The translations under genes and the position numbers were made by a program. The notes under the pieces were generated by a model, which saw nothing but the letters and a program-made list of their open reading frames with translations, had not been told where the DNA came from and made no database searches. A DNA stretch of 64,000 nt from Monodelphis domestica (Eukaryota; Chordata; Mammalia; Didelphimorphia; Didelphidae). Every line of letters begins with the position of its first letter. The stretch's first letter is position 1. The DNA is taken from contig NC_077235.1 in assembly GCF_027887165.1 (NCBI RefSeq), forward strand, positions 47,974,395 through 48,038,394. Reading direction: 5' to 3'. Below, in pieces: positions 1 to 64,000 of this stretch.

Positions 1-1165
1 CAGGGGAACGGGTCTGTGGGAACAATTTGTTCCAATGGTCATGAAGGTGACCGAAACGGTGCTGTGGAGAGAGAGCTGAGAGCTTGGCCAGACATCAAAG
101 ATGCCAAGGTTACCCATTTCATCCAGGGCCATCACCAGTCATCGTGACTTTTGTCCTTCTACTGGATTTCGTTGAAGCTGGAAGAGAATGAAGCTGATGA
201 CTTTGTCTGACTCTGCCTCATTTCAATTCAATTCATGCACATATCAAGACATCATTCTGGGTTATCATTGGTCCTTACAACACTGAAAAATGAAGGTCAA
301 ACAACATGTGCAAAGTTCTGTATTGGGTTCCCATGAGATTCAAAGATGAAAGGGAAACAAACATACTTGACCCTCATTAACACAGGGGGAAAACAACAGC
401 CACACAAAGAAGTTCAGTAGAAAATACATAAAAAATAAATGCGAAGTAAGCTTGGCCAACATGACATCATCACCTGAGGGGTCAGGAAAGGCCTGGAGTA
501 GGAGAAGACACCTGAGCTGAGACCTGCAAAGGAAGGTAAATGTTCTAAGAGGTGGAGGAGAGAAGAACGGCTATACCAGGCCTGGGGCAGCTTGTATAAA
601 CATAGGGGTGAGAAGAGCAGGCAGCTGAGTTAATTTGAGGCTAAGGCTAAATGCACAGAAATATTACTTTTCCCTATCAGGCTTACCCTGCCAGTATTTT
701 ATGCTGTAAGATCACTGAGGGGCTTTACAGTAATGATAGTTTTTCACCATTCCCCAAATTTAGCCTCTAAAACTCTTCAATGACTTCAGTTCACGATAAT
801 TCACAGAATCCTAGAATTTCAGTGTTGTAAGGACTATCGATGAATCCAAACCTGACTACGAATCCCCCCCCACCTTCCCCCCGGCAAACATCCCAGACAA
901 GTAGGCATCCAACCTCTGTCAGAAGACATCTAGTGAAGAGTTATCACCACCTGAAGCAGACCAGCCTACTTTGGGAATGCTCAAGGAACACCTAAATCTG
1001 CGTCTTTGCAATATCTATCTACTCTTTCTAGTTCTACTCTCTGATGTCAACAAACAGAACTCTGGAATGAAGGAAAACACACTTACTATGTGCCAAAAAG
1101 TATGCTAAGGCTAGTGACACAAACACAGACAAAGACAATCTCAGCCCTCAAGGAGCATCTAAATA
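1..1165. other. intergenic, no gene seen
   Basis: Positions 60-300 read like an interspersed repeat in reverse orientation (CATATCAAGACATCATTCTG...) of a class I cannot name. Positions 790-1000 resemble an old CR1/L3-like 3' end (CATCCAACCTCTGTCAGAAG). No coding signal. Confidence 0.4.
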
Positions 1166-1167
1166 GA

Positions 1168-1415
1168 GTTTTTTAGACTGACTCTATCCCAGGCTGGAAG
1201 AAGGGCTCTGTCCCATTCTTTGACTTGCTCCCTTTCTGATCCTTCTTCCATTAAGCACCCTGATAGCCCTGGCTTCTGGTGGTTCAGCAAAGTAATACAA
1301 AACTTAGCTATAGAAACCTGATGAGCTTACCTCTCTGTAGCTCAGAACTCTTGAGCATAGGAGATCCACCAGCCTCCACTTCCCAATAGCAGAAATTACA
1401 GGAACATATCGCCAA
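1168..1415 (-). pseudogene. 7SL (SRP) RNA-derived retropseudogene
   Basis: The reverse complement starts like 7SL: CCTGTAATTTCTGC, then GTGGAGGCTGGTGGATC and CAAGAGTTCTGAGC, in the order of the 7SL/Alu 5' domain. It continues through S-domain-like sequence to CCAGCCTGGGATAGAG. A T-run at 1168-1173 is a plausible A-tail. Diverged and non-functional. Confidence 0.65.
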
Positions 1416-1885
1416 TCTCAACTGGAGTTTCCATTTCAATGGAGGAAGCAAAACACACAGCAGAACATGAGTAGGGAAGAGTCCTTTGGTCCAGAAAGTA
1501 CCAGAATGAATGGAGAATTGCACCATAAGGGGAAGATTAATCCAGTCTCCCCAGGAACAACGGTAGAATTGATTTACTCCTAGATCATGTTTCCAAAACT
1601 GGAGGGAGAGGGGAAGCTGTGGAGGAGATGGTCAGTGAGAAGGAAGTAAAGTGAAGCATGGCTGAAGTTTTCCTGAAGTCCTCTTCTGGGAGAGTTAGTC
1701 ACCAAGTTGGAGATGAGAGTGGGGTTAGGGTAGAATTACCTACAAGGCATGGTCTCTGGTGTGAGTGCTTAGGGGTTTGTTGAAGAAGCTATAAAAGAGG
1801 GATTCACTTTGTTCTACTTGGTCACAGAGGTCAGAACCAGGAGCAATGGGTAGAAATTGCCCAAAAAGCAGATTTATGTTTAAGA
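1416..1885. other. intergenic, no gene seen
   Basis: Purine-rich sequence without recognisable repeat or exon. Confidence 0.5.
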
Positions 1886-1889
1886 AAAG

Positions 1890-2130
1890 GAATAAATAAC
1901 TATTCTATAGCACTTAATATGTACCAGGCACAGGCGTGATTTACAATAATCTCATTTGATCCTGACAACAATGCTGGGAAGTGGATGCTGTTATTCCCCT
2001 CATTTTAAAGATATGGAAACTGCATATGGAGTATAGTGACTTGCCCAGGGTCACACAGCTAGGAAATGTCAGAGGCTGAATTTAAATTCTGGATTTCTTG
2101 ACTCCAGGCCCAGTATCACCTGATTGTCCT
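1890..2130 (-). repeat. MIR SINE
   Basis: Reverse-complement MIR hallmarks: CTTAATATGTACCAGGCAC, ATCTCATTTGATCCTGACAA, and the core CTTGCCCAGGGTCACACAGC. Confidence 0.85.
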
Positions 2131-2134
2131 GGGC

Positions 2135-3480
2135 AGAAAAGTTTCTTAACAGTTACTGCTATCCAGATGAAAAAACGTTTCCTTGTTAGGCAAGTTCCAC
2201 ATGACAGCTTTTCAAAACTTCCAGACAATTAAGTTCTTTCCTAAGTTTTTTTTTTCCTTTAGACTCCATCTCCTTGGTGCCTTCATTTGATCTTCATAGT
2301 GTTCCTGTCAGAGATACTGTCCTATTTTATCAGTGTCCTTCCTCAAATGTGACCTCCCCAACCCATTATTCCAGATCTTCCCTGATCAGGGCAGGTTACA
2401 AAGGGATCAATCCTTCCCTGGTTCTGAACACACTGTGTCTTTGCATTAGCTTTTTTGACTAACTTCTCCTCTTCTGAAGTTCACAATTCCAAATATTCCA
2501 CCTTGGCCAGATTAGGATGAACACTCAGTAATGTCTATTTGCACCCCAAGGTCATTCCTCATATTTGATCCATCCTGTGTTCTATCAGCCAAGATCTTGA
2601 CTCTGTCCCTCCCAAGCTGGTGTTATCTGAAAATTGAATCAACACGACATCTGTGCTGTCATCCAAGATTGCTGCTGCCCCCTTGGGGGGGCAGGACTGA
2701 GACCAGAGTTCCACAGGTAAGGAAGGAGGAAAATAGAGGAGTAACAAAGGTGGAAATTATAGGGACTTTGCCTGTAAGTAAGGGCAAGGGAAAAGATAAG
2801 AATAACGAACACCATGTGAGGTTGGAAGGGTTTTTGCTCACTGATGGCGGACAAAATACAGTTTATTGCAGGCAACGAAGGGTTTTTAAAGGTACAGATC
2901 ACAAAGAAGGAAGTCATACCATTGAGATGGGTCCTTGGCAAAGGGCTGAGGCAGTTCTTGGGAAAGTGCAACAAGATGGTAGACATGACACCTGGTGCAA
3001 GATAAGGATTCCAGGAATTAGGGTGAGAGAATATTGTCAAGAAATGTAGATAGGCATTTGGGGTAAGATTATGACTCAAACATCATCTAAGGTTCATGGA
3101 ACAGATAGCAACAGCATGTCTTTGCCAGCAATAGACATGTATTACTATGAGGCCTAAAGAAGGGGAGGGAGAGGGCACTTGGGCTCACTCTGACTCCGAC
3201 TTTTGACCTCTTAACAGAGGGCACTCAGATCTATATCTTAGATGAGCTCCAAGTTCTCAACCTCTGACACAAGATACTGATAAAACTGTCAAATAGCGCA
3301 GGTCCCTGGGACTTCTATCCAAGCCCAGGTACAGTCATTCAATGGTTATTCTGAGTCCAGATAATCAACCTGCTCTACATCTACCAAAATATATTGTCCA
3401 TGGCATCCTTGGACTCCATCTTTTCTTCAAGATTAGCAAGAGAGGTTTTGTCAAATGATTTTTCTTTTTAAAAACCTATA
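2135..3480. other. intergenic, no gene seen
   Basis: The open frame at 2531-3049 has no domain or codon signature. Parts (2860-3080) read like a decayed retroviral LTR or other long repeat, but I cannot assign a class. Confidence 0.4.
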
Positions 3481-3484
3481 CAGT

Positions 3485-3675
3485 GGGGGCAGCTGGGTAG
3501 CTCAATGGATTGAGAGCCAGGCCTAGAGATGGGAGGTCCTGGGTTCCAATCTGGCCTCAGACACTTCCCAGCTGTGTGACCCTGGGCAAGCCCCTTAACC
3601 CCCATTGCTCAGCCCTTACCACAATAGACAGTATTGATTCCAAGACGGAAGGTAAAGGTTTAAAAAAAAACCCAA
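3485..3675 (+). repeat. marsupial tRNA-derived SINE
   Basis: Full-length copy: GGGGCAGCTGGGTAGCTCAA head, GAGAGCCAGGCCTAGAGATG, TGTGTGACCCTGGGCAAG and a terminal GGTAAAGGTTT plus A-run. Confidence 0.9.
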
Positions 3676-3794
3676 ACCTATATGGTCCCTGAGCTATCAG
3701 TCTAGCAACCCTTTCATAAAAAGAGAGAAATTCAATCTGGCATGACCTGCTTTTGATGGTCTGGCTCTTGCTGACCAGCATTTTCTTTTCTAGA

Positions 3795-3890
3795 TACTAA
3801 TAACAGCAATAAAAGTTCATATTTACAAAGCTCTTTGTTTCCAAAACACTTGGCATATATCAACTCATTTGATCTTCAGTAACCAGCCCT
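3795..3890 (-). repeat. MIR fragment
   Basis: ACAAAGCTCTTTGTTTCC followed by CAACTCATTTGATCTTC, as in reverse MIR. Confidence 0.55.
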
Positions 3891-3894
3891 CCAA

Positions 3895-5225
3895 TAACAC
3901 AATGTAGACCTTTGAGAGGAATAGAGGGCAAGCTTACCATTCTATTATTTGTAGGCTCTATCATGTCCCCTGTATTCGAAAATCCAGAAAACATGTACTT
4001 TTCATACTCCAGTCATGGAATCGTGCCATATCAGAATTAGAAGGGGCCCAGATGGCCATCTAAGTCCAACGCTACACCTTAAGAATTCTGTGTACGGCAG
4101 CACCAATAAGTAAATGGTCACTCATCCTCTGCTTGAAGACCTTTGTTGAGGGGGAGCTCACTACCTCCAAAGGGGCCATCATTCTTCTTTGCAATTTCTT
4201 CCCATTGTTCCTGGATTCTGCCCTCTAGCGTCAAGCAGAACAGGCTTAATCCCTCTCCCTGTGATACCTCAGTAAATATTTGGAGACAGCTAGCACATTT
4301 CCCTGTTCCTCTCCATTCCAGATATTCTCTGCTGCAGACTAAACATTGCTCTTTCAGTTGATATTCACTGGGTGGGTCTGAATTCAGGACCTCCTTTGGA
4401 TATAGTCCTGCAGTGCCTCTCCTATTCTCAATGATCTTTCAAAGATCATTGACTGGCTCTACAATCACATGTGTCAATTGTTTTAAGGCTTGATGTGGTT
4501 TCTATGTGCCAGGTATCTTGAACTCAGAAAGGACAACAAGGGTCTCTCTTACTATTTCCCTACTTATCACTGGTGTCACCTCTCTATTAGTCATTTTTCT
4601 TCTGTTTTCCCCCCAGGTCAAAGATCATTCTTTCTAGTAGAGAAAATAGAAGCAAAATAAAGGTCAAATGGCTTTTTGCCAATTCTCATTATCCCACCTA
4701 CCTCAAGCAGCATTCCTATCCCAAATATGGAAGAATCTGATCAAATTAGGTCCCTGACCTCTTGGATGAGCTTGAAGGGAGGCAAGCCTTCACTTGGGTC
4801 ATTAATTGCTTCTTCCTATGGAAGTTTTATGGGCATGCCCCTGGGTGCCTCCTGGGAGATATGCTTTAGTGTCCAGGGCTGCTCACAAGATGAATTGGAT
4901 GACTTGGACTCCTGGAAGACTGAGAGTATCTGAAGTCAGGGGACTACTTGGTCAGACTGCTGTATACATCATCAGATTTGGCCATTGTGGTTTTTTTGCA
5001 AGGGAAGATTAAATGTGGGGAGAGGGAATGGGTTGCGCCCCTCCCCACACCAGAAATGGCTGATACAATAAGAAGCATCAATAAAACTTTCTCAGTAAAA
5101 GAAAGTGAATGAGTCACCTGAATATTGGGATGTTACCTGAATGGCAATTCCAAATGCAGTAACCATCTGAGGACAATCTAAACCACACGGTGGCACTCTG
5201 AGTTTGGGGGAATGAATCTGCTGCT
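3895..5225. other. intergenic; old CR1/L3-like fragment and a palindrome
   Basis: 4015-4360 resembles an ancient LINE 3' end (AAGTCCAACGCTACACC, CTCTGCTTGAAGACCTTTG, GGGGAGCTCACTACC). A perfect 25-nt palindrome lies at 4428-4452. No gene seen. Confidence 0.45.
4428..4452. repeat. perfect inverted repeat, 12-bp arms
   Basis: TCAATGATCTTT, a central C, then its exact reverse complement. Confidence 0.9.
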
Positions 5226-5236
5226 GGGAAAAAACA

Positions 5237-5505
<269 letters not shown>

Positions 5506-5599
5506 CTATGTGCTTTGTTTCCTTGCCTCCGGGGCTACTGTGAGTATTTTTATGTGTTTTTGCATTTTCCGTAGGATGGAACAAAGATTGTCCTGTACC

Positions 5600-7400
5600 T
5601 AATATAGGCACCCTTAGGCACTTGTGGACCCAGCACTAAGTGTTGAAGAGACAGAGAAAGACAAAAGTCAGTCCCTGCTTTTAAGTCTAACAGAGGAGAT
5701 GATGTGCAAACAGCTGTATACAGGACAAAGTGGAGACAATCACCAGAGATAAGGCACTAGAATTAAGAGGGCTCAGGAAAGATTCCCGTAGAAGGCAGGA
5801 TATTGGCAGGAACTTTAAGGAAATGGGAGAAACCAAGGGGCAGATACAAGGACAGAAATCATTCCAGGCATGGAGGACAGTTAGTGAAAATGCAGAGTTG
5901 AGAGATAAGAATATCTTGTTTGTGGCAGGAAGCCAAGGACATTGGTTCCCAGAATATGTGGAAAGGTGGAAGGTGGAAGAAGACCAGAAGATAAGAGGGA
6001 GAGTTATGAAGGCTTCAGAACACTAAATAGAGGATTTTTATTTGCTTCAGGAAGTGATTTGGGAGCTACTGTGGTTGCCTGAGTAGGGGGGAGCTTATAT
6101 GGACAGCCCTGTGCTTTACAGAGGTCACTTTGCCAGCTGAGAGGAGGATGGACTGCAATGGGGAGAGACTTGAGGCAGGCAGACCCACCAGTAGCTATTG
6201 TAATAGTCTAGGAATGAGGTGATGAAGGCTTGCACCAGTCTGGTGGCTGGTAAAATAAACAGGTCTTGGCAATAGATGGTATATAGGAGGATAAGAGAGA
6301 GGGTCGGGAGGATGGTGACGCCCTCAACAGTAAGAGAGAAGTTAAGAAGAGAGGAAGGTTTTGGGGGGAAAGATATTGAGTTCAGTTTTGAATATACAGA
6401 ACTTAATATGTATATAGGATATCCAGTTTGAGTGTCCACTAGGCAGTTGGAGATGCAAGACTAGCGGGGCTAGATAAGAAGATATGAGAATCAACAGCAT
6501 AGAGATGATAGCTGAATTGATGGGGGCTGGTGAGATCAGCAAGTGAAATAGTAAATATAGATAAAAGGGCCCAGGACCGAGTCCTGTAGGACACTCATAG
6601 TGAGTGGGCATGGCCTGGACAAATATCCAGCAAAGAAGACCAAGAAGGGGCAGTCAGGTAGGTAAGAGGGGAACCAGGAGAAAGTAATGTCCTGAAAACC
6701 TAGACAAAAGAGAGTGTCAAGGAGAAGGTGGTGATCAACAGTGTCAAAGGCTACAGAGAGAAATGAGGCCAGTGAATTTGGAGATCTTTAGTAACATTAG
6801 ACAGAGCAGTTTTGATGAAATGAGGCCAGAAATCAGATTGTAGAGAGTTAAGAAGAGAGTGAGAGAAGAAGTAAAGGCACCAAAGTAAACCACCTTCTCA
6901 AAGAGCTTAGCCAGAAAAGACAGGGGATATATGGGACAATAATTAGCAGAGATGGAAGGATCAAGTGAGGTTTTCTGATGATGGGGGAGACAGAGGTATG
7001 TTTGGAGATGGAAGAAAGCAGCTGCTAGAGACTAAAAGTAAGTGAGAGAGTAGAGGATGATGGCAGGAGCAATCTGCTGGAGAAGATGGGATAAAATGGG
7101 ATCATTTTTGTGCATTTAGAGGGGTTTGTCTTGGCAAGGAGAAGGGCCACTTTTTAATGTGAGAGATAGGTGAAGAAGGAAGAAGTGACAGAAGGTTTAG
7201 GGTGATGTGAGATGAAGAGGAAGAACTCTCAGTGAATGGTCTCAATTTTTTCAGTAAAATATAAGGCAGGGTTCTTAGCTGAGAGGATGGAGGCAGGGGA
7301 AACCACAGGAAGTTTAGGAAGGAATGAAAACATTTGGAAGAGCTGCTGTAGTGAGTAGGATAATGAGTTAAGAGAGGTATAAAAGGGTTGTCTTGCAGCA
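5600..7400 (-). mobile_element. L2 LINE and associated old repeat, antisense
   Basis: Reading the - strand, 6600-6460 carries an L2 reverse-transcriptase tract (reverse complement of AGCATAGAGATGATAGC, the YADD neighbourhood, and of GGGCCCAGGACCGAGTCCTG). 5600-6180 is a linked repeat common in mammals (TTCCAGGCATGGAGGACAG). Old and full of stops. Confidence 0.7.
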
Positions 7401-7404
7401 ATAA

Positions 7405-8015
7405 AGACTCAGTTAAAATTATATTAGGGGATGGACCCAGTCAGCAGTGTTTCCTGATTTTCTCTAGCTCTGTTCAGCGACCTGAGAATAAAACTAGAGG
7501 CATCAGATGGTTTTAATTCTCATTTCCAACTCTTACATCATAGTGATGTAGTATTTGCCTCTTTCTTCTATTTTTCTTATTTGAATAACTGAGGAAAACA
7601 AAATATGTGTATCTTCAGAAAGTACTTGTATGTGAGGGGTAAGGTGAAAACTGAGAGAGACCAAAGAAGGTCAAAAGGAGAAGTGGCTGTGGGGAGAAAA
7701 CAATGAAAAGAAGAAAAGGGAGGGCAACCAGAAGTAATAGCTTTGCCTTCATCTTCTCCTGGGTGGATGGCAATAAATGGAGAATTTATAAAGATAATTG
7801 CCCCAACTACCAGGAATCTCTGCTCTAAGAAACTGGAGATAAAATGGATCATACTCTTTAGACATGCAGAGTAGAAGGAAGGAGAGAAGGAAAAAATATA
7901 TACCAACAAAATCCCTCCCCTACCCCTCCAACCTGTAGGGAGTAAGAATCAAACCCGTATTTGCGGGGAAGGTCTTCTATTCATATATCCTGGAGCTAAA
8001 ATGCTACAGCATTGC
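7405..8015. other. intergenic, no gene seen
   Basis: Purine-rich on the + strand; no domain or named repeat identified. Confidence 0.4.
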
Positions 8016-8162
8016 TCTAATACACGCCCTTCTCTCCTCAGACACTCTGCTGCAAACCCACATCACCTCACATCTGGATTATTGCAATAGTGTACTGGTG
8101 GGTCTGTCCACCTCAAGTCTCTTCCACTCCAATCCATCCTCCATTCAGCTACCAAAGTGATT

Positions 8163-10055
8163 TTTCTTTTTTTGAAAATTTTAGTCAATTTAGAACATTA
8201 TTCCTTGGTTACAAGAATCATATTCTATCCCAACCTCCCCTACCCCCACCCTTCCTGTAGCCGATGCAATTCCACTGGGTATCACATGTGTCCTTGATCA
8301 GAACCTATTTCCATGCTGTTGATGTTTGCACTAGGATGTTCATTTAGGGTCTGTATCCCCAACCATATCCCCTCAACCCATGTATTCAAGCAGTTGTTTT
8401 TTCTTCTGTATTTCTACTCCCACAATTTTCCCTCTGAATGTGGATAGTGGTTTTTCTCATAGATTCCTCCAAGTTGTTCGGGATCACTGCGTTGCCACTA
8501 ATGGAGAAGACTATTACATTTGATTGTATCACAGTTTATCAGTCTCTGTGTACAATGTTCTCCTGGTTCTGCTCCTCTCACTGCATCAATTCCTGGAGGT
8601 TGTTCCAGTCTCCATGGAATTCCTCCACTTTATTATTCCTTTGAGCACAATAGTATTCCATCACCAACATATACCACAATTTGTTCAGCCATTCCCCAAT
8701 TGACAGGCAGCCCCTCATTTTCCAATTTTTTGCCACCACAAAGAGCGCAGCTATGAATTTTATTGTACAAGTCTTTTTCCTTATTGTCTCTTTGGGGTAC
8801 AAACCCAGAAGTGCTATGGCTGGATCAAAGGGCAGACAGTCTTAGCGCCCTTTGGGCATACTTCCAAATTGCCCTCCAGAATGGTTGGATCAATTCACAA
8901 CTCCACCAGCAGTGCATTATTGTCCCAACTTAGCCACATCCCCTCCAACATTCATTACTTTCCTTTGCTGTCATGTTAGCCAATGTGCTAGGTGTGAGGC
9001 GATACCTCAGAGTTGTTTTGATTTGCATCTCTCTGATTATAAGAGATTTAGAACACTTTTTCATGTGCTTATTACTAGTTTTGATTTCTTTATCTGAAAA
9101 TTGCCTATTCATGTCTCTTGCCCAGTTATCAATTAGAGAATGGCTTGATTTTTTGTACAACGGGTTTAGCTCTTTACAAATTTAAGTAATTGGACCTTTG
9201 TCAGAGATTTTTGTTATGAAGATTGTTTCCCAATTTGTTGCTTCCCTTCTAATTTTGGTTGTGTTGGTTTTGTTTGTACAAAACCTTTTTTAATTTGATG
9301 TAATCAAAATTATTTATTTTACATTTTGTGATTTTTTTCTAACTCTTGCTTGGTCTTAAAATCTTTCCTTTCCCAAAGATCTGACAAGTAGACTATTCTG
9401 TGTTCGCCTAATTTGCTTCTAGTTTCCTTTTTTATATTCAGGTCATTCGCCCATTCTGAGTTTATCTTGGTGTAGGGTGTGAAATGTTGATCCAAACCTA
9501 ATCTCTCCCATACTGTCTTCCAATTTTCCCAGCAGTTTTTATCAAATAGTGGGTTTTGGTCCCCAAAACTGGGATCTTTGGGCTTATCATAGACTGTCTT
9601 GCTGAGGTCATTTACCTCAAGTCTATTCCACTGATCCTCCTTTCTGTCTCTTAGCCAGTACCATATTGTTTTGATGACCACTGCTTTATAGTATAGTTTG
9701 AGATCTGGGACTGCAAGGCCACCTTCCTTTGTGTTTTTTTTCATTATTTCCCTGGATATCCTTGATCTTTTGTTCTTCCAAATGAACTTTGTTATGTTTT
9801 TTTCTAATTCAGTAAAAAAGTTTTTGGTAGTTCAATGGGTATGGCACTAAATAAGTAAATTAATTTGGGTAGGATTGTCATTTTTATTATGTTAGCTCAT
9901 CCTACACATGAGCAATCGATGTTTTTCCAATTGTTTAGATGTAGTTTTAATTGTGTGGAGAGTAATTTGTAGTTGTGTTCGCATAGTTCCTGTGCTTGTC
10001 TTGGCAAATAGATTCCTAAGTATTTTATACTGTCTAGGATAATTTTAAATGGACT
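8163..10055 (-). mobile_element. 5'-truncated L1, with ORF2 C-terminal remnants
   Basis: - strand translations match the C-terminal part of L1 ORF2p: GGLAVPDLKLYYKAVVIKTI, FDKNCWENWKTVW, SLIIREMQIKTTLRYRLTP, SNECWRGCG, FIAALFVVAKNWKMRGC. Frames are broken. A T-rich start on + marks its 3' A-tail. It interrupts the L2. Confidence 0.9.
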
Positions 10056-10401
10056 TTCTCTTTCTAATTCTTGCTGCTCTAAAGAAAAGATCCAACTATG
10101 TCAACCCCCCCCCCTACACAATAAACTCTAGTGGCTCCTATTGCTTCCAGGATCAAATAGACAATGCTCTATTTGAAATGCTCTCTCCTGCCTTTCCAGT
10201 CTGCTTACACCTTACTCCCAACCCAATTCTCCTTGATCAAGTGAAAATGGACTCCTGGCTATTCCATGAACAAGACACTCTGCCTATTGGCTCGAGGAAT
10301 TTTATCTGGTTGTTCCCCATGCCTGGGATGCTCTCCCTTCTCTGCTCCAACTGCTGACCTCCCTGGCTTCCTTTAAATCTCAACTAAATGCCCACCTCCG
10401 A

Positions 10402-10622
10402 GAGCAGTGTTGGTGAACCTTTTGGAGATTGAGTGCCCAAACTGCACCTTCAAGCCACCTCTGAGCCCATCACATTACCCCAGAGAGTGGAGGGAGGAAG
10501 TGCTCGAATAGGGTGGCTGGATGGAGGGGCGGAACATGCACAAAGTGTCCTTAGGCATGGTTGAGAGGGGAAATGGAACAGCCCCCTCTGGAATGCTGAG
10601 GCACATCTTCACCAACATGGTC
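10402..10622. mobile_element. short non-autonomous hAT DNA transposon inside L2
   Basis: Ends are imperfect inverted repeats: CAGTGTTGGTGAACC at the left, and the reverse complement of TTCACCAACATGG at the right. The right flank TCTAGAG fits the hAT target consensus NTCTAGAN. Confidence 0.6.
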
Positions 10623-11099
10623 TAGAGGAAGCCTTTTCCAACCCCTCTTAATTCTAGTGTCTTCTCTATATTAAATAGTTCCCATTTGTCCTGTATATAG
10701 TTTGTTTTGTATATATTTGTTTGCTCCTTGAGGACAAGGACCATCTCATGCTTCTTTTTATATCTCCAGCAGTTAGTATAATGCCCGGCACATAGTAAGT
10801 GCTTAATAGATGTTTATTGATTGATTGATTCTCTGGTTTCTGCTTTATTTCTCTCTTTAATAAAACTTTACTCACTAATATTGTGAATTGTGAGATGGAG
10901 GTGCTAGATTCAGTACACTAAGAAGTACCCATGCAAACATTTTTGCCAGGTTTCCTAGGTGAGGGCTATGAAGCAAGAAAGTGACAAAATCACTCAAAGT
11001 GTCCCTGGGCCTTTTGTGACAGAATGACTGACACTATTATTCCATACAGTCTCTTAACTCCCCACCTTCTCACTACTGATCAGCTCTCAATAATCTGCT

Positions 11100-12040
11100 G
11101 ATCTTTCTCCCTCAAACCCTCTTTTCTTCAGAACTTTTAAAAAACATTATGGAGAACCCCACCATCCTTCAAGTCAGTCATGCTCACAATACTGGCCTCA
11201 ACTCCTCATTCTTGCTCAACCCACATATTTAATCTGTTGCCAAATCCTGTCATTTGTACCTTCACAACACTTTTTGTTTACATCCCCATCTTTCTATGCT
11301 CATTTAGTTTGGACCTCCATCTCCTCTAACTTAAACTATTTTAGTGGCCTTGTAATTAGTTTTCCTACCTCAAATTCATCTTCCACTCAGCCTAAGGTAA
11401 TTTTTCTAAACCACAGATCTGACCAGGGTGACTACTCTCTTACTCAATAAACTCCAGTAGCTCCCTATTACTTCCAGGATCATAAAGCCCTCTGATATTT
11501 AAAGATCTTCCAACCTTTCTAGTCTTCTTACGCATTACTGATATGGCCACATTGCCATGCTTTCTGTTCCTCACAAGTAACACTTCAATCTCATCTCGTT
11601 GTCTCAACATTGGCTGTGTCCATGGCTGTCTAGAATTCTCTTCTGTCTCTCAGTTCCTCTGGCTTCCTTCAAGATTCAATTCAATAATATGGAAATAGAT
11701 CTTGATCAATGACACATGTAAAACCCAGTGGAATTGCTCATTGGCTATGGGAGGGAAAGAACGTGATTCATGTAACTATGGGAAAATATCCTAAATTAAT
11801 TAATTAAATAAAACTTAATTTAAAAAAAGAGTCAATTCAAATCTCACCTTCTTCTGGAAGCCTTTCCCAGTTTCCCAAGCTGTTAGTCCGCTGGCCTTTG
11901 AGCTACGCTGGATATATCTTGTATGTGGCCAGTCATTTTCACATTGTTACTCTTGTTAGAATGCGAGCTCCTCAAGGGCAAGGATTTTAGCATAATACCT
12001 GGCACATTGTGTGTGCTTAATAAATGCTTGCTGACTGACT
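11100..12040 (+). mobile_element. L2 LINE 3' region
   Basis: CACAGATCTGACCAGGGTGA, CTCCAGTAGCTCCCTATTAC, TTCTGGAAGCCTTTCCCAG and a 3' end GCACATTGTGTGTGCTTAAT with a TGACTGACTGA tail. Interrupted by a short L1 tail. Confidence 0.85.
11685..11828 (+). mobile_element. short L1 3' end inserted in L2
   Basis: Carries the L1 tail signature TCTTGATCAATGACACATGT, CCCAGTGGAATTGC and an A-rich end. Flanked by near-perfect duplications GATTCAATTCAA and GAGTCAATTCAA. Confidence 0.8.
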
Positions 12041-12074
12041 GATCAATGTCAAGTATTATAGAGTGAGGCTTTGT

Positions 12075-12266
12075 TTTTAACCCTTACCTTCTGTCTTAGA
12101 ATCAATACTAAGTACTGGTTCTAAGACAGAAGAGTGGTAAGGGCAAGGCAATGGGAGGTAAGTGACTTACCCAGAGTCACACAGCTAGGAAGTATCTGAG
12201 GCAAGATTTGAACCCAGGATTTCCTGTCTTCAGGCTCTCTACCTACCAAGCCACCTAACTGCCCCT
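12075..12266 (-). repeat. marsupial tRNA-derived SINE
   Basis: Reverse copy: ACCCTTACCTTCTGTCTTAG at the left, CAGAGTCACACAGCTAGG, and a CCACCTAACTGCCCC end. Confidence 0.9.
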
Positions 12267-12269
12267 TTT

Positions 12270-13320
12270 TAAAAACAAGGAATCCTATTAATACATTCCC
12301 AAACTTGGAAAAACAATGAGATAATGCTCTCACTATTCTCAGTAGGAAAACACTTCCTTCTCTATTCCTGGGAAGCAGCAAAACCTGAACATATGTGGTT
12401 AAAAAAAAAGTTAAAAAACATGCTTTTCATAATACTGATAATGGTCAAAGTGAAATTGGCATTTCAACATAATGTAAAATGCTACTGTGAATTGTCATGT
12501 AAAATTATGCTCATGCTACTTAGAGCTAGCTGGAAAGGACCTTGCAGATCATTACATTCCACCCTTCTCATTTTTGAGAGGAAGAAACAAAGGCCTAGAA
12601 CAGTGAAGTGGCTTTTTCAAGGACACAGAGGTTGTAAGTAGCATTTACACAGGTTCAGTCCCATTACTGTTAATGCCATTATGGAACTGTTAATAACAAT
12701 GGGCACATTACCTGTATGCAGTGGGGATAGAACTTCATTGATCTGGCTTAAATGAAATTCATTATTGTGAATTTTTTTGTACTACAAATGGATTTTCTCT
12801 AGCCCTTGTTGAGATGTAATTGCTGTTTTTTCACTGAAAATAGCAAATACTTGAGTAAAAATTCAAGAATAATGGAAGCGACAGATTCCTCGTCCATCCC
12901 TGTAGCTTCATCACTTTTGTTTGCATATAACCATATATTGATTGGGATGTGAACAAGGCCCTTAGACTATCCATCCAGGACCTTTCCTCCTGAGAATTAC
13001 ACTTTACTAGCCCTAAGCAATAAATGGGAGGAGGGTGGAAGAAACTGGAGACACAGAGGTAATGTTCCTTAAGAGGGGGAGAAAGAAAGATATATGACAC
13101 CCAAGGCCCCTCTTACCCCCTCCAAGTTGTATAAAGAACTGTTACCGACATTGTATAAAGAACTGTTACCGACATTGTATACCGACAGAAGGATTTTCCA
13201 CATAATGCGTAAGTTAAAAGACAATTTGGGGATCTGTTGGCACTATGTGCCACATCAATAAGCATAATGTGGCTGGCTAGTGAGTACCGAATATCTTCTT
13301 GAAGCCCTGATAACCAATCA
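12270..13320. other. intergenic; small tandem repeat
   Basis: 12525-12640 looks like a decayed MIR or LF-SINE-type fragment. 13127-13188 holds 2.5 copies of a 24-mer. No gene. Confidence 0.45.
13127..13188. repeat. 24-bp tandem repeat, about 2.5 copies
   Basis: Unit begins TTGTATAAAGAACTG and ends TTACCGACA; two exact copies and a partial third. Confidence 0.9.
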
Positions 13321-13334
13321 AGATTTATGTTTGC

Positions 13335-13535
13335 AGGGGCAGCTGGGTAGCTCAGTGGATTGAGAGCCAGGCCTAGAGATGGGAGGTCCTAGGTTCAAAT
13401 CTGGCCTCAGATACTTCCCAGCTGTGTGACCCTGGGCAAGTCACTTGACCCCGATTGCCTAGCCTTTACTGCTCTTCTGCCTTGAAACCAATACACAGTA
13501 TTGATTTCAAGATGGAAGGTAAGGGTTTTAAAAAA
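13335..13535 (+). repeat. marsupial SINE with perfect 14-bp target-site duplication
   Basis: Full-length copy flanked by AGATTTATGTTTGC at 13321-13334 and 13536-13549, showing retrotransposition. Confidence 0.95.
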
Positions 13536-13890
13536 AGATTTATGTTTGCTAGGGATGGACTGACTATTCATTAGTCCAAGTAATTACAGTGAGACTGGTA
13601 CTCTAAAGTTCTGCCTATTTTCTGAAACTTTGGGAAATATTGGGCTTAAAGGACTTAAGTTTACATTTTCTAGTTGACTGATAGAAATATGTTCATATCA
13701 TATTCATAAATGGCAAGTTAACAGCCAGATTTCCTTCTTGTAATTCAATCCAACAAACCCCTCGATCTATAAATCTACTCCTTACCTTTCTCTCAGGTAT
13801 AGCTGTAAAGCATGGAGTGCTCCAATCTCCAAAAATTAACCCCAAGTCACTCAAAGGGCAATGGAGACAAACCTGATGAGGGTTACAGTT

Positions 13891-14009
13891 ATTTTCTTTT
13901 ATATTTAGAATATTTTTCCATGGTTACATGATTCATGATCTTTCCTCTCAGAGCTGACAAGCAATTCCATTGGGTTACACATGTATCATTGTTCAAAACC
14001 TATTTCCAT
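13891..14009 (-). mobile_element. very short L1 3' end
   Basis: Reverse L1 tail (AGAATATTTTTCCATGGTTA, CAATTCCATTGGGTTACAC) flanked by exact GGGTTACAGTT at 13880-13890 and 14010-14020. Confidence 0.8.
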
Positions 14010-14020
14010 GGGTTACAGTT

Positions 14021-14835
14021 TTCTTTCCCTTTTGGGGGAATCTAGATTTTCAATCAGGTGGACACTGGTTGTGTTTTCTTTGATTTACTCATCTCTCTAG
14101 CTTTAGGTCTTGAATTGGAACTATATACTTAATCCAAGTTTTGCTCCCTGGTACACAGTCGGTCAGCACCATTTGGTCTCCTCCTAGGTTCCTGGGCTAA
14201 CCTCCACCTCTCTTGGGGTGAGACCCCACTGGATCTCAAAGGCCCTCTCTGGTATCTCAGGACTGAGTGTTAGGGATCTGAGAACCCCTGGATCTGGGTT
14301 GTCTGTCTAAACACTGCAACACTACACTGGTTTAGTCACTGCTGATCCCAGGAATCTCCAAGATCGTCACTGGAGCTTTGTGACAACCCTAGGGCCCTCC
14401 ACTATTCCTATCTTGGGAAACAGAGCCTTGCAGACAAGATGAATCTGGCCAGTCTTTAGTCATACTGAAAGGCTACTCTAAACTGGCTTTGATTTTGCTA
14501 GTGGCTCCCTTTTCCTACTGACCTAGAGATTCTGGCTGACATCTTGTGCAGTCCTAGCCTGCAAGAAGTCACTGTAGTTCTCATTGGATTTCTTCATCAC
14601 TATTTAGTCTGGTAGAGACTTCATTGTTTGTCTAGAATAGGTATGTGGGAGCCTGCCATCTGTTCTGGCAGCCATATTGCCAAAAAGTACTTTTGCACAA
14701 TTTTCTATAATCATGACTATAGATGTATTCAACTTTCTGATAACCATAATTTGTATAAGAACATTATGCTTTTCTGTTTCCACATTTCTTCTAAAATTTC
14801 TAAATGAAATTGAAGAATTTGTAGACCTTTTTGGA
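14021..14835. other. intergenic, no gene seen
   Basis: Unrecognised sequence without coding signal; 14160-14420 could be an old LTR but I cannot support it. Confidence 0.35.
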
Positions 14836-14839
14836 CAGA

Positions 14840-15895
14840 GTAAAAAATTTCAAAGGGGTCAGTCTCCTTCCCTATCATTCCCTCTAACTATAGGTGTTCT
14901 GGGGGGGTCCTGGACGTCCTGTCTTCTTCTCTTCTTCCTTTATATTTCACTTGGTGATCTCCTCAGTTCCCATGGATGTAACCACTATCTCTATGCTAAT
15001 GATTTTCAAATCTAACCTCTCTGCTGACTTCCAATCCTGCATCTCCAGATGCCTTTCAAACTTTTGAAGTAGATGCCAAGTAGATATCTTAAATTCAACA
15101 TGTCCAAAATAGAACTCATTTTTAAAGCCTCAGCAGCTCTCAGGATCATTACCTAGGAATCATCCTGGACTCTCCACTCTCACCCCCCATTTCCAAACTG
15201 TTGCCAAGGTCTATCTAATTCTATGTCAAACTACTTATCTATCTTTGCAACATCTCTTGCATACGCCCCCTTCTCTGTTCAGACACTGCCACCACCCTGG
15301 TGAAAACTCTCATCAACTCACAGCATGGAGAATACAATAACTTGCTAATGTGTGTACCTGTCTCAAGCCTCTCCCCACTCCAATTCATACTCCATTCAGC
15401 CACTAAAGTAATTTTCCTAAAGAGCAGATCCCTCTATTATTTATCCCCCTCCTACCTTTCCAGTCTTTTCCTACCTTACCCCCTACTATATATTCTATGA
15501 TCCAGTGACCCTGACCTCCTGACTGTTCCATGAACAAGATGCTCCATCTCTCAGCACTGGACATCTTCTCTGGTTGTCCTCCATGTTTGGCATGCTCTTG
15601 CTCCTCATCTCCACCTCCTGGCTTCTTTAGTTTCCTGTAAGTCACAATTAAAATCTCACCTTCTACAGGAAGGCTTTTCCATCCTCTCTTAATTTCAGTG
15701 CCTCCTCTCTGTTAACTGTTTCCTATTTGTCCTTTCTATAGCTTGTGTGTACATATTTACTTGCTCATTATTATTATTAGATTATTATTATTACTAGATT
15801 GTGAGCACCTTAAGGGCAAGGACTGTCTTTTGCTTCTTTGTATCCCCAGCACCTAGCCTGACATAAAGTAATAATTTAATAAATGTTTATTGACT
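14840..15895 (+). mobile_element. L2 LINE, reverse-transcriptase end and 3' UTR
   Basis: Translation around 14900-15010 includes LGDLLSSHGCNHYLYANDFQ, the L2 RT motif with YADD changed to YAND. The full 3' UTR follows, ending with TGAGCACCTTAAGGGCAAGG and TAATAAATGTTTATTGACT. Confidence 0.9.
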
Positions 15896-15899
15896 ATCA

Positions 15900-16595
15900 C
15901 AGATCTAGAATTAGAATGGGTCTCAAAGGTCATCTACTTCAATGTACTAGAGGTAGTTTACTCTCTCATTGGACCCGCAGGATCCAAACAATTCATAGTA
16001 ATAGTAGAGAGCAAAGAACAAGTTTTTTCTCTCTCTTGTATTGTGACTTACAACTCACTCCTCTATTGCTCCTCCCACTAGGGACCCATTTGTATGGTTC
16101 CATGGAATGTGAAAAGATGGGAACATTTTTGAGAGGAAGCAAGCAGAAAATAGGTTAATAAGGGAAATGCAGATAGAGCTTTGCTTTATTTTTCTTATCC
16201 TAAAGGATCTCTGATGTTGATTTGTGATCCTGAATTTATTTTTCAGCTTTCAACTTTTCCCTCCAGGATTTTAAACTTAACATTTATAGAAGAATTTATA
16301 CACAGTTTATTTAATGCTGAAATGGGCTCTCATGGTTTAAGGAATGGGTCAGCAGACAGATATAGTGGATTGGAAAGGGCCCTCATTACAAACTTGTATA
16401 CAAGGGAGGGAAAACATACTAACAACTGGTGAGATTAGGAAAGGTTTCACTAGGGAGGCAGCAATTAAGCCTCAGCTCTAATGAAGAAAGATGACGATTC
16501 TTGGGTGTAGAGTAGGAGAGAGAACAGAAGCTCAAAGATAGAGCCAGAACATAAAGTCTGGGGAACAGCAATGGGTCAGCTTGGTTAGAACATGG
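15900..16595. other. intergenic, no gene seen
   Basis: 15900-15960 looks like the start of an old LINE fragment (TTAGAATGGGTCTCAAAGGT). 16320-16570 resembles the purine-rich L2-associated repeat. No exon. Confidence 0.4.
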
Positions 16596-16760
16596 CATAT
16601 GTATAGTAACAGCAATAGCATACCAGTGATCAACTTTGTAAGACTTGGATACTCTGATCAAGTCAGCAGCCCAAGATAATTCCAAAGCACCCATGCTGAA
16701 AAATATCTGCCTCCAGAGAAAGAACTGATGAACTTTTTTCACTTCATTTTTCTTGGGTCT

Positions 16761-16761
<1 letters not shown>

Positions 16762-16804
<43 letters not shown>
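16762..16804. repeat. (TG)n microsatellite
   Basis: About 21 TG units within the L1 3' end. Confidence 0.95.
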
Positions 16805-16810
<6 letters not shown>

Positions 16811-16969
16811 TTTGCAACATGGCTAATATGGAAATGTTTTTTGTGACTTTACATGTATAACCAATAGAATATTGCTTGCCTTCTCAAGGGGTGGGAAAGG
16901 GGCAGTAGGGAAAGAACTTGGAACTCAAAATTTAACAAAAAAATGTTTAAATTGTTTTAAAATGTAATT

Positions 16970-17170
16970 GGGGGAGGGGAGCTGGGTGGCTCAGTAGATT
17001 GAGAGCCAGACCTAGAGACAGGAGGAGATCCTGGGTTCAATCTGGCCTCAGACACTTCCTTACTGTGTGACCCTAGGCAAGTCACTTAACCCACATTGCC
17101 TAGCCATTTTTGCCTTAGAACCAATACACAGTATTGATTCTAAGATAGAAGGTAAGGGTTTAAATTTTTT
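16970..17170 (+). repeat. marsupial tRNA-derived SINE
   Basis: GAGCTGGGTGGCTCAGTAGA head and GATAGAAGGTAAGGGTTTAA tail; inserted in the L1. Confidence 0.9.
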
Positions 17171-17215
17171 TTTAATTGGGAAATATTTAACAAAATAAAT
17201 AAAACATTTTTTAAA

Positions 17216-19180
17216 AGAACATGGAGGGTGTGAAGCAGCATGTATGAGGCAGCTCATCAGATTAGGTCCCTTCTTTCAGAAGGAGGGAAGACATACAGAA
17301 AAAACTACTAGAGAAAGTGACTAATCCTTGGAAATAACCAATGATTAATAGAAGAATTACATTAATCTCTTCCATATGATTGGTCTATTCAAAGGTTCTT
17401 GGTATCTGTTTACTCTAGATTGGTACATTTATAAAGGGTGGTACCTTTGTTTACTCCTAAGTATAAAACAATGTAAGCTGCAATACTCAGGTCAAGTCTG
17501 CAGTCCTCTAAGAGCTGGCCAACACCTTGCTGAACCACCTATGTAGTATGGTATGTCCTGACTCAGAACAAGAGGCCTAAGTGGCTACATCACAAGCTGG
17601 CCAAAATTCTTGCTGAATCCTTTGTTTTTGATATCAAGAAATTATAATTACTGGAGGTTCCTGTGAGTGTGAGCTGTGCATCTGTTCCCTAAATCTTAAA
17701 TCCAACTGAAACATCATGATAAAGCCTGGAAAGGAAATTTGGAGCTAGGCTACAGAGCAATATAAATGCTGGGCTTCCTTTATCCTGGAGGTAAATAGGG
17801 AGCCACTCAAGCTTTTTGAGCAGGGCAATTACATGATCAAATCTGTAAATTAGGTGTATTTTTTTTATGCATTGTGAAGAATCGAAGAGAGAAGAGGTTG
17901 CTAGTACCTTTAACAGAAACAAGAGAGTTTGGAAGAGTGGTGAGGGTTTTAGGGAAGGAAGTGGTGTAAAGATGAACTTAAACATATTTAGTTTGAGATG
18001 CTGAAAGGAATTCTTGGCAGTTGGTGGTAGGGGAAGAAAGATTAAAGCCAGATCATGGAGATTTGGAAGTGATAATAATTGAATTTAAAGGCACTGATGA
18101 GATCACCAAAGAACAGAGAAAACGAATTGGTCTGGAGAAAGAATAGAAGGTAAGATGATCTGTTAGGAGGATAGAGTAAGACTTCTAGGTCACATGACCA
18201 ACAAGATAGAAAACAAAATAGTTTCTTTGATTTTCATGATGTCTCGAATTGCTCCAAAATAGGGATTAGTCACAAGAGACAAATTTTAGTTATCTCCATG
18301 ATCTAGGACACCAAGAACCTAAACAAGGTAAAAACCCAATGAACTAACAGCAGAGAACGCTAATCCCTCAACTCCTACACCTCTCTCACTTCTTAGCATT
18401 TTAGCATGGCTACACAAACCAACTCAAGGGCTTTGTCCAGGCTGGGAGAAATTTCTGTGTGGTAGTTCTCTTCTGCAAAAAAGCTCAGAGAACCGAGGAA
18501 CAGAATGAAGTAACTAACTCAGGATATGTGTATGTGTGTGTATGTCTCTCTCTCTCTCAGTACAGGTTTGATCCCCCTAGAAGCCACCTGGATCAAAGTC
18601 TGAGGCTGATGAACTATGAATTGCCCAGTATAGGAGGATGCTGAAATGGCTTTGCCAAGAGCCCAGGAAAATGTCCATCAAAGGGAAAGGGTCAGAGAGT
18701 AAGCAATAGGGGAAAATAAAGGAAAAAAAAACCAAATTACTGTAGATATTGGCAAAAATAAAACTCAGTTAAAGATCTTGAGACAATATGGTCCATGGAT
18801 CGACTTTTAAAAATCCAGGCATCTATGAAGACATATTGTAAGATAAAGAAAAATGAACCAGCATCTAATGAGCTAGAAGAACTTAAGATAGCATCTGATG
18901 AGGCAATAGATTCCTAAGAGAGTATGGAAATGCAGAAGGATGCTCCTGAATGTTTTAAAAAAGAAATAAGCATGGTTTAAGAATAATTTATAGCATACTG
19001 AAGAAACAATTAGGAGTACAGAAAAACTTGAATTCATGGTAATAAGTCTCAGTAAATAAACAAAAGTGAGAATAACTGATTGGGAATGTAGTAAATTAAA
19101 AGAACACATGCTATCCATATAAACAAAAATATTTATATTGATAATATAATGTATAGAGGTAATTCAAGAATTAGAGGGCT
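17216..19180. other. intergenic; probable antisense L2-associated repeat
   Basis: 17700-18150 resembles the antisense L2-associated repeat (GGTAAATAGGGAGCCACTCA, GAGCAGGGCAATTACATGAT). 17340-17690 may be an LTR, uncertain. No gene seen. Confidence 0.45.
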
Positions 19181-19184
19181 CAGG

Positions 19185-19315
19185 GGAAGCTAGGTGGTAC
19201 AGTGGACAGAGTGCAGGGATTGAAGTCAGGAAGACCCAAGTTCAAATCCATCCTCAGCCATTTAGTAGCTATATGATCCTGGGCAATTCATTTAACCTTG
19301 TTTGCCTAAAAAAAA
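19185..19315 (+). repeat. second-type tRNA-derived SINE
   Basis: GCTAGGTGGTACAGTGGACA, GAAGTCAGGAAGACCCAAG, GATCCTGGGCAATTCATTTA: a family distinct from the abundant SINE. Confidence 0.75.
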
Positions 19316-19339
19316 TTTATAATCAGACAGATACTACTG

Positions 19340-19545
19340 TTAAGGAGCAGTTAGGTGGCTCAGTGGATAAGGATCCACACCTGGAGATGGGAAGTCCTGG
19401 TTTTAAATCTAGCCTCAAACATTTCCTAGCTGTATAACCCTGGACAAGTCACTTAACCTCAATTGCCAAACCCTTACCACTCTTCTGCCTTAGAACCAAT
19501 ACTTAGTATTGATTCCAAGATAGAGGGTAAAGGTTTTTAAAAAAA
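19340..19545 (+). repeat. marsupial tRNA-derived SINE, older copy
   Basis: GCAGTTAGGTGGCTCAGTGG head and TTAGTATTGATTCCAAGATA tail; more diverged than most copies here. Confidence 0.85.
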
Positions 19546-19549
19546 GAAT

Positions 19550-20095
19550 TAGAAGGCTCTCAGAAAAACAAGTAAAAAACCTGAGCACTATTATGTAAGA
19601 AATAATATAAAAAATGACCCTGAAATTCTGCACCCCAAAAATAAAGTGTTTATTGAAGGAATAGACAAACTGTTCCCCCCCAAAAGATCCCTAAATGCCA
19701 AACTCCAAGATACACATGGTTAAATATAAAAATTTCAAAGGCAAACAAAAAATCTAATTATTCTGCACTCATCAGAAACCACAGGAGGTAAAAGAATAAT
19801 GTGTTCCTAAGAACAAAGGAGCTCAAGATGAAACCCAAGATGATGTACCTTGCAAACCAGAACCTAACCATTAATGAAAAAAAATATGGATATTCAATAA
19901 GAAAGAGGTGCTCAGGGCATTTCTAGAAATTAAAAAAAAAACTTGAACAAATTATTCATTCCTCAAACAACAGAAGTAAAAGAAAGGCAAATGAAAACAG
20001 CAATGGAGAACTACAACAATAAAATAACAAGAGAGACCACTAAGAGATTTCCCTCTAAAAGTAAAGGAGGAGGAATGATCAACTGAGAAAGAAAT
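19550..20095. other. A-rich decayed LINE-like sequence
   Basis: A-rich with many stops in all frames; likely interior of an old LINE upstream of the L1 3' end that follows. Class uncertain. Confidence 0.4.
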
Positions 20096-20099
20096 AGCT

Positions 20100-20480
20100 A
20101 CTCTTAGCAATACAATGATCTAGGACAATTCTGAGGGAATTATGACAAAGAATGCTATCTCTCCCCAGAGAAAGAACTGTTTGAGTCAAAATGCAAATCA
20201 AAGTGTATGATTTTTCACATTGGTTTACATGGATTTGTTTTGGGGTTTTGATTTTATATGATTATTCTCTTACAAAAGTGATCAATATAGAAATAGATTT
20301 TGCAGGGTAATATATATATATATATATATATATATAACCCAGATCAGTGCTTACCAGCTCAAGGAAGGGAGAGAGGGAGACAATTTGGATTGTCTCACTT
20401 TGGAAAATTTTATGTGGAAATTTGTTATAATATGCAATTGGAAAAACAAAATATATTTATAATTTAAAAATGAAAAATGA
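20100..20480 (+). mobile_element. L1 3' end
   Basis: TACAATGATCTAGGACAATT, CCCAGAGAAAGAACTG, ACATTGGTTTACATGGATT and an A-rich end. Confidence 0.7.
20309..20336. repeat. (TA)n microsatellite
   Basis: About 13 TA units. Confidence 0.95.
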
Positions 20481-20484
20481 AAAG

Positions 20485-21745
20485 TACACAAGGAAACAGG
20501 GTGAAAACAAAAAGTAAACAGAAATGAAAAAGGAGAAACATGTCTGAAATATCATAGACCAAGCCTCACAACACTCTGCCATAGGGTGACTCGGTGTTTT
20601 TGTGGGACTAAATGACAGAAAGGGAGAGTACTTAAAATGAGAGAGGGCAAGAAGAAGCTAAAGGAGAACATGTTATGTACCCTATCAAGCCAAAGGTCTT
20701 CAATGAAGGGGAAATAAATCTTGCAGTCTCTCAGGAAGAGAAGAGAGGGTACAGGAGAATGGGTGAGGAGATATTGGGAGGGATAGGAAAGGGGGAAATC
20801 TTGTTTCACTGTAGGGAGAGCATACCATTAATGAAGTTTCTGATAGGGGAAGAAAGATATTATATGAGAACAGATCTGGACTTTACAATGGGTATAATCT
20901 GCAGAGATTTGGTGCTTAGAGAAACCACACATCATCCTGCTCCAGGGGAAGGGAAATAAGAACTCTTGGGAGCAAATGATACTCAGAAGAGTGGAAAGGT
21001 ATGGACTCAGGAGACTGCATGGCAAGTGGGGAAAAAAAATGACCATTGGGAACGCAAAGGTGATCTGGACAATCGGGGACATAGGAAAATTCCTACCTTG
21101 GGGCAATAACCACTCTATTACCTGCAGGAACTGATACTCTAATAATGATGTATAACAAGAAAAGGAAGCAAGTGGGCAAGATCTACATGGCAATAACAAA
21201 GAAACTATTTAGAAGAGGGAATTCAAAACAGGTACCCTAGAAGTTTTGATTCCATGAGGAATAAAAAGATTAAAGGGCTAAAGGGCTAAAGAAGTATAAG
21301 AGTCATGAATCAAAGAACAAAAGCCTAGGAAAGACAGAAATGGAAGATAATAATAAAGATAATAATAAATAACATAATATTATTTATAATATAATATAAA
21401 TATAATAAATATATTTATTATAATATAATAAATAAAATAATAAAGAGAATGCTGGAAATAAGTCTGCTTTAGAAGACATAAAGAAATTTTTATAAAATCC
21501 ATGAAGCAAACAAGGTGAAGGGGATGAGGGAAGGGGAATTTTATGTGACTCCATGAATGAGGGGAAAAAAATATGGGAAGAATTCATTAACTAGATAAGA
21601 AGAAAGAAAGAGAACTAATAAGATAAGCATCAGGAGAGAGGGCGTCCTAAAAGTAAGAGGAAGAAAATTGGTAAGAATAGGGTTATCTTAAGATAGATTA
21701 CACTAAAATAACAATGTACTTGTATATTTAGAGTAAGAGGGGAAA
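20485..21745. other. intergenic, no gene seen
   Basis: Purine-rich, with an AT-only stretch around 21345-21440. No repeat class or exon supported. Confidence 0.4.
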
Positions 21746-21749
21746 AAAT

Positions 21750-22840
21750 TCTAATTTGGAAAAATATCAGTATTGGAGACTAATAGAGTAAAATATAAAG
21801 CTAACTCTCATAGCTTTAAATGTGAAGGGACTAAACAATCAAACAAAACCAAAAAGAATGACAGATTGTATAAGAAAACAAAACCTTGCAATTTGCTGTT
21901 TATAAGAAACATACCTAAAAAACAAAGACAAACACAGATTAAAAATGAGGGGCTAGGACAAAATTTAGTAGACATTTAGGGAATCCAAAAAATCAGGAGT
22001 TGCAGTCATGCTCTTAATCAAAATAAAAACAAACATTTAAAACATAAAAAAGGATAAACAAGGAAGCTATATTATGCTGAAAGGAACCATGGACAACAAA
22101 CCAATAGCAATATTAAACTCATGCTCTAAATGCTTTAGTATCTAAATTCATTAAGGAAAAATTAACTGAACTACAATAAGACAAAGTAACACAAGAAGGA
22201 AGGGAAGGAAAAGGCATTTACACAGCCTACTATGTGCTAGGCACTGTGCCAAGTACCTTTTTTTCTCCAACAAATATCCCATTTGACACTCACAACAATC
22301 ATGCAAGGTAGGTGCTATCATTATCCCCATTTTATAGTTCAGGAAATTGAACCGTGGCTTGCCCAAGGTCACACAGTTAAGAGTCTGAGACCACTCTGAA
22401 CACAGGTCTTCCTACTTCCAGGCCCAGTATTCTCTCCAACTGCAACCTATCTTCTTGTCCAAATGGCAACACTCAATCATAATACAAACATAACTATTCA
22501 CCGCACTATCATCTGTCTCCACAAGAGTGACAAGAGACTTCAATATCCTTCTTCCAGTTTTGGACACATCTACCAGAAAGAGAAACAAAAGGGACAATAT
22601 AGAACTGAATAAACTGTTTGAGAAACTAGTGCTTAGACTTACAATATCTTCTAAATAGGACTGAAAAAAAATAAACAAATGTCCTAAAATCATATAGAAA
22701 CTTTAACCCAAACTGACCAGGCATTGGGGTATGCAGATCTTGCAAACATGTGAAAAAGCAAAAAGAGCAAACGATTCCTTTAGACTCCAATACAATAAAA
22801 AGTTATCAGTTTAGGGCGCACAAATAAAAGATACAGACCC
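21750..22840 (+). mobile_element. decayed L1 endonuclease region, split by a MIR
   Basis: Short in-frame islands resemble the L1 ORF2 endonuclease area (GGAGTTGCAGTCATGCTC; translated DFNI then TSTRKRNK.DNIELNKLF around 22530-22620). Heavily mutated; could be a HAL1-like element. Confidence 0.5.
22190..22440 (-). repeat. MIR SINE
   Basis: CTACTATGTGCTAGGCACTG, TTATCCCCATTTTATAG, TTGCCCAAGGTCACACAGTT. Confidence 0.9.
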
Positions 22841-22844
22841 AATA

Positions 22845-23885
22845 AAAACTTAAATAAAAAAAAAGAGAGAGATCATAGTACTATCCCAGGGTATGTAGCA
22901 TATAATAGTGATAGTAGTAAGGATAGAGAAGAGGAGATGCATAAGAGATTGTGGAAGTAGAATCAACAGGCCTTGATAACAGATGCAATAAGAGGTGAGT
23001 GAATAAAAGGTAGCCCCAGTGTTTGAAACCTGGGAGGTTGTATGAATGAATAGTGCTGCCCCAAACAGAAAAAGTGAAGTCAGAAGAAAGTCTGTTTGGG
23101 AGAAAAGATAATAAGGCCAGTTCTAGACATGATGAGTCCGAGACAACTCAGACACATTCCAATGGAAGTGTCCTATAGGTTGTTGTGGATACATGGATGT
23201 GTTCTTTCTGGTAATGGGTTCTGGGCCCTCATTTGGAGAAGAAAAAGGAAGATGCTAAAAACACTTGGCTGCCACAAGCCATTACTCTTAGAAGAGAGGT
23301 TTGCCTATCTTTGTTCTTCCCAGAATGCAAAGCAAAAACACCAGCTAGGTGCTGCAAGTCCCAAAAGCATTTCCTATCATCTAAAAACTTAGAAATTTCA
23401 CCTTGTACTCCTTCAAAAAAAGGGTAAATAATGCCTGTTCTCTGTGATAGTAGTCCCCTATCGAGCAATACTTTTTGTATCCTTCCTCTTTTGAAAGTGG
23501 ACCCTGAGTAACTACATTTTGTTTGAACACTGAACACTGATTGGTTGGTCTGGCTCCTTTGCACACACTTTTTATGTAGTTGCAGCAAGACTGGGCAAAT
23601 CTCTGATCCTCAACTTTCCCCTCCGTCAAAGGAGGGGGAGTGAAAGGGACAAATAAGGGGGTTGGGCTAAGGGCTAATTTTCTCCTTTGGTCCAATAAGC
23701 GGGAAGGGTTTGAACTAAGCCCTTAGAAACCTTTGGGGTGTGGCCTGGCCCCCTTGGGCAGTCAGCCCAGGGAAGCCTCCGGACCTACTTCTTAGAATCC
23801 GATTTTAAAGTAATTGAAAGAAACGCTACATTTCAGTTAAAGGTCGTGAAAATCGAGATATTGTTTTGTCATCCAAATTCACAGA
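22845..23885. other. upstream flank of MMGT1, no gene seen
   Basis: No interspersed repeat or coding signal identified; G+C rises toward the CpG island from about 23650. Confidence 0.45.
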
Positions 23886-24269
23886 CCCCCTGAGGGGTTA
23901 AGCATCCATGGCCCAAGGAGTTTCCCGCAGCGTCCGAGTTCCGTTGGGCTTACGTGCACTTTCCCCGTTGCTCTCTGCGCGAGGGTCCCCGAGAGCCCGA
24001 ACCAGGCAGCCCAACTGGAGGGTAATGAGAAACATTCCTGGCCACGAGGGTCCGGAAGGTGGCAAACCTCCGACTCCAGGCTCCCGGAGGCATTGCCAAC
24101 TTTCGCGCCCTCGCGGTCAGCCCCGCCTCCCTCGACGCAAGGATTTGTCCCTTCCCCTAAGAAATAAACTCTTTTGGCTTCGGCAGGAGGGCTCACTGCC
24201 TCTTCCCCTTTGCACGAGCTACTTTCCCTTCTGCCCCGCTCCCCACATTCCTAACCCGGGACGCGCCGG

Positions 24270-24277
24270 CCGGAAGT
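24270..24277 (+). promoter_or_regulatory. ETS/GABP-type site CCGGAAGT
   Basis: An exact CCGGAAGT, the ETS-family consensus common in housekeeping CpG-island promoters, about 165 bases upstream of the MMGT1 ATG. Confidence 0.5.
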
Positions 24278-24436
24278 CTTCCCCTCAGGCCTCCATAGCC
24301 ACCCTCGCTACCTGGATTGTGACGCCATCCAGCCGCGCCGTTCGATTCCGCCCCTTCCTGTTGCCAGAGAGAAGGAGGAGCTTTTACCATCGCCACCACT
24401 TCGCCTCCGCCTCCGCCTCAGCTGACTGGCGGACGT

Positions 24437-24515
24437 ATGGCTGCTCTTACTTGGAAATGGCTGGTGGGGCTGGGCCTTATCATTCTGAGCCACTCCGCCT
24501 TCTCCGTCGCTCAGC
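24437..24515 (+). CDS. MMGT1: MMGT1 coding exon 1
   Basis: Encodes the start Met, the first transmembrane helix and the motif AFSVAQ. It ends after one base of the next codon, with donor GTGAGT at 24516. The ATG sits within the CpG island. Confidence 0.93.
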
Positions 24516-26786
24516 GTGAGTCGGGTAGGGGGCGGGACAAACTTGTGGAGAGCCGGAGAGATAGGCGGCTTGGCCGGCCGGGGGTGGGAAGAGGCGGGCT
24601 GGGGCGGGGCGCTCAAGTACCCTAGCTGACAGATAAACTATGGACGGACCCGAGGACGATTATTTGGGCTATCTGAAGCCCGGGGGACTGTAGAGGGGAG
24701 CTTGAGCCATTGCGAAGCCAAGCGAGAAAAGGCAACGAGGCCTAGGGCTACCCATATAGGGTACCCAGCGCCCAAGGGCTGAGAGAAGAACCGACAGCCT
24801 CGAGGGAGAGAGACGGAGGACTGTCGAAGAGAACCTAATAGGAAATAACTTGAATTTCATTGAGACTTGGGGGTCCATAAGTCTTGAAACTCACTACAAA
24901 GTTTTTAGCCCTTGAAGTGTCATGTTCTTGGGGGTGGAGGGTGGGGAAGGGAGAGCCGGGAGGTTACGGGACCTAGTTAGCAACTCAATTGGACGTAGAC
25001 AAGGGAAGGAGAAAGTGGCTGACTAAATCTCCAAACGTTTTCAAAGCTTTACTGAATGTTAATACAGAGCTGCAGAAAATTATTTAAAATTATTTAGCGT
25101 GGATGTGACCTCACTGTACTCCAAGGCAATGGCATTAGAGATCAGATTCTGGCAGGTTCACTCTACCGAGATGGAAAGATTTCCCGCCTGCCGAAAATCA
25201 GTAGATCTAAATCCAGAGAGGCTTGTTGCAAGGGTGGTGAAGTTTGGAGCCCACATCTCTCAGACCCTCTAAATTATAAAAGGATTGCCACTGCGTTCGC
25301 TAGAGGGCGCACCGATACCGACAAAATTCCATATCCTAAAAATACTAGTTAAGATTTCTAAAAACTTTCTCGTGTTGGACTCTTAAGATTTCTTATTTGA
25401 TTTAATTTTGAACGTAATAAGTCCCTAATTTTCCAAGTAAACAGTAATCTTGAAAGGAATTATTCTCTTTACAGTCTAATATTTTTATCTAGATCTTCAA
25501 ATCTGGTTTTGGTATTTTAAGAAGTAGTCAATTGATAAACAAGTTATATACTCTTATCAGCACTTCTTGCCATGGGCTCTGGTATTAATACTCACATTTG
25601 ATTTTTTTAAAATATGGTAAATTTAAAATATAGTACTATAAAACTTGGATTCTGTGCTCTGCAATGAAATGTTATTGGTTTCTGCAATAGAGTCCTAAAG
25701 GTGATCAAAATGGTAGCTTTTAAAAGTCAAATTTAGGGGCAGCTGGGTAGCTCAATGGATTGAGAACCAGGCTTAGAGATGGAGGCTAGGTTCAAATTTG
25801 GCCTCAGACACTTCCCAGATGTGTGACCCTGTCACTTAACCCCCACTGCCTAGCCCTGATACAATATTGATTCTAAGACAGAAGATGCGTTTTTTTAAAA
25901 ATCAGACCATTTCTGGAGGCAGAAAAAAACAAGCTGGTAGGTGTACCAACTTAGGCACTCTTAATTAGTATTTTTTTTCCAAGAATTATTAGAATAATGC
26001 TTGAGTTTTCACATAAATTCTCTTTAATATGAAGACACATGGGTTCAAATCTCATCTCTGATGATTTCCACCTAGTGACCCTAGCAAGCCATTTCTACCT
26101 GGACCAAAGTTTCCTCATCTGTAAAATTATAAGACTCTAGACTAGACAGGCTCTAAAGCCCCTTTAAGTTCTAGTCTCTGATCCTATGAGGCTGAAATTA
26201 TGACTGTTAAAACCTAACAGTGTATGTGGGAAAACCTGTTCCATCTACTGCATGCCTTGCTCAAATGTGACAGAATGGAAAAATCAGTTTTTTTTCCTTT
26301 CCTTCTCCCTTATCTCAAGGATACTAATCTTCATTTCCCCAAATCTTTTAATTTTACATAGTGTGAAAGTTGATATTCACTCTGTGTGCTGATTATAGTC
26401 TATTATGTTATATAATAAATAAAATGTTTGTTCTTGTCCCCAAAATTAGTTCAAAGTCCCAACGTAAGCATTGTGTTTTAGTGAAGAAACTTTGTGAGAT
26501 TTTACCTACACCAGAGTACTTTTTTAATGTTGGCCTTAGCATATATCACTAACATCTACTTTCTTGCCCTAATCATGAAATGTCCAGTTTTTGCCGTATT
26601 GATTTGCCACATTTTGACTCTAAATAAATCCTATTTTTTCTAATATGAAATATTTAATGAAGAGCTCAACTGTATACAGATAAGATACTTTATAGTAGAG
26701 GAAACATAAGAAACATTTGAGCAAGAGACTGATCTGTCTAGATGAAAATTTCTGCCCACCATAGCAGAGGTTGAAGTCAAGAGTTA

Positions 26787-26824
<38 letters not shown>

Positions 26825-29800
26825 ACCAACTAGTAGAATAAACAAAATGATTTTCTTTTGTTTCTATTTCAGAGTTGTCTTCTAACATCCAAGAAAATTA
26901 TTTCTAGATATCTGGCTCATAGTTATCCTGCCCAAAACTTGTCTCCCTTTTTATGAAGAGATAAATTAAGTTATGACCATAAAGATATAATAGATGAATA
27001 AAATGTAAAGATCATCTTAGAACATAAATGCTTTTAAGGAGTCTAGAAGTAACAATATTCTGGCATGTGAATTTACCAATCTTTTTTTTTTTACCAATTA
27101 GAATATTTTAAGAGAACAATGCTGGTTTCAGGTTGAGTCAGTTTTTCATATGCTTCTGATTTTTCTAGATCGTACTTACATGCGTTTAACTGAAAAGAAA
27201 GGTGAAGCTCTGCCAAGAGATGTAAGTGTATATTCTGTTAAAAAAGATTATGAAATTTCAGTTTCTTAGCTTCTCATTTGATATTAATTTTTCTTCTATT
27301 AAATTCTTGCTGTCTTAAACAAGAAATTATATATTTATTCCTTACTCAAGTTAAGTGCAACCTGAGGAATAGGAAATCTCACAAAAGCCCTTCTGTTTGG
27401 TCTCTCCCTCTAGAGCTGCCCAGGAAATAACCAAGTTGGGCAATTGTTGCCATTCAGTCCCCAAAACAAAGAAGGGCATGCCTAATTTTGGTTTTTATTG
27501 TCTACAATCAGATAAATAATGCATTGCCATTAATGGCTTCAACATCCTATCACTCTTTCCTATACAGTACTTAATTGGTAGGATTTCTTGGCTGTTAAGG
27601 AAGAAAAAGATATTCAGCAATGTGGCTGTGATTGATTTCTATTGCCTGTTTTTGTTATATAATCTTACTTCTTCAAAATTAGAAATATCTATGCTGCTGA
27701 TTCATTAAGGATATTTTTGGTAAAGCACATTCCTATGTTTAAACTTCCAGGTACATATACAATGAATACCAAACTGGGTCCTGTAGGCCAGGAGGCCTGA
27801 AGCAGATTTTAGAACTAAAGTTCTTATCTAAAAAATTAGCACTTGATGAATGTTCTCAGGAACTAAAGTTTTAGTGATTCTAACTAGGTTATAAATCTTT
27901 TTCAAAATCTATTCCAGTGATGATTGTATCATAATCTAAATTGACATAAAAATTTTGACTGTACCTCAATATCGATATAGTGGAATGCCATGGTGGCAGA
28001 AAGGAGATCAAGATGAAAATGTACATTTTTATACTTAGATTTTAAATAATTTCTATGACAGGTAAGGAATATTGTGGTTAGAACAGGACACCGGGAGTCA
28101 AGAGATTGGAATTTTAGTTCCAAATCTGGTGTTAAGGAACTATATAAGACTCTGAATGAGTCCCTGAGTCTCCACTTTTTTATTTCTTATCTAGACTAGA
28201 TAATTTTAAATGCCCTTCCAGCTCTAAAAGTCAAGGAATACAATCTCTGTCTTTGAACTTATAGATAATTCTTCAAACCCTGTTGGCCTTTGTAATTACC
28301 CTTTATGGCATAGTACAATCTGTTGGAGATTTCAGAGAGCTGGATGCCACTTTGGAATTGGAGAATCGGTATGTCTTTTCCTTTCATCACTGAGTTTGAT
28401 TATGGGAAGTAGGGTTGGGATAAAACTGATAATATGATATTAAAGCACATAGGTACTCAATATAGATTTAGTGTGTGAATGTTTCCCAAAGGCCAAAGGT
28501 AAGCAGTCTTCTTGTTAGGACAGAGCTTGTCAAACAATACCTAGGTGGATTTGTCAATTATTTGATAGTAAAATGTCCATGCTTAAGTGCAAACTTGGGG
28601 ATTAGGGTTCTTTTTTTACCCTCCTCTTAACCTTCTCTCCCTTCCCCAGTTGGCAACCCTCCTTCCTCTGGTTGGCTTTTAAAACCTTCCATAAGGGGGC
28701 AGCTGAGTGGTTCAATGGATTGAAAGCCAGGCCTAGAGATGGGAGGTCCTAGGTTCAAATTTGGCCTCAGACACTTCCCAGCTATGTGACCCTGGGCAAG
28801 TCACTTGACCCCGATTGCCTAACCCTTACTGTTCTTCTTCCTTGGAAGCAATATATAGTATTGATTCTAAGACAGAAGGTAAGGGTTTAAAAATTTAATT
28901 TAATTTAAAAAATAAATAAAACCTTCCATAACCTGGAAACTTCCTACCTTTCCAAGTTTCTTGTACTTTACTCCCCACTCTATACTTCAGTATCCAATTA
29001 ACACTAGATTAACAACATCCTTATTATTTCTAGCACAACACATTCCTGTCTTCTGACTCTGGGCATTTTCATTGACTTTCCCCTAGCCTCTTGGCTTCCC
29101 TGCCTTCAAGTCTTATCTAAAATCTGACTTTGTGTTCTGTGAGCCTGGGTAAGTCACTTAACCTAGCCCTTATCCCTCTTCTGCCTCGGAACACAATACA
29201 CAGTATTGATTCAAAGACAAAAGGTAAGGGTTTTTAAAACAAAACAAAATAAAATCTGATGTTGTGCAAGAAGCCTTTCTCAGTCTTTAATCATGGATCC
29301 TTTCCTCAGTTGATTTATATCCATTTTATCCTTTATGTATTTTGTTTGCACAAGGTTGTTTGCGTATTTTCTCCCTCATTCCATTGTGAGCTGCTTGAGA
29401 ACAGGGACTCCTTTTTTCAGTCTGTCCAGCATTTAGAATAGTAGCTGGCACATCATAGGTGATTAAGAAATACTCCTTGTCTTGCCTGGATGGGATCAAT
29501 ATTGAAGAACTTTAAATGCCATAGAACTTTATATTTGATCCTGAAAGCTCCAGAGCTACCAGAGCTTATGCTTTTGAAAAATTACCTTGGTAACTGAGTG
29601 GAGGATGGACTAGAGTATGGAAAGACTTGAGGTTTACAATCAGAAGATGGGCCTTCTAGCCTTAGCCATTCTCCCTCTCTGCCACGCATTTTCTACCTCT
29701 GTAAAACAAGGGATGGGATGAAATGATCTCTAAGGTCTCTTCCATCTTTAAGAGAATCCCTTCTGTGGCTTAACCCTTAACAGGCTGAACAGATTTTGTT

Positions 29801-30220
29801 TTGCTACTTTTGAAGATGCTAGAAGGAAAGAATAGAATAAAAAAGGGAGAGGGGATTCCATTGGGTTGTGGAACACTTCTTATAGTTAAGGGAAAACTAT
29901 ATAGATAACAGCATTCTAATTTCATGAATGAAAGAGAAACATTTGGGAGCATATAGAAGCTTTTTACAGTGGGGAAAAAACCCTTAAAAAACCCTTCTAC
30001 ACATTCACCAAAAATGTTCATCACTTTCTTTCAACCATTTTTTAAAAGGACAATGGACAGTTTAAGAAACCATCCATCTTTTTGCATCTTTAACCACCGT
30101 GGTCGAGTACTGTTCCGGACATCTAAGACCATCGTCGTCAGTTCTCCTTCAAGCTCTGCAGCACCGACTCCACCTAAGCATGCACCAAAGCCTAAAAAGG
30201 GGAAATCTCATTCCCGTTAA
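24437..30220 (+). CDS. MMGT1: MMGT1/EMC5, ER membrane protein complex subunit 5 (four coding exons)
   Basis: Joining 24437-24515, 27169-27221, 28265-28368 and 30049-30220 gives 408 nt, or 135 residues; the human protein is 131. MMGT1 is EMC5, a small two-helix subunit of the ER membrane complex that inserts tail-anchored and multipass proteins; it was first described as a Mg2+ transporter. The N-terminal hydrophobic helix ([14 protein letters not shown]...), the cytosolic loop [11 protein letters not shown], the second helix ([16 protein letters not shown]) and the block [17 protein letters not shown] match the family. All introns have GT-AG ends, and phases close exactly: a His codon is split across exons 1/2 and an Arg codon across 3/4. 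The last roughly 24 residues, Ser/Pro then Lys-rich, differ from the human tail as I recall it. The gene faces the - strand repeat gene tail to tail. Confidence 0.95.
25735..25900 (+). repeat. marsupial tRNA-derived SINE
   Basis: GGGGCAGCTGGGTAGCTCAA head; shortened in the 3' half. Confidence 0.9.
26035..26205 (+). repeat. MIR-like SINE
   Basis: TGGGTTCAAATCTCATCTC and GTTTCCTCATCTGTAAAATT; diverged. Confidence 0.6.
26790..26822. repeat. (TG)n microsatellite
   Basis: About 16 TG units in MMGT1 intron 1. Confidence 0.95.
27169..27221 (+). CDS. MMGT1: MMGT1 coding exon 2
   Basis: A 53-nt exon with acceptor TTTTTCTAG and donor GTAAGT. It completes His27 and encodes [17 protein letters not shown], the conserved loop between the two helices. 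It ends in phase 0. Confidence 0.93.
27222..28264 (+). other. MMGT1 intron 2
   Basis: AT-rich and without recognisable genes. A weak MIR-like stretch around 28070-28230 (TGAGTCCCTGAGTCTCC...) is the only repeat-like signal. Confidence 0.7.
28265..28368 (+). CDS. MMGT1: MMGT1 coding exon 3
   Basis: A 104-nt exon following ...ATAG, with donor GTATGT at 28369. It encodes the second transmembrane helix and the start of the acidic post-helix segment ([14 protein letters not shown]). It ends in phase 2. Confidence 0.93.
28696..28895 (+). repeat. marsupial tRNA-derived SINE
   Basis: GGGGGCAGCTGAGTGGTTCA head, GACAGAAGGTAAGGGTTTAA tail; in MMGT1 intron 3. Confidence 0.9.
28915..29470 (+). mobile_element. 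L2 LINE 3' end with an internal SINE
   Basis: AAACCTTCCATAACCTGGAA, then after the SINE GCAAGAAGCCTTTCTCAGTC, TGAGCTGCTTGAGAACAGGG and TAGCTGGCACATCATAGGTG. Confidence 0.8.
29135..29245 (+). repeat. 5'-truncated marsupial SINE
   Basis: Only the 3' half is present. Near-identical flanks AAAATCTGACTTTGTG and AAAATCTGATGTTGTG look like the target-site duplication. Confidence 0.85.
30049..30220 (+). CDS. MMGT1: MMGT1 terminal coding exon
   Basis: Acceptor TTTTTTAAAAG, then codons for [11 protein letters not shown] and NHRGRVLF, the family signature. A Ser/Pro/Lys-rich tail ends in GKSHSR and TAA. A poly(A) signal follows about 60 bases downstream. Confidence 0.93.
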
Positions 30221-30277
30221 TGTTTTTCCATAATCTGGAAAGTAAGCTAAAACACAAGCTGCAGCATTAGTTAAAGG

Positions 30278-30283
30278 AATAAA
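30278..30283 (+). terminator. poly(A) signal of MMGT1
   Basis: AATAAA 58 bases after the MMGT1 stop, followed within 60 bases by GT-rich sequence. A longer alternative 3' end is possible. Confidence 0.7.
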
Positions 30284-31735
30284 ATTCTTGTTTGAAAGCA
30301 CTTATTTGTCGATCTCTTTGTCTGTATGAGTATGTGTTTATTGTTTATGTTGTAGTTGTAGTTTTTGAAAAGAGATCCAAAAGACCATAGGTACTAGAGT
30401 TGACTATTAATATTTTCCCAACCAATTTGTTTTTTTTGTTTGGTATTTTTCATGTTTTGTTTTTTCAAATTCAGTTTCTTGATTACCCTTCTAGTCCCAT
30501 TGCAAGATAGGAGCAAGACCGTTATTACTTTTTCACTGTTCATGTGAAAAAACAGTCACAGGATGCTTATAGACTAGCCAGGTCTCCCTGGTCCCAGCTC
30601 TGTCTTCCTTATACAAAATAGACTTTGGAGTCAGCCACCAACTCATGCTTTTTCCCTTTAGTAGAGGGACTGGTAAAATTCACTACAGTGAATTTGTTTA
30701 TGAAAGCTTAGTTTTCCATTAGTTTAAAAAGTTTAGTGCAATAGAATTTCAATGTAAAAAGAAACTATGTCTTCAGAAAGCAAGTTCAGAGTAATAGGCA
30801 GAAGAATCAACAGTGGGAGTTGGGAGCTCTTGCCCTCAGTGCTGGCATTGCCACTTGGGTGCTGGGTAATCTGGAGCAAGTCAGTTCACGTCTCTAGTCC
30901 CAATTTCCTTAACTGTAAAATTAGGATGTTTAAGCTTTGCCATTCTGTAAGTTTATGGTATACAATTTAATCTCTGGTTCAAGTCCTGTAACCTATAGCT
31001 TGTTAGGATGTGTGACTATGTAGGAGCGGGGAAGCAAAAGACGCCTCTGTGCTACAAAACTACCCCTTGATATTGGGACTCTGTGGCAGGAGAGAAAAGC
31101 TTTTTCTAAGAAATATCCCCAGTCTGAGTTCCTAGATATATCCATGCCATTTATTACTGTAGATACAGGATGGCTTATATGATTCAAATACAGGAAGAAT
31201 TGTTATCTTCTTCCTTTGTTAACTAATTGTTAAATGATAGTTAAAGTAAAATGTACATGATGTTGCATCCCTTATTTTTATAGTAGGCTGCTAGATTTTT
31301 TCATTAGTACTGCTCATTTCTGAATATGAAGATGTGCTTAACTTTATTTCTGTTTTATGGTATATAGTAATTTTTTCTTTTTACGAAAACTTGGTCAGAT
31401 CACTGATCAGATCTTTGGTGAGCTTCTCAGAACCCTCTTTTCTTTACCAGAAGATCACTTGCACTGTCATTTATAGACCCAGCTTTTTAAAAAAGGCTAG
31501 CAAATTGACAGCCTTGGAATTTTTTTAGGTTTGTGGCAGTATTTCTTCTCTAGCATTAATTTTTATCCTGTTTCCTTTACCTGACTTCCAAAAGCTTAGC
31601 TATCAAGATGAAATAAACTTAGTAGACGCCTACTAATATGTGACACAGGGAGGCAGAATGGTATAGACAAGCAGGCAAAAATCATTTATTTTATTTAACA
31701 GTGCCTATAAACGAGGCACTGGGCTAAGTGCTTTA
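30284..31735. other. MMGT1 3' flank, no gene seen
   Basis: Mostly unique-looking AT-rich sequence. 30800-30940 is a weak MIR-like stretch; 31690-31740 resembles a reverse MIR end. I looked on both strands for a SAGE1-type C-terminal domain and saw none. Confidence 0.5.
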
Positions 31736-31739
31736 CAAA

Positions 31740-32399
31740 TAGTAAGCTATTTGAGTTCTGGGAGGAATTCATCAATGGGGTGGGGGGTGGGGGTGGGGGT
31801 GGGGGAAACTGTTGGAATGATGCTCCAGGGTGAGAATACAGCTGAGGCACAGTGTCCAAGACAGGAAAGTCAGAAGTCCTCACCAGAAGAGGACTAAAGG
31901 TTGGCTCATGTGGTCCAGGAGGAACTCAGGAGTGGGAGAAGGTGGCCAGCAAGGCAGAGACATTTCTATGGTGAGATTAGCTGAGGTAGAGTCCAAGTTC
32001 AGAAGCTCAGAAGCAGGGCTAGGAAAGGAATAAAAGGCTGGCTGCTTGGGCCCTTCCCCAAAATGGAGAACCCCAGAGGAACTCAACAGTGGGAAAAGAG
32101 GGCGACTATGATGAAGGGATGTTCCAGGGTGAGAATGCTGTTGACCCATAGTGTCGAGGTTCCGAAATCAAAAGTAGAGCAAAGAAGGGAATGAAGGTTG
32201 GCTGGTCTGGGATCCTTCCAAAATGGAGCATCCCCCGAGCCCCTTTCCCTATCAAGTAGCCACTTGGGGGGAAAAAAGGGTCCACACGGGGGAGAGACAT
32301 TTCTGTATGGGACTGCAACTGAGGCATGAAGCAGATCCAGGAAGGCAATGAAGGTTGGTCAGTCAGGGCCTTCCCCAAAATGGAAGCCTTTAAAGGAAC
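31740..32399 (-). pseudogene. decayed repeat units downstream of the repeat-protein stop
   Basis: Sequence homologous to the protein repeat continues for about four more units, but the frames are broken. Around 32385-32340 the unit resumes in another frame (SSFKGFHFGEGP) and hits a stop. 32149-31880 carries SHPGTSLHHSRPLFPLLSSS and LHFGEGP. 31883-31800 carries FPVLDTVPQLYSHPGASF. These units would be 3' UTR or a decayed former C-terminal part. A G-rich simple repeat (GGGGTGGGGGT, 31780-31805) breaks the last unit. Confidence 0.65.
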
Positions 32400-35300
32400 T
32401 CATCTTTTGGAAAAGCGGGGGCGGCTTGGTAGAGATGTTCCTGGGTGAGATTGTTCCTGAGGCACGGTGTCCAAGTCTGGCAGGTCAGGAGCAGAGCCAG
32501 GAAAAGGATGAAGGTTGGCTGGCCTGGGCCCCTCCCCAAAACAGATGCCCCAAGGATTCACCAATTGGAGGTGGGCACTAAGATGGTGGAGTGATGTTCC
32601 AGGGCGCAACTGAGACTCCGGCTGAGGCACGGTGTTCAAGGCCAAAAAATCAGAAGCAGAGACAGCAGGGCAATGAAGGTTGGCTGGTCTGGGAGTCTCC
32701 CCAGAATGGAGACCCTGGGAAGGATTCATCAATGGAAGATGAGGGTAAAGATGGTAGAGGGAATTTCCTGGGTGAGAATGCAGGTGATACATGGTAGCCA
32801 AATCTAGAAAGTTAGATGCAGAGCCAGGAAGAGAATGAAGATGGGCTGGCTCGGTCTCCTCCTCAAAATGTGGGCCTGGAGAGGACCTCTCCAATGGGAG
32901 ATGAGGGCCAAGAGGGTGGAGGGATGTTCCAGGTGGAGACTGTACTTCAGGCATGATGTTTAATTCCAGAGAGTCAGGAGCAGAACGAAGGTTGGTAGGC
33001 CTGGGCTCCTTACCTAAATGGAGGCTCAGAGAAGACTTCACAGGTGGGAGATGAGGGCTATCAGGGTGGAGGGATGTTCCAGGGTGCAGTTGAGTCTGAA
33101 GTTGAGGCCGACTGTCCATGTCCCGAAAGGCAGAACCAGAGCCAGAGGGGGAACGAAGGTCAGTTGGTCTGGATCTTTCCCCAAGATGGAGGCCCTGTGA
33201 GGAACTCACCAGTGGGAGATGAGGGCCAGGGTGGAAGAGGGATGTTCCAAAGTGGGACTGCAGCCAAGGCATGATGTCCATGTCCAGAAATTGTGAAGCA
33301 GGGCCAGGAAGAGGATGAAGGTTGGCCTGCCTGGGCTCCTCCCCATAATGGAGACTCCCAGAAGAATTCATCAGTGAGAGATGGGGGCCAGCATGGTGGA
33401 GGGATGTTCCAGGGTACAGTTGAGATTGCAGTTGAGGCAGAGTGTCCAAATATAGATATTCAGAAGCAGAAACAGGAGGACGGTGAAGGTTGGCTGACCT
33501 GGGGGTCTCCTTGTCAGGGCGGCTCTGGGAGGCACTCACTACTGGGAGATGGGGGCCAGGATGGGTCTTCGGGTGAGGAACGGTGTATAATCTTGCTGAG
33601 TCAGAAGCAGTATCAGAAGAGGAATTAGGGTTGAGTGGCCTGGGCTCATCCCTAGCATGGAAGCCTTGAGAGGAACTCACCAATGGGACATAAGAGGCAG
33701 GGTGGCAGAAGGATGTTCCAGGATGAGAATGCTCTTGAGGCAAGGTGTCCAAGGTCAGAAGTTCTGAAGCATGGCCAGGAGAGGAATGAAAGTTGACCCG
33801 CCTTGGCTCCTCTCCCAAATGGAAGCCCTGAGAGGGCTTCATGGAAGGGAGACTGGGGCTAGTATGGTGAAGGGATGTTCCAGGGTGCTGTGGAGATTGC
33901 AGCTGAAGCAAAGTGTCAAAATCCAGAAATTCAGAAGCAGAGACAGCAGGGCAATGAGGGTTGGTTGGTCTGGGGGGCTCTCCAATACAGAAATCCTGAG
34001 AGTTACTAACCACTGGGAGATGGGGACCAGCATAGTGGAGGGAAGTTGTGGGGAAAGACTGAAGCTGAGGCATGATGTCTAAGTCCAGAAATGGAGAAGC
34101 AGAGCCAGCAAATGAATGAAAGTCAGTCGGCCTGTGTCCATTCCCCAAATAGAGTACTCCAGAGGAACTTGCCAATGGGAGATGGGCTCCAGGATGGTGG
34201 AAGGCTATTCCGGCCGGGGTCTGTAGCTGAGGCATGATGTTCAAGTTGAGGAAGTCAGAAGCAGGGCCAACTGGGCAATGAGGGTTAGCTAGTCTTGGTC
34301 CCTCCCCAAAATGGAGGTCCTGGGAGGGACTTGGGAATGGGAAACCTGAGCTAGCATGGTAGAGGGATGTTCCAGTGTGAGATGGCAGCTGAGGCATGGT
34401 ACATAAGTCTGGAAATTGAGATGCAGAGTTAGGAAAGGAATGAAGGGTGGCTGACCCAGGCCCTTCCTGAAAATACAGGTTCTTGCTGGAACTAGGCATT
34501 GGGAGAAAAGGACTCCAATTGGGGAAGGAGGTTCTGGGGTGAGGCGGCAGCTGAGCTATGGTGTTCAAGCCCAGAAAATCAGAAGCAGAGACAGGAGGAG
34601 AATGGTGGCTGGCCAGACCATGTCCATCCCTTAAATAAAAAGCCCTAGAAGAACTAAGCAATGGGAGAAGTGAACTGGCATGGTGGAAGGGTATTCCAGG
34701 GTGGGACTGCAGCTGTGGCATGGAGTCCAGATCCAGAAAGTCAGAATCAGAGAGAGGAGGAGAATGATGGCTGGCTGGCCTGGGGGCCTCCCCAAAATGG
34801 AGTCCCTGGGAGGAACTCAGCAATGGGAGAAAGGGACCAGCATCATAGAGGGACGTTCCAGGGTGAGGCGGCATTTGAGCGAAGGTGTCCAAGTTTGGAA
34901 AGTCAGAAGCAGAGCCAGGAGAGGAATGAAGGTTGACTGGCCTGGTCTTCTCCTCTAAAGGGAGATTTTGCGAGGAACTTACCAGAGGAAGAAGGGAGCT
35001 GGCATGATGGAGGGTTGTTCCAGGGTGGGACTGCTGTGATGTGGCGTCCAAATCCAGAAAGTCAGAAACAGAGTCAGGAGGTGAATAGTTCTTCAGGTGG
35101 GGCCCCTCCCCCAAGTGACAGCCTTGGAAGGAATTTACTAAGGAGGCAAGGGAGCTGGCATGTTGGAGGGGTGTTTCCTGGTAGGACTGCTGCTGAGGCC
35201 TGGTATTCAAGTCCGAAAAGTCAGAAGCAGAGGCAGGAGGGATATCGTTATCCAGTCTGGGCTGCTCCTCCAAATGACAGCCTTGGAAGGAATTCACTAA

Positions 35301-35789
35301 TGAGATAAGGGAGTTGGCATGGTGGAGGGATGTTTCAGGGTGAGACTTCTGCTGAGGCCTAATATTCAAGTCCAGAATGTCAGAAACAGAGGCAGGAGGG
35401 GAAGGAGGAGTGTTTGGCCTGGTCCCCTCCCCAAAATGGAGTCCCTGAGAGGAACTCACCCATGGCAGACAGGGGTCAGCCTGGTAGACAGATGTTCCAG
35501 TCTGAGAAGTCCACCGGTTTTTCTTAGATGAAGAGGCTGCAGGTGCCAAGGGAACTTCTGGGTTGAGACTGCCACTGTTACTCCGTGGTTCAAGGCCAGA
35601 AGGCCAGAAGTGAAGCCTGGAGGGAAATGAAGTCTGGCCAGCCTCATTTCCATTCTCATCTGGAGGCCTCAGGAGGAATTCACCAGTAGAAGAAGGTTTC
35701 TGGCATGATGGAGGGGCGTTCTGGGGCAAGAAGGTCCCAGGTGCTGGTTGAAGTTCCTGATTGGACCCGTTGCTCAAGTATGGTAGCAT
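32400..35789 (-). CDS. large tandem-repeat protein of unknown family (about 20 units of 52-56 aa)
   Basis: Reading from ATG at 35789 gives 1129 residues with no interruption. After a unique N-terminus of about 135 residues, roughly 20 diverged units follow. Each approximates FLDLDTMPQLQSHPGTSLHH, then PHLPLVSSSQGLHFGEGPRP, then NLHSPPGSASD. Units differ widely in sequence yet stay in frame, which argues for a translated, selected protein. It is Pro/Ser/His/Leu-rich and low in Lys, with no membrane helix, signal peptide or catalytic motif. The start ATG has A at -3 and lies 3 bases after a strong 3' splice site, so an upstream 5' exon is likely; an in-frame start upstream of the acceptor would not be spliced in. 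The gene is convergent with MMGT1. Its C-terminus comes from a frameshift inside a unit. In position and orientation it resembles human SAGE1, also a repeat protein, but the sequence similarity is not convincing. Function unknown. Confidence 0.7.
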   Translation of the reverse strand: MLPYLSNGSNQELQPAPGTFLPQNAPPSCQKPSSTGEFLLRPPDENGNEAGQTSFPSRLHFWPSGLEPRSNSGSLNPEVPLAPAASSSKKNRWTSQTGTSVYQADPCLPWVSSSQGLHFGEGTRPNTPPSPPASVSDILDLNIRPQQKSHPETSLHHANSLISLVNSFQGCHLEEQPRLDNDIPPASASDFSDLNTRPQQQSYQETPLQHASSLASLVNSFQGCHLGEGPHLKNYSPPDSVSDFLDLDATSQQSHPGTTLHHASSLLPLVSSSQNLPLEEKTRPVNLHSSPGSASDFPNLDTFAQMPPHPGTSLYDAGPFLPLLSSSQGLHFGEAPRPASHHSPPLSDSDFLDLDSMPQLQSHPGIPFHHASSLLPLLSSSRAFYLRDGHGLASHHSPPVSASDFLGLNTIAQLPPHPRTSFPNWSPFLPMPSSSKNLYFQEGPGSATLHSFPNSASQFPDLCTMPQLPSHTGTSLYHASSGFPFPSPSQDLHFGEGPRLANPHCPVGPASDFLNLNIMPQLQTPAGIAFHHPGAHLPLASSSGVLYLGNGHRPTDFHSFAGSASPFLDLDIMPQLQSFPTTSLHYAGPHLPVVSNSQDFCIGEPPRPTNPHCPAVSASEFLDFDTLLQLQSPQHPGTSLHHTSPSLPSMKPSQGFHLGEEPRRVNFHSSPGHASELLTLDTLPQEHSHPGTSFCHPASYVPLVSSSQGFHARDEPRPLNPNSSSDTASDSARLYTVPHPKTHPGPHLPVVSASQSRPDKETPRSANLHRPPVSASEYLYLDTLPQLQSQLYPGTSLHHAGPHLSLMNSSGSLHYGEEPRQANLHPLPGPASQFLDMDIMPWLQSHFGTSLFHPGPHLPLVSSSQGLHLGERSRPTDLRSPSGSGSAFRDMDSRPQLQTQLHPGTSLHPDSPHLPPVKSSLSLHLGKEPRPTNLRSAPDSLELNIMPEVQSPPGTSLHPLGPHLPLERSSPGPHFEEETEPAHLHSLPGSASNFLDLATMYHLHSHPGNSLYHLYPHLPLMNPSQGLHSGETPRPANLHCPAVSASDFLALNTVPQPESQLRPGTSLHHLSAHLQLVNPWGICFGEGPRPANLHPFPGSAPDLPDLDTVPQEQSHPGTSLPSRPRFSKR

Positions 35790-35792
35790 TGT

Positions 35793-35842
35793 CTGGAAAG
35801 TCAGAAGCAGAACCAAGAGGGAATTAGTAGGGAGAAAAGTCC
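35793..35842 (-). promoter_or_regulatory. 3' splice site of the repeat-protein exon
   Basis: On the - strand, a pyrimidine-rich tract ends in CTTTCCAG directly before ACAATG. A good branch-point match, TACTAAT, lies about 30 bases upstream (35823-35829). This suggests the long coding exon is spliced to a non-coding 5' exon at higher coordinates. I could not identify that exon. Confidence 0.55.
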
Positions 35843-35854
35843 ATTTGTTTGGGA

Positions 35855-36020
35855 GACAGGAGAGCCGAACTGGAATTTAATTTCTGGTACTATCTGTGTG
35901 ACCTTGGGCAAGCTTATTTACCTTGATGAGCTCCGCTCCGGTCCTGTCCTTGGCTGTGAAATGAGACAGATCAACTAACTAATGGCCTCTAAGGTCTCTG
36001 CTCTCTCGATATTTGTGATC
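35855..36020 (+). repeat. MIR SINE
   Basis: GAACTGGAATTTAATTTCTG, CTGTGTGACCTTGGGCAAGC, GGCCTCTAAGGTCTCTGC. Confidence 0.75.
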
Positions 36021-36024
36021 CCAG

Positions 36025-36620
36025 GATTAAGAACCAGCCCTTGAGTTGCAATGTCTCATTTGTTAATAGATGGGTGTTATACAAGCTAATAAGCATTTAT
36101 TAAGCTCCCACCAAGGGTAAATCACTGTGCTAGGTGCTGGGATACAGAGAGAGAAGGGGAAAGCCATTGCATTTTAGAAAATAGATTCATTTTGAAATGA
36201 AAAACATACTTCAGTATGATTAGACTTTGCCCTCAATTAGACACCAGGAAAAGGATGATATAAACACGGTCCAGGTAGCCTAGCAACTCGAGTTCTTGAG
36301 GTCAGTACATTTATTGTTATTTCAGACTTGCATCAGCTACGGCCAGGCCAATGAAGGACACCACAGTCGAAATGAGCAAACCGCGCACTCTTTAGGAGTG
36401 GCAAAATACCATAATGCAGTGGTTTTCTTTCCCCCATTGGTGAATGGAGAATGGACTTCCCCGGAATAAGGTACGTACAGTGCTTTGGAATTCTGTGAGG
36501 TGGCCAGTGAAATTCCACACAGAGTAGGACCCAGTTGGGTTTGATTTCCCTGAAGGTTCAAAGGGTGCAAAAATGTCCGCTTTACCCAATAGCAGAGAAA
36601 GTGGCCTTGTTACAGGCTGC
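36025..36620. other. upstream flank of the repeat-protein gene
   Basis: 36060-36160 resembles the 3' end of an old LINE in reverse. 36290-36600 is unique-looking, with more CpG than the surroundings, and could hold the promoter or 5' exon of the - strand gene. No start site can be assigned. Confidence 0.4.
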
Positions 36621-36626
36621 CAAAAG

Positions 36627-36765
36627 GGGCAGCTAGGTGGCTTAGTGGATGGAGCATCAGGCCTGGAGTCCGGAGGACCTGGGTTCAAATCTGCCTTCAG
36701 CTACTTCCCAGCCATTCTTATCTTAGAATTGATACTCAGACAGAAGGTAAGGGTTTAAAAACATT
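36627..36765 (+). repeat. marsupial SINE, internally deleted
   Basis: GGGGCAGCTAGGTGGCTTAG head and CAGACAGAAGGTAAGGGTTT tail with the middle shortened. Confidence 0.85.
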
Positions 36766-36894
36766 TTTTTAACTTTACATCTATAAACAAAACATCTTCA
36801 GCATAGATACATAGGACTCCCCTAGGCTGGGGCTCTTAACTTTGGGTCCAATATATTTTTAAACATGTTTAATTGATAGGTATTTCAGGCTGGC

Positions 36895-37110
36895 AAGCAG
36901 TTTTTTGAGTGCCTATTATGTGCCAAGCACTGTGCTAAGTACAATGGAAAGCAAACAATAGATCCTGACCTCAAGAGACTTAAGGTCTCTGCTCTTAATG
37001 TAAGGGGGGAAAGGGGAGAGACACTATGTCAACAGCTATGTACACATATACATTTTACATACCTATCTATTTATATGAGATGAATTCAAGATATTCTTGT
37101 AAGGAAGGCA
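36895..37110. repeat. old LINE-associated repeat
   Basis: GTGCCTATTATGTGCCAAGC and TCAACAGCTATGTACACATA, the same family as 5600-5730. Confidence 0.5.
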
Positions 37111-37407
37111 ATAACATTAAGGACTTTTATTTCAATATAATTGGTTTCCTTTGTAATCCTATGTTTTATATTTCATACATTTAAAAACATGATTCAGAGG
37201 AGTCCAGAGGCTTCACCAGACTGCCAAAGAAGGGGGGTTCAGGACCCCCAAGAAGGTTAAGAAGCCCTGCTACAGCATGTCTATTGTTTCTCAAGCAGCC
37301 CAAAGCATCAATAGATGGATTGGAATTGGCCATAATGACGTAAATACTAAGCCTGACAGAGAAGGAGGAGTCTCTTGCTCCTAGTCATCCTATAAAAGCC
37401 ATTCAAT

Positions 37408-37605
37408 CGGGGGCAGCTGGGTGGCTCAGTGGATTGAGAGCCAGGCCTAGAGATGGGAGGTCCTAGGTTCCAATGTGGCCTCAGATACTTCCTAGCTGTG
37501 TGACCCTGGGCAAGTCACTTAACCTTCATTGCCTAGCCCTTACCACTCTTCTGCCTTGGAACCAATACCCAGTATTGATTCTAAGATGGAAGGTAAGGGG
37601 TTAAA
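37408..37605 (+). repeat. marsupial tRNA-derived SINE
   Basis: Full length, flanked by CCATTCAATC on both sides. Confidence 0.93.
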
Positions 37606-37609
37606 AAAA

Positions 37610-40160
37610 AACCATTCAATCCCAACTTTCTCCTAAGACCCTCGGTGGCCCCTTGCAATTCCAACTCTACCACTTGTTTCAATTGAGCCTGTTCCTGTAT
37701 AGGTATCCCACTACCCCATCACCTGTTCCAGTCCTTCCAGCATAGGCAAACTCCTAGGTTTGGTAATGGACCCAAGCGCATTCCTCAATGATTAACAAAC
37801 TCCCATGCCATCAAACCTTCCTCAAAATCTTCCACAACTCCCCAACCACCAATACTCCACACTAAAGCTGCCTAATATGTTCTAATATTCTAATGTTCTA
37901 AAGCTGTTCTAATATGTTCTCTGGAACACCTGCACTATAGGTAACATACTTTACTATTACTATAGGTGAGAGATACTTCCCATTGCTATGGATAATTGCC
38001 ATTAGCTTAAACTCCTTCACATTTCTTCCACCTTCTTGCTGAGATATGGCCCCTCCTGATGACACAGCCTCCCTGGCCACCCTCTGCTCTCACTCTTTCC
38101 TTCCTACCCCCAACTCACTCATCCTTGCTCTCCATTGCCACTTCCAGGCTCTCCCTCTACCACCACCACTCAGCTACCTCTTGCCCACCGAGATTCATTC
38201 AATACATATTTACCATCCAATAAAGATTTTGGTGGTTGTTGCCTACCGACCTCTCGGCTGCTCTCCTCCTTTCTTCAACAAGTCCGGTGCCTGGCTCCCA
38301 GCCTCTCCTCTCCCAGCTTCTGCCCTCATCTGAGGGGACGTCAATATATATAAACTCCCAGGTCATGAGCTTATCACATCCCATGATCCTCCTCCACTCC
38401 TCCTCAATCACACACAGGAATGGCCACATCCTTGACCTTGCCACCCCCCGCAAATGTACCTCCGCTCCTTCCGTGTCCATGAACTCTGAAATTCCCTTAT
38501 CTGGTCACGCTCTGGACATTCCATCTCTTCCTCTGTATTTGCAACCTCAAATCCTCCCAAGGACCTCCACTGTTCTTCCCCTGCAGTGGTTACACTCTTT
38601 CCTCTCTTCTCCATCTTGCCCCCTTGCTGAACCAGTTTAATTCCACGCTGTCCTCTTGACTCCCTTGTCCCCTTTTCTTGGAGAAGATCTTTCCCTGTCA
38701 AGCCTCAACCTTGGATACTCCCACCATCTGCTGCCTTTATTTCTACTCACATGCTACTGAACCAAGCTGGAGAAATTGTGAGACCTGGCTGACTGGATCC
38801 ACTACGAATTTATATTTCATCATCTCAACTGGAAGCCAAGTGGTGCAGTGGATCAAACACTGGGAATCAAGAAAATTCCCCTTCCTAGTTCAAATCTGGC
38901 CTCAGACACTTACTAGCTGTTGACCCTGGGCAAGTCACTTACTGCCTCAGGTCCTCATCTGTAAAATAATCTGAGAAAGGAAATAGAAAACCACATCTTT
39001 GCCAAGAAAACCCCAAATGAGGTCCTAAAGAGTTGGACTCAATTGAAAATGCCTAGAAAGCAACGGTAAACTCACTATCCTGCTGACCACAGTGGATCTT
39101 CCAAACCTCCCAGGAGTCCCCCTCCCTTCTCAGCTGAGAACCTTGGCTCATGTTTCAGTGGATAATGGAAGCTATTTGCCAAGAGCTTTCTGCCAGTGTC
39201 TCCTCTTTTACTTCTATCTCATATGAAGAGGTACACTTTTATTTGCCAAAGCAAACATTTGTACATGCACAGTGATCAATTCCATCCTGTCTTCTCCAGC
39301 AGGCTAGCCTATCTAACATCCTCACTCTCACCTTGTCTACTGACTGCTTCCCCATTGCATAGGAACATGCTCATGTCTCCCCCATCCTCAGAAACTTTCT
39401 TTGTTCTGTCCATCCCTGCTCTCCATCATGCTACATCTCTCCTCCCTCTTGTGGCTGACCACCTTGAGAAGGCCCTCTACAACCTCTCTGCCTCTGCTTC
39501 CTCTCCTCCTGGCTCTCTGCAGCCCAGCTTCTGACCTCATCCAACTGAAACTAGTCCTTCCAAAGTCCCCAATCATCTCTGGATTTCCCAAGAAATGGTG
39601 GCCTTTTCTCAACCCTCATCCTTCTCGACCTCTCTGCAGTCTCCGACACCATCAGACTCCCTCTTCTCCTTCCTTGATGCTCTCTTTTCTCTAGGGTTTT
39701 GTGACATTGCTCCCTCCTTCCTTCTTACCTATCTGAATCCTCCTTCTCAGTCTCCTTTGCTGGATCTTCATCCAGGTCATGGCTGTTGACCATGAGTGCT
39801 GCCCAGCCCTCTTTCTCTTCTTCTATACTATTTCACCTGGGGGCCTCATCAGCTCCCATCAATTCAACTATTATCTGTGCGCTTCTGTGTTCATGAACTC
39901 TGAAATTCTTTTATCTGGTCATAGTCTTGTCATTCCACCTCTCCCTCTACTTTTGCAACCTCAAACCCTCCCAATGACCTCCACTCCCTCTGCTCTCCTG
40001 TTCTTTCCCTGGCCATCACCCCTGCCGTGGTTACACTCTCTTCTCTCTTCCACTTCTTGACCCCTTGGTGAATGATGATGATGATTCTCAGACTGACATG
40101 TCTACTCTTGGTCTCTCTTCCAATTTACAGTCTTGCACCTTCAACTGTCTATTGGACATC
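37610..40160 (+). mobile_element. L2 LINE copy 1 (endonuclease and RT remnants)
   Basis: Broken frames contain L2-type endonuclease islands (KILVVVAYRPL; GDVNIYI; NGHILDLATPRKC) and downstream RT-like sequence (PSQSPLLDLHPGH; TTTCACCTGGGGGCCTCATC). 38022-38832 is a near-perfect copy of 46717-47527. A second-type SINE sits inside it. Confidence 0.8.
38836..39075 (+). repeat. second-type tRNA-derived SINE
   Basis: GCCAAGTGGTGCAGTGGATC, TGTTGACCCTGGGCAAGTCA, CAAGAAAACCCCAAATGAGG. Confidence 0.85.
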
Positions 40161-40217
40161 TTGAATGTCCATTATCCCCATTACTATTTAATATTGTATT
40201 AGAAATAGTAGCTATAG

Positions 40218-40416
40218 GGGGCATCTGGGTAGCTAAGTGGATTGAGAGCCAGGCCTAGAGACAGGAGGTCCAAGGTTCAAATCTGGCCTCAGACACTTCC
40301 CAGCTATGTGACCTTGGGCAAGTCCTTTAACCCCCATTGCCTCGCCCTTACCACTCTTCTGCCTTGGAACCAATACACAGTATTGGTTCCAAGACAGAAG
40401 GTAAAGGTTTTAAAAA
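40218..40416 (+). repeat. marsupial SINE, first of two at one target site
   Basis: Flanked by AATAGTAGCTATAG (40204-40217) and AATACTAGCTATAG (40417-40430). Confidence 0.93.
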
Positions 40417-40430
40417 AATACTAGCTATAG

Positions 40431-40637
40431 GGGGCAGCTGGGTAGCTCAGTTGATAGAGAGCCAGGCCCAGAGACAGGAAGTCCTGGGTTCCAATCTGGC
40501 CTCAGACACTTCCCAGCTGTGTGACCCTGGGCAAGTCACTTGACCTCCCCATTGCCTAGCCCTTACTATTCTTCTGCCTTAGAACCAATACACATAGTAT
40601 TGACTCTAAGATGGAAGGTGAGGGTTTAAAAAAAAGA
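40431..40637 (+). repeat. marsupial SINE, second at the same target site
   Basis: Flanked by AATACTAGCTATAG at 40417-40430 and 40638-40651. Confidence 0.93.
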
Positions 40638-41983
40638 AATACTAGCTATAGCAATAAGATAAGACAAATAAATTGAGGGAATAAATACAGAAAAAAACTA
40701 TCACTTTCTGCATATGATATGATGGTTTATTTAGAGGACTAGTTGAAAATAATTAGCAACTTCAACAAAGTTGCAGAATAGAAAATAAATTAAGTAAACC
40801 ATCAATATTTCTGAATATTACCAAAAAACCCAGCAGAAAGAGCTAGAAAGAAAGATTCCATTAAAAACTGCAAAGTATAAAGTACTTGGGAATCTTCCTG
40901 TCAAGACACACAGGAACTATATAAACATAATTACAAAACATCTTCACACAAATAAAGGTAGCTCTAAATAAATGCAGAAATACTAATTGTTCATGAGTAG
41001 ACTGAGCCAATGTCACTTAAATGACTTTACTTATTCAGTACTGTACCAATCAAACTACTGCAAGATGGCTTTATAGAGCCTGAAAAGCAATTCATCTGGA
41101 GGAACAAAAGGTCAAGAATATCAAGGAAATTAATGAAAAAAATGGAGAGGGAAGCGTGCCTAGTAGTATCATATGTCAAACAACACTGGAAAGCTATAAT
41201 CGTCAAAACAATCTGGTACCAAATAAGAACTAGAGAAGTTGCTCAGTGGATCAGATTAGGCACACAATATACAGAAACAAATGAGCACTCAAGTGTTTGA
41301 TAAACCCAAAGATCCCGGATGTTGGGGCAAGAGCTCACTACTCAACAACAATTGTTGAGAAAACTGACAAGCAGTCTGGCAGAAACTAGGTATAGACCAA
41401 GAGCTACTGCCCTCTACCAAGATAAGCTGTTTTAGACATAAGCTAATTAGTGGAGCCCGGAACTACTAGAATCAGATGGCAAAATAAAAGCAGAAAGAAT
41501 CCATTTATCACCCCCGGAAGAAACTCCAAAATGAAAACTTCCCAGAACGTCACGTCTAAAATCCAGAGCTTCTGGGGGAGTAGTAGGTGAAGTCTAGGAT
41601 CTTAACAATAGGCTTCTGTTTCCTCATGGTGCCCCCACAGACATGAGCATCTCAACAGTCACCAGGAAGAAGAGACTCTACTCTTCATGCCAGGTACAAC
41701 CTTGCTTTTCAGAAGGGAACTTCTGTATGTACAGCATCCTTGCCATTTGCCATTTGGAACTATGCCCACAGGGCCATAAAGCTGTGACTATACTCTTTGA
41801 CCTAAACTACTAGGTCTGTATCCCAAAGAGATTCAAGAAAAGAGAAAGGGATCTAGCTGTACAAAAATATTTCTAGCAGCTCTTTTGGGGGAACTGAAGG
41901 GATGCCCATCAATTGGCAAATGGCTGAACAAGTTGTGGTATATGATTATGATGGAGTATTATTATGCTATAAGAAATGATGAG

Positions 41984-42182
41984 GGGGCAACTAGATGGTT
42001 TATTGGATTGAGAGCCAGGCCTAGAGATGGGAGGTCCTGGGTTCAAATCTGGATTCAGATACTTCCTAACTGTATGACCCTGGGCAAGTCACTTGACCCC
42101 CATTGCCTAGCCCTTACCACTCTTCTGCCTTGGAGCCAATACACAGTATTGATTCAAAGATGGAAGAGAAGGGTTTTATATA
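41984..42182 (+). repeat. marsupial tRNA-derived SINE
   Basis: GGGGGCAACTAGATGGTTTA head and AAAGATGGAAGAGAAGGGTT tail, then an AT-rich run. Confidence 0.9.
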
Positions 42183-42776
42183 TTTTTATATTTTATATTT
42201 TAATATATTTATTTTTATATATTTACATTTATATAATATACATATAAATATAAAACCCTTACCTTCCATCTTGTAGGATAATCCACTGTGAAAGATTTAG
42301 CTATTCTCAGCAATAAAATGACTCAAGACAACTCCAAAGAACTCATGATGAAAAATGCTATCTACCCCCAGAAAGAGAAGTGAAGAATTCTGAGTACAGA
42401 CTGAAACATAATTTTTCACTCTGTTTCTTACTTCTTATTGTTTTTGCTTTTTTTTGGCAACATGACTAATATGAAAAGATGTCTTGCATAACTTTACATA
42501 TATAATTGATACCATATTGCTTGTCTTTTCCAAGGAGAGGGGAGGGCCACAAGGGAGGTAGAGAATTTGGAACTTATTTGTTTTAAGAGGAATGTTAAAA
42601 ATAAATAAATAAATGATGCATGCCCATAGCTGTGAAAGGGATGCGGTCTGCTTCTCTAATTTTTTTATGCAATGCTTTTTTAAATGAAGTTCTTGAATCC
42701 ACTTAGACTAACACTTTACTCCATTTCTCACAATACATTCTAAGTCTAATTTCTGCCAGATTGCTTTTAAGTTCTT

Positions 42777-43195
42777 ACCAAATAAGCAGTTCTTCAAATT
42801 GTGGTATGTGATGGTGATGGAATGCTATTGTGCTTTTCAGAAAAAGCTAGAAAGGTCTACATGAACTGATGTGAGTGAAATAAGCAGAACCAGTGGAACA
42901 TTATACACAGTAACTGAAATATTGTGAGACAATCAAATGTGAGAGACTTTGCTACTCTCAGCTTTGTGATGATCCAGGACGATTCGGACGGACTTAGGAC
43001 AAAGAATGCTCTCCACCTCCAGAGAAAGAACTGTGGGAGCAGGAATGCAGATAAAAACACATGATTTATCACTTGTTTATATGGATATATATTTTGGAGT
43101 TTGGGTTTTATAAGATTATTTACTCATAAAAATGAATAACATGGAAATGGGTTTTATGTGATGATACATGTATAACCCAGCAAAAAATAAAAACA
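42777..43195 (+). mobile_element. short L1 3' end
   Basis: AATTGTGGTATGTGATGGTG, CATGAACTGATGTGAGTGAA, CATGTATAACCCAGCAAAAA. Confidence 0.8.
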
Positions 43196-43489
43196 AATAA
43201 GCAGTTCTTTACTAAGTAATTGATGTTTTCCAGTTTGGTAAACATTGGGCGACTGACTTCCATTCTTTCTGCTTCTCCCTGGTCTAGTCTGTTCCACTGA
43301 GCTATCTCTCTATTTTTAACCAGTACCAAATGATACTGGTGACTGTTGCTTTATAATATAGTTTGAGGTCTGTAAGTGCTATTCCACATCCATCACAACT
43401 CTTTTCTTGATTTCCCTCTAATTCTAGATCTTTTATTTTTCCAAATTAATTCTGTTATCTTACTAAATTTATGAAAAATATTCTTTTTT

Positions 43490-43745
43490 AGGGCAGTTAG
43501 GTGGCATAGCAGATATAATGCTGGGCCTGAAATCAGGAAGGCCTGTTTTCAAATCCAGCCTCAGACATTTACCAGCTGTGTGACCCTAGGCAAGTCTTAA
43601 CCCTGTTTGCCTCAGTTTCCTCAACTACAAAATAGCTAGAGAGGGAAATGGCAAACCACTCCAGCATCTTTGCCAAGAAAACCCCAAATGAGGTCAGGAA
43701 ATATTGGACACAACTTAAAAATAGCTGAACAACAAAGTGCTTTTG
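43490..43745 (+). repeat. second-type tRNA-derived SINE
   Basis: GGGCAGTTAGGTGGCATAGC through CAAACCACTCCAGCATCTTT and AAACCCCAAATGAGGTC; full length. Confidence 0.9.
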
Positions 43746-44364
43746 ATAGTTTGACTGTCATAGCATTCAAACTATACAGTAACTTTGGAATTATTGTCAT
43801 TTTCACTATCTTGCCATAGCCCAGTACTGAACGCAGAATATTCCTTCACCTATTTGCCAGTTTGTACTTGTTTAAGGAGCATTTGGCAGTTGACTATATA
43901 CAAGTCTTTTGAATGTTGGGGAGGGGGGGGCTGATCCCCAGCTATCGTCTGCATTTTGTAGTTCTTTGGAATGGGATTTTCCATTCTATTATTATTGCCT
44001 CCCAGGTTTCATTCTTAATCTCTAGAAGTACTGCTTAAATTTGAGGGTTTATTTTGTAGCCTGCAATTTTGCTGAAGCTACTAATGTCTCCTTCAATATC
44101 TTTGCTGATTCCTTAGGATTTTCTAAGTAAACCACTCTGTTATCAACAAGTAGGGATCAATTTCTCTCCTCTTCATCTTTTGTCCCATTTCTTTCTCTTG
44201 CCCTATGACTACTGCTTAGCATTTCTAGCACTCTATCAAACAATAGTGAGGAGAGGGGTACATTGGGTTTTATTAGGAAAGATCCTACCTAGTATATCCC
44301 CATTGTATATAATGCTTCCTTTTGGTTTTATGTAGATGCTTTTTATGATATTAAAAATAAAAGG

Positions 44365-44580
44365 ATAATAATGATAGTTAACATTTATGCCAGGTGCTGT
44401 GCTATGCAGTTTATAATTATCAACTCCAGGAGGTAGATGCTATTATTATCTCTCTTGTACAGATGAGGAAACTGAGGGATCCAGAAGTTAAGTGACTTGC
44501 CCAGGGTCACACAGCTAGTAGCCACATTGTAACTCAGGGCTTCCTGACTCCAGGGCTAGAGCTCTCCTGTAGCAGCTAAC
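44365..44580 (-). repeat. MIR SINE
   Basis: GCCAGGTGCTGTGCTATGC, CAGATGAGGAAACTGAGGG, TTGCCCAGGGTCACACAGCT. Confidence 0.9.
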
Positions 44581-44879
44581 TACATGCTCCCCCAAGATAC
44601 TTCTAGTCTATACCAAACATGAATGAGCATTATATTTTGTTAAAGGCTTTTTCTGTATGAAGAGAATCAGATGGTTTCAGATGTGAACCATCTTTGCACC
44701 CCTGGTATAAATCCAGCCTGGCCAGAATGAATGATTTCTTAGATTAACTGTCTGCTGGATAGGATTTCAGTGAACATTTTGGAATTAATATTCATGAATG
44801 TGGCAGTCTGTAGTTCTTTGAGGCTTTATTCTTCCCTGGCTTGGGTACTGGGACTATATTTGTCTCAGAAGATGCATTT

Positions 44880-45080
44880 GGGGGGCAGCTGAGTAGCTCA
44901 GTGGATTGAGAGCCAGGTCTGGAGATGGGAAGTCCAAGGTTCAAATCTGGCCTCAGACACTTCTCAGCTGTGTGACCCTGGGCAAGTCACTTGACCCCCA
45001 TTGCCCATCCCTGACCACTCCTCTGCCTTGGAACCAATACGTAGTATTGATTCCAAGATGGAAGGTAAGGGTTTAAAAAA
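44880..45080 (+). repeat. marsupial SINE (tandem member 1)
   Basis: Full-length; followed directly by a second copy after its A-run. Confidence 0.93.
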
Positions 45081-45081
45081 A

Positions 45082-45285
45082 TGGGGCAGCTGGGTGGCTC
45101 AGTGGATTGAGAGCCAGGCCTAGAGATGGGAGGTCCTAGGTTCAAATCTGGTCTCAGACACTTCCCAGCTGTGTGACCCTGGGCAAGTCACTTGACCCCC
45201 ATTGACCATCCCTGACCACTCCTCTGCCTTGGAACCAATACGTAGTATTGATTCCAAGATGGAAGGTAAGGGTTTAAAAAAATGG
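45082..45285 (+). repeat. marsupial SINE (tandem member 2)
   Basis: Shares the variant GTAGTATTGATTCCAAGATG with member 1. Confidence 0.93.
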
Positions 45286-45292
45286 GGCAGCT

Positions 45293-45849
45293 AAAACTGG
45301 AAAATGAGGGGATGCCCATCAATTGGGGAATGGCTGAACAAACTGTGGTATATGTTGGTGATGGAGTACTATTGTGCTAAAAGGAATAATAAAGTGGAGA
45401 AGTTCCATGGAGACTGGAACAACCTCCAGGAAGTGATGCAGAGCGAGAGGAGCAGAACCAGGAGAACATTGTACACAGAGACTAATACACTGTGGTATAA
45501 TCGAACGTAATGGACTTCTCCATTAGTGGCGGTGTAATGTCCCTGAACAACTTGCAGGGATCCAGGAGAAAAAAACACCATTCATAAGCAAAGGATAAAC
45601 TATGGGAGTGGAAACACCGAGAAAAAGCAACTGCCTGAATACAGAGGTTGAGGGGACATGACAGAGGATAGACTCTAAATGAACACTCTAATGCAAATAC
45701 TATCAACAAAGCAATGGGTTCAAATCAAGAAAACATCTAATGCCCAGTGGACTTACGCGTCGGCTATGGGGGATGGGGGGGGGAGGAAAAGAAAATGATC
45801 TATGTCTTTAACGAATAATGCTTGGAAATGATCAAATAAAATATATTTT
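45293..45849 (+). mobile_element. young-looking short L1 with 17-bp target-site duplication
   Basis: ORF2 C-terminal remnant (MRGCPSIGEWLNKLWYMLVM) and 3' UTR. Flanked exactly by AAAAAAATGGGGCAGCT at 45276-45292 and 45850-45866, so it landed in the head of a SINE. Confidence 0.93.
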
Positions 45850-45855
45850 AAAAAA

Positions 45856-46042
45856 ATGGGGCAGCTGAGTGGCTCAGTGGATTGAGAGCCAGGCCTAGAG
45901 ATGGGAGGTCCTAGGTTCAAATCTGGTCTCAGACACTTCCTAGCTGTGTGACCCTGGGCAAGTCACTTCACCCCCATGACCTAGCCCTGGAGCCAATACA
46001 CAGTATTGATTCCAAGATGGAAGGTGAGGGTTTAAAAAAATG
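45856..46042 (+). repeat. marsupial SINE (member 3, target of the L1)
   Basis: Head GGGGCAGCT is shared with the target-site duplication; the 3' half is slightly deleted. Confidence 0.9.
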
Positions 46043-46084
46043 TCTTTGGTGTGCCTGGTACTTTCCGCCTTTTATTTTTTATCT

Positions 46085-46290
46085 TTATTTGTTTTTAAAC
46101 CTTTATCTACCCTCTTGGAATTGATACTGTGTATGGGTTCCAAGGCAGAAGAATGTTAAGGGCTAGGCAATGGGGGTTAAGTGACTTGTCCAGGGTCCCA
46201 CAGCCTGGAAATGCCTGAGGCCAGATTGGAACCCAGGACCTCCTGTCTCTAAGCCTGGCTCAATCCACTGAGCTACCTAGCTGTCCCCAA
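46085..46290 (-). repeat. marsupial tRNA-derived SINE
   Basis: Reverse copy ending CAATCCACTGAGCTACCTAG. Confidence 0.9.
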
Positions 46291-46299
46291 ATACTGTCT

Positions 46300-47577
46300 C
46301 CCTTTTAGAGAAAAAGTTGTATAGTATTGCTTTTCAATTCATTTCTTCTTAAGATTAATAGAATGCAAGCAGATTCCATCCTGCTCCAGGCCCCTCTCCA
46401 GCCTTCTTTGACTCTACAGCATTGCCTTGTACCCATACCCCATCATCTCAGTTTTTCAGCTACACCCATATGGGCCTGAAGTACTCTCTGGAACAACTCA
46501 GCCAACTTGAACTCCTTCCCTAGTGAGTAACAACATTCTTCTGTCATTCTCCCCCCATCCCAGTGATTCTGTACCTCCTGCTGCCTTTGTTCAAAACTCT
46601 CATGTCCCAGTGATAGAAAACTTCCCATTTCAAAGCTTCCCACCCCTTCCACTTTCTTTGTACTCTTTGCAATGCCCATTCCATGATTTCATCTGAAATC
46701 TCTGTTTCTTCCACCTTTTCTTCCACCTTCTTGCTGAGATATGGCCCCTCCTGATGACACAGCCTCCCTGGCCACCCTCTGCTCTCACTCTTTCCTTCCT
46801 ACCCCCAACTCGCTCATCCTTGCTCTCCATTGCCACTTCCAGGCTCTCCCTCTACCACCACCACTCAGCTACCTCTTGCCCACCGAGATTCATTCAATAC
46901 ATATTTACCATCCAATAAAGATTTTGGTGGTTGTTGCCTACCGACCTCTCGGCTGCTCTCCTCCTTTCTTCAACAAGTCCGGTGCCTGGCTCCCAGCCTC
47001 TCCTCTCCCAGCTTCTGCCCTCATCTGAGGGGACGTCAATATATATAAACTCCCAGGTCATGAGCTTATCACATCCCATGATCCTCCTCCACTCCTCCTC
47101 AATCACACACAGGAATGGCCACATCCTTGACCTTGCCACCCCCCGCAAATGTACCTCCGCTCCTTCCGTGTCCATGAACTCTGAAATTCCCTTATCTGGT
47201 CACGCTCTGGACATTCCATCTCTTCCTCTGTATTTGCAACCTCAAATCCTCCCAAGGACCTCCACTGTTCTTCCCCTGCAGTGGTTACACTCTTTCCTCT
47301 CTTCTCCATCTTGCCCCCTTGCTGAACCAGTTTAATTCCACGCTGTCCTCTTGACTCCCTTGTCCCCTTTTCTTGGAGAAGATCTTTCCCTGTCAAGCCT
47401 CAACCTTGGATACTCCCACCATCTGCTGCCTTTATTTCTACTCACATGCTACTGAACCAAGCTGGAGAAATTGTGAGACCTGGCTGACTGGATCCACTAC
47501 GAATTTATATTTCATCATCTCAACTGGGCCCCCTCTGTAGTAAAGCAATCCTTTAACACCTCCCTAATAGATGCACT
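46300..47577 (+). mobile_element. L2 LINE copy 2, upstream half
   Basis: 5' part differs from copy 1. 46717-47527 matches copy 1 with a single mismatch found (46812 G versus 38117 A). It continues as L2 (GTAGTAAAGCAATCCTTTAA) to a SINE. Confidence 0.8.
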
Positions 47578-47815
47578 GGGCTGCTGAGTGGCACAGTGGA
47601 TAGTGCTGGGCCTGGAATCAGGAAGATTCCTCTTCCTGAGTTCAAATCTAACATCAGACACTTAAAATCCATGTAAACCTGGGCAAATCACTCCCCCCTC
47701 TTTGACTCAGTTTCCTCATCTGTAAAATGAACTGGATGAGAAAATGGCAAACCACTCCATTATCTTTGCTAAGAAAACCCCAAATAGGTCAAGAAGAGTC
47801 AGAAAGGACCCAGTA
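47577..47815 (+). repeat. second-type tRNA-derived SINE
   Basis: GCTGCTGAGTGGCACAGTGG, GTTTCCTCATCTGTAAAATG, AAACCACTCCATTATCTTTG. Confidence 0.88.
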
Positions 47816-47819
47816 TATA

Positions 47820-49258
47820 CAAACCACAAATATACAAATCACTGAGCTAAAGCTTGGGGTCACAAATAGAAGACAAACCCTGTTCTCAAGGAGCTTGGCA
47901 ATCAGGATAGCCTATCACTCTGTAGATACTGAGCAGGGCATCCAGCCACACAGCCATAGTCTGTGCTGGGCCCTCAGATGTACCAGATTAAGCGCCGACT
48001 CACCCAGGAGACCATGAGAGCTGGCAGGTCTTCCTCCAAGCTGTCAGAGTAGTCTGGGGCTCTTAGCATGAGGGTCGAGACTCAGGCGTTCTCAAGATGG
48101 TGGTCAGAACCTGGAATCTTCTGCCTGGGTCCAATGCGCCTAGAAGAAAGAGGAAAATTAAAAACCACTCAGGCCTTCAAGACATGGTTTAGGCTCCAGG
48201 AGCAGACAGAGATAGACTTTTTTAGATACAGCCACTGTGCAAATGCTTTACCTGACTATGGTGATCTGTGAGCAAGGAGGATTATTTTTTAATTGGGGGA
48301 AGAAGGGATCAGGAAGGAAGAGAGAAACTAGAAAAAGAGATGCCAAAAAAAGAAAAAAGAAAAGGAGAGAAAAGAAAAGTTGGCTATTGTAGGTGAATGG
48401 CATTTGCTGTTTTATATGACTATATGCGTATGGAATGTATATGATGTTAGTTCTCTATATTCATGAGATATCAGATACTTAAGCAAAGGTATTTTCCCCA
48501 GAAGATAGCTTCCCTTGCATTTCTATTGTATGTGGGAAAGCATCTCAATTTCACTAATCAAAATGATCTATTTGAGTTTCATTAATTGCCTTTACCTTTT
48601 GTTTACCAAACCCTTTATTTTACACATGAGGGAAACTGAGGCACAGAGGAGTAAGAATCAATGCTTTTGTTACTACAATGTGTCACTTCTGGGGATAGAA
48701 AAAGAAAAAAAGTGCTTCTCCTTGAGATTTAGGTAAGACAGGCTTGCCTTCTGTCTGTCCCCAAAAGATCCCCTTTCTGCATTTCTTCACTGGCCCTCTA
48801 TAGTTGCCTTCATGACTCCCAGACTTCTCATAGTGCTTGACTCAGAGCTTTCCCCAATTCCTGATCCTATCCACACTTTTCTTTCTCTACTGTTACCATG
48901 TGATGGTCATGGTGACTAATAATAGTAATAGCCACACTACCTTTCCTTTAAGCTCCCCCTACAACCACCACGGGGAGGAGGGTAATACAGATTCTATTAG
49001 CCCAGAAAAGGGAAATTACCTACTTGAGGTTAACTTGAGGTCACACAGTTAGTAAAGAGTAGAGTCAAGATTAGGACTCGGGTTTTTTGGCTGCAAATTA
49101 GAACAGGAAGAATGAAATACAGATGAAAAGACTGTACCCCATGGCATAGCATATGAGGATCAGCAGTGGGAACTGGGGTAATAGTGTTTAGCCTAGAGAA
49201 CAAAAGACTTCAGGAGACATGGTAGCCCTATTCAAGTATTTGAAAGTCTATCAAGAAG
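47820..49258. other. intergenic, no gene seen
   Basis: 47840-47930 looks like an old LINE-associated repeat (CAAGGAGCTTGGCAATCAGG). 48600-48660 and 49000-49060 have MIR-like words. No exon. Confidence 0.4.
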
Positions 49259-49261
49259 ATG

Positions 49262-50170
49262 AATGGGCAGCTAGGTGGCACAGGGGAGAGGATGCTGGAC
49301 CTGAAGTCAGGAAGACATCTTCCTGAGTTCAAATCCAGCCCAAGATACTTCTTAGCTGTGAGACTGTGGGCAGGTCACTTAGCCCTGTTTATCTCAATTT
49401 CCTCATCAGAAAAAAGAGCTGGACAGCACTGCTGGGCTTGTACCCCAAAGAGATAATAAGGAAAAAGACTTGTACAAGAATATTCATAGCTGCGCTCTTT
49501 GTGGTGGCCAAAAACTGGAAAATGAGGGGATGCCCTTCAATTGGGGAATGGCTGAACAAATTGTGGTATATGTTGGTGATGGAATATTATTGTGCTCAAA
49601 GGAATAATAAAGTGGAGGGATTCTATGTGAACTGGAACAACCTCCAGGAAGTGATGCAGAGTGAGAGGAGCAGAACCAGGAGAACATTGTACACAGAGAC
49701 TGATACAGTGTGGCACAATTGAATGTAATGGACTTCTCCATTAGTGGCAATGCAGTGATCTGGAACAACTTGGAGGAATCTATGAGAAAAACCACTATCC
49801 ACATCCAGAGGAAACACTGTGGCAGTAGAAACACAGAAGAAAAATAACTGCTTAATTACATGGGTCAAGGGGGATATGACTGGGGATGAGGACTCCAAAT
49901 GAACATCCTAGTGCAAACATCACCAATATGGAAACAGGTTTTGATCAAGGACACAAGTAATACAGGAAGGGTGGAGGAAGGGGAGGGGAGGGAAATAATG
50001 TGATTCTTGTAACCAAGGAATAATGTTCTAAATTGACTAAACAAAATTAAAAAAAAAGAAAAGAAAAATGAGATGAAGAAGGAAATGGCAAGCCATTCCA
50101 GTATCTCTGCAGAACAAGAAAACCTCAAATGGGGTCACGAAGAATCAGACACGACTGAACCACAACAACA
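49262..50170 (+). repeat. second-type SINE split by an L1
   Basis: Left part 49262-49420 (CAGCTAGGTGGCACAGGG) and right part about 50058-50165 (CAAGCCATTCCAGTATCTCT, GAATCAGACACGACTGAAC), with the L1 between. Confidence 0.85.
49425..50057 (+). mobile_element. short L1 (ORF2 C-terminus and 3' UTR)
   Basis: In-frame ORF2-like tail from 49425 (PKEIIRKKTCTRIFIAALFV, WLNKLWYMLVMEYYCAQRNN), then 3' UTR and an A-run near 50045. Flanks share a G(A)nGAG word. Confidence 0.9.
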
Positions 50171-50174
50171 CAAA

Positions 50175-51165
50175 TATAGAGGGATTGGTGTAGATGACCT
50201 TTGTGAACACTGCCAGCTTAAAATCAATGATTCCACCATCCTCTGATTCCACATCCATTGTGCCACACTGCCTCGGCACTTACTTGCCAGTCTAATATGA
50301 GGTCTCTCTTCCATTCTGCTATGCTTCCTAGCACTGCTTTCATTCTTCCCTTGATACACTTGACCTGCTGTTCTTCCAGGTGGGTTTTTAAAATTTTCTC
50401 AATCTGGTTCCACACAGTCACCCACTGATATTGAGTTAAAGGTGTAGGTTAATCCAAGTGGAATCATCATTTCCCCTATATTCTCATGCACCAGTCCTGA
50501 AACCTCACTATTTATTCCCATAAAAATTGACCACCTATTTATCTCACATCCTATGAACATGCTCATGTTTCCCCCATCCTCAGAAACTTTGTTTGTTCTG
50601 GCCAACCCTGCTCTCCATCATGCTACATCTCTCCTTCCTCTTGTGGCTGACCACCTTGAGAAGACCCTCTACAACCTCTCTGCCTCTGCTTCCTCTCCTC
50701 CCGGCTCTCTGCAGCCCAGCTTCTGACCTCATCCAACTGAAACTGGTCCTTCCAAAGTCCCCAATCATCTCTGGATTTCCCAAGAAATGGTGGCCTTTTC
50801 TCAACCCTCATCCTTCTCGACCTCTCTGCAGTGTCCGACACCATCAGACTCCCTCTTCTCCTTCCTTGATGCTCTCTTTTCTCTAGGGTTTTGTGACATT
50901 GCTCCCTCCTTCCTTCTTACCTATCTGAATCCTCCTTCTCAGTCTCCTTTGCTGGATCTTCATCCAGGTCATGGCTGTTGACCATGAGTGCTGCCCAGCC
51001 CTCTTTCTATTCTACATTATTTCATCTGGGGACCTCATCAGCTCCTATTAATTCAATTATTATCTGTATGCAGTCCATTCTCAGACTGACATATCTATCT
51101 ACTCTTGGTTTCTCTTCCAACTTACAGTCTTGTACCTTTACCTGCCTATTGGACTGCCCTACAAA
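50175..51165 (+). mobile_element. L2 LINE copy 2, downstream half
   Basis: 50555 to about 51005 matches copy 1 (39363 to about 39815) at roughly 98%, with eight or nine differences seen. The RT-like tract is WWPFLNPHPSRPLCSV and SPLLDLHPGH. Confidence 0.8.
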
Positions 51166-51169
51166 CCAA

Positions 51170-52458
51170 TAACCATTAAAAGCAGCTGGTACTGCTTGAT
51201 CAGTGGAACAGATAGATTAGTTACACAAAATCCAGAAGCAAACAAGGACGGTAGTGTCGAATAAACCCACAGGTCCCAGTTACTGAAGGACTAGTTGACA
51301 AAACTCACTAGTTGACAAAAACTGTTGGGAAAACTAGTTTGTGTTAGACTCATGCTCCATATCATACACCAGGATAAGCTCCAAATGGACTTAAGGTGAC
51401 TTAGCTAAAATGTCACATCATGCACAAATTCCAGGTCAAGGAAGAGATGACCTTTTATATCTTTGGAGAGGTGAAGAGTTCATCATTAACCAAGTGAAGG
51501 AGAGGATCACACAAGAGAAAATGAACCATTTTGACCATATAAACTTTTTTTTGAACAAACAAGTCTTATGTAGTAAAAAGGATAAGAAAAAAGCAACTGG
51601 GGAAATCTTTGCAACAATTGTCTCTGCTAGTTTCATTGTTGTACCTATTTGTGACTAAGAATCATTCCCCAATAGATAAATAGTCAAAGGCTACAAATGG
51701 GCAGATTTCAAAGGAAGAGATACAAGCTGTTACCAATTATACAGAAAAATTCTCCAAATCACTAATAACTAGGGAAATGCAAATGAAAGCAATTTAGAAG
51801 TTCCAAGTCACCCCCATCAGAATGGCAAAAAGAACAAGGGAAAAATGCCAAATATTGGAAGGGCTGGAGATAAATGCAGCACTGGTAAAACTGTGATTTG
51901 GTTCAGCCAATCTGGAAAGCAATGTGGAACCATGTCAAGGTGGTTACTAAATGACTAAACGGTGAATATCCTTTGACCCAGATGTAACACTATTAGGCCA
52001 ATACTCCAAAGAAACGAAAGAAGGAAGAAGAGAATCTGTATGTACAAAAATATTGATAGTAGTTCCCTTCGTGGGAGCCAAGAATTGGAAATTATAATCG
52101 TCCTATTAGGGAGTGATAACTAAACAAACTGGGGCACAGGCGTGTGCTGGAATGTTGCTGTGCTGTGCCACAAAAAATGAAGTAGACAGTTTCAGAGGCA
52201 ACTGGGGAGGCTTCTATGAACAACTGATGGAAATTGAAGCAAACAGAACCAGAATAATGTATATAATGACCACTGTGTTATAGAGAAAAATAACTTTGAG
52301 AAGATTAACACAATGATAAATCACGAGTTCCCAAGCCTGAAGCATTTGATCAAGACTGATGAAGCATTTGATTAACTTAAAATGGCAGGGGGTGGAGGGT
52401 GGGAGGGAGAGTAAAAGAGAGGAAGAGAGAAAGAAAAAAAGGGTAGGGGATTGGAAAA

Positions 52459-52552
<94 letters not shown>

Positions 52553-52640
52553 AGAGAGAGAGAGATATTTTTGATAGGGCCAATGGTTTTTAAAAATTTC
52601 TTACTGTATATTTAAATATGTATTGAAGGTTTTAAAAAAA
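51170..52640 (+). mobile_element. decayed L1 (ORF2 to 3' end)
   Basis: CAGTGGAACAGATAGATTAG, GATTTCAAAGGAAGAGATAC, CACCCCCATCAGAATGGC, AATGTTGCTGTGCTGTGCC; ends in AT-rich sequence after the AG run. Confidence 0.8.
52461..52565. repeat. (AG)n microsatellite
   Basis: Near-pure AG repeat inside the L1 3' end. Confidence 0.95.
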
Positions 52641-52644
52641 TTTG

Positions 52645-53075
52645 TTCAATGAAGGGTGGTATTGTCAGGAACATATTAATTTAAAAATACTTGTTACTTG
52701 AAAAAAATTGTTTTAAGAACTACTACAAAGAAAAAAAGTTATCCAGCTTCTGAAGTAGGTGGGCCTACTGGTAAGTAGACTCCCTGTGGACCATTAGAGT
52801 TACCCTAGTCTTGGAACATAAGTGATTCCCCTAAGACCCAGTATCTGGGTCCTTTACTTATAGAGGCTTCTTCACTAAGACTGCTTTGGGCTCTCACTAT
52901 TTACTCCCCAGCACCCATGACAGCAGCCAGTAAGTATATTCTTGGTAAATGAGATCCATGTTGTTCTTGTACTGACAATGGATGGATATTTTTGTTTTCC
53001 AAGAAATATTCTGGAAATATAAAGACAAAAAAGAAAAATAATTTCTATTCTTTCTGAGTTTCATTAAAAAAAAAA
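52645..53075. other. intergenic, no gene seen
   Basis: AT-rich unrecognised sequence. Confidence 0.4.
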
Positions 53076-53079
53076 AAAC

Positions 53080-53250
53080 CTCTTACCTTCTGTCTTAGTA
53101 ACAACTCTAAGCCAGAAGGGCAAAGGCTAGTCAAACTGGGTTAAGTGACTTGCCCAGGGGCACACAACTAAGATGTGTCTGAGGTCAAATCTGAACCTAG
53201 GTCCTCCCAATTGAAGGCCTGGTGCTCTGTCTGTGCCACCTAGCTATTCC
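53080..53250 (-). repeat. diverged tRNA-derived SINE
   Basis: CTCTTACCTTCTGTCTTAGT, GACTTGCCCAGGGGCACAC, GTGCCACCTAGCTATTCC. Confidence 0.8.
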
Positions 53251-53254
53251 AGTT

Positions 53255-53585
53255 TCTTTTTTAAAACTATATAATTATTTAAACTTTTTTAAAAAATAAA
53301 ATGAACAATTATTTTAAAATTTCATATGACCCTCCAACCTCCAACTCCTCCCTTCCCAGCAACGAACAAGGAAAAATACAAACCTGAAGAACAAACCCCT
53401 CAATAAATATCTACATAGTTTTAGGGAAAGCATTCTCATATTGACTTTGACTGAAATTGCATCCTTTGTTCTACTTTAAGTTCATCACCTGTCAGAAGGT
53501 GTGGTGTGTTTCATCTTCATTGTTTTGGATTCCTGGTTGGTCTGTGCATTGATCAGAGTTCTAGGGTCTTTCAAAGCTCTTTTTC
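53255..53585. other. intergenic, no gene seen
   Basis: Some L1-3'-like words (AATAAATATCTACATAG) but no firm assignment. Confidence 0.35.
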
Positions 53586-53589
53586 TCTA

Positions 53590-54350
53590 CAGGGTGTAGC
53601 AGACCTCTTAAAGCAGTTTTAAGCTTAAAGAGCTTCTTCCCACTTTGGAAACACCCTGTATAATGCTATGCTCACATTGAATCAATTGATCTTCTAATTC
53701 CACTCTCTTTGATTTTCATCAATTCATAAAGGTCTGAAACTGCCCCCTCCCTCATTTCTCATGGCACAGTAATATTCCATTCCATCCATAAACCATAATT
53801 TGTTTAACTATTCACTAATAAGGGGTTTCCAATTTCTGGCTACCACAAAAAGAGTTGTTCCAGATATTTTTGTACAGATGATTGCTTTCTTTGGGATATA
53901 AGCCTAGTAACCATAGAGCTTGATCAAAGGCATCTTCCCATTGGTAACTTTCTGGGTATAGTTCCAAATTGCCTTCCCCTCCCTTAAAGAACCTGGGTGA
54001 AGACTATCTCACATCCTGGGAGTGCAGCAGTTCAGGGCTGGGCTGCTTCCAGTATGGTTGAGCATTTCTGATTTGGGTCAATCTGCCCCTCCTTAGGCAG
54101 CCAGATGCCCTCATCTCTCACCATGTTGGTGCCAGATTTAAGGTCCTGGTGGAGATCTGCTATTGGCTTAGCCCACTGAAGCTCTAAGCTCCTGAGCTCA
54201 AGGGATCCACCAACGTCAGCCTCCCAGGTAGCAGGGATTATACACATGAACCACCCTGACTAGCTCCAAACTGGTTTCCAGAATGGTTGAAACAATTCAG
54301 TTTCACCAACACTGCACTAAGATACCTACATTTTTTTTCCTTTTCCAATT
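53590..54350 (-). mobile_element. L1 fragment, antisense, split by a 7SL pseudogene
   Basis: Reverse L1 ORF2 3' part: CAGTAATATTCCATTCCATC, GGGTTTCCAATTTCTGGC, TATAGTTCCAAATTGCC. It resumes as CCAGAATGGTTGAAACAATT. Confidence 0.75.
53980..54267 (-). pseudogene. full-length 7SL (SRP) RNA retropseudogene
   Basis: Reverse complement follows 7SL order: TACCTGGGAGGCTGACG, TTGGTGGATCCCTTGAGC, CAACATGGTGAGAGATGAGG, GGCTGCCTAAGGAGGGGC, AGATTGACCCAAATCAGAA, CTGCTGCACTCCCAGGATG. Flanks TCCAAATTGCCTT and TCCAAACTGGTTT look like a decayed target-site duplication in the L1. Too diverged to be a working SRP RNA gene. Confidence 0.85.
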
Positions 54351-54379
54351 TGGAGCATTTTTCTCATATGCTTTTGCTA

Positions 54380-54640
54380 GAAGCTCTTCCCATTCCTCTT
54401 TAATCTCAATGCCTTCCTTTTGAGAATATCCCTACTTTATTTGCTATATAGCTTGTTTGTACACAATTATTTGCATGTTACCTACCCCCTTACATCCCCC
54501 CCCCCCATTAGACTGTGATGTCCATGAGAGCAGGGACTTCTTTTTTTTTTTTTTGGCCATTCTTTGTAACATCAGTGTTTAGTAGAGTGCCTGGCACGTA
54601 GTAAGTGATTAATAAATGCTTGTAGACTGATTGTTCATAG
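54380..54640 (+). mobile_element. L2 LINE 3' end
   Basis: AGAAGCTCTTCCCATTCCTC, GATGTCCATGAGAGCAGGGA, GTGCCTGGCACGTAGTAAG, TTAATAAATGCTTGTAGACT. Confidence 0.88.
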
Positions 54641-55136
54641 CTTGATTTTTTTTCCTTTGAAAAATGAATGATTGTATTTTCAACCCATTTTAAATATACT
54701 TCAAATGTGTTCAGGTAATAATGAGAGGGACTCTCTCCCCCCCTTATCTCAATGTAATTTTTTTCTTAATTTTTTTCGGGTTGAGAAAATAATTTCTATA
54801 AATCAAAAAAAAAAAAAAAAACCACCACTCCTAAATATAGTCATTTTTCCAAGAATCATTGCTCTGCCCCTTTTTTTTTTCCTCTTTTTGCCGCAGTTCT
54901 GTACTACGCAGCTGTAAGGTTTGCTGCAGTCTCTCTCTCTGGTCCCTAGGGACAGCATCTCCAAAATAAACAGGATTGGTCTCTAGAGCTGGCTGCATCC
55001 GTCCAGGACTCTAGCAGGTTACTCTTTAAGGCTAGAGAAACCTTAGGATGCTAATATCTCTAGAGGAGTCTTAATCGGCCAGAAATTTCTCTTTTAAATA
55101 GGTAGGCACCTGTACATCGTCTAATTGGGATCATCT
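54640..55136 (+). other. upstream region of the TRF1-like gene
   Basis: AT-rich with A and T runs to about 54890, then mixed sequence with a TATA-like TTTTAAATA near 55092-55100. This could be a promoter or the end of a 5' intron. No coding sequence seen. Confidence 0.4.
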
Positions 55137-55154
55137 GTTTTCTTCCGTTGCCAG
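55137..55154 (+). promoter_or_regulatory. possible 3' splice acceptor just upstream of the TRF1-like start
   Basis: A pyrimidine-rich stretch ending in TTGCCAG, 18 bases before the ATG. If used, the mRNA has a non-coding 5' exon elsewhere. If not, the 5' UTR runs through from about 54.9 kb. Confidence 0.4.
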
Positions 55155-55172
55155 GTTCTCGGTGATCGGAGG

Positions 55173-58100
55173 ATGTGGAGCGGGAAGAAGGAGGATGAGC
55201 CGGAGAAGGCCGACCAGGCCCCAGCCCAGGAGGAGGTCCAGGAGAAGCCGACCCCAGAATCAGCCGTGACTGGGGTCGAGCAGAAGTCGACCCCCACCCC
55301 AGCCCGGCACGGGATCCCGCAGAGGACCGGATCGTACCAAAACCCAATCCGACCCGGACTCCTGGGAAAGCTGGGCTCGGCCTCCGCCCCAGCCAGAGAG
55401 GTGATGCGGCAGAAAGCAACCCCGGGCCCCGCCCCAACCCAGGAGGGGGACCCGGAGAAAGAAACCTCGGGCCCTGCCTCGGCCCCGGCCCCAGCCCCGG
55501 CCCCAGCCCCAGCCCCGGCCCCAGCCCCAGCTCCGATCCCGGCTCCGGCCCCGGCCGCAGCCCCAGCCCAGGGGGGGGTCCGGCAGAAAGCAACCCCGGG
55601 CCCCGCCCCAGCCCCTGAGGTGATGCGGCAGAAGGCAACCGCGGGCCCCGCCCCAACCCAGGAGGGGGCCCGGCAGAAAGCAACACCGAGTCGGGCCCCC
55701 GCCCCAGCACCGGCCCCGGCCCCGGCCCCCGCCCCGGCCCCGGCCCCCGCCCCGGCCCCGCCCCCCGGCCCGGCCCTGGCTCCGGCTTCGGCCCCGGTCA
55801 CGGCCCCCGCCCCGGCCCCGGCCCCGGCCCAGGTCCCGGCCCAGGTCCCGGTCCAGGACCCGGTCCCGGCTCCGGCCCCGCCCCCCGCTCCAGCCCCGGC
55901 CCCGGCCCCGGTCCGGGCCCCGGCCCCGCCCCCAGCTCCGGCCCCGGCTCCGGTCCGGGCCCCGCCCCCGGCTTCGGCCCGGGCCCCGGCCCCGCCCCCG
56001 GCCCCGGCCCCGACCCGGGCCCCGGCCCCGGCTCCGGCTCTAGCCCCTGCTCCGGCCCCTGCTCCGGCCTCGGCTCCGGCCCCGGCCCGGGCTCCGGCCC
56101 CTGCTCCGGCCTCGGCTCCGGCCCCGGCCCCTGCTCCGGCCCCGGCCCCGGCCCCGGCCCCTGTCCGGGCCCCGGCCCCTGCTCCGGCTCCGGGTCCGGC
56201 TCCGGCCCCCGCTCCGGCTCCGGGTCCGGCTCCGGCTCCTGTCCGGGCCCCGGTCCCGGCCCCAGCTCCGGCTCCGGCTCCTGCTCCGGCTCCTGTCCGG
56301 GCCCCGGTCCAGGCCCCAGCTCCAGCTCCGGCTCCGGCTCCGGCTCCGGCTCCAGTTCCGGCTCAGGTCCCCGCTCCGGCCGCCGCTCCGGCCCCGCCTC
56401 TGATCCCAGCTCCGGCCCGGGCCCCGGCCCCTGCTCCGGCTGCCGCTTCGGCCCCGGTTCCGGCTCCGGCCCGGGCTCCGGCCCCCGCTCCAGTTGCCGC
56501 TCCGGCCCCGGCTCCGGATCGGGCTCCGGCCCCCCCTCTAGCCGCAGCTCCGGTCCCGGCTCCGGCTCGGGCCCCGGCCCCCGCTCCGGTTCCCGTTTCA
56601 GGTCCGGCTCGGGCCCCGGCTCCGGCCTCCGCTACCGCCCCTGCTCCGGTCCCAGCCCGGGTCCCTGGTCCGGCCCCAACTCCGGTCCGGCCCAGAGGCC
56701 CTGTCATCGCTCCGGGCGTGTTCCGGGCCCCGACCTCGGCTCCGTCCCTATTCCGAGTTCCGGCTCCGGCTCCGGCCCGAGCTCCAGCTCCGTCCCTGTT
56801 CCGAGCTCCGGCCCCGGCTCCGTCCCTGTTCCGAGCCCCGACCTCGGGTCCGTCCTTGTTCAGGGTCCCGGCTCCGGGCCGGGCTCCTGCCTCTGCTTCG
56901 GGCCGTACCTCGGCCTCGTCTTCAGGCCGGAGCCGGACCGCTCCCGGCCTGTTCCGAGCCCCGGCCCCCGCTCCGGCCCTGTTCCGAGTCCCGGCTCCGG
57001 CTCCTGCCCGGACCTCGGGTCATGCCCGAGCCACAGCTGTCCCGGGCTCCGCCCACGTCTCGGGCCGAGAGGTGATCCCTCAAAGACCCATTCCAGTCAG
57101 GGTGAAGACCGAACCTCTCTCGCCTCCTCCTCGGGAGGTGGCCCAGAACAAGGCCGCCCCGGGCCCAGCCCCGGGCCCAGCCCCGGCCCCGATTCCTGCC
57201 CCGGGCCCAGCCCCAGCCCCAGGCCCGGCCCCGGCCCCGGCCCCAGGCCCGGCCCCGGCCCCGGGCCCGGCCCCGGGCCCGGCCCGAGAGTCGGTTCGGC
57301 ACAGGCACCGGTACCGGTCCTCTGGGTCGGAGTCGATCTCGGGCCCGAACCCAGTCCGAGTGGTGCTTCGGCGGAAGCCAGGCTCGTCCCCAAGCCATGG
57401 GGTGATCTGCTGGCAGAGGAGCGGCCCATCCTGGGTCCTGGAGGTGGTCAGAGAAAGATCCTCTGGGCCTGCCCCCTATCAGACCCAGGATGTGGGGGTC
57501 CGGAGGAGGGCCTCCGGAAAGGCAACGGCGAAAACAGCCGCCCGAGTCCCGGAGGTGGTGGTGAAGAGAGAAAGGGACGAGGACTCAGAGCCTGGGGAGC
57601 CCAGGGAACCCAGGGAACCAAGGGAGCCCAGGGAACCCGCGCCCCCGGGGGAGCCCGCGCCCCCAGGGGAGCCCGCGCAGCCTGGGGAGAGGTCCGAGAC
57701 GGGGCAGACGGGAGACTCGGGGGAGAGAGGAGAGGTGCCCGGCGCCGCGGCCGCGGCGGCCGCGGGGGCAGCAGCACCAGGGGCCGCAGGGGCGGCAGCA
57801 GCGGCTGCAGGGGCGGCCCCGGAGGCAGCAGGGGCTGCCCCCGCGGTGGCGGCGGCGGCAGCAGCGGCAGCCCCTGCGGCGGAGGTGGCAGGGCCATCGA
57901 CAGCCCCTGCGGGGGCGGCAGCGGCGGCGGGGCAGGCCAAGACAGGCAATGTAGTAGAAGTGGTGGACGAAGATGATGATGTACAGGTGGTGGAGACTAG
58001 GGATGATGAAGTGCAGGTAGTGGAGGTGGTGGAGGTGAAGGATGATGATGATGATGTGCAGATAGTGGAGGTGGTGAACGAGAGCAAGGTGGAGATAGTG

Positions 58101-59378
58101 GATTTGCTGGATGATGAGGATGAGGATGATGATGACTCTGAGGCAGCTGGGCCTTCGTCCAGAGACGATGATGAAGAGGAGATGTGGTTTCAGCTCATTC
58201 GGATTGAGGAGTTCGATGGGCCCTCGAGGCCCTCCACCCCCCTGCAGCCTTCCTATGAGGACTTGGAGGACTGGACCCACACTCGGGTCAGGTCTGTAGT
58301 GGCCGGCTGGGTGATGGATTATTTGTGCATGAACGTGTGCCATGCCTTCTGTCATGACATGGCTGAGGAGTTCAGCCAGGGCATCGTTGCTATGGAGGCT
58401 GCAGTCTGTGGGGTCCACAACCGACCCCTCCTGCAGCTCAAAACTGTGCACATCTGTCAGTTTTTAAAGAGAATCACTAGGGCAAGATGCCTGGATGTTC
58501 GATTTGATGGGAATACTGTCAATACCCCTCTGGAATCAGCCATGGTTATGTGGAACCGGATGGGCTACTGTAAAGATCCCCGGTTTGACGACATCCATGA
58601 TTTGCTGAGAATTCAGGCTGTGGCTATCTGCCTGGAGAAAAGAGGCTTTCGGGAGGCTGAGGTGATCTTCCGTAGGGTATTTGGCGCCAATGACACCAAC
58701 AGGCCTCTCAAAAAGATCCTGTTTCGGGTGGTCAGCAAGAAAGATCCAAACCATACCTTTTTCCACTACTTCAGCTTTGACAGCCTGATCAAGAAAGTGA
58801 AGGCTTTCGTGCGTCATGTGATCAGTGAGAAAGCAACCAGCTTTCTGATCAGGAAGGCCATGAAGATCGTGAAGCATAACCCTGAGGAAAGTCCATCCAG
58901 GAAGAGAGAAAGAGAAGTCCGAAGCCACATCATCATCCAAGAGTTCGGAGGGTACCCTAAGTTCATAGTCAGGTCTGACACCAACGTCTTCTGCTTCTCC
59001 CAAATGAAACGCCGGAAGTCCAAGCAGAAAGTTTTGGATGACTCCGGAAGAGAAATGGGCCCCGAGAGAAAAAAGGCCAAACAGAAGTGCAAAAACATTG
59101 TCATCGACACCCAAACCAATGATGTGGAGATCATCGAGGACACCTACGAGGATGACAATGAAGCGAGCACCTCGGAGAGACCTCCTGGCAAGAAGAGGAG
59201 AACATGGACCTGGGAAGAAGACATGAAGCTGAGGTCTGGGGTGAGGAAATATGGAGAGGGCCAATGGAAGAAAATCCTCGCTCGTTATGGATTCCACGAC
59301 CGAACAAACGTGATGCTGAAGGACAGATGGAGAACCATAAAGAAAGCAGAAGTCCTTTCTTCAGACAGTGAAGACTGA
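55173..59378 (+). CDS. single-exon TRF1-like telomere-binding protein with giant Pro/Ala-rich N-terminus
   Basis: 1401 residues from ATG (A at -3) to TGA; human TERF1 is about 439. Order: charged N-terminus (1-100); Pro-Ala low-complexity block (about 100-510); SLFRAP/LFRVPAP repeats (about 515-620); basic linker (640-800); REP and PPGEP repeats (about 810-850); poly-Ala (855-925); acidic valine-rich SUMO-interaction-like string (926-990); TRFH dimerisation domain (about 1031-1236; [32 protein letters not shown]); linker; telobox Myb (about 1340-1393; [32 protein letters not shown]); C-terminus SSDSED, as in TERF1. Both the Myb and the SSDSED end favour TRF1 over TRF2. TRF1 binds duplex TTAGGG as a dimer within shelterin. 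Human TERF1 has many introns and this region has none, so I infer a retrogene. No tankyrase-binding motif was evident in the N-terminus. The upstream in-frame TTG is not taken as start. Confidence 0.92.
55484..56700 (+). repeat. GGCCCC/GGCTCC-type coding minisatellite (Pro-Ala repeats)
   Basis: Long runs of hexamers such as CCGGCC, CCAGCC and TCCGGC translate to alternating Pro-Ala, with occasional Arg-Ala or Val-Pro variants. It is the most GC-rich DNA in the window and sits inside the TRF1-like frame. The opposite strand is G-rich with many GGGG-type runs and would read as alternating Gly-Ala. Confidence 0.9.
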
Positions 59379-59610
59379 GCGTGTCTGGAGGAAAGGTTCA
59401 CAAAAGATGACTAAAAAGAGAAAAAGCATCTCGATCAATGGGTTTGTTAAAAACTTAACCAGTTGGTGTTGTATTTTGAAGTTTTAAAAATGTTTTGGTG
59501 TGATAGTATATTTTCTCTGGAACAAAGTCATTTGACAGGCTTCTTATTACTATTTTCTTAAGCCTTATACTAGTGGGAAAAGTCAGGTTTTTGAACCATG
59601 CCACATACTT

Positions 59611-59614
<4 letters not shown>

Positions 59615-59670
<56 letters not shown>
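59615..59670. repeat. (CA)n microsatellite in the 3' UTR
   Basis: About 28 uninterrupted CA units. Confidence 0.95.
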
Positions 59671-59673
<3 letters not shown>

Positions 59674-60818
59674 AAGCCTCAGAGAAGAAAAGAAAAACAT
59701 TGTTCTACTGAGTTTAGGTGAAATGGCCTGAAAAAACAAGTCTTTTAAGCAAACCAAATTTGGATGTTCTGAGTCACTGCAGAATAACATCCCCTGAAAC
59801 TAGCAGATAATGGCTTGGTTTTATGCCTTTAGGATGTCACTTCATTTTTTAAAAAGGCCTTCTGATAAAATCCCAAGTGGACAGTGTTGCTTCAGTATTA
59901 TATGTTTTCCAATGAGGAAGGATGAGTAAAGGATACATCTTAGACAAAAACAAGATTATTAGCTAGTGTGTGATACAGTCATGTTTGGCTTTTTTTGGTT
60001 TTCTGTTTTGTAACATTCCCCCCTTCCTAATGAAGATCCACCACCTTCTCTCTCTCTCCTCCCTCCCCCCAACTGAGAAAGCAAGAAAAACAAAATCTTT
60101 ATCACCCGATGTGGTCATTCCAAAGACTGGCTGCATTTGGCTGTGTCTGAAAAGATGGAGGTCTCAATCTGCCCTCTGAGTATGTCACCTTTTTCTCCTG
60201 AGAGAGAGCTGGGTAGCCCGTTTCATCATGAATCCTCTTAAATCGTGATTGGTTATTGTGATCAGAGTTCCTAAGTCTTTCAAAGTTCATTGTCTTACAA
60301 TATTGTTGTTCTTGTATAAATTGTTCTCCAGCTTTGTTCCGATAGACATTTAACTTAAATGTTAGCTAGACCTGTAGTACATGAAAGTGTACGCTGAATT
60401 CTATGATTTTGATGTTATTTAACATAATGCCAGCAAAGTGGTTGAATTGTACTGTGAACGCTTGAGACTTGATACCTCAATTAGCAACTTTACTATCACT
60501 CTGATTATTACTGCTTACTTAGCATAAGTCTTGGAACCATCAGTGTGCTTGTGTTGTTCACTTCTCCACGATTTTGTTCCTCACATGTCTTGGTCAAGGA
60601 ATATATAGAATGACTTATTAGTAGCTATGAATGTACCAAATTAGCTAGAATGTGTTTCTTCCTTAAATTAGCTAACTAGGAACAAATAACATCTACCAGT
60701 TTCATTTATGATAATTCTAGAGTTGCTTGGCCTCTGTTATATGTTGGAGTTTGTATATAGAATTGAAGAAGTGTGTCTGTGTCCTTTCCATAGCCTATTA
60801 AAAATTCAGTCGTTCAAA

Positions 60819-60824
60819 AATAAA
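60819..60824 (+). terminator. poly(A) signal of the TRF1-like gene
   Basis: AATAAA followed by a TGTTT-type stretch; the best candidate downstream of the TGA. Confidence 0.55.
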
Positions 60825-60844
60825 ATGTTTCTGTCTCGATATTC

Positions 60845-61575
60845 CAAATGGTTTTCGAGTGTCAAATATTTGTGCAGCAGCAGCCAAAGTAATTGGCCTT
60901 GCCAAATTAAAAGCCCCTGTCTGGCATCTCTTTTGCCTTCAAGAGGGGACCGAGGGGCTCAGGGGGGCGGGAAGATGTGGGAAGAAGAACCATGGTCTCC
61001 CCCCACCCCACCCCCACACACTTCTTTAGAAATCTTTTTTTCTTCTTTTTAAAGAATTCCATGGGGAGAGAAGGGTTACAGTCGTCTTTACAAGAATGTG
61101 TCTGTTCTGTAGAATAAGGAACATTCACAGAAGCCAGTCTTGCCTTTAAAGAAACCTCCCACTCTACCCAAATCCAGACTCCTCTGCTTCTAAAGCTTCA
61201 GCAGCTTACTGTTGCCCATCCTGCCATTCAAGATGGTCCACATTTCCCAGTTTTATCTCACTCTGTTCCCCTTCACAGCCAAATGGGCCGCCAAGCCGTT
61301 TCCAGCTCTCATACTGTACCCTCTCTGCTCCCAACCCCCCTTCTCTGAGGGAAGGTATGCTTGCTGGAAACTCAGCTGCTAACACTGATTCCCATCAGCC
61401 GCCATGCTACGGCTCGGCCTAGACAGCTGCAGAAGGCTTTTCTGTGATTCTTACACTGTGCCATTAGGATCACATGAGATGACTCCCACAGAAAGATTTG
61501 CACACTTTAAGCAAGTATATAAATGCTGCCTTTATTATTCTTTTATGTCCCAACACTTAAACCGGTGCCAGATAA
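60845..61575. other. 3' flank of the TRF1-like gene, no gene seen
   Basis: No repeat or exon recognised; moderately GC-rich around 60930-61010. Confidence 0.45.
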
Positions 61576-61579
61576 AGTC

Positions 61580-63690
61580 AAGAATCAGAGACCAATATTA
61601 TTCCTGATTATTGATTCAGATTTTTCAATGAAATCCGAGGGTTCGGGAAAAGCGACAGCAATTGATCGGAGGACTCACCGTGATCAAGCTAGATTGATCC
61701 TACAGATGCAAAGACCACTCACTATTACAAGAATAATTAATGAGCGTGTTAAAACCACATGATGGTATATTTAGATGCAGCAGACAAAGCCCGAGACAAA
61801 GTACAACTCATTTAGCTAACAGCCCTACAAACCGGAGGCACAGCAGCTTGTTTTTTCCAAACATGATGATAAGAAAATATTTAAAACCCAAAGCTAGCAT
61901 TATGTGGAATGGGGAAACACCCAAAGCTTTTGTAATAAATGAAGCAAAGAAGCCCCCTTTCCCTGCTCTTATTTGACAAGGTTTTAGAAATGTCGGTAAT
62001 AGCAATAAGACAAGAATGAAATGAAATATATAAATACATATATATATAATATAATACATAAATGAAAAATATAACTATATAATATAATATATAAATGAAA
62101 TATATAAAGATAGGCAAAGGGGATACCATTATCCCTATTTGCTGATGATTTATAAAGAAAATTCCAGAGAATCAGCAAAGGCAGATAATTACTTCATTAA
62201 AGCAGCAGGTTTGTTGCTGTTGTTTTTACAAAGTACACTTAGAAAAACCAATAGCATTTCTTTAGAGCAATAATACAATTCAGGAGGAAATACTTGAAAG
62301 GGAAATCCTATTCAAAATCACTGAAAAATGCATGAACTATCTAGGGATCAATCTACCAAAGCGGCTCAATAAATGTAGAGATACAATTACAAGTTGATTC
62401 TTAAAGAAATAAAGAACAACTTAATTAATTGGAAGGATGTTCCATCCTTATGGCTAGTCTGTTCCAACATCATAAAAATGACAATTCTGCCAAAATAAGC
62501 TTGCTGTATCAGTGCTGTATCAAACCACCAAGGGGATACCTTACAAAGGTAGAGAAAATAAAAATAATTTGGAAGAACAAAAAATCTAAACTATCAAAGG
62601 AAATAATGGAAGAAAAAAGGAATGAAGGCAGAATTAGCAGTTCCAGATTTGAAATTCTATTACAAGCAGTAATCAACAAGCCTCTTTTGTATTGGTTAAA
62701 AAAACAACAACAGAGGAGTAGATCAATGGAACAGACTAGACAAGAGAGAATCATAATTAACTGAACTTACTAGCCCAGTGTTTGATAATTCTGAAAACAT
62801 AAACGAACAAGGAAAGGGCTTCCTATTTGACAAGAATTGCTGGAAAAACTGAAAGCAATCTCTGTCGGAAACTGGGGCAACATCTTACATTATACTCCGT
62901 GACAAATTCAAAAGGGATATGTGAGCTGAATGTTAAAAATTTTAATACCATAAAAATTTAGAAGGGAAGGAGATCATATACTTTTCACAGCAGTGAATTC
63001 TTAACCAAACACAGAAAGAGGCAATTAAAAGATAAAATAGATCATTTGGACAAAAAGCTTTTGTGTGGATGTGTTGGCTGGGAAAAAAAATCTCTGATAA
63101 AGGTTTGATAACCGAGACATATAGGTAACCAACAGAAACATACAAGACCAAAAGCCAATTCTTTAATATGAAATTATTATTAATTGATAATAAAGGGTTA
63201 TTAAGGGGATCAAAGGATATGAACAATTATCAACGGAACTGCAGACTACTAACAACCATATGAAAGAATGTGCTAAATCACTCCCAATAATATGAGAAAT
63301 AAAAATCCCAACAACTCTGAGGTTTTACTTTACAACCAGTCAATCGGCAAAGATGACAAAGGGTGGAACTAGTATTGGAGGTGCGGACTGTAGAAAGGCA
63401 GGTACGTGAATGCACGGTTGGGAAATGGCTCCACCATTCTAGAAAATAACAGAATTAGATGAAGAAAGTGATTAAAATGTCCATAGCCTGTGGTCTGGAG
63501 ACAGTACTGAGTGGCACATAAACCAAGGGGGACAGGCAACAACAACAAAAGGCCTCATAGCCACCCCATTATTTTTCAGAGACAATAGACGTGTAGGCCA
63601 CATGCAGCCTGCACTATTCCCCCGTGGACTCTAACCTGATTAAAATGTAATTGGGAAATGTTTAATACAATAAATATACCGAGAATATTA
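61580..63690 (+). mobile_element. decayed L1 (RT domain to 3' end)
   Basis: Broken frames include RT-domain islands (ITRIINERVKTT; KPKASIMWNGETPKAFVI; GATACCATTATCCCTATTTG) and later ORF2 words (ISSSRFEILLQAV). It ends with AATTGGGAAATGTTTAATAC near 63670. Confidence 0.85.
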
Positions 63691-63699
63691 TATTTTAAG

Positions 63700-64000
63700 G
63701 CCAAGCCAATATGAGGCTCCCAGGAACCTTCATGTATGGCATACTGCTTCCCCTTGTATGTGAGTTTGACACGACTGAGTTATAAGAACATTTAGTATGT
63801 TGTAGAGAAGAATATTGAAGTTAATGTAAGAACAAAGGACAAACCCCCCCCCCCCCGGAGATTGGGAATGTGTAACCAAGGTGTGGGATATGAATGTAAT
63901 AGGCTATTGCTATGCTGTAAGATCCAAAATATGACTGTGGAAAGCCTATTTAGCAAGTAAATAAACATCTATCGGGCACTGCTATGTGCTGAGCCCTGTG
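63700..64000. other. window edge, no gene seen
   Basis: Contains a C homopolymer at 63846-63856. The last 40 bases look like the start of a reverse MIR or LINE 3' end (GGGCACTGCTATGTGCTGAG) cut by the window. Confidence 0.4.

Follow-up and report, generated by a model that had tools for sequence, protein, structure and literature searches.

An intron-free TRF1-like gene of the opossum Monodelphis domestica with a long N-terminal extension

Does the opossum Monodelphis domestica possess a second, functional TRF1, and what could such a protein do with about a thousand residues placed in front of its TRFH domain? In mammals TRF1 is generally regarded as a core shelterin subunit encoded by a single gene. 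The question is raised by an open frame of 1401 codons at 55173-59378, on the plus strand (as are all features below except the CpG island, given without strand) of the window, i.e. the whole stretch of 64,000 nucleotides that was analysed.

Gene structure and TRF1 identity

The frame is open from the ATG at 55173 to the stop codon ending at 59378 (1401 aa) and contains a TRFH domain (58278..58877, residues 1036-1235; located by Pfam, PDB relative, alignment and fold model), a telobox Myb domain (59196..59357, residues 1342-1395) and a C-terminal SSDSED tail (59358..59375, 5/6 identical in wombat), all of which a sequence-only reading of this DNA had recognized correctly. Both Pfam families scored above their cut-offs (TRF, PF08558: 39.9 bits, cut-off 25; Myb, PF00249: 44.1 bits, cut-off 24.4), and the Pfam scan of the protein found no domains other than TRF and Myb-type ones. 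Introns in the TRFH or Myb region, which that reading had named as the result to look for against itself, are absent: the TRFH of human TRF1 aligns without gaps over 200 residues. The term "intronless" thus holds for the coding region, but a splice-acceptor-like site (polypyrimidine tract and CAG, 55134..55154) detected by a pattern scan 18 bases upstream of the start codon may mark where an intron in the 5' UTR ends. The first downstream candidate polyadenylation signals, ATTAAA / AATAAA, match by pattern at 60797..60824. The other two forward frames contain 20 and 22 stops across the TRFH-Myb part. Rfam, tRNA and bacterial promoter scans of the window returned nothing useful.

The homologue search gave 255 matches, 120 of them listed; of the 121 proteins, three were set aside (P0001 from wombat, P0003 from frog and P0004, which is a piece of the window protein itself), and the remaining 118 are the other TRF1 proteins used in the comparisons below. 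P0004 (172 aa) is identical to a piece of the opossum copy and is encoded on a 1219-base contig. A viral relative (L001), in which a single segment on a viral contig matches 33 query residues at 47% identity, was taken as a chance match.

For the last 382 aa the best PDB relative is human TRF1 (E-value 8.9e-76), as against 5.3e-26 for the best TRF2 chain; in the TRFH alignment, 74 of 199 columns match TRF1 vs 46 TRF2; and a model built with 49 homologues (49 of the 121 proteins plus the window protein) has a TRF1-like TRFH fold (Foldseek: 5xup_A, target TM 0.90), while a single-sequence fold prediction was discarded (mean pLDDT 42). An origin from TRF2, which has no row in the phylogenetic tree discussed below, was rejected, because E-values, match counts and fold all point to TRF1; judged by sequence and model, the opossum copy is closer to TRF1. 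With a TRFH domain and a C-terminal Myb/telobox it belongs to the TRF family. Its TRFH has diverged (75/200 to human TRF1), and its Myb keeps the VMLKDRWRT motif in common with ordinary TRF1.

Origin, age and selection

The ordinary opossum TERF1 is located on contig C3 and is intron-bearing, with two exons about 22 kb apart; the gene in the window is an intron-free copy away from this parent, as expected of a retrogene. Since TERF1 is present in the opossum, the loss of ordinary TRF1 can be ruled out as the reason for the gene. Two further TERF1 retrocopies were found in the genome (C1 698.646 Mb, C2 282.732 Mb), likewise intronless, each of which, in contrast to the window copy, has several stops and frame changes. 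With a dS to TERF1 of 0.13 (Myb exon), against about 0.9 and 1.8 on the two exons for the window copy, the C1 retrocopy appears clearly younger, yet it is broken (the C2 retrocopy is undated). The pseudogene reading was rejected, as the frame is intact while these decayed copies serve as controls.

A wombat protein (P0001), whose gene model starts inside the TRFH, is identical to the opossum copy at 226 of 286 positions (79%), vs 38% for opossum TRF1, so the gene should predate the split of American and Australian marsupials. In a tree of 20 of the 121 proteins plus the window protein, the opossum and wombat copies group with support 100/100, and independent copies in the two species are rejected (p 5e-89). 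The best tree places the duplication in stem marsupials (support 96/93), with a long, fast stem (stem branch 2.06; opossum-wombat path 0.28) and slower change afterwards. The marsupial-specific origin proposed from the sequence is therefore that of the best tree, but the tests do not reject an origin before the marsupial/placental (therian) split (p 0.144); nor do they reject a tree that joins the copies to the TRF1s of American opossums only (p 0.179).

Compared with wombat at the protein level, constraint is distributed by segment: 51/54 residues are identical in the Myb and 34/37 in a basic linker motif specific to the paralogue (58998..59108, residues 1276-1312; 9/37 in opossum TRF1), vs 17/40 in the neighbouring linker (motif against linker, Fisher 3.4e-6). 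The pN/pS ratio against opossum TERF1 indicates purifying selection for the Myb exon (0.28, bootstrap 0.16-0.48) and for both exons jointly (0.39, 0.28-0.57; 108 codons), but the value of the TRFH exon taken alone (0.58, 0.36-1.04) is compatible with neutrality, and that of the broken C1 retrocopy (0.77, 0.28-3.61) is too imprecise for a contrast. In a neutral simulation from the window sequence, with frameshifts uncounted, a TRFH at 57% identity remained stop-free in 16 of 2000 runs. The earlier reading, that a retrogene gained a new N-terminus while constraint was kept on both domains, is supported by the wombat relative, the segment pattern, the low pN/pS of the Myb exon and the decayed copies, but not by the pN/pS of the TRFH exon by itself. 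We regard the locus with high confidence as a selected protein-coding gene, an old functional retrogene of TERF1.

The suggested X linkage is probable: the gene sits on a contig of 89.4 Mb (C9, at 48,029,567-48,033,772), probably the X chromosome, with an MMGT1-like neighbour, MMGT1 being X-linked in human. Neither a CT45 query sequence nor SLC9A6 gave a convincing match in the window.

The N-terminal extension

The opossum copy has 1044 residues before TRFH helix 1 (more than the roughly 900 first estimated), vs 31-99 in the 118 other TRF1s. The label "Pro/Ala-rich" fits roughly residues 97-720 (55461..57332), but this tract is followed by an Arg/Glu/Pro part, a poly-Ala part (Ala/Gly-rich and of low complexity at 57744..57944, about residues 858-924) and, last, an acidic part that bears SIM-like motifs; the short acidic N-terminus typical of TRF1 is replaced by an acidic stretch that has been rebuilt. 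At 55379..55775 the N-terminal coding sequence carries a degenerate repeat, which includes 45-bp units at 55549-55688. A CpG island covers the 5' end and the N-terminal coding region (55001..58200, by binned CpG O/E), with values of 0.58-0.88 in bins 55201-58000 vs 0.25 for the whole window. Stops are scarce in all five other frames of the GC-rich tract (1-7 over 1.9 kb) and long open frames exist on the minus strand, so that openness there proves little by itself. However, variation in the tract falls mostly on third codon positions: in the Pro/Ala slots these vary three to four times more (0.33-0.41) than first and second positions (0.07-0.15), and CpG decay in Pro slots yielded silent CCA 14 times vs Leu CTG once (P 0.001). 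Ala-type codons, few in number, exhibit no asymmetry (GTG 5, GCA 6). The codons of the tract look selected in frame; its units may have been copied together with their variants, and the codon counts are thus not independent.

The acidic segment (57945..58181, residues 925-1003) contains six non-overlapping hydrophobic SIM-like cores with acidic flanks (starts 927, 937, 947, 952, 962 and 973), a number that one in 20000 shuffled versions of this segment reached; a SIM-like core before the TRFH occurs in none of the other 118 TRF1s, counting isoforms. The motif scan also reported two SUMO-acceptor-like sites, VKTE(P) at residue 644 (57102..57113) and VKRE followed by acidic residues at residue 797 (57561..57572). 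A SIM-like site in the linker at 1318 is not kept residue by residue in wombat (VETT), where the scan rule places such a site a few residues off. To judge from its motifs, the extension could bind SUMO, although the array of similar V-x-V-V-E units may be a simple repeat expansion; extension and array are known from one species, since the wombat model, with its start within the TRFH, covers neither.

Proposed role, alternatives and known systems

We propose that the TRFH dimerises and the Myb would place the protein on TTAGGG repeats, while the long flexible Pro/Ala spacer, ending in the acidic SIM array and carrying SUMO-acceptor sites, could concentrate SUMO and SUMO-modified partners at telomeres, much as in engineered SIM-TRF1 tethering. 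The protein would probably act alongside ordinary TRF1 in certain cell types, of which early germ cells are the likeliest in view of the probable X location. As a whole, this explanation is modestly favored. A telomere-bound TRF1 paralogue is likely; the SUMO scaffold is a more tentative proposal. In the available text of PMC9834047, spermatogonia-specific genes are enriched on the opossum X, but silencing of the X during male meiosis counts against a germline role, which we hold to be somewhat doubtful.

A functional paralogue could instead compete with TRF1 or exchange partners: an altered TRFH groove would hold other FxLxP-type partners or none, the Myb would occupy TTAGGG and so displace TRF1-TIN2, and the N-terminus would be no more than a spacer. 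Among the residues of the FxLxP docking groove (TIN2/TERB1) named in the available parts of PMC12635197 and PMC11615109, E106, Q127, R131, C126, F142 and E192 are kept, and L86V, R102I and T130K are changed in the TIN2/PinX1 groove (E146T is changed too, position 146 being Ala in marsupial TRF1s as well); moreover, the opossum copy and wombat have 16 changes in common at columns that do not vary among 13 TRF1s. We consider this unlikely, since it presumes, from sequence, a loss of TIN2 docking and leaves the SIM-like array and the in-frame signal of the tract unexplained. That same signal (the third-position excess and CCA-over-CTG asymmetry in exactly this frame, the array and the acceptor-like sites) speaks against a real gene of ordinary TRF1 size translated from Met 1004 (58182..58184), with the upstream frame a CpG island open by chance. 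Such a start would lie near the ordinary marsupial, and ancestral, N-terminus, and it accords with the short wombat model, the few stops in the other frames of the tract and the long minus-strand frames; it seems slightly less probable still.

It is improbable that the Myb and basic motif act in transcription or on interstitial TTAGGG sites rather than at telomeres. The private basic motif, kept at 34/37, would suit such a role, as would Met 378: at positions 378, 379, 393 and 397, as named by Kappei 2017 (PMC5309834), the opossum copy has M, K, K, A and wombat M, K, K, S, where opossum TRF1 has Q, K, Q, S, and the available text of that paper reports that Q378M weakened the opossum TRF1 Myb. 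However, the Myb is kept at 51/54 with the VMLKDRWRT shared by ordinary TRF1, and the TRF1-type dimer domain is retained. A recently dead or assembly-artefact copy is least credible and already largely refuted: a search for annotated relatives of about 770-2450 aa found none, but stops and frameshifts are absent, the wombat relative reveals patterned constraint, and the assembly consists of 13 contigs for 3.6 Gb.

With a second TRF1 under selection since before the American/Australian split, marsupials would have two ways of dressing their telomeres, and the gene would offer a natural test of whether SUMO-SIM scaffolding at telomeres is used outside cancer cells. The available parts of PMC8853506 and PMC3458001 describe telomere lengthening during meiosis in dasyurid males, together with telomere associations and a proposed ALT component, and a second TRF1 would be a candidate for how this lengthening is achieved. 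We speculate, at long odds, on a marsupial germline shelterin subunit: an X-linked TRF1 whose built-in SIM array and SUMO sites turn telomeres into SUMO condensates, gather recombination factors and let telomeres associate and lengthen by an ALT-like route. Gain or loss of the gene in different marsupials could in that case lie behind two features reported in dasyurids, parental-origin telomere-length dimorphism and meiotic telomere elongation. Among the matches listed in literature searches on TRF1/TERF1 or shelterin duplicates and marsupial TERF1, whose coverage mostly excludes subscription papers, no title or abstract mentions the gene.

The opossum copy shares TRFH, Myb and SSDSED tail with TERF1/TRF1 of shelterin, but is intronless, lies on another chromosome, and is set apart by its low identity, long extension, SIM-like array and private basic motif. 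Proteins of the RNF4 / SIMC1 type have clustered SIMs, and similarly hold several acidic-flanked hydrophobic cores close together, but in the opossum copy the array is joined to a telomere-binding module with only TRF and Myb-type Pfam domains. Rodent POT1a/POT1b, mentioned in the available text of PMC5309834, are also a lineage-specific duplicate of a shelterin subunit, but of another subunit, whereas the opossum duplicate is a retroposed copy, probably on the X, that has acquired a new N-terminus. A further parallel is a SIM recruited to TRF1 by a dimeriser in human cells (Zhao et al. 2024, PMC11368244, available part), where SUMO was enriched, TRF1 droplets fused and telomeres clustered: both place SUMO-binding motifs on TRF1 at telomeres, but that system is artificial and inducible, whereas the opossum copy would be one natural polypeptide with putative SUMO binding.

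Domain architecture and the N-terminal extension

The TRF1-like gene (window positions 55173-59378, forward strand) comprises 1401 codons without an in-frame stop. Pfam searches placed TRF and Myb domains in the last third of the encoded protein, for which comparison with the PDB reported human TRF1 as the best solved relative. The AlphaFold2 model built with 49 relatives (mean pLDDT 68, with values mostly of 80-96 but in places 61-76 across the TRFH and Myb blocks, and below 50 in the linker) contains a predicted TRFH fold resembling TRF1 TRFH structures (TM 0.90 for the best target); a model made without relatives was worthless. The agreement of Pfam domains, PDB relative and model fold bears out the sequence-only reading of a TRF1-type TRFH and Myb in one open frame, and judged by its sequence the last third of the protein is a TRF1.

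The Pro/Ala-rich N-terminal extension proposed in that reading is present and long, with 1044 residues ahead of TRFH helix 1 vs 31-99 in 118 other TRF1 proteins (isoforms counted), but the Pro/Ala tract is only one part of it: a charged start, in which 45-bp units are repeated, precedes the tract (up to about residue 720), and after it come an Arg/Glu/Pro stretch, an Ala-rich one and finally an acidic segment (residues 925-1003). The openness of the tract is insufficient as proof of translation, because its other frames also hold just 1-7 stops. Two internal tests favour translation in the frame of the gene. In the alternating slots (132 Pro, 143 Ala) deviation from the commonest base is 7-15% at codon positions 1 and 2 and 33-41% at position 3. 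CpG decay in Pro slots should yield CTG (Leu) and CCA (Pro) equally, and the counts are 1 vs 14 (P 0.001; whole region 6 vs 27, P 0.0003), although repeat units may be copies carrying variants and the counts are therefore not independent. Ala-type codons exhibit no asymmetry (GTG 5, GCA 6), with GCG nearly absent (1). CpG O/E of 0.58-0.88 across bins 55201-58000, vs 0.25 for the window, identifies a CpG island, which suggests low germline methylation of the region.

Another long open frame (32400-35876, reverse strand) comprises 1158 codons that encode repeats of ~54 residues; the five alternative frames hold 29-69 stops, and neither Pfam nor the PDB gave a match. The frame may represent a further protein gene, rich in repeats and unannotated, because pS (0.445) exceeds pN (0.288) between repeats at lag 54, the two being about equal in the other two frames; its DNA repeats run on, with stops, to ~31.9 kb. 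The window also contains two long repeat pairs, 38022-39033/46717-47799 (89% identical) and 39360-39878/50552-51067 (96%).

Relationship to TRF1 and constraint

The wombat protein A0A4X2K1L7 (283 aa) shares 226 of 286 aligned positions with the window protein in the protein search; the identity of opossum TRF1 is 38%. Among the best 120 of 255 protein matches it is the sole one of its kind apart from P0004, a 172-aa fragment that matches the window protein exactly. No annotated relative of ~770-2450 aa was found, and among the titles and abstracts listed by full-text searches on TRF1/TERF1 or shelterin duplicates and marsupial TERF1 none describes such a gene. Two further matches listed as "telomeric repeat-binding factor 1-like", P0031 from chimpanzee (391 aa) and P0090 from jerboa (372 aa), may represent additional TERF1 copies whose frames are open. 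A hit to viral contig L001 (1570-1671; 47% identity over 33 query residues) was taken as chance.

In a tree of 21 rows the opossum gene and the wombat protein pair at 100/100, as sister to four marsupial TRF1s (99/98). Independent copies in the two species were rejected (p 5e-89). The proposal of a marsupial-specific gene is favoured by the clade of all six sequences (96/93), although the test did not reject an origin before the therian split (p 0.144). At 2.06 changes per column the stem of the pair is long; the path between its members is 0.28 vs ~0.17 for Monodelphis-Petaurus TRF1 (summed branches), and identities over the shared stretch are 226/283 and 240/286, respectively. Our reading is that a burst of change gave way to constraint, with a rate a little higher than in ordinary TRF1.

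This constraint is patterned: opossum-wombat identity is 100/121 in TRFH, 17/40 in the linker, 34/37 in the basic motif (residues 1276-1312; p 3.4e-6 against the linker), 14/15 in one further short segment and 51/54 in Myb. The basic motif is private to the pair, with 9/37 residues matching opossum TRF1. Of 112 columns invariant across 13 TRF1 proteins the window protein retains 75, and 16 of its changes are common to the wombat sequence, which lacks the first part.

Retrocopies in the opossum genome provide internal controls. The nine matches in the genome, several being fragments of one copy, include, beyond the window gene, two TERF1 exons, a TRF2-like Myb match (C1, 709.29 Mb) and two TERF1 retrocopies (C1, 698.646 Mb, L004/L005; C2, 282.732 Mb, L007), both decayed by several stops and frame changes. 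In the Myb exon the C1 retrocopy differs from TERF1 by dN 0.099 and dS 0.130 (58/59 codons, one stop excluded), its pN/pS of 0.77 (bootstrap 0.28-3.61) being too wide for contrast with the window copy. The latter has neither stop nor frameshift although it is far older, with nearly saturated dS values of ~1.8 and ~0.9 for the two exons compared. Over these two exons (108 codons in total) its pN/pS is 0.28 (0.16-0.48) for Myb, 0.58 (0.36-1.04) for one TRFH exon and 0.39 (0.28-0.57) jointly, so that constraint on both domains, as first proposed, is seen in the Myb exon while the TRFH interval reaches unity. Where human TRF1 equals TRF2, the window protein keeps 32/56 sites in TRFH and 26/31 in Myb (Fisher p 0.017). 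Neutral simulation with the window sequence as starting point (weights of 2 for ts/tv and 8 for CpG, of our choosing; frameshifts ignored) left TRFH stop-free at 57% identity in 16 of 2000 runs. The gene is under selection, with dimer-type and DNA-binding domains retained.

Genomic location

The window lies at 47,974,395-48,038,394 of C9, a contig of the 3.586-Gb assembly (13 contigs). X-linkage is probable, not proved, because C9 (89.4 Mb) is the smallest of the four contigs seen, the X being the smallest opossum chromosome, and because the window contains four collinear exons resembling MMGT1, located at Xq26 in human. These MMGT1/EMC5-like exons (24437-30130, forward strand) begin in a CpG island (23601-25000) and are 57-75% identical to a human query; the third match has one stop, perhaps at an intron edge. 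The locus is rather diverged and perhaps a paralogue of MMGT1. Ordinary TERF1 lies on C3 (~324.157-324.179 Mb), two of its exons being ~22 kb apart and 94-98% like the Monodelphis domestica TRF1 of NCBI.

Possible function and comparison with TRF1

Telomere binding, SUMO binding and cell type we infer as follows. Kappei et al. (PMC5309834) reported that Q378M and likewise Q393T weakened TTAGGG binding by opossum TRF1 and that Phe at 397 abolished it. The window and wombat proteins both carry Met 378 and Lys 393, with K379 kept and a small residue at 397; DNA binding may accordingly be retuned, all four positions being tied to TTAGGG binding in that study. In the TIN2/PinX1 groove F142, E106, Q127, R131, C126 and E192 are retained, while R102, T130, L86 and E146 are changed (marsupial TRF1s also lack Glu 146, having Ala there).

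Scored by a fixed rule of our own, the acidic segment contains six cores resembling SUMO-interacting motifs (SIMs), reached in 1 of 20000 shuffles (mean 1.75); such a core precedes TRFH in 0/118 other TRF1 proteins and is absent altogether from 113. Two psi-K-x-E sites (residues 644 and 797) lie upstream. The wombat model begins inside TRFH, so the extension and the array are known from opossum alone.

The X of opossum is enriched in spermatogonia-specific genes and the therian X is silenced in male meiosis (PMC9834047), and therefore early germ cells, or carried-over protein, would be the likeliest setting. Dunnart males exhibit meiotic telomere lengthening, with heterologous telomeres associating (PMC8853506).

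In human cells a SIM recruited to TRF1 led to SUMO enrichment, fusing droplets and telomere clustering; it failed to start telomere DNA synthesis, which SUMO itself started (PMC11368244). We propose that the opossum protein would be a one-chain equivalent of such a SIM brought to TRF1. Its descent and domains make it a TRF1, in which a rebuilt N-terminus stands in place of the short one typical of TRF1.
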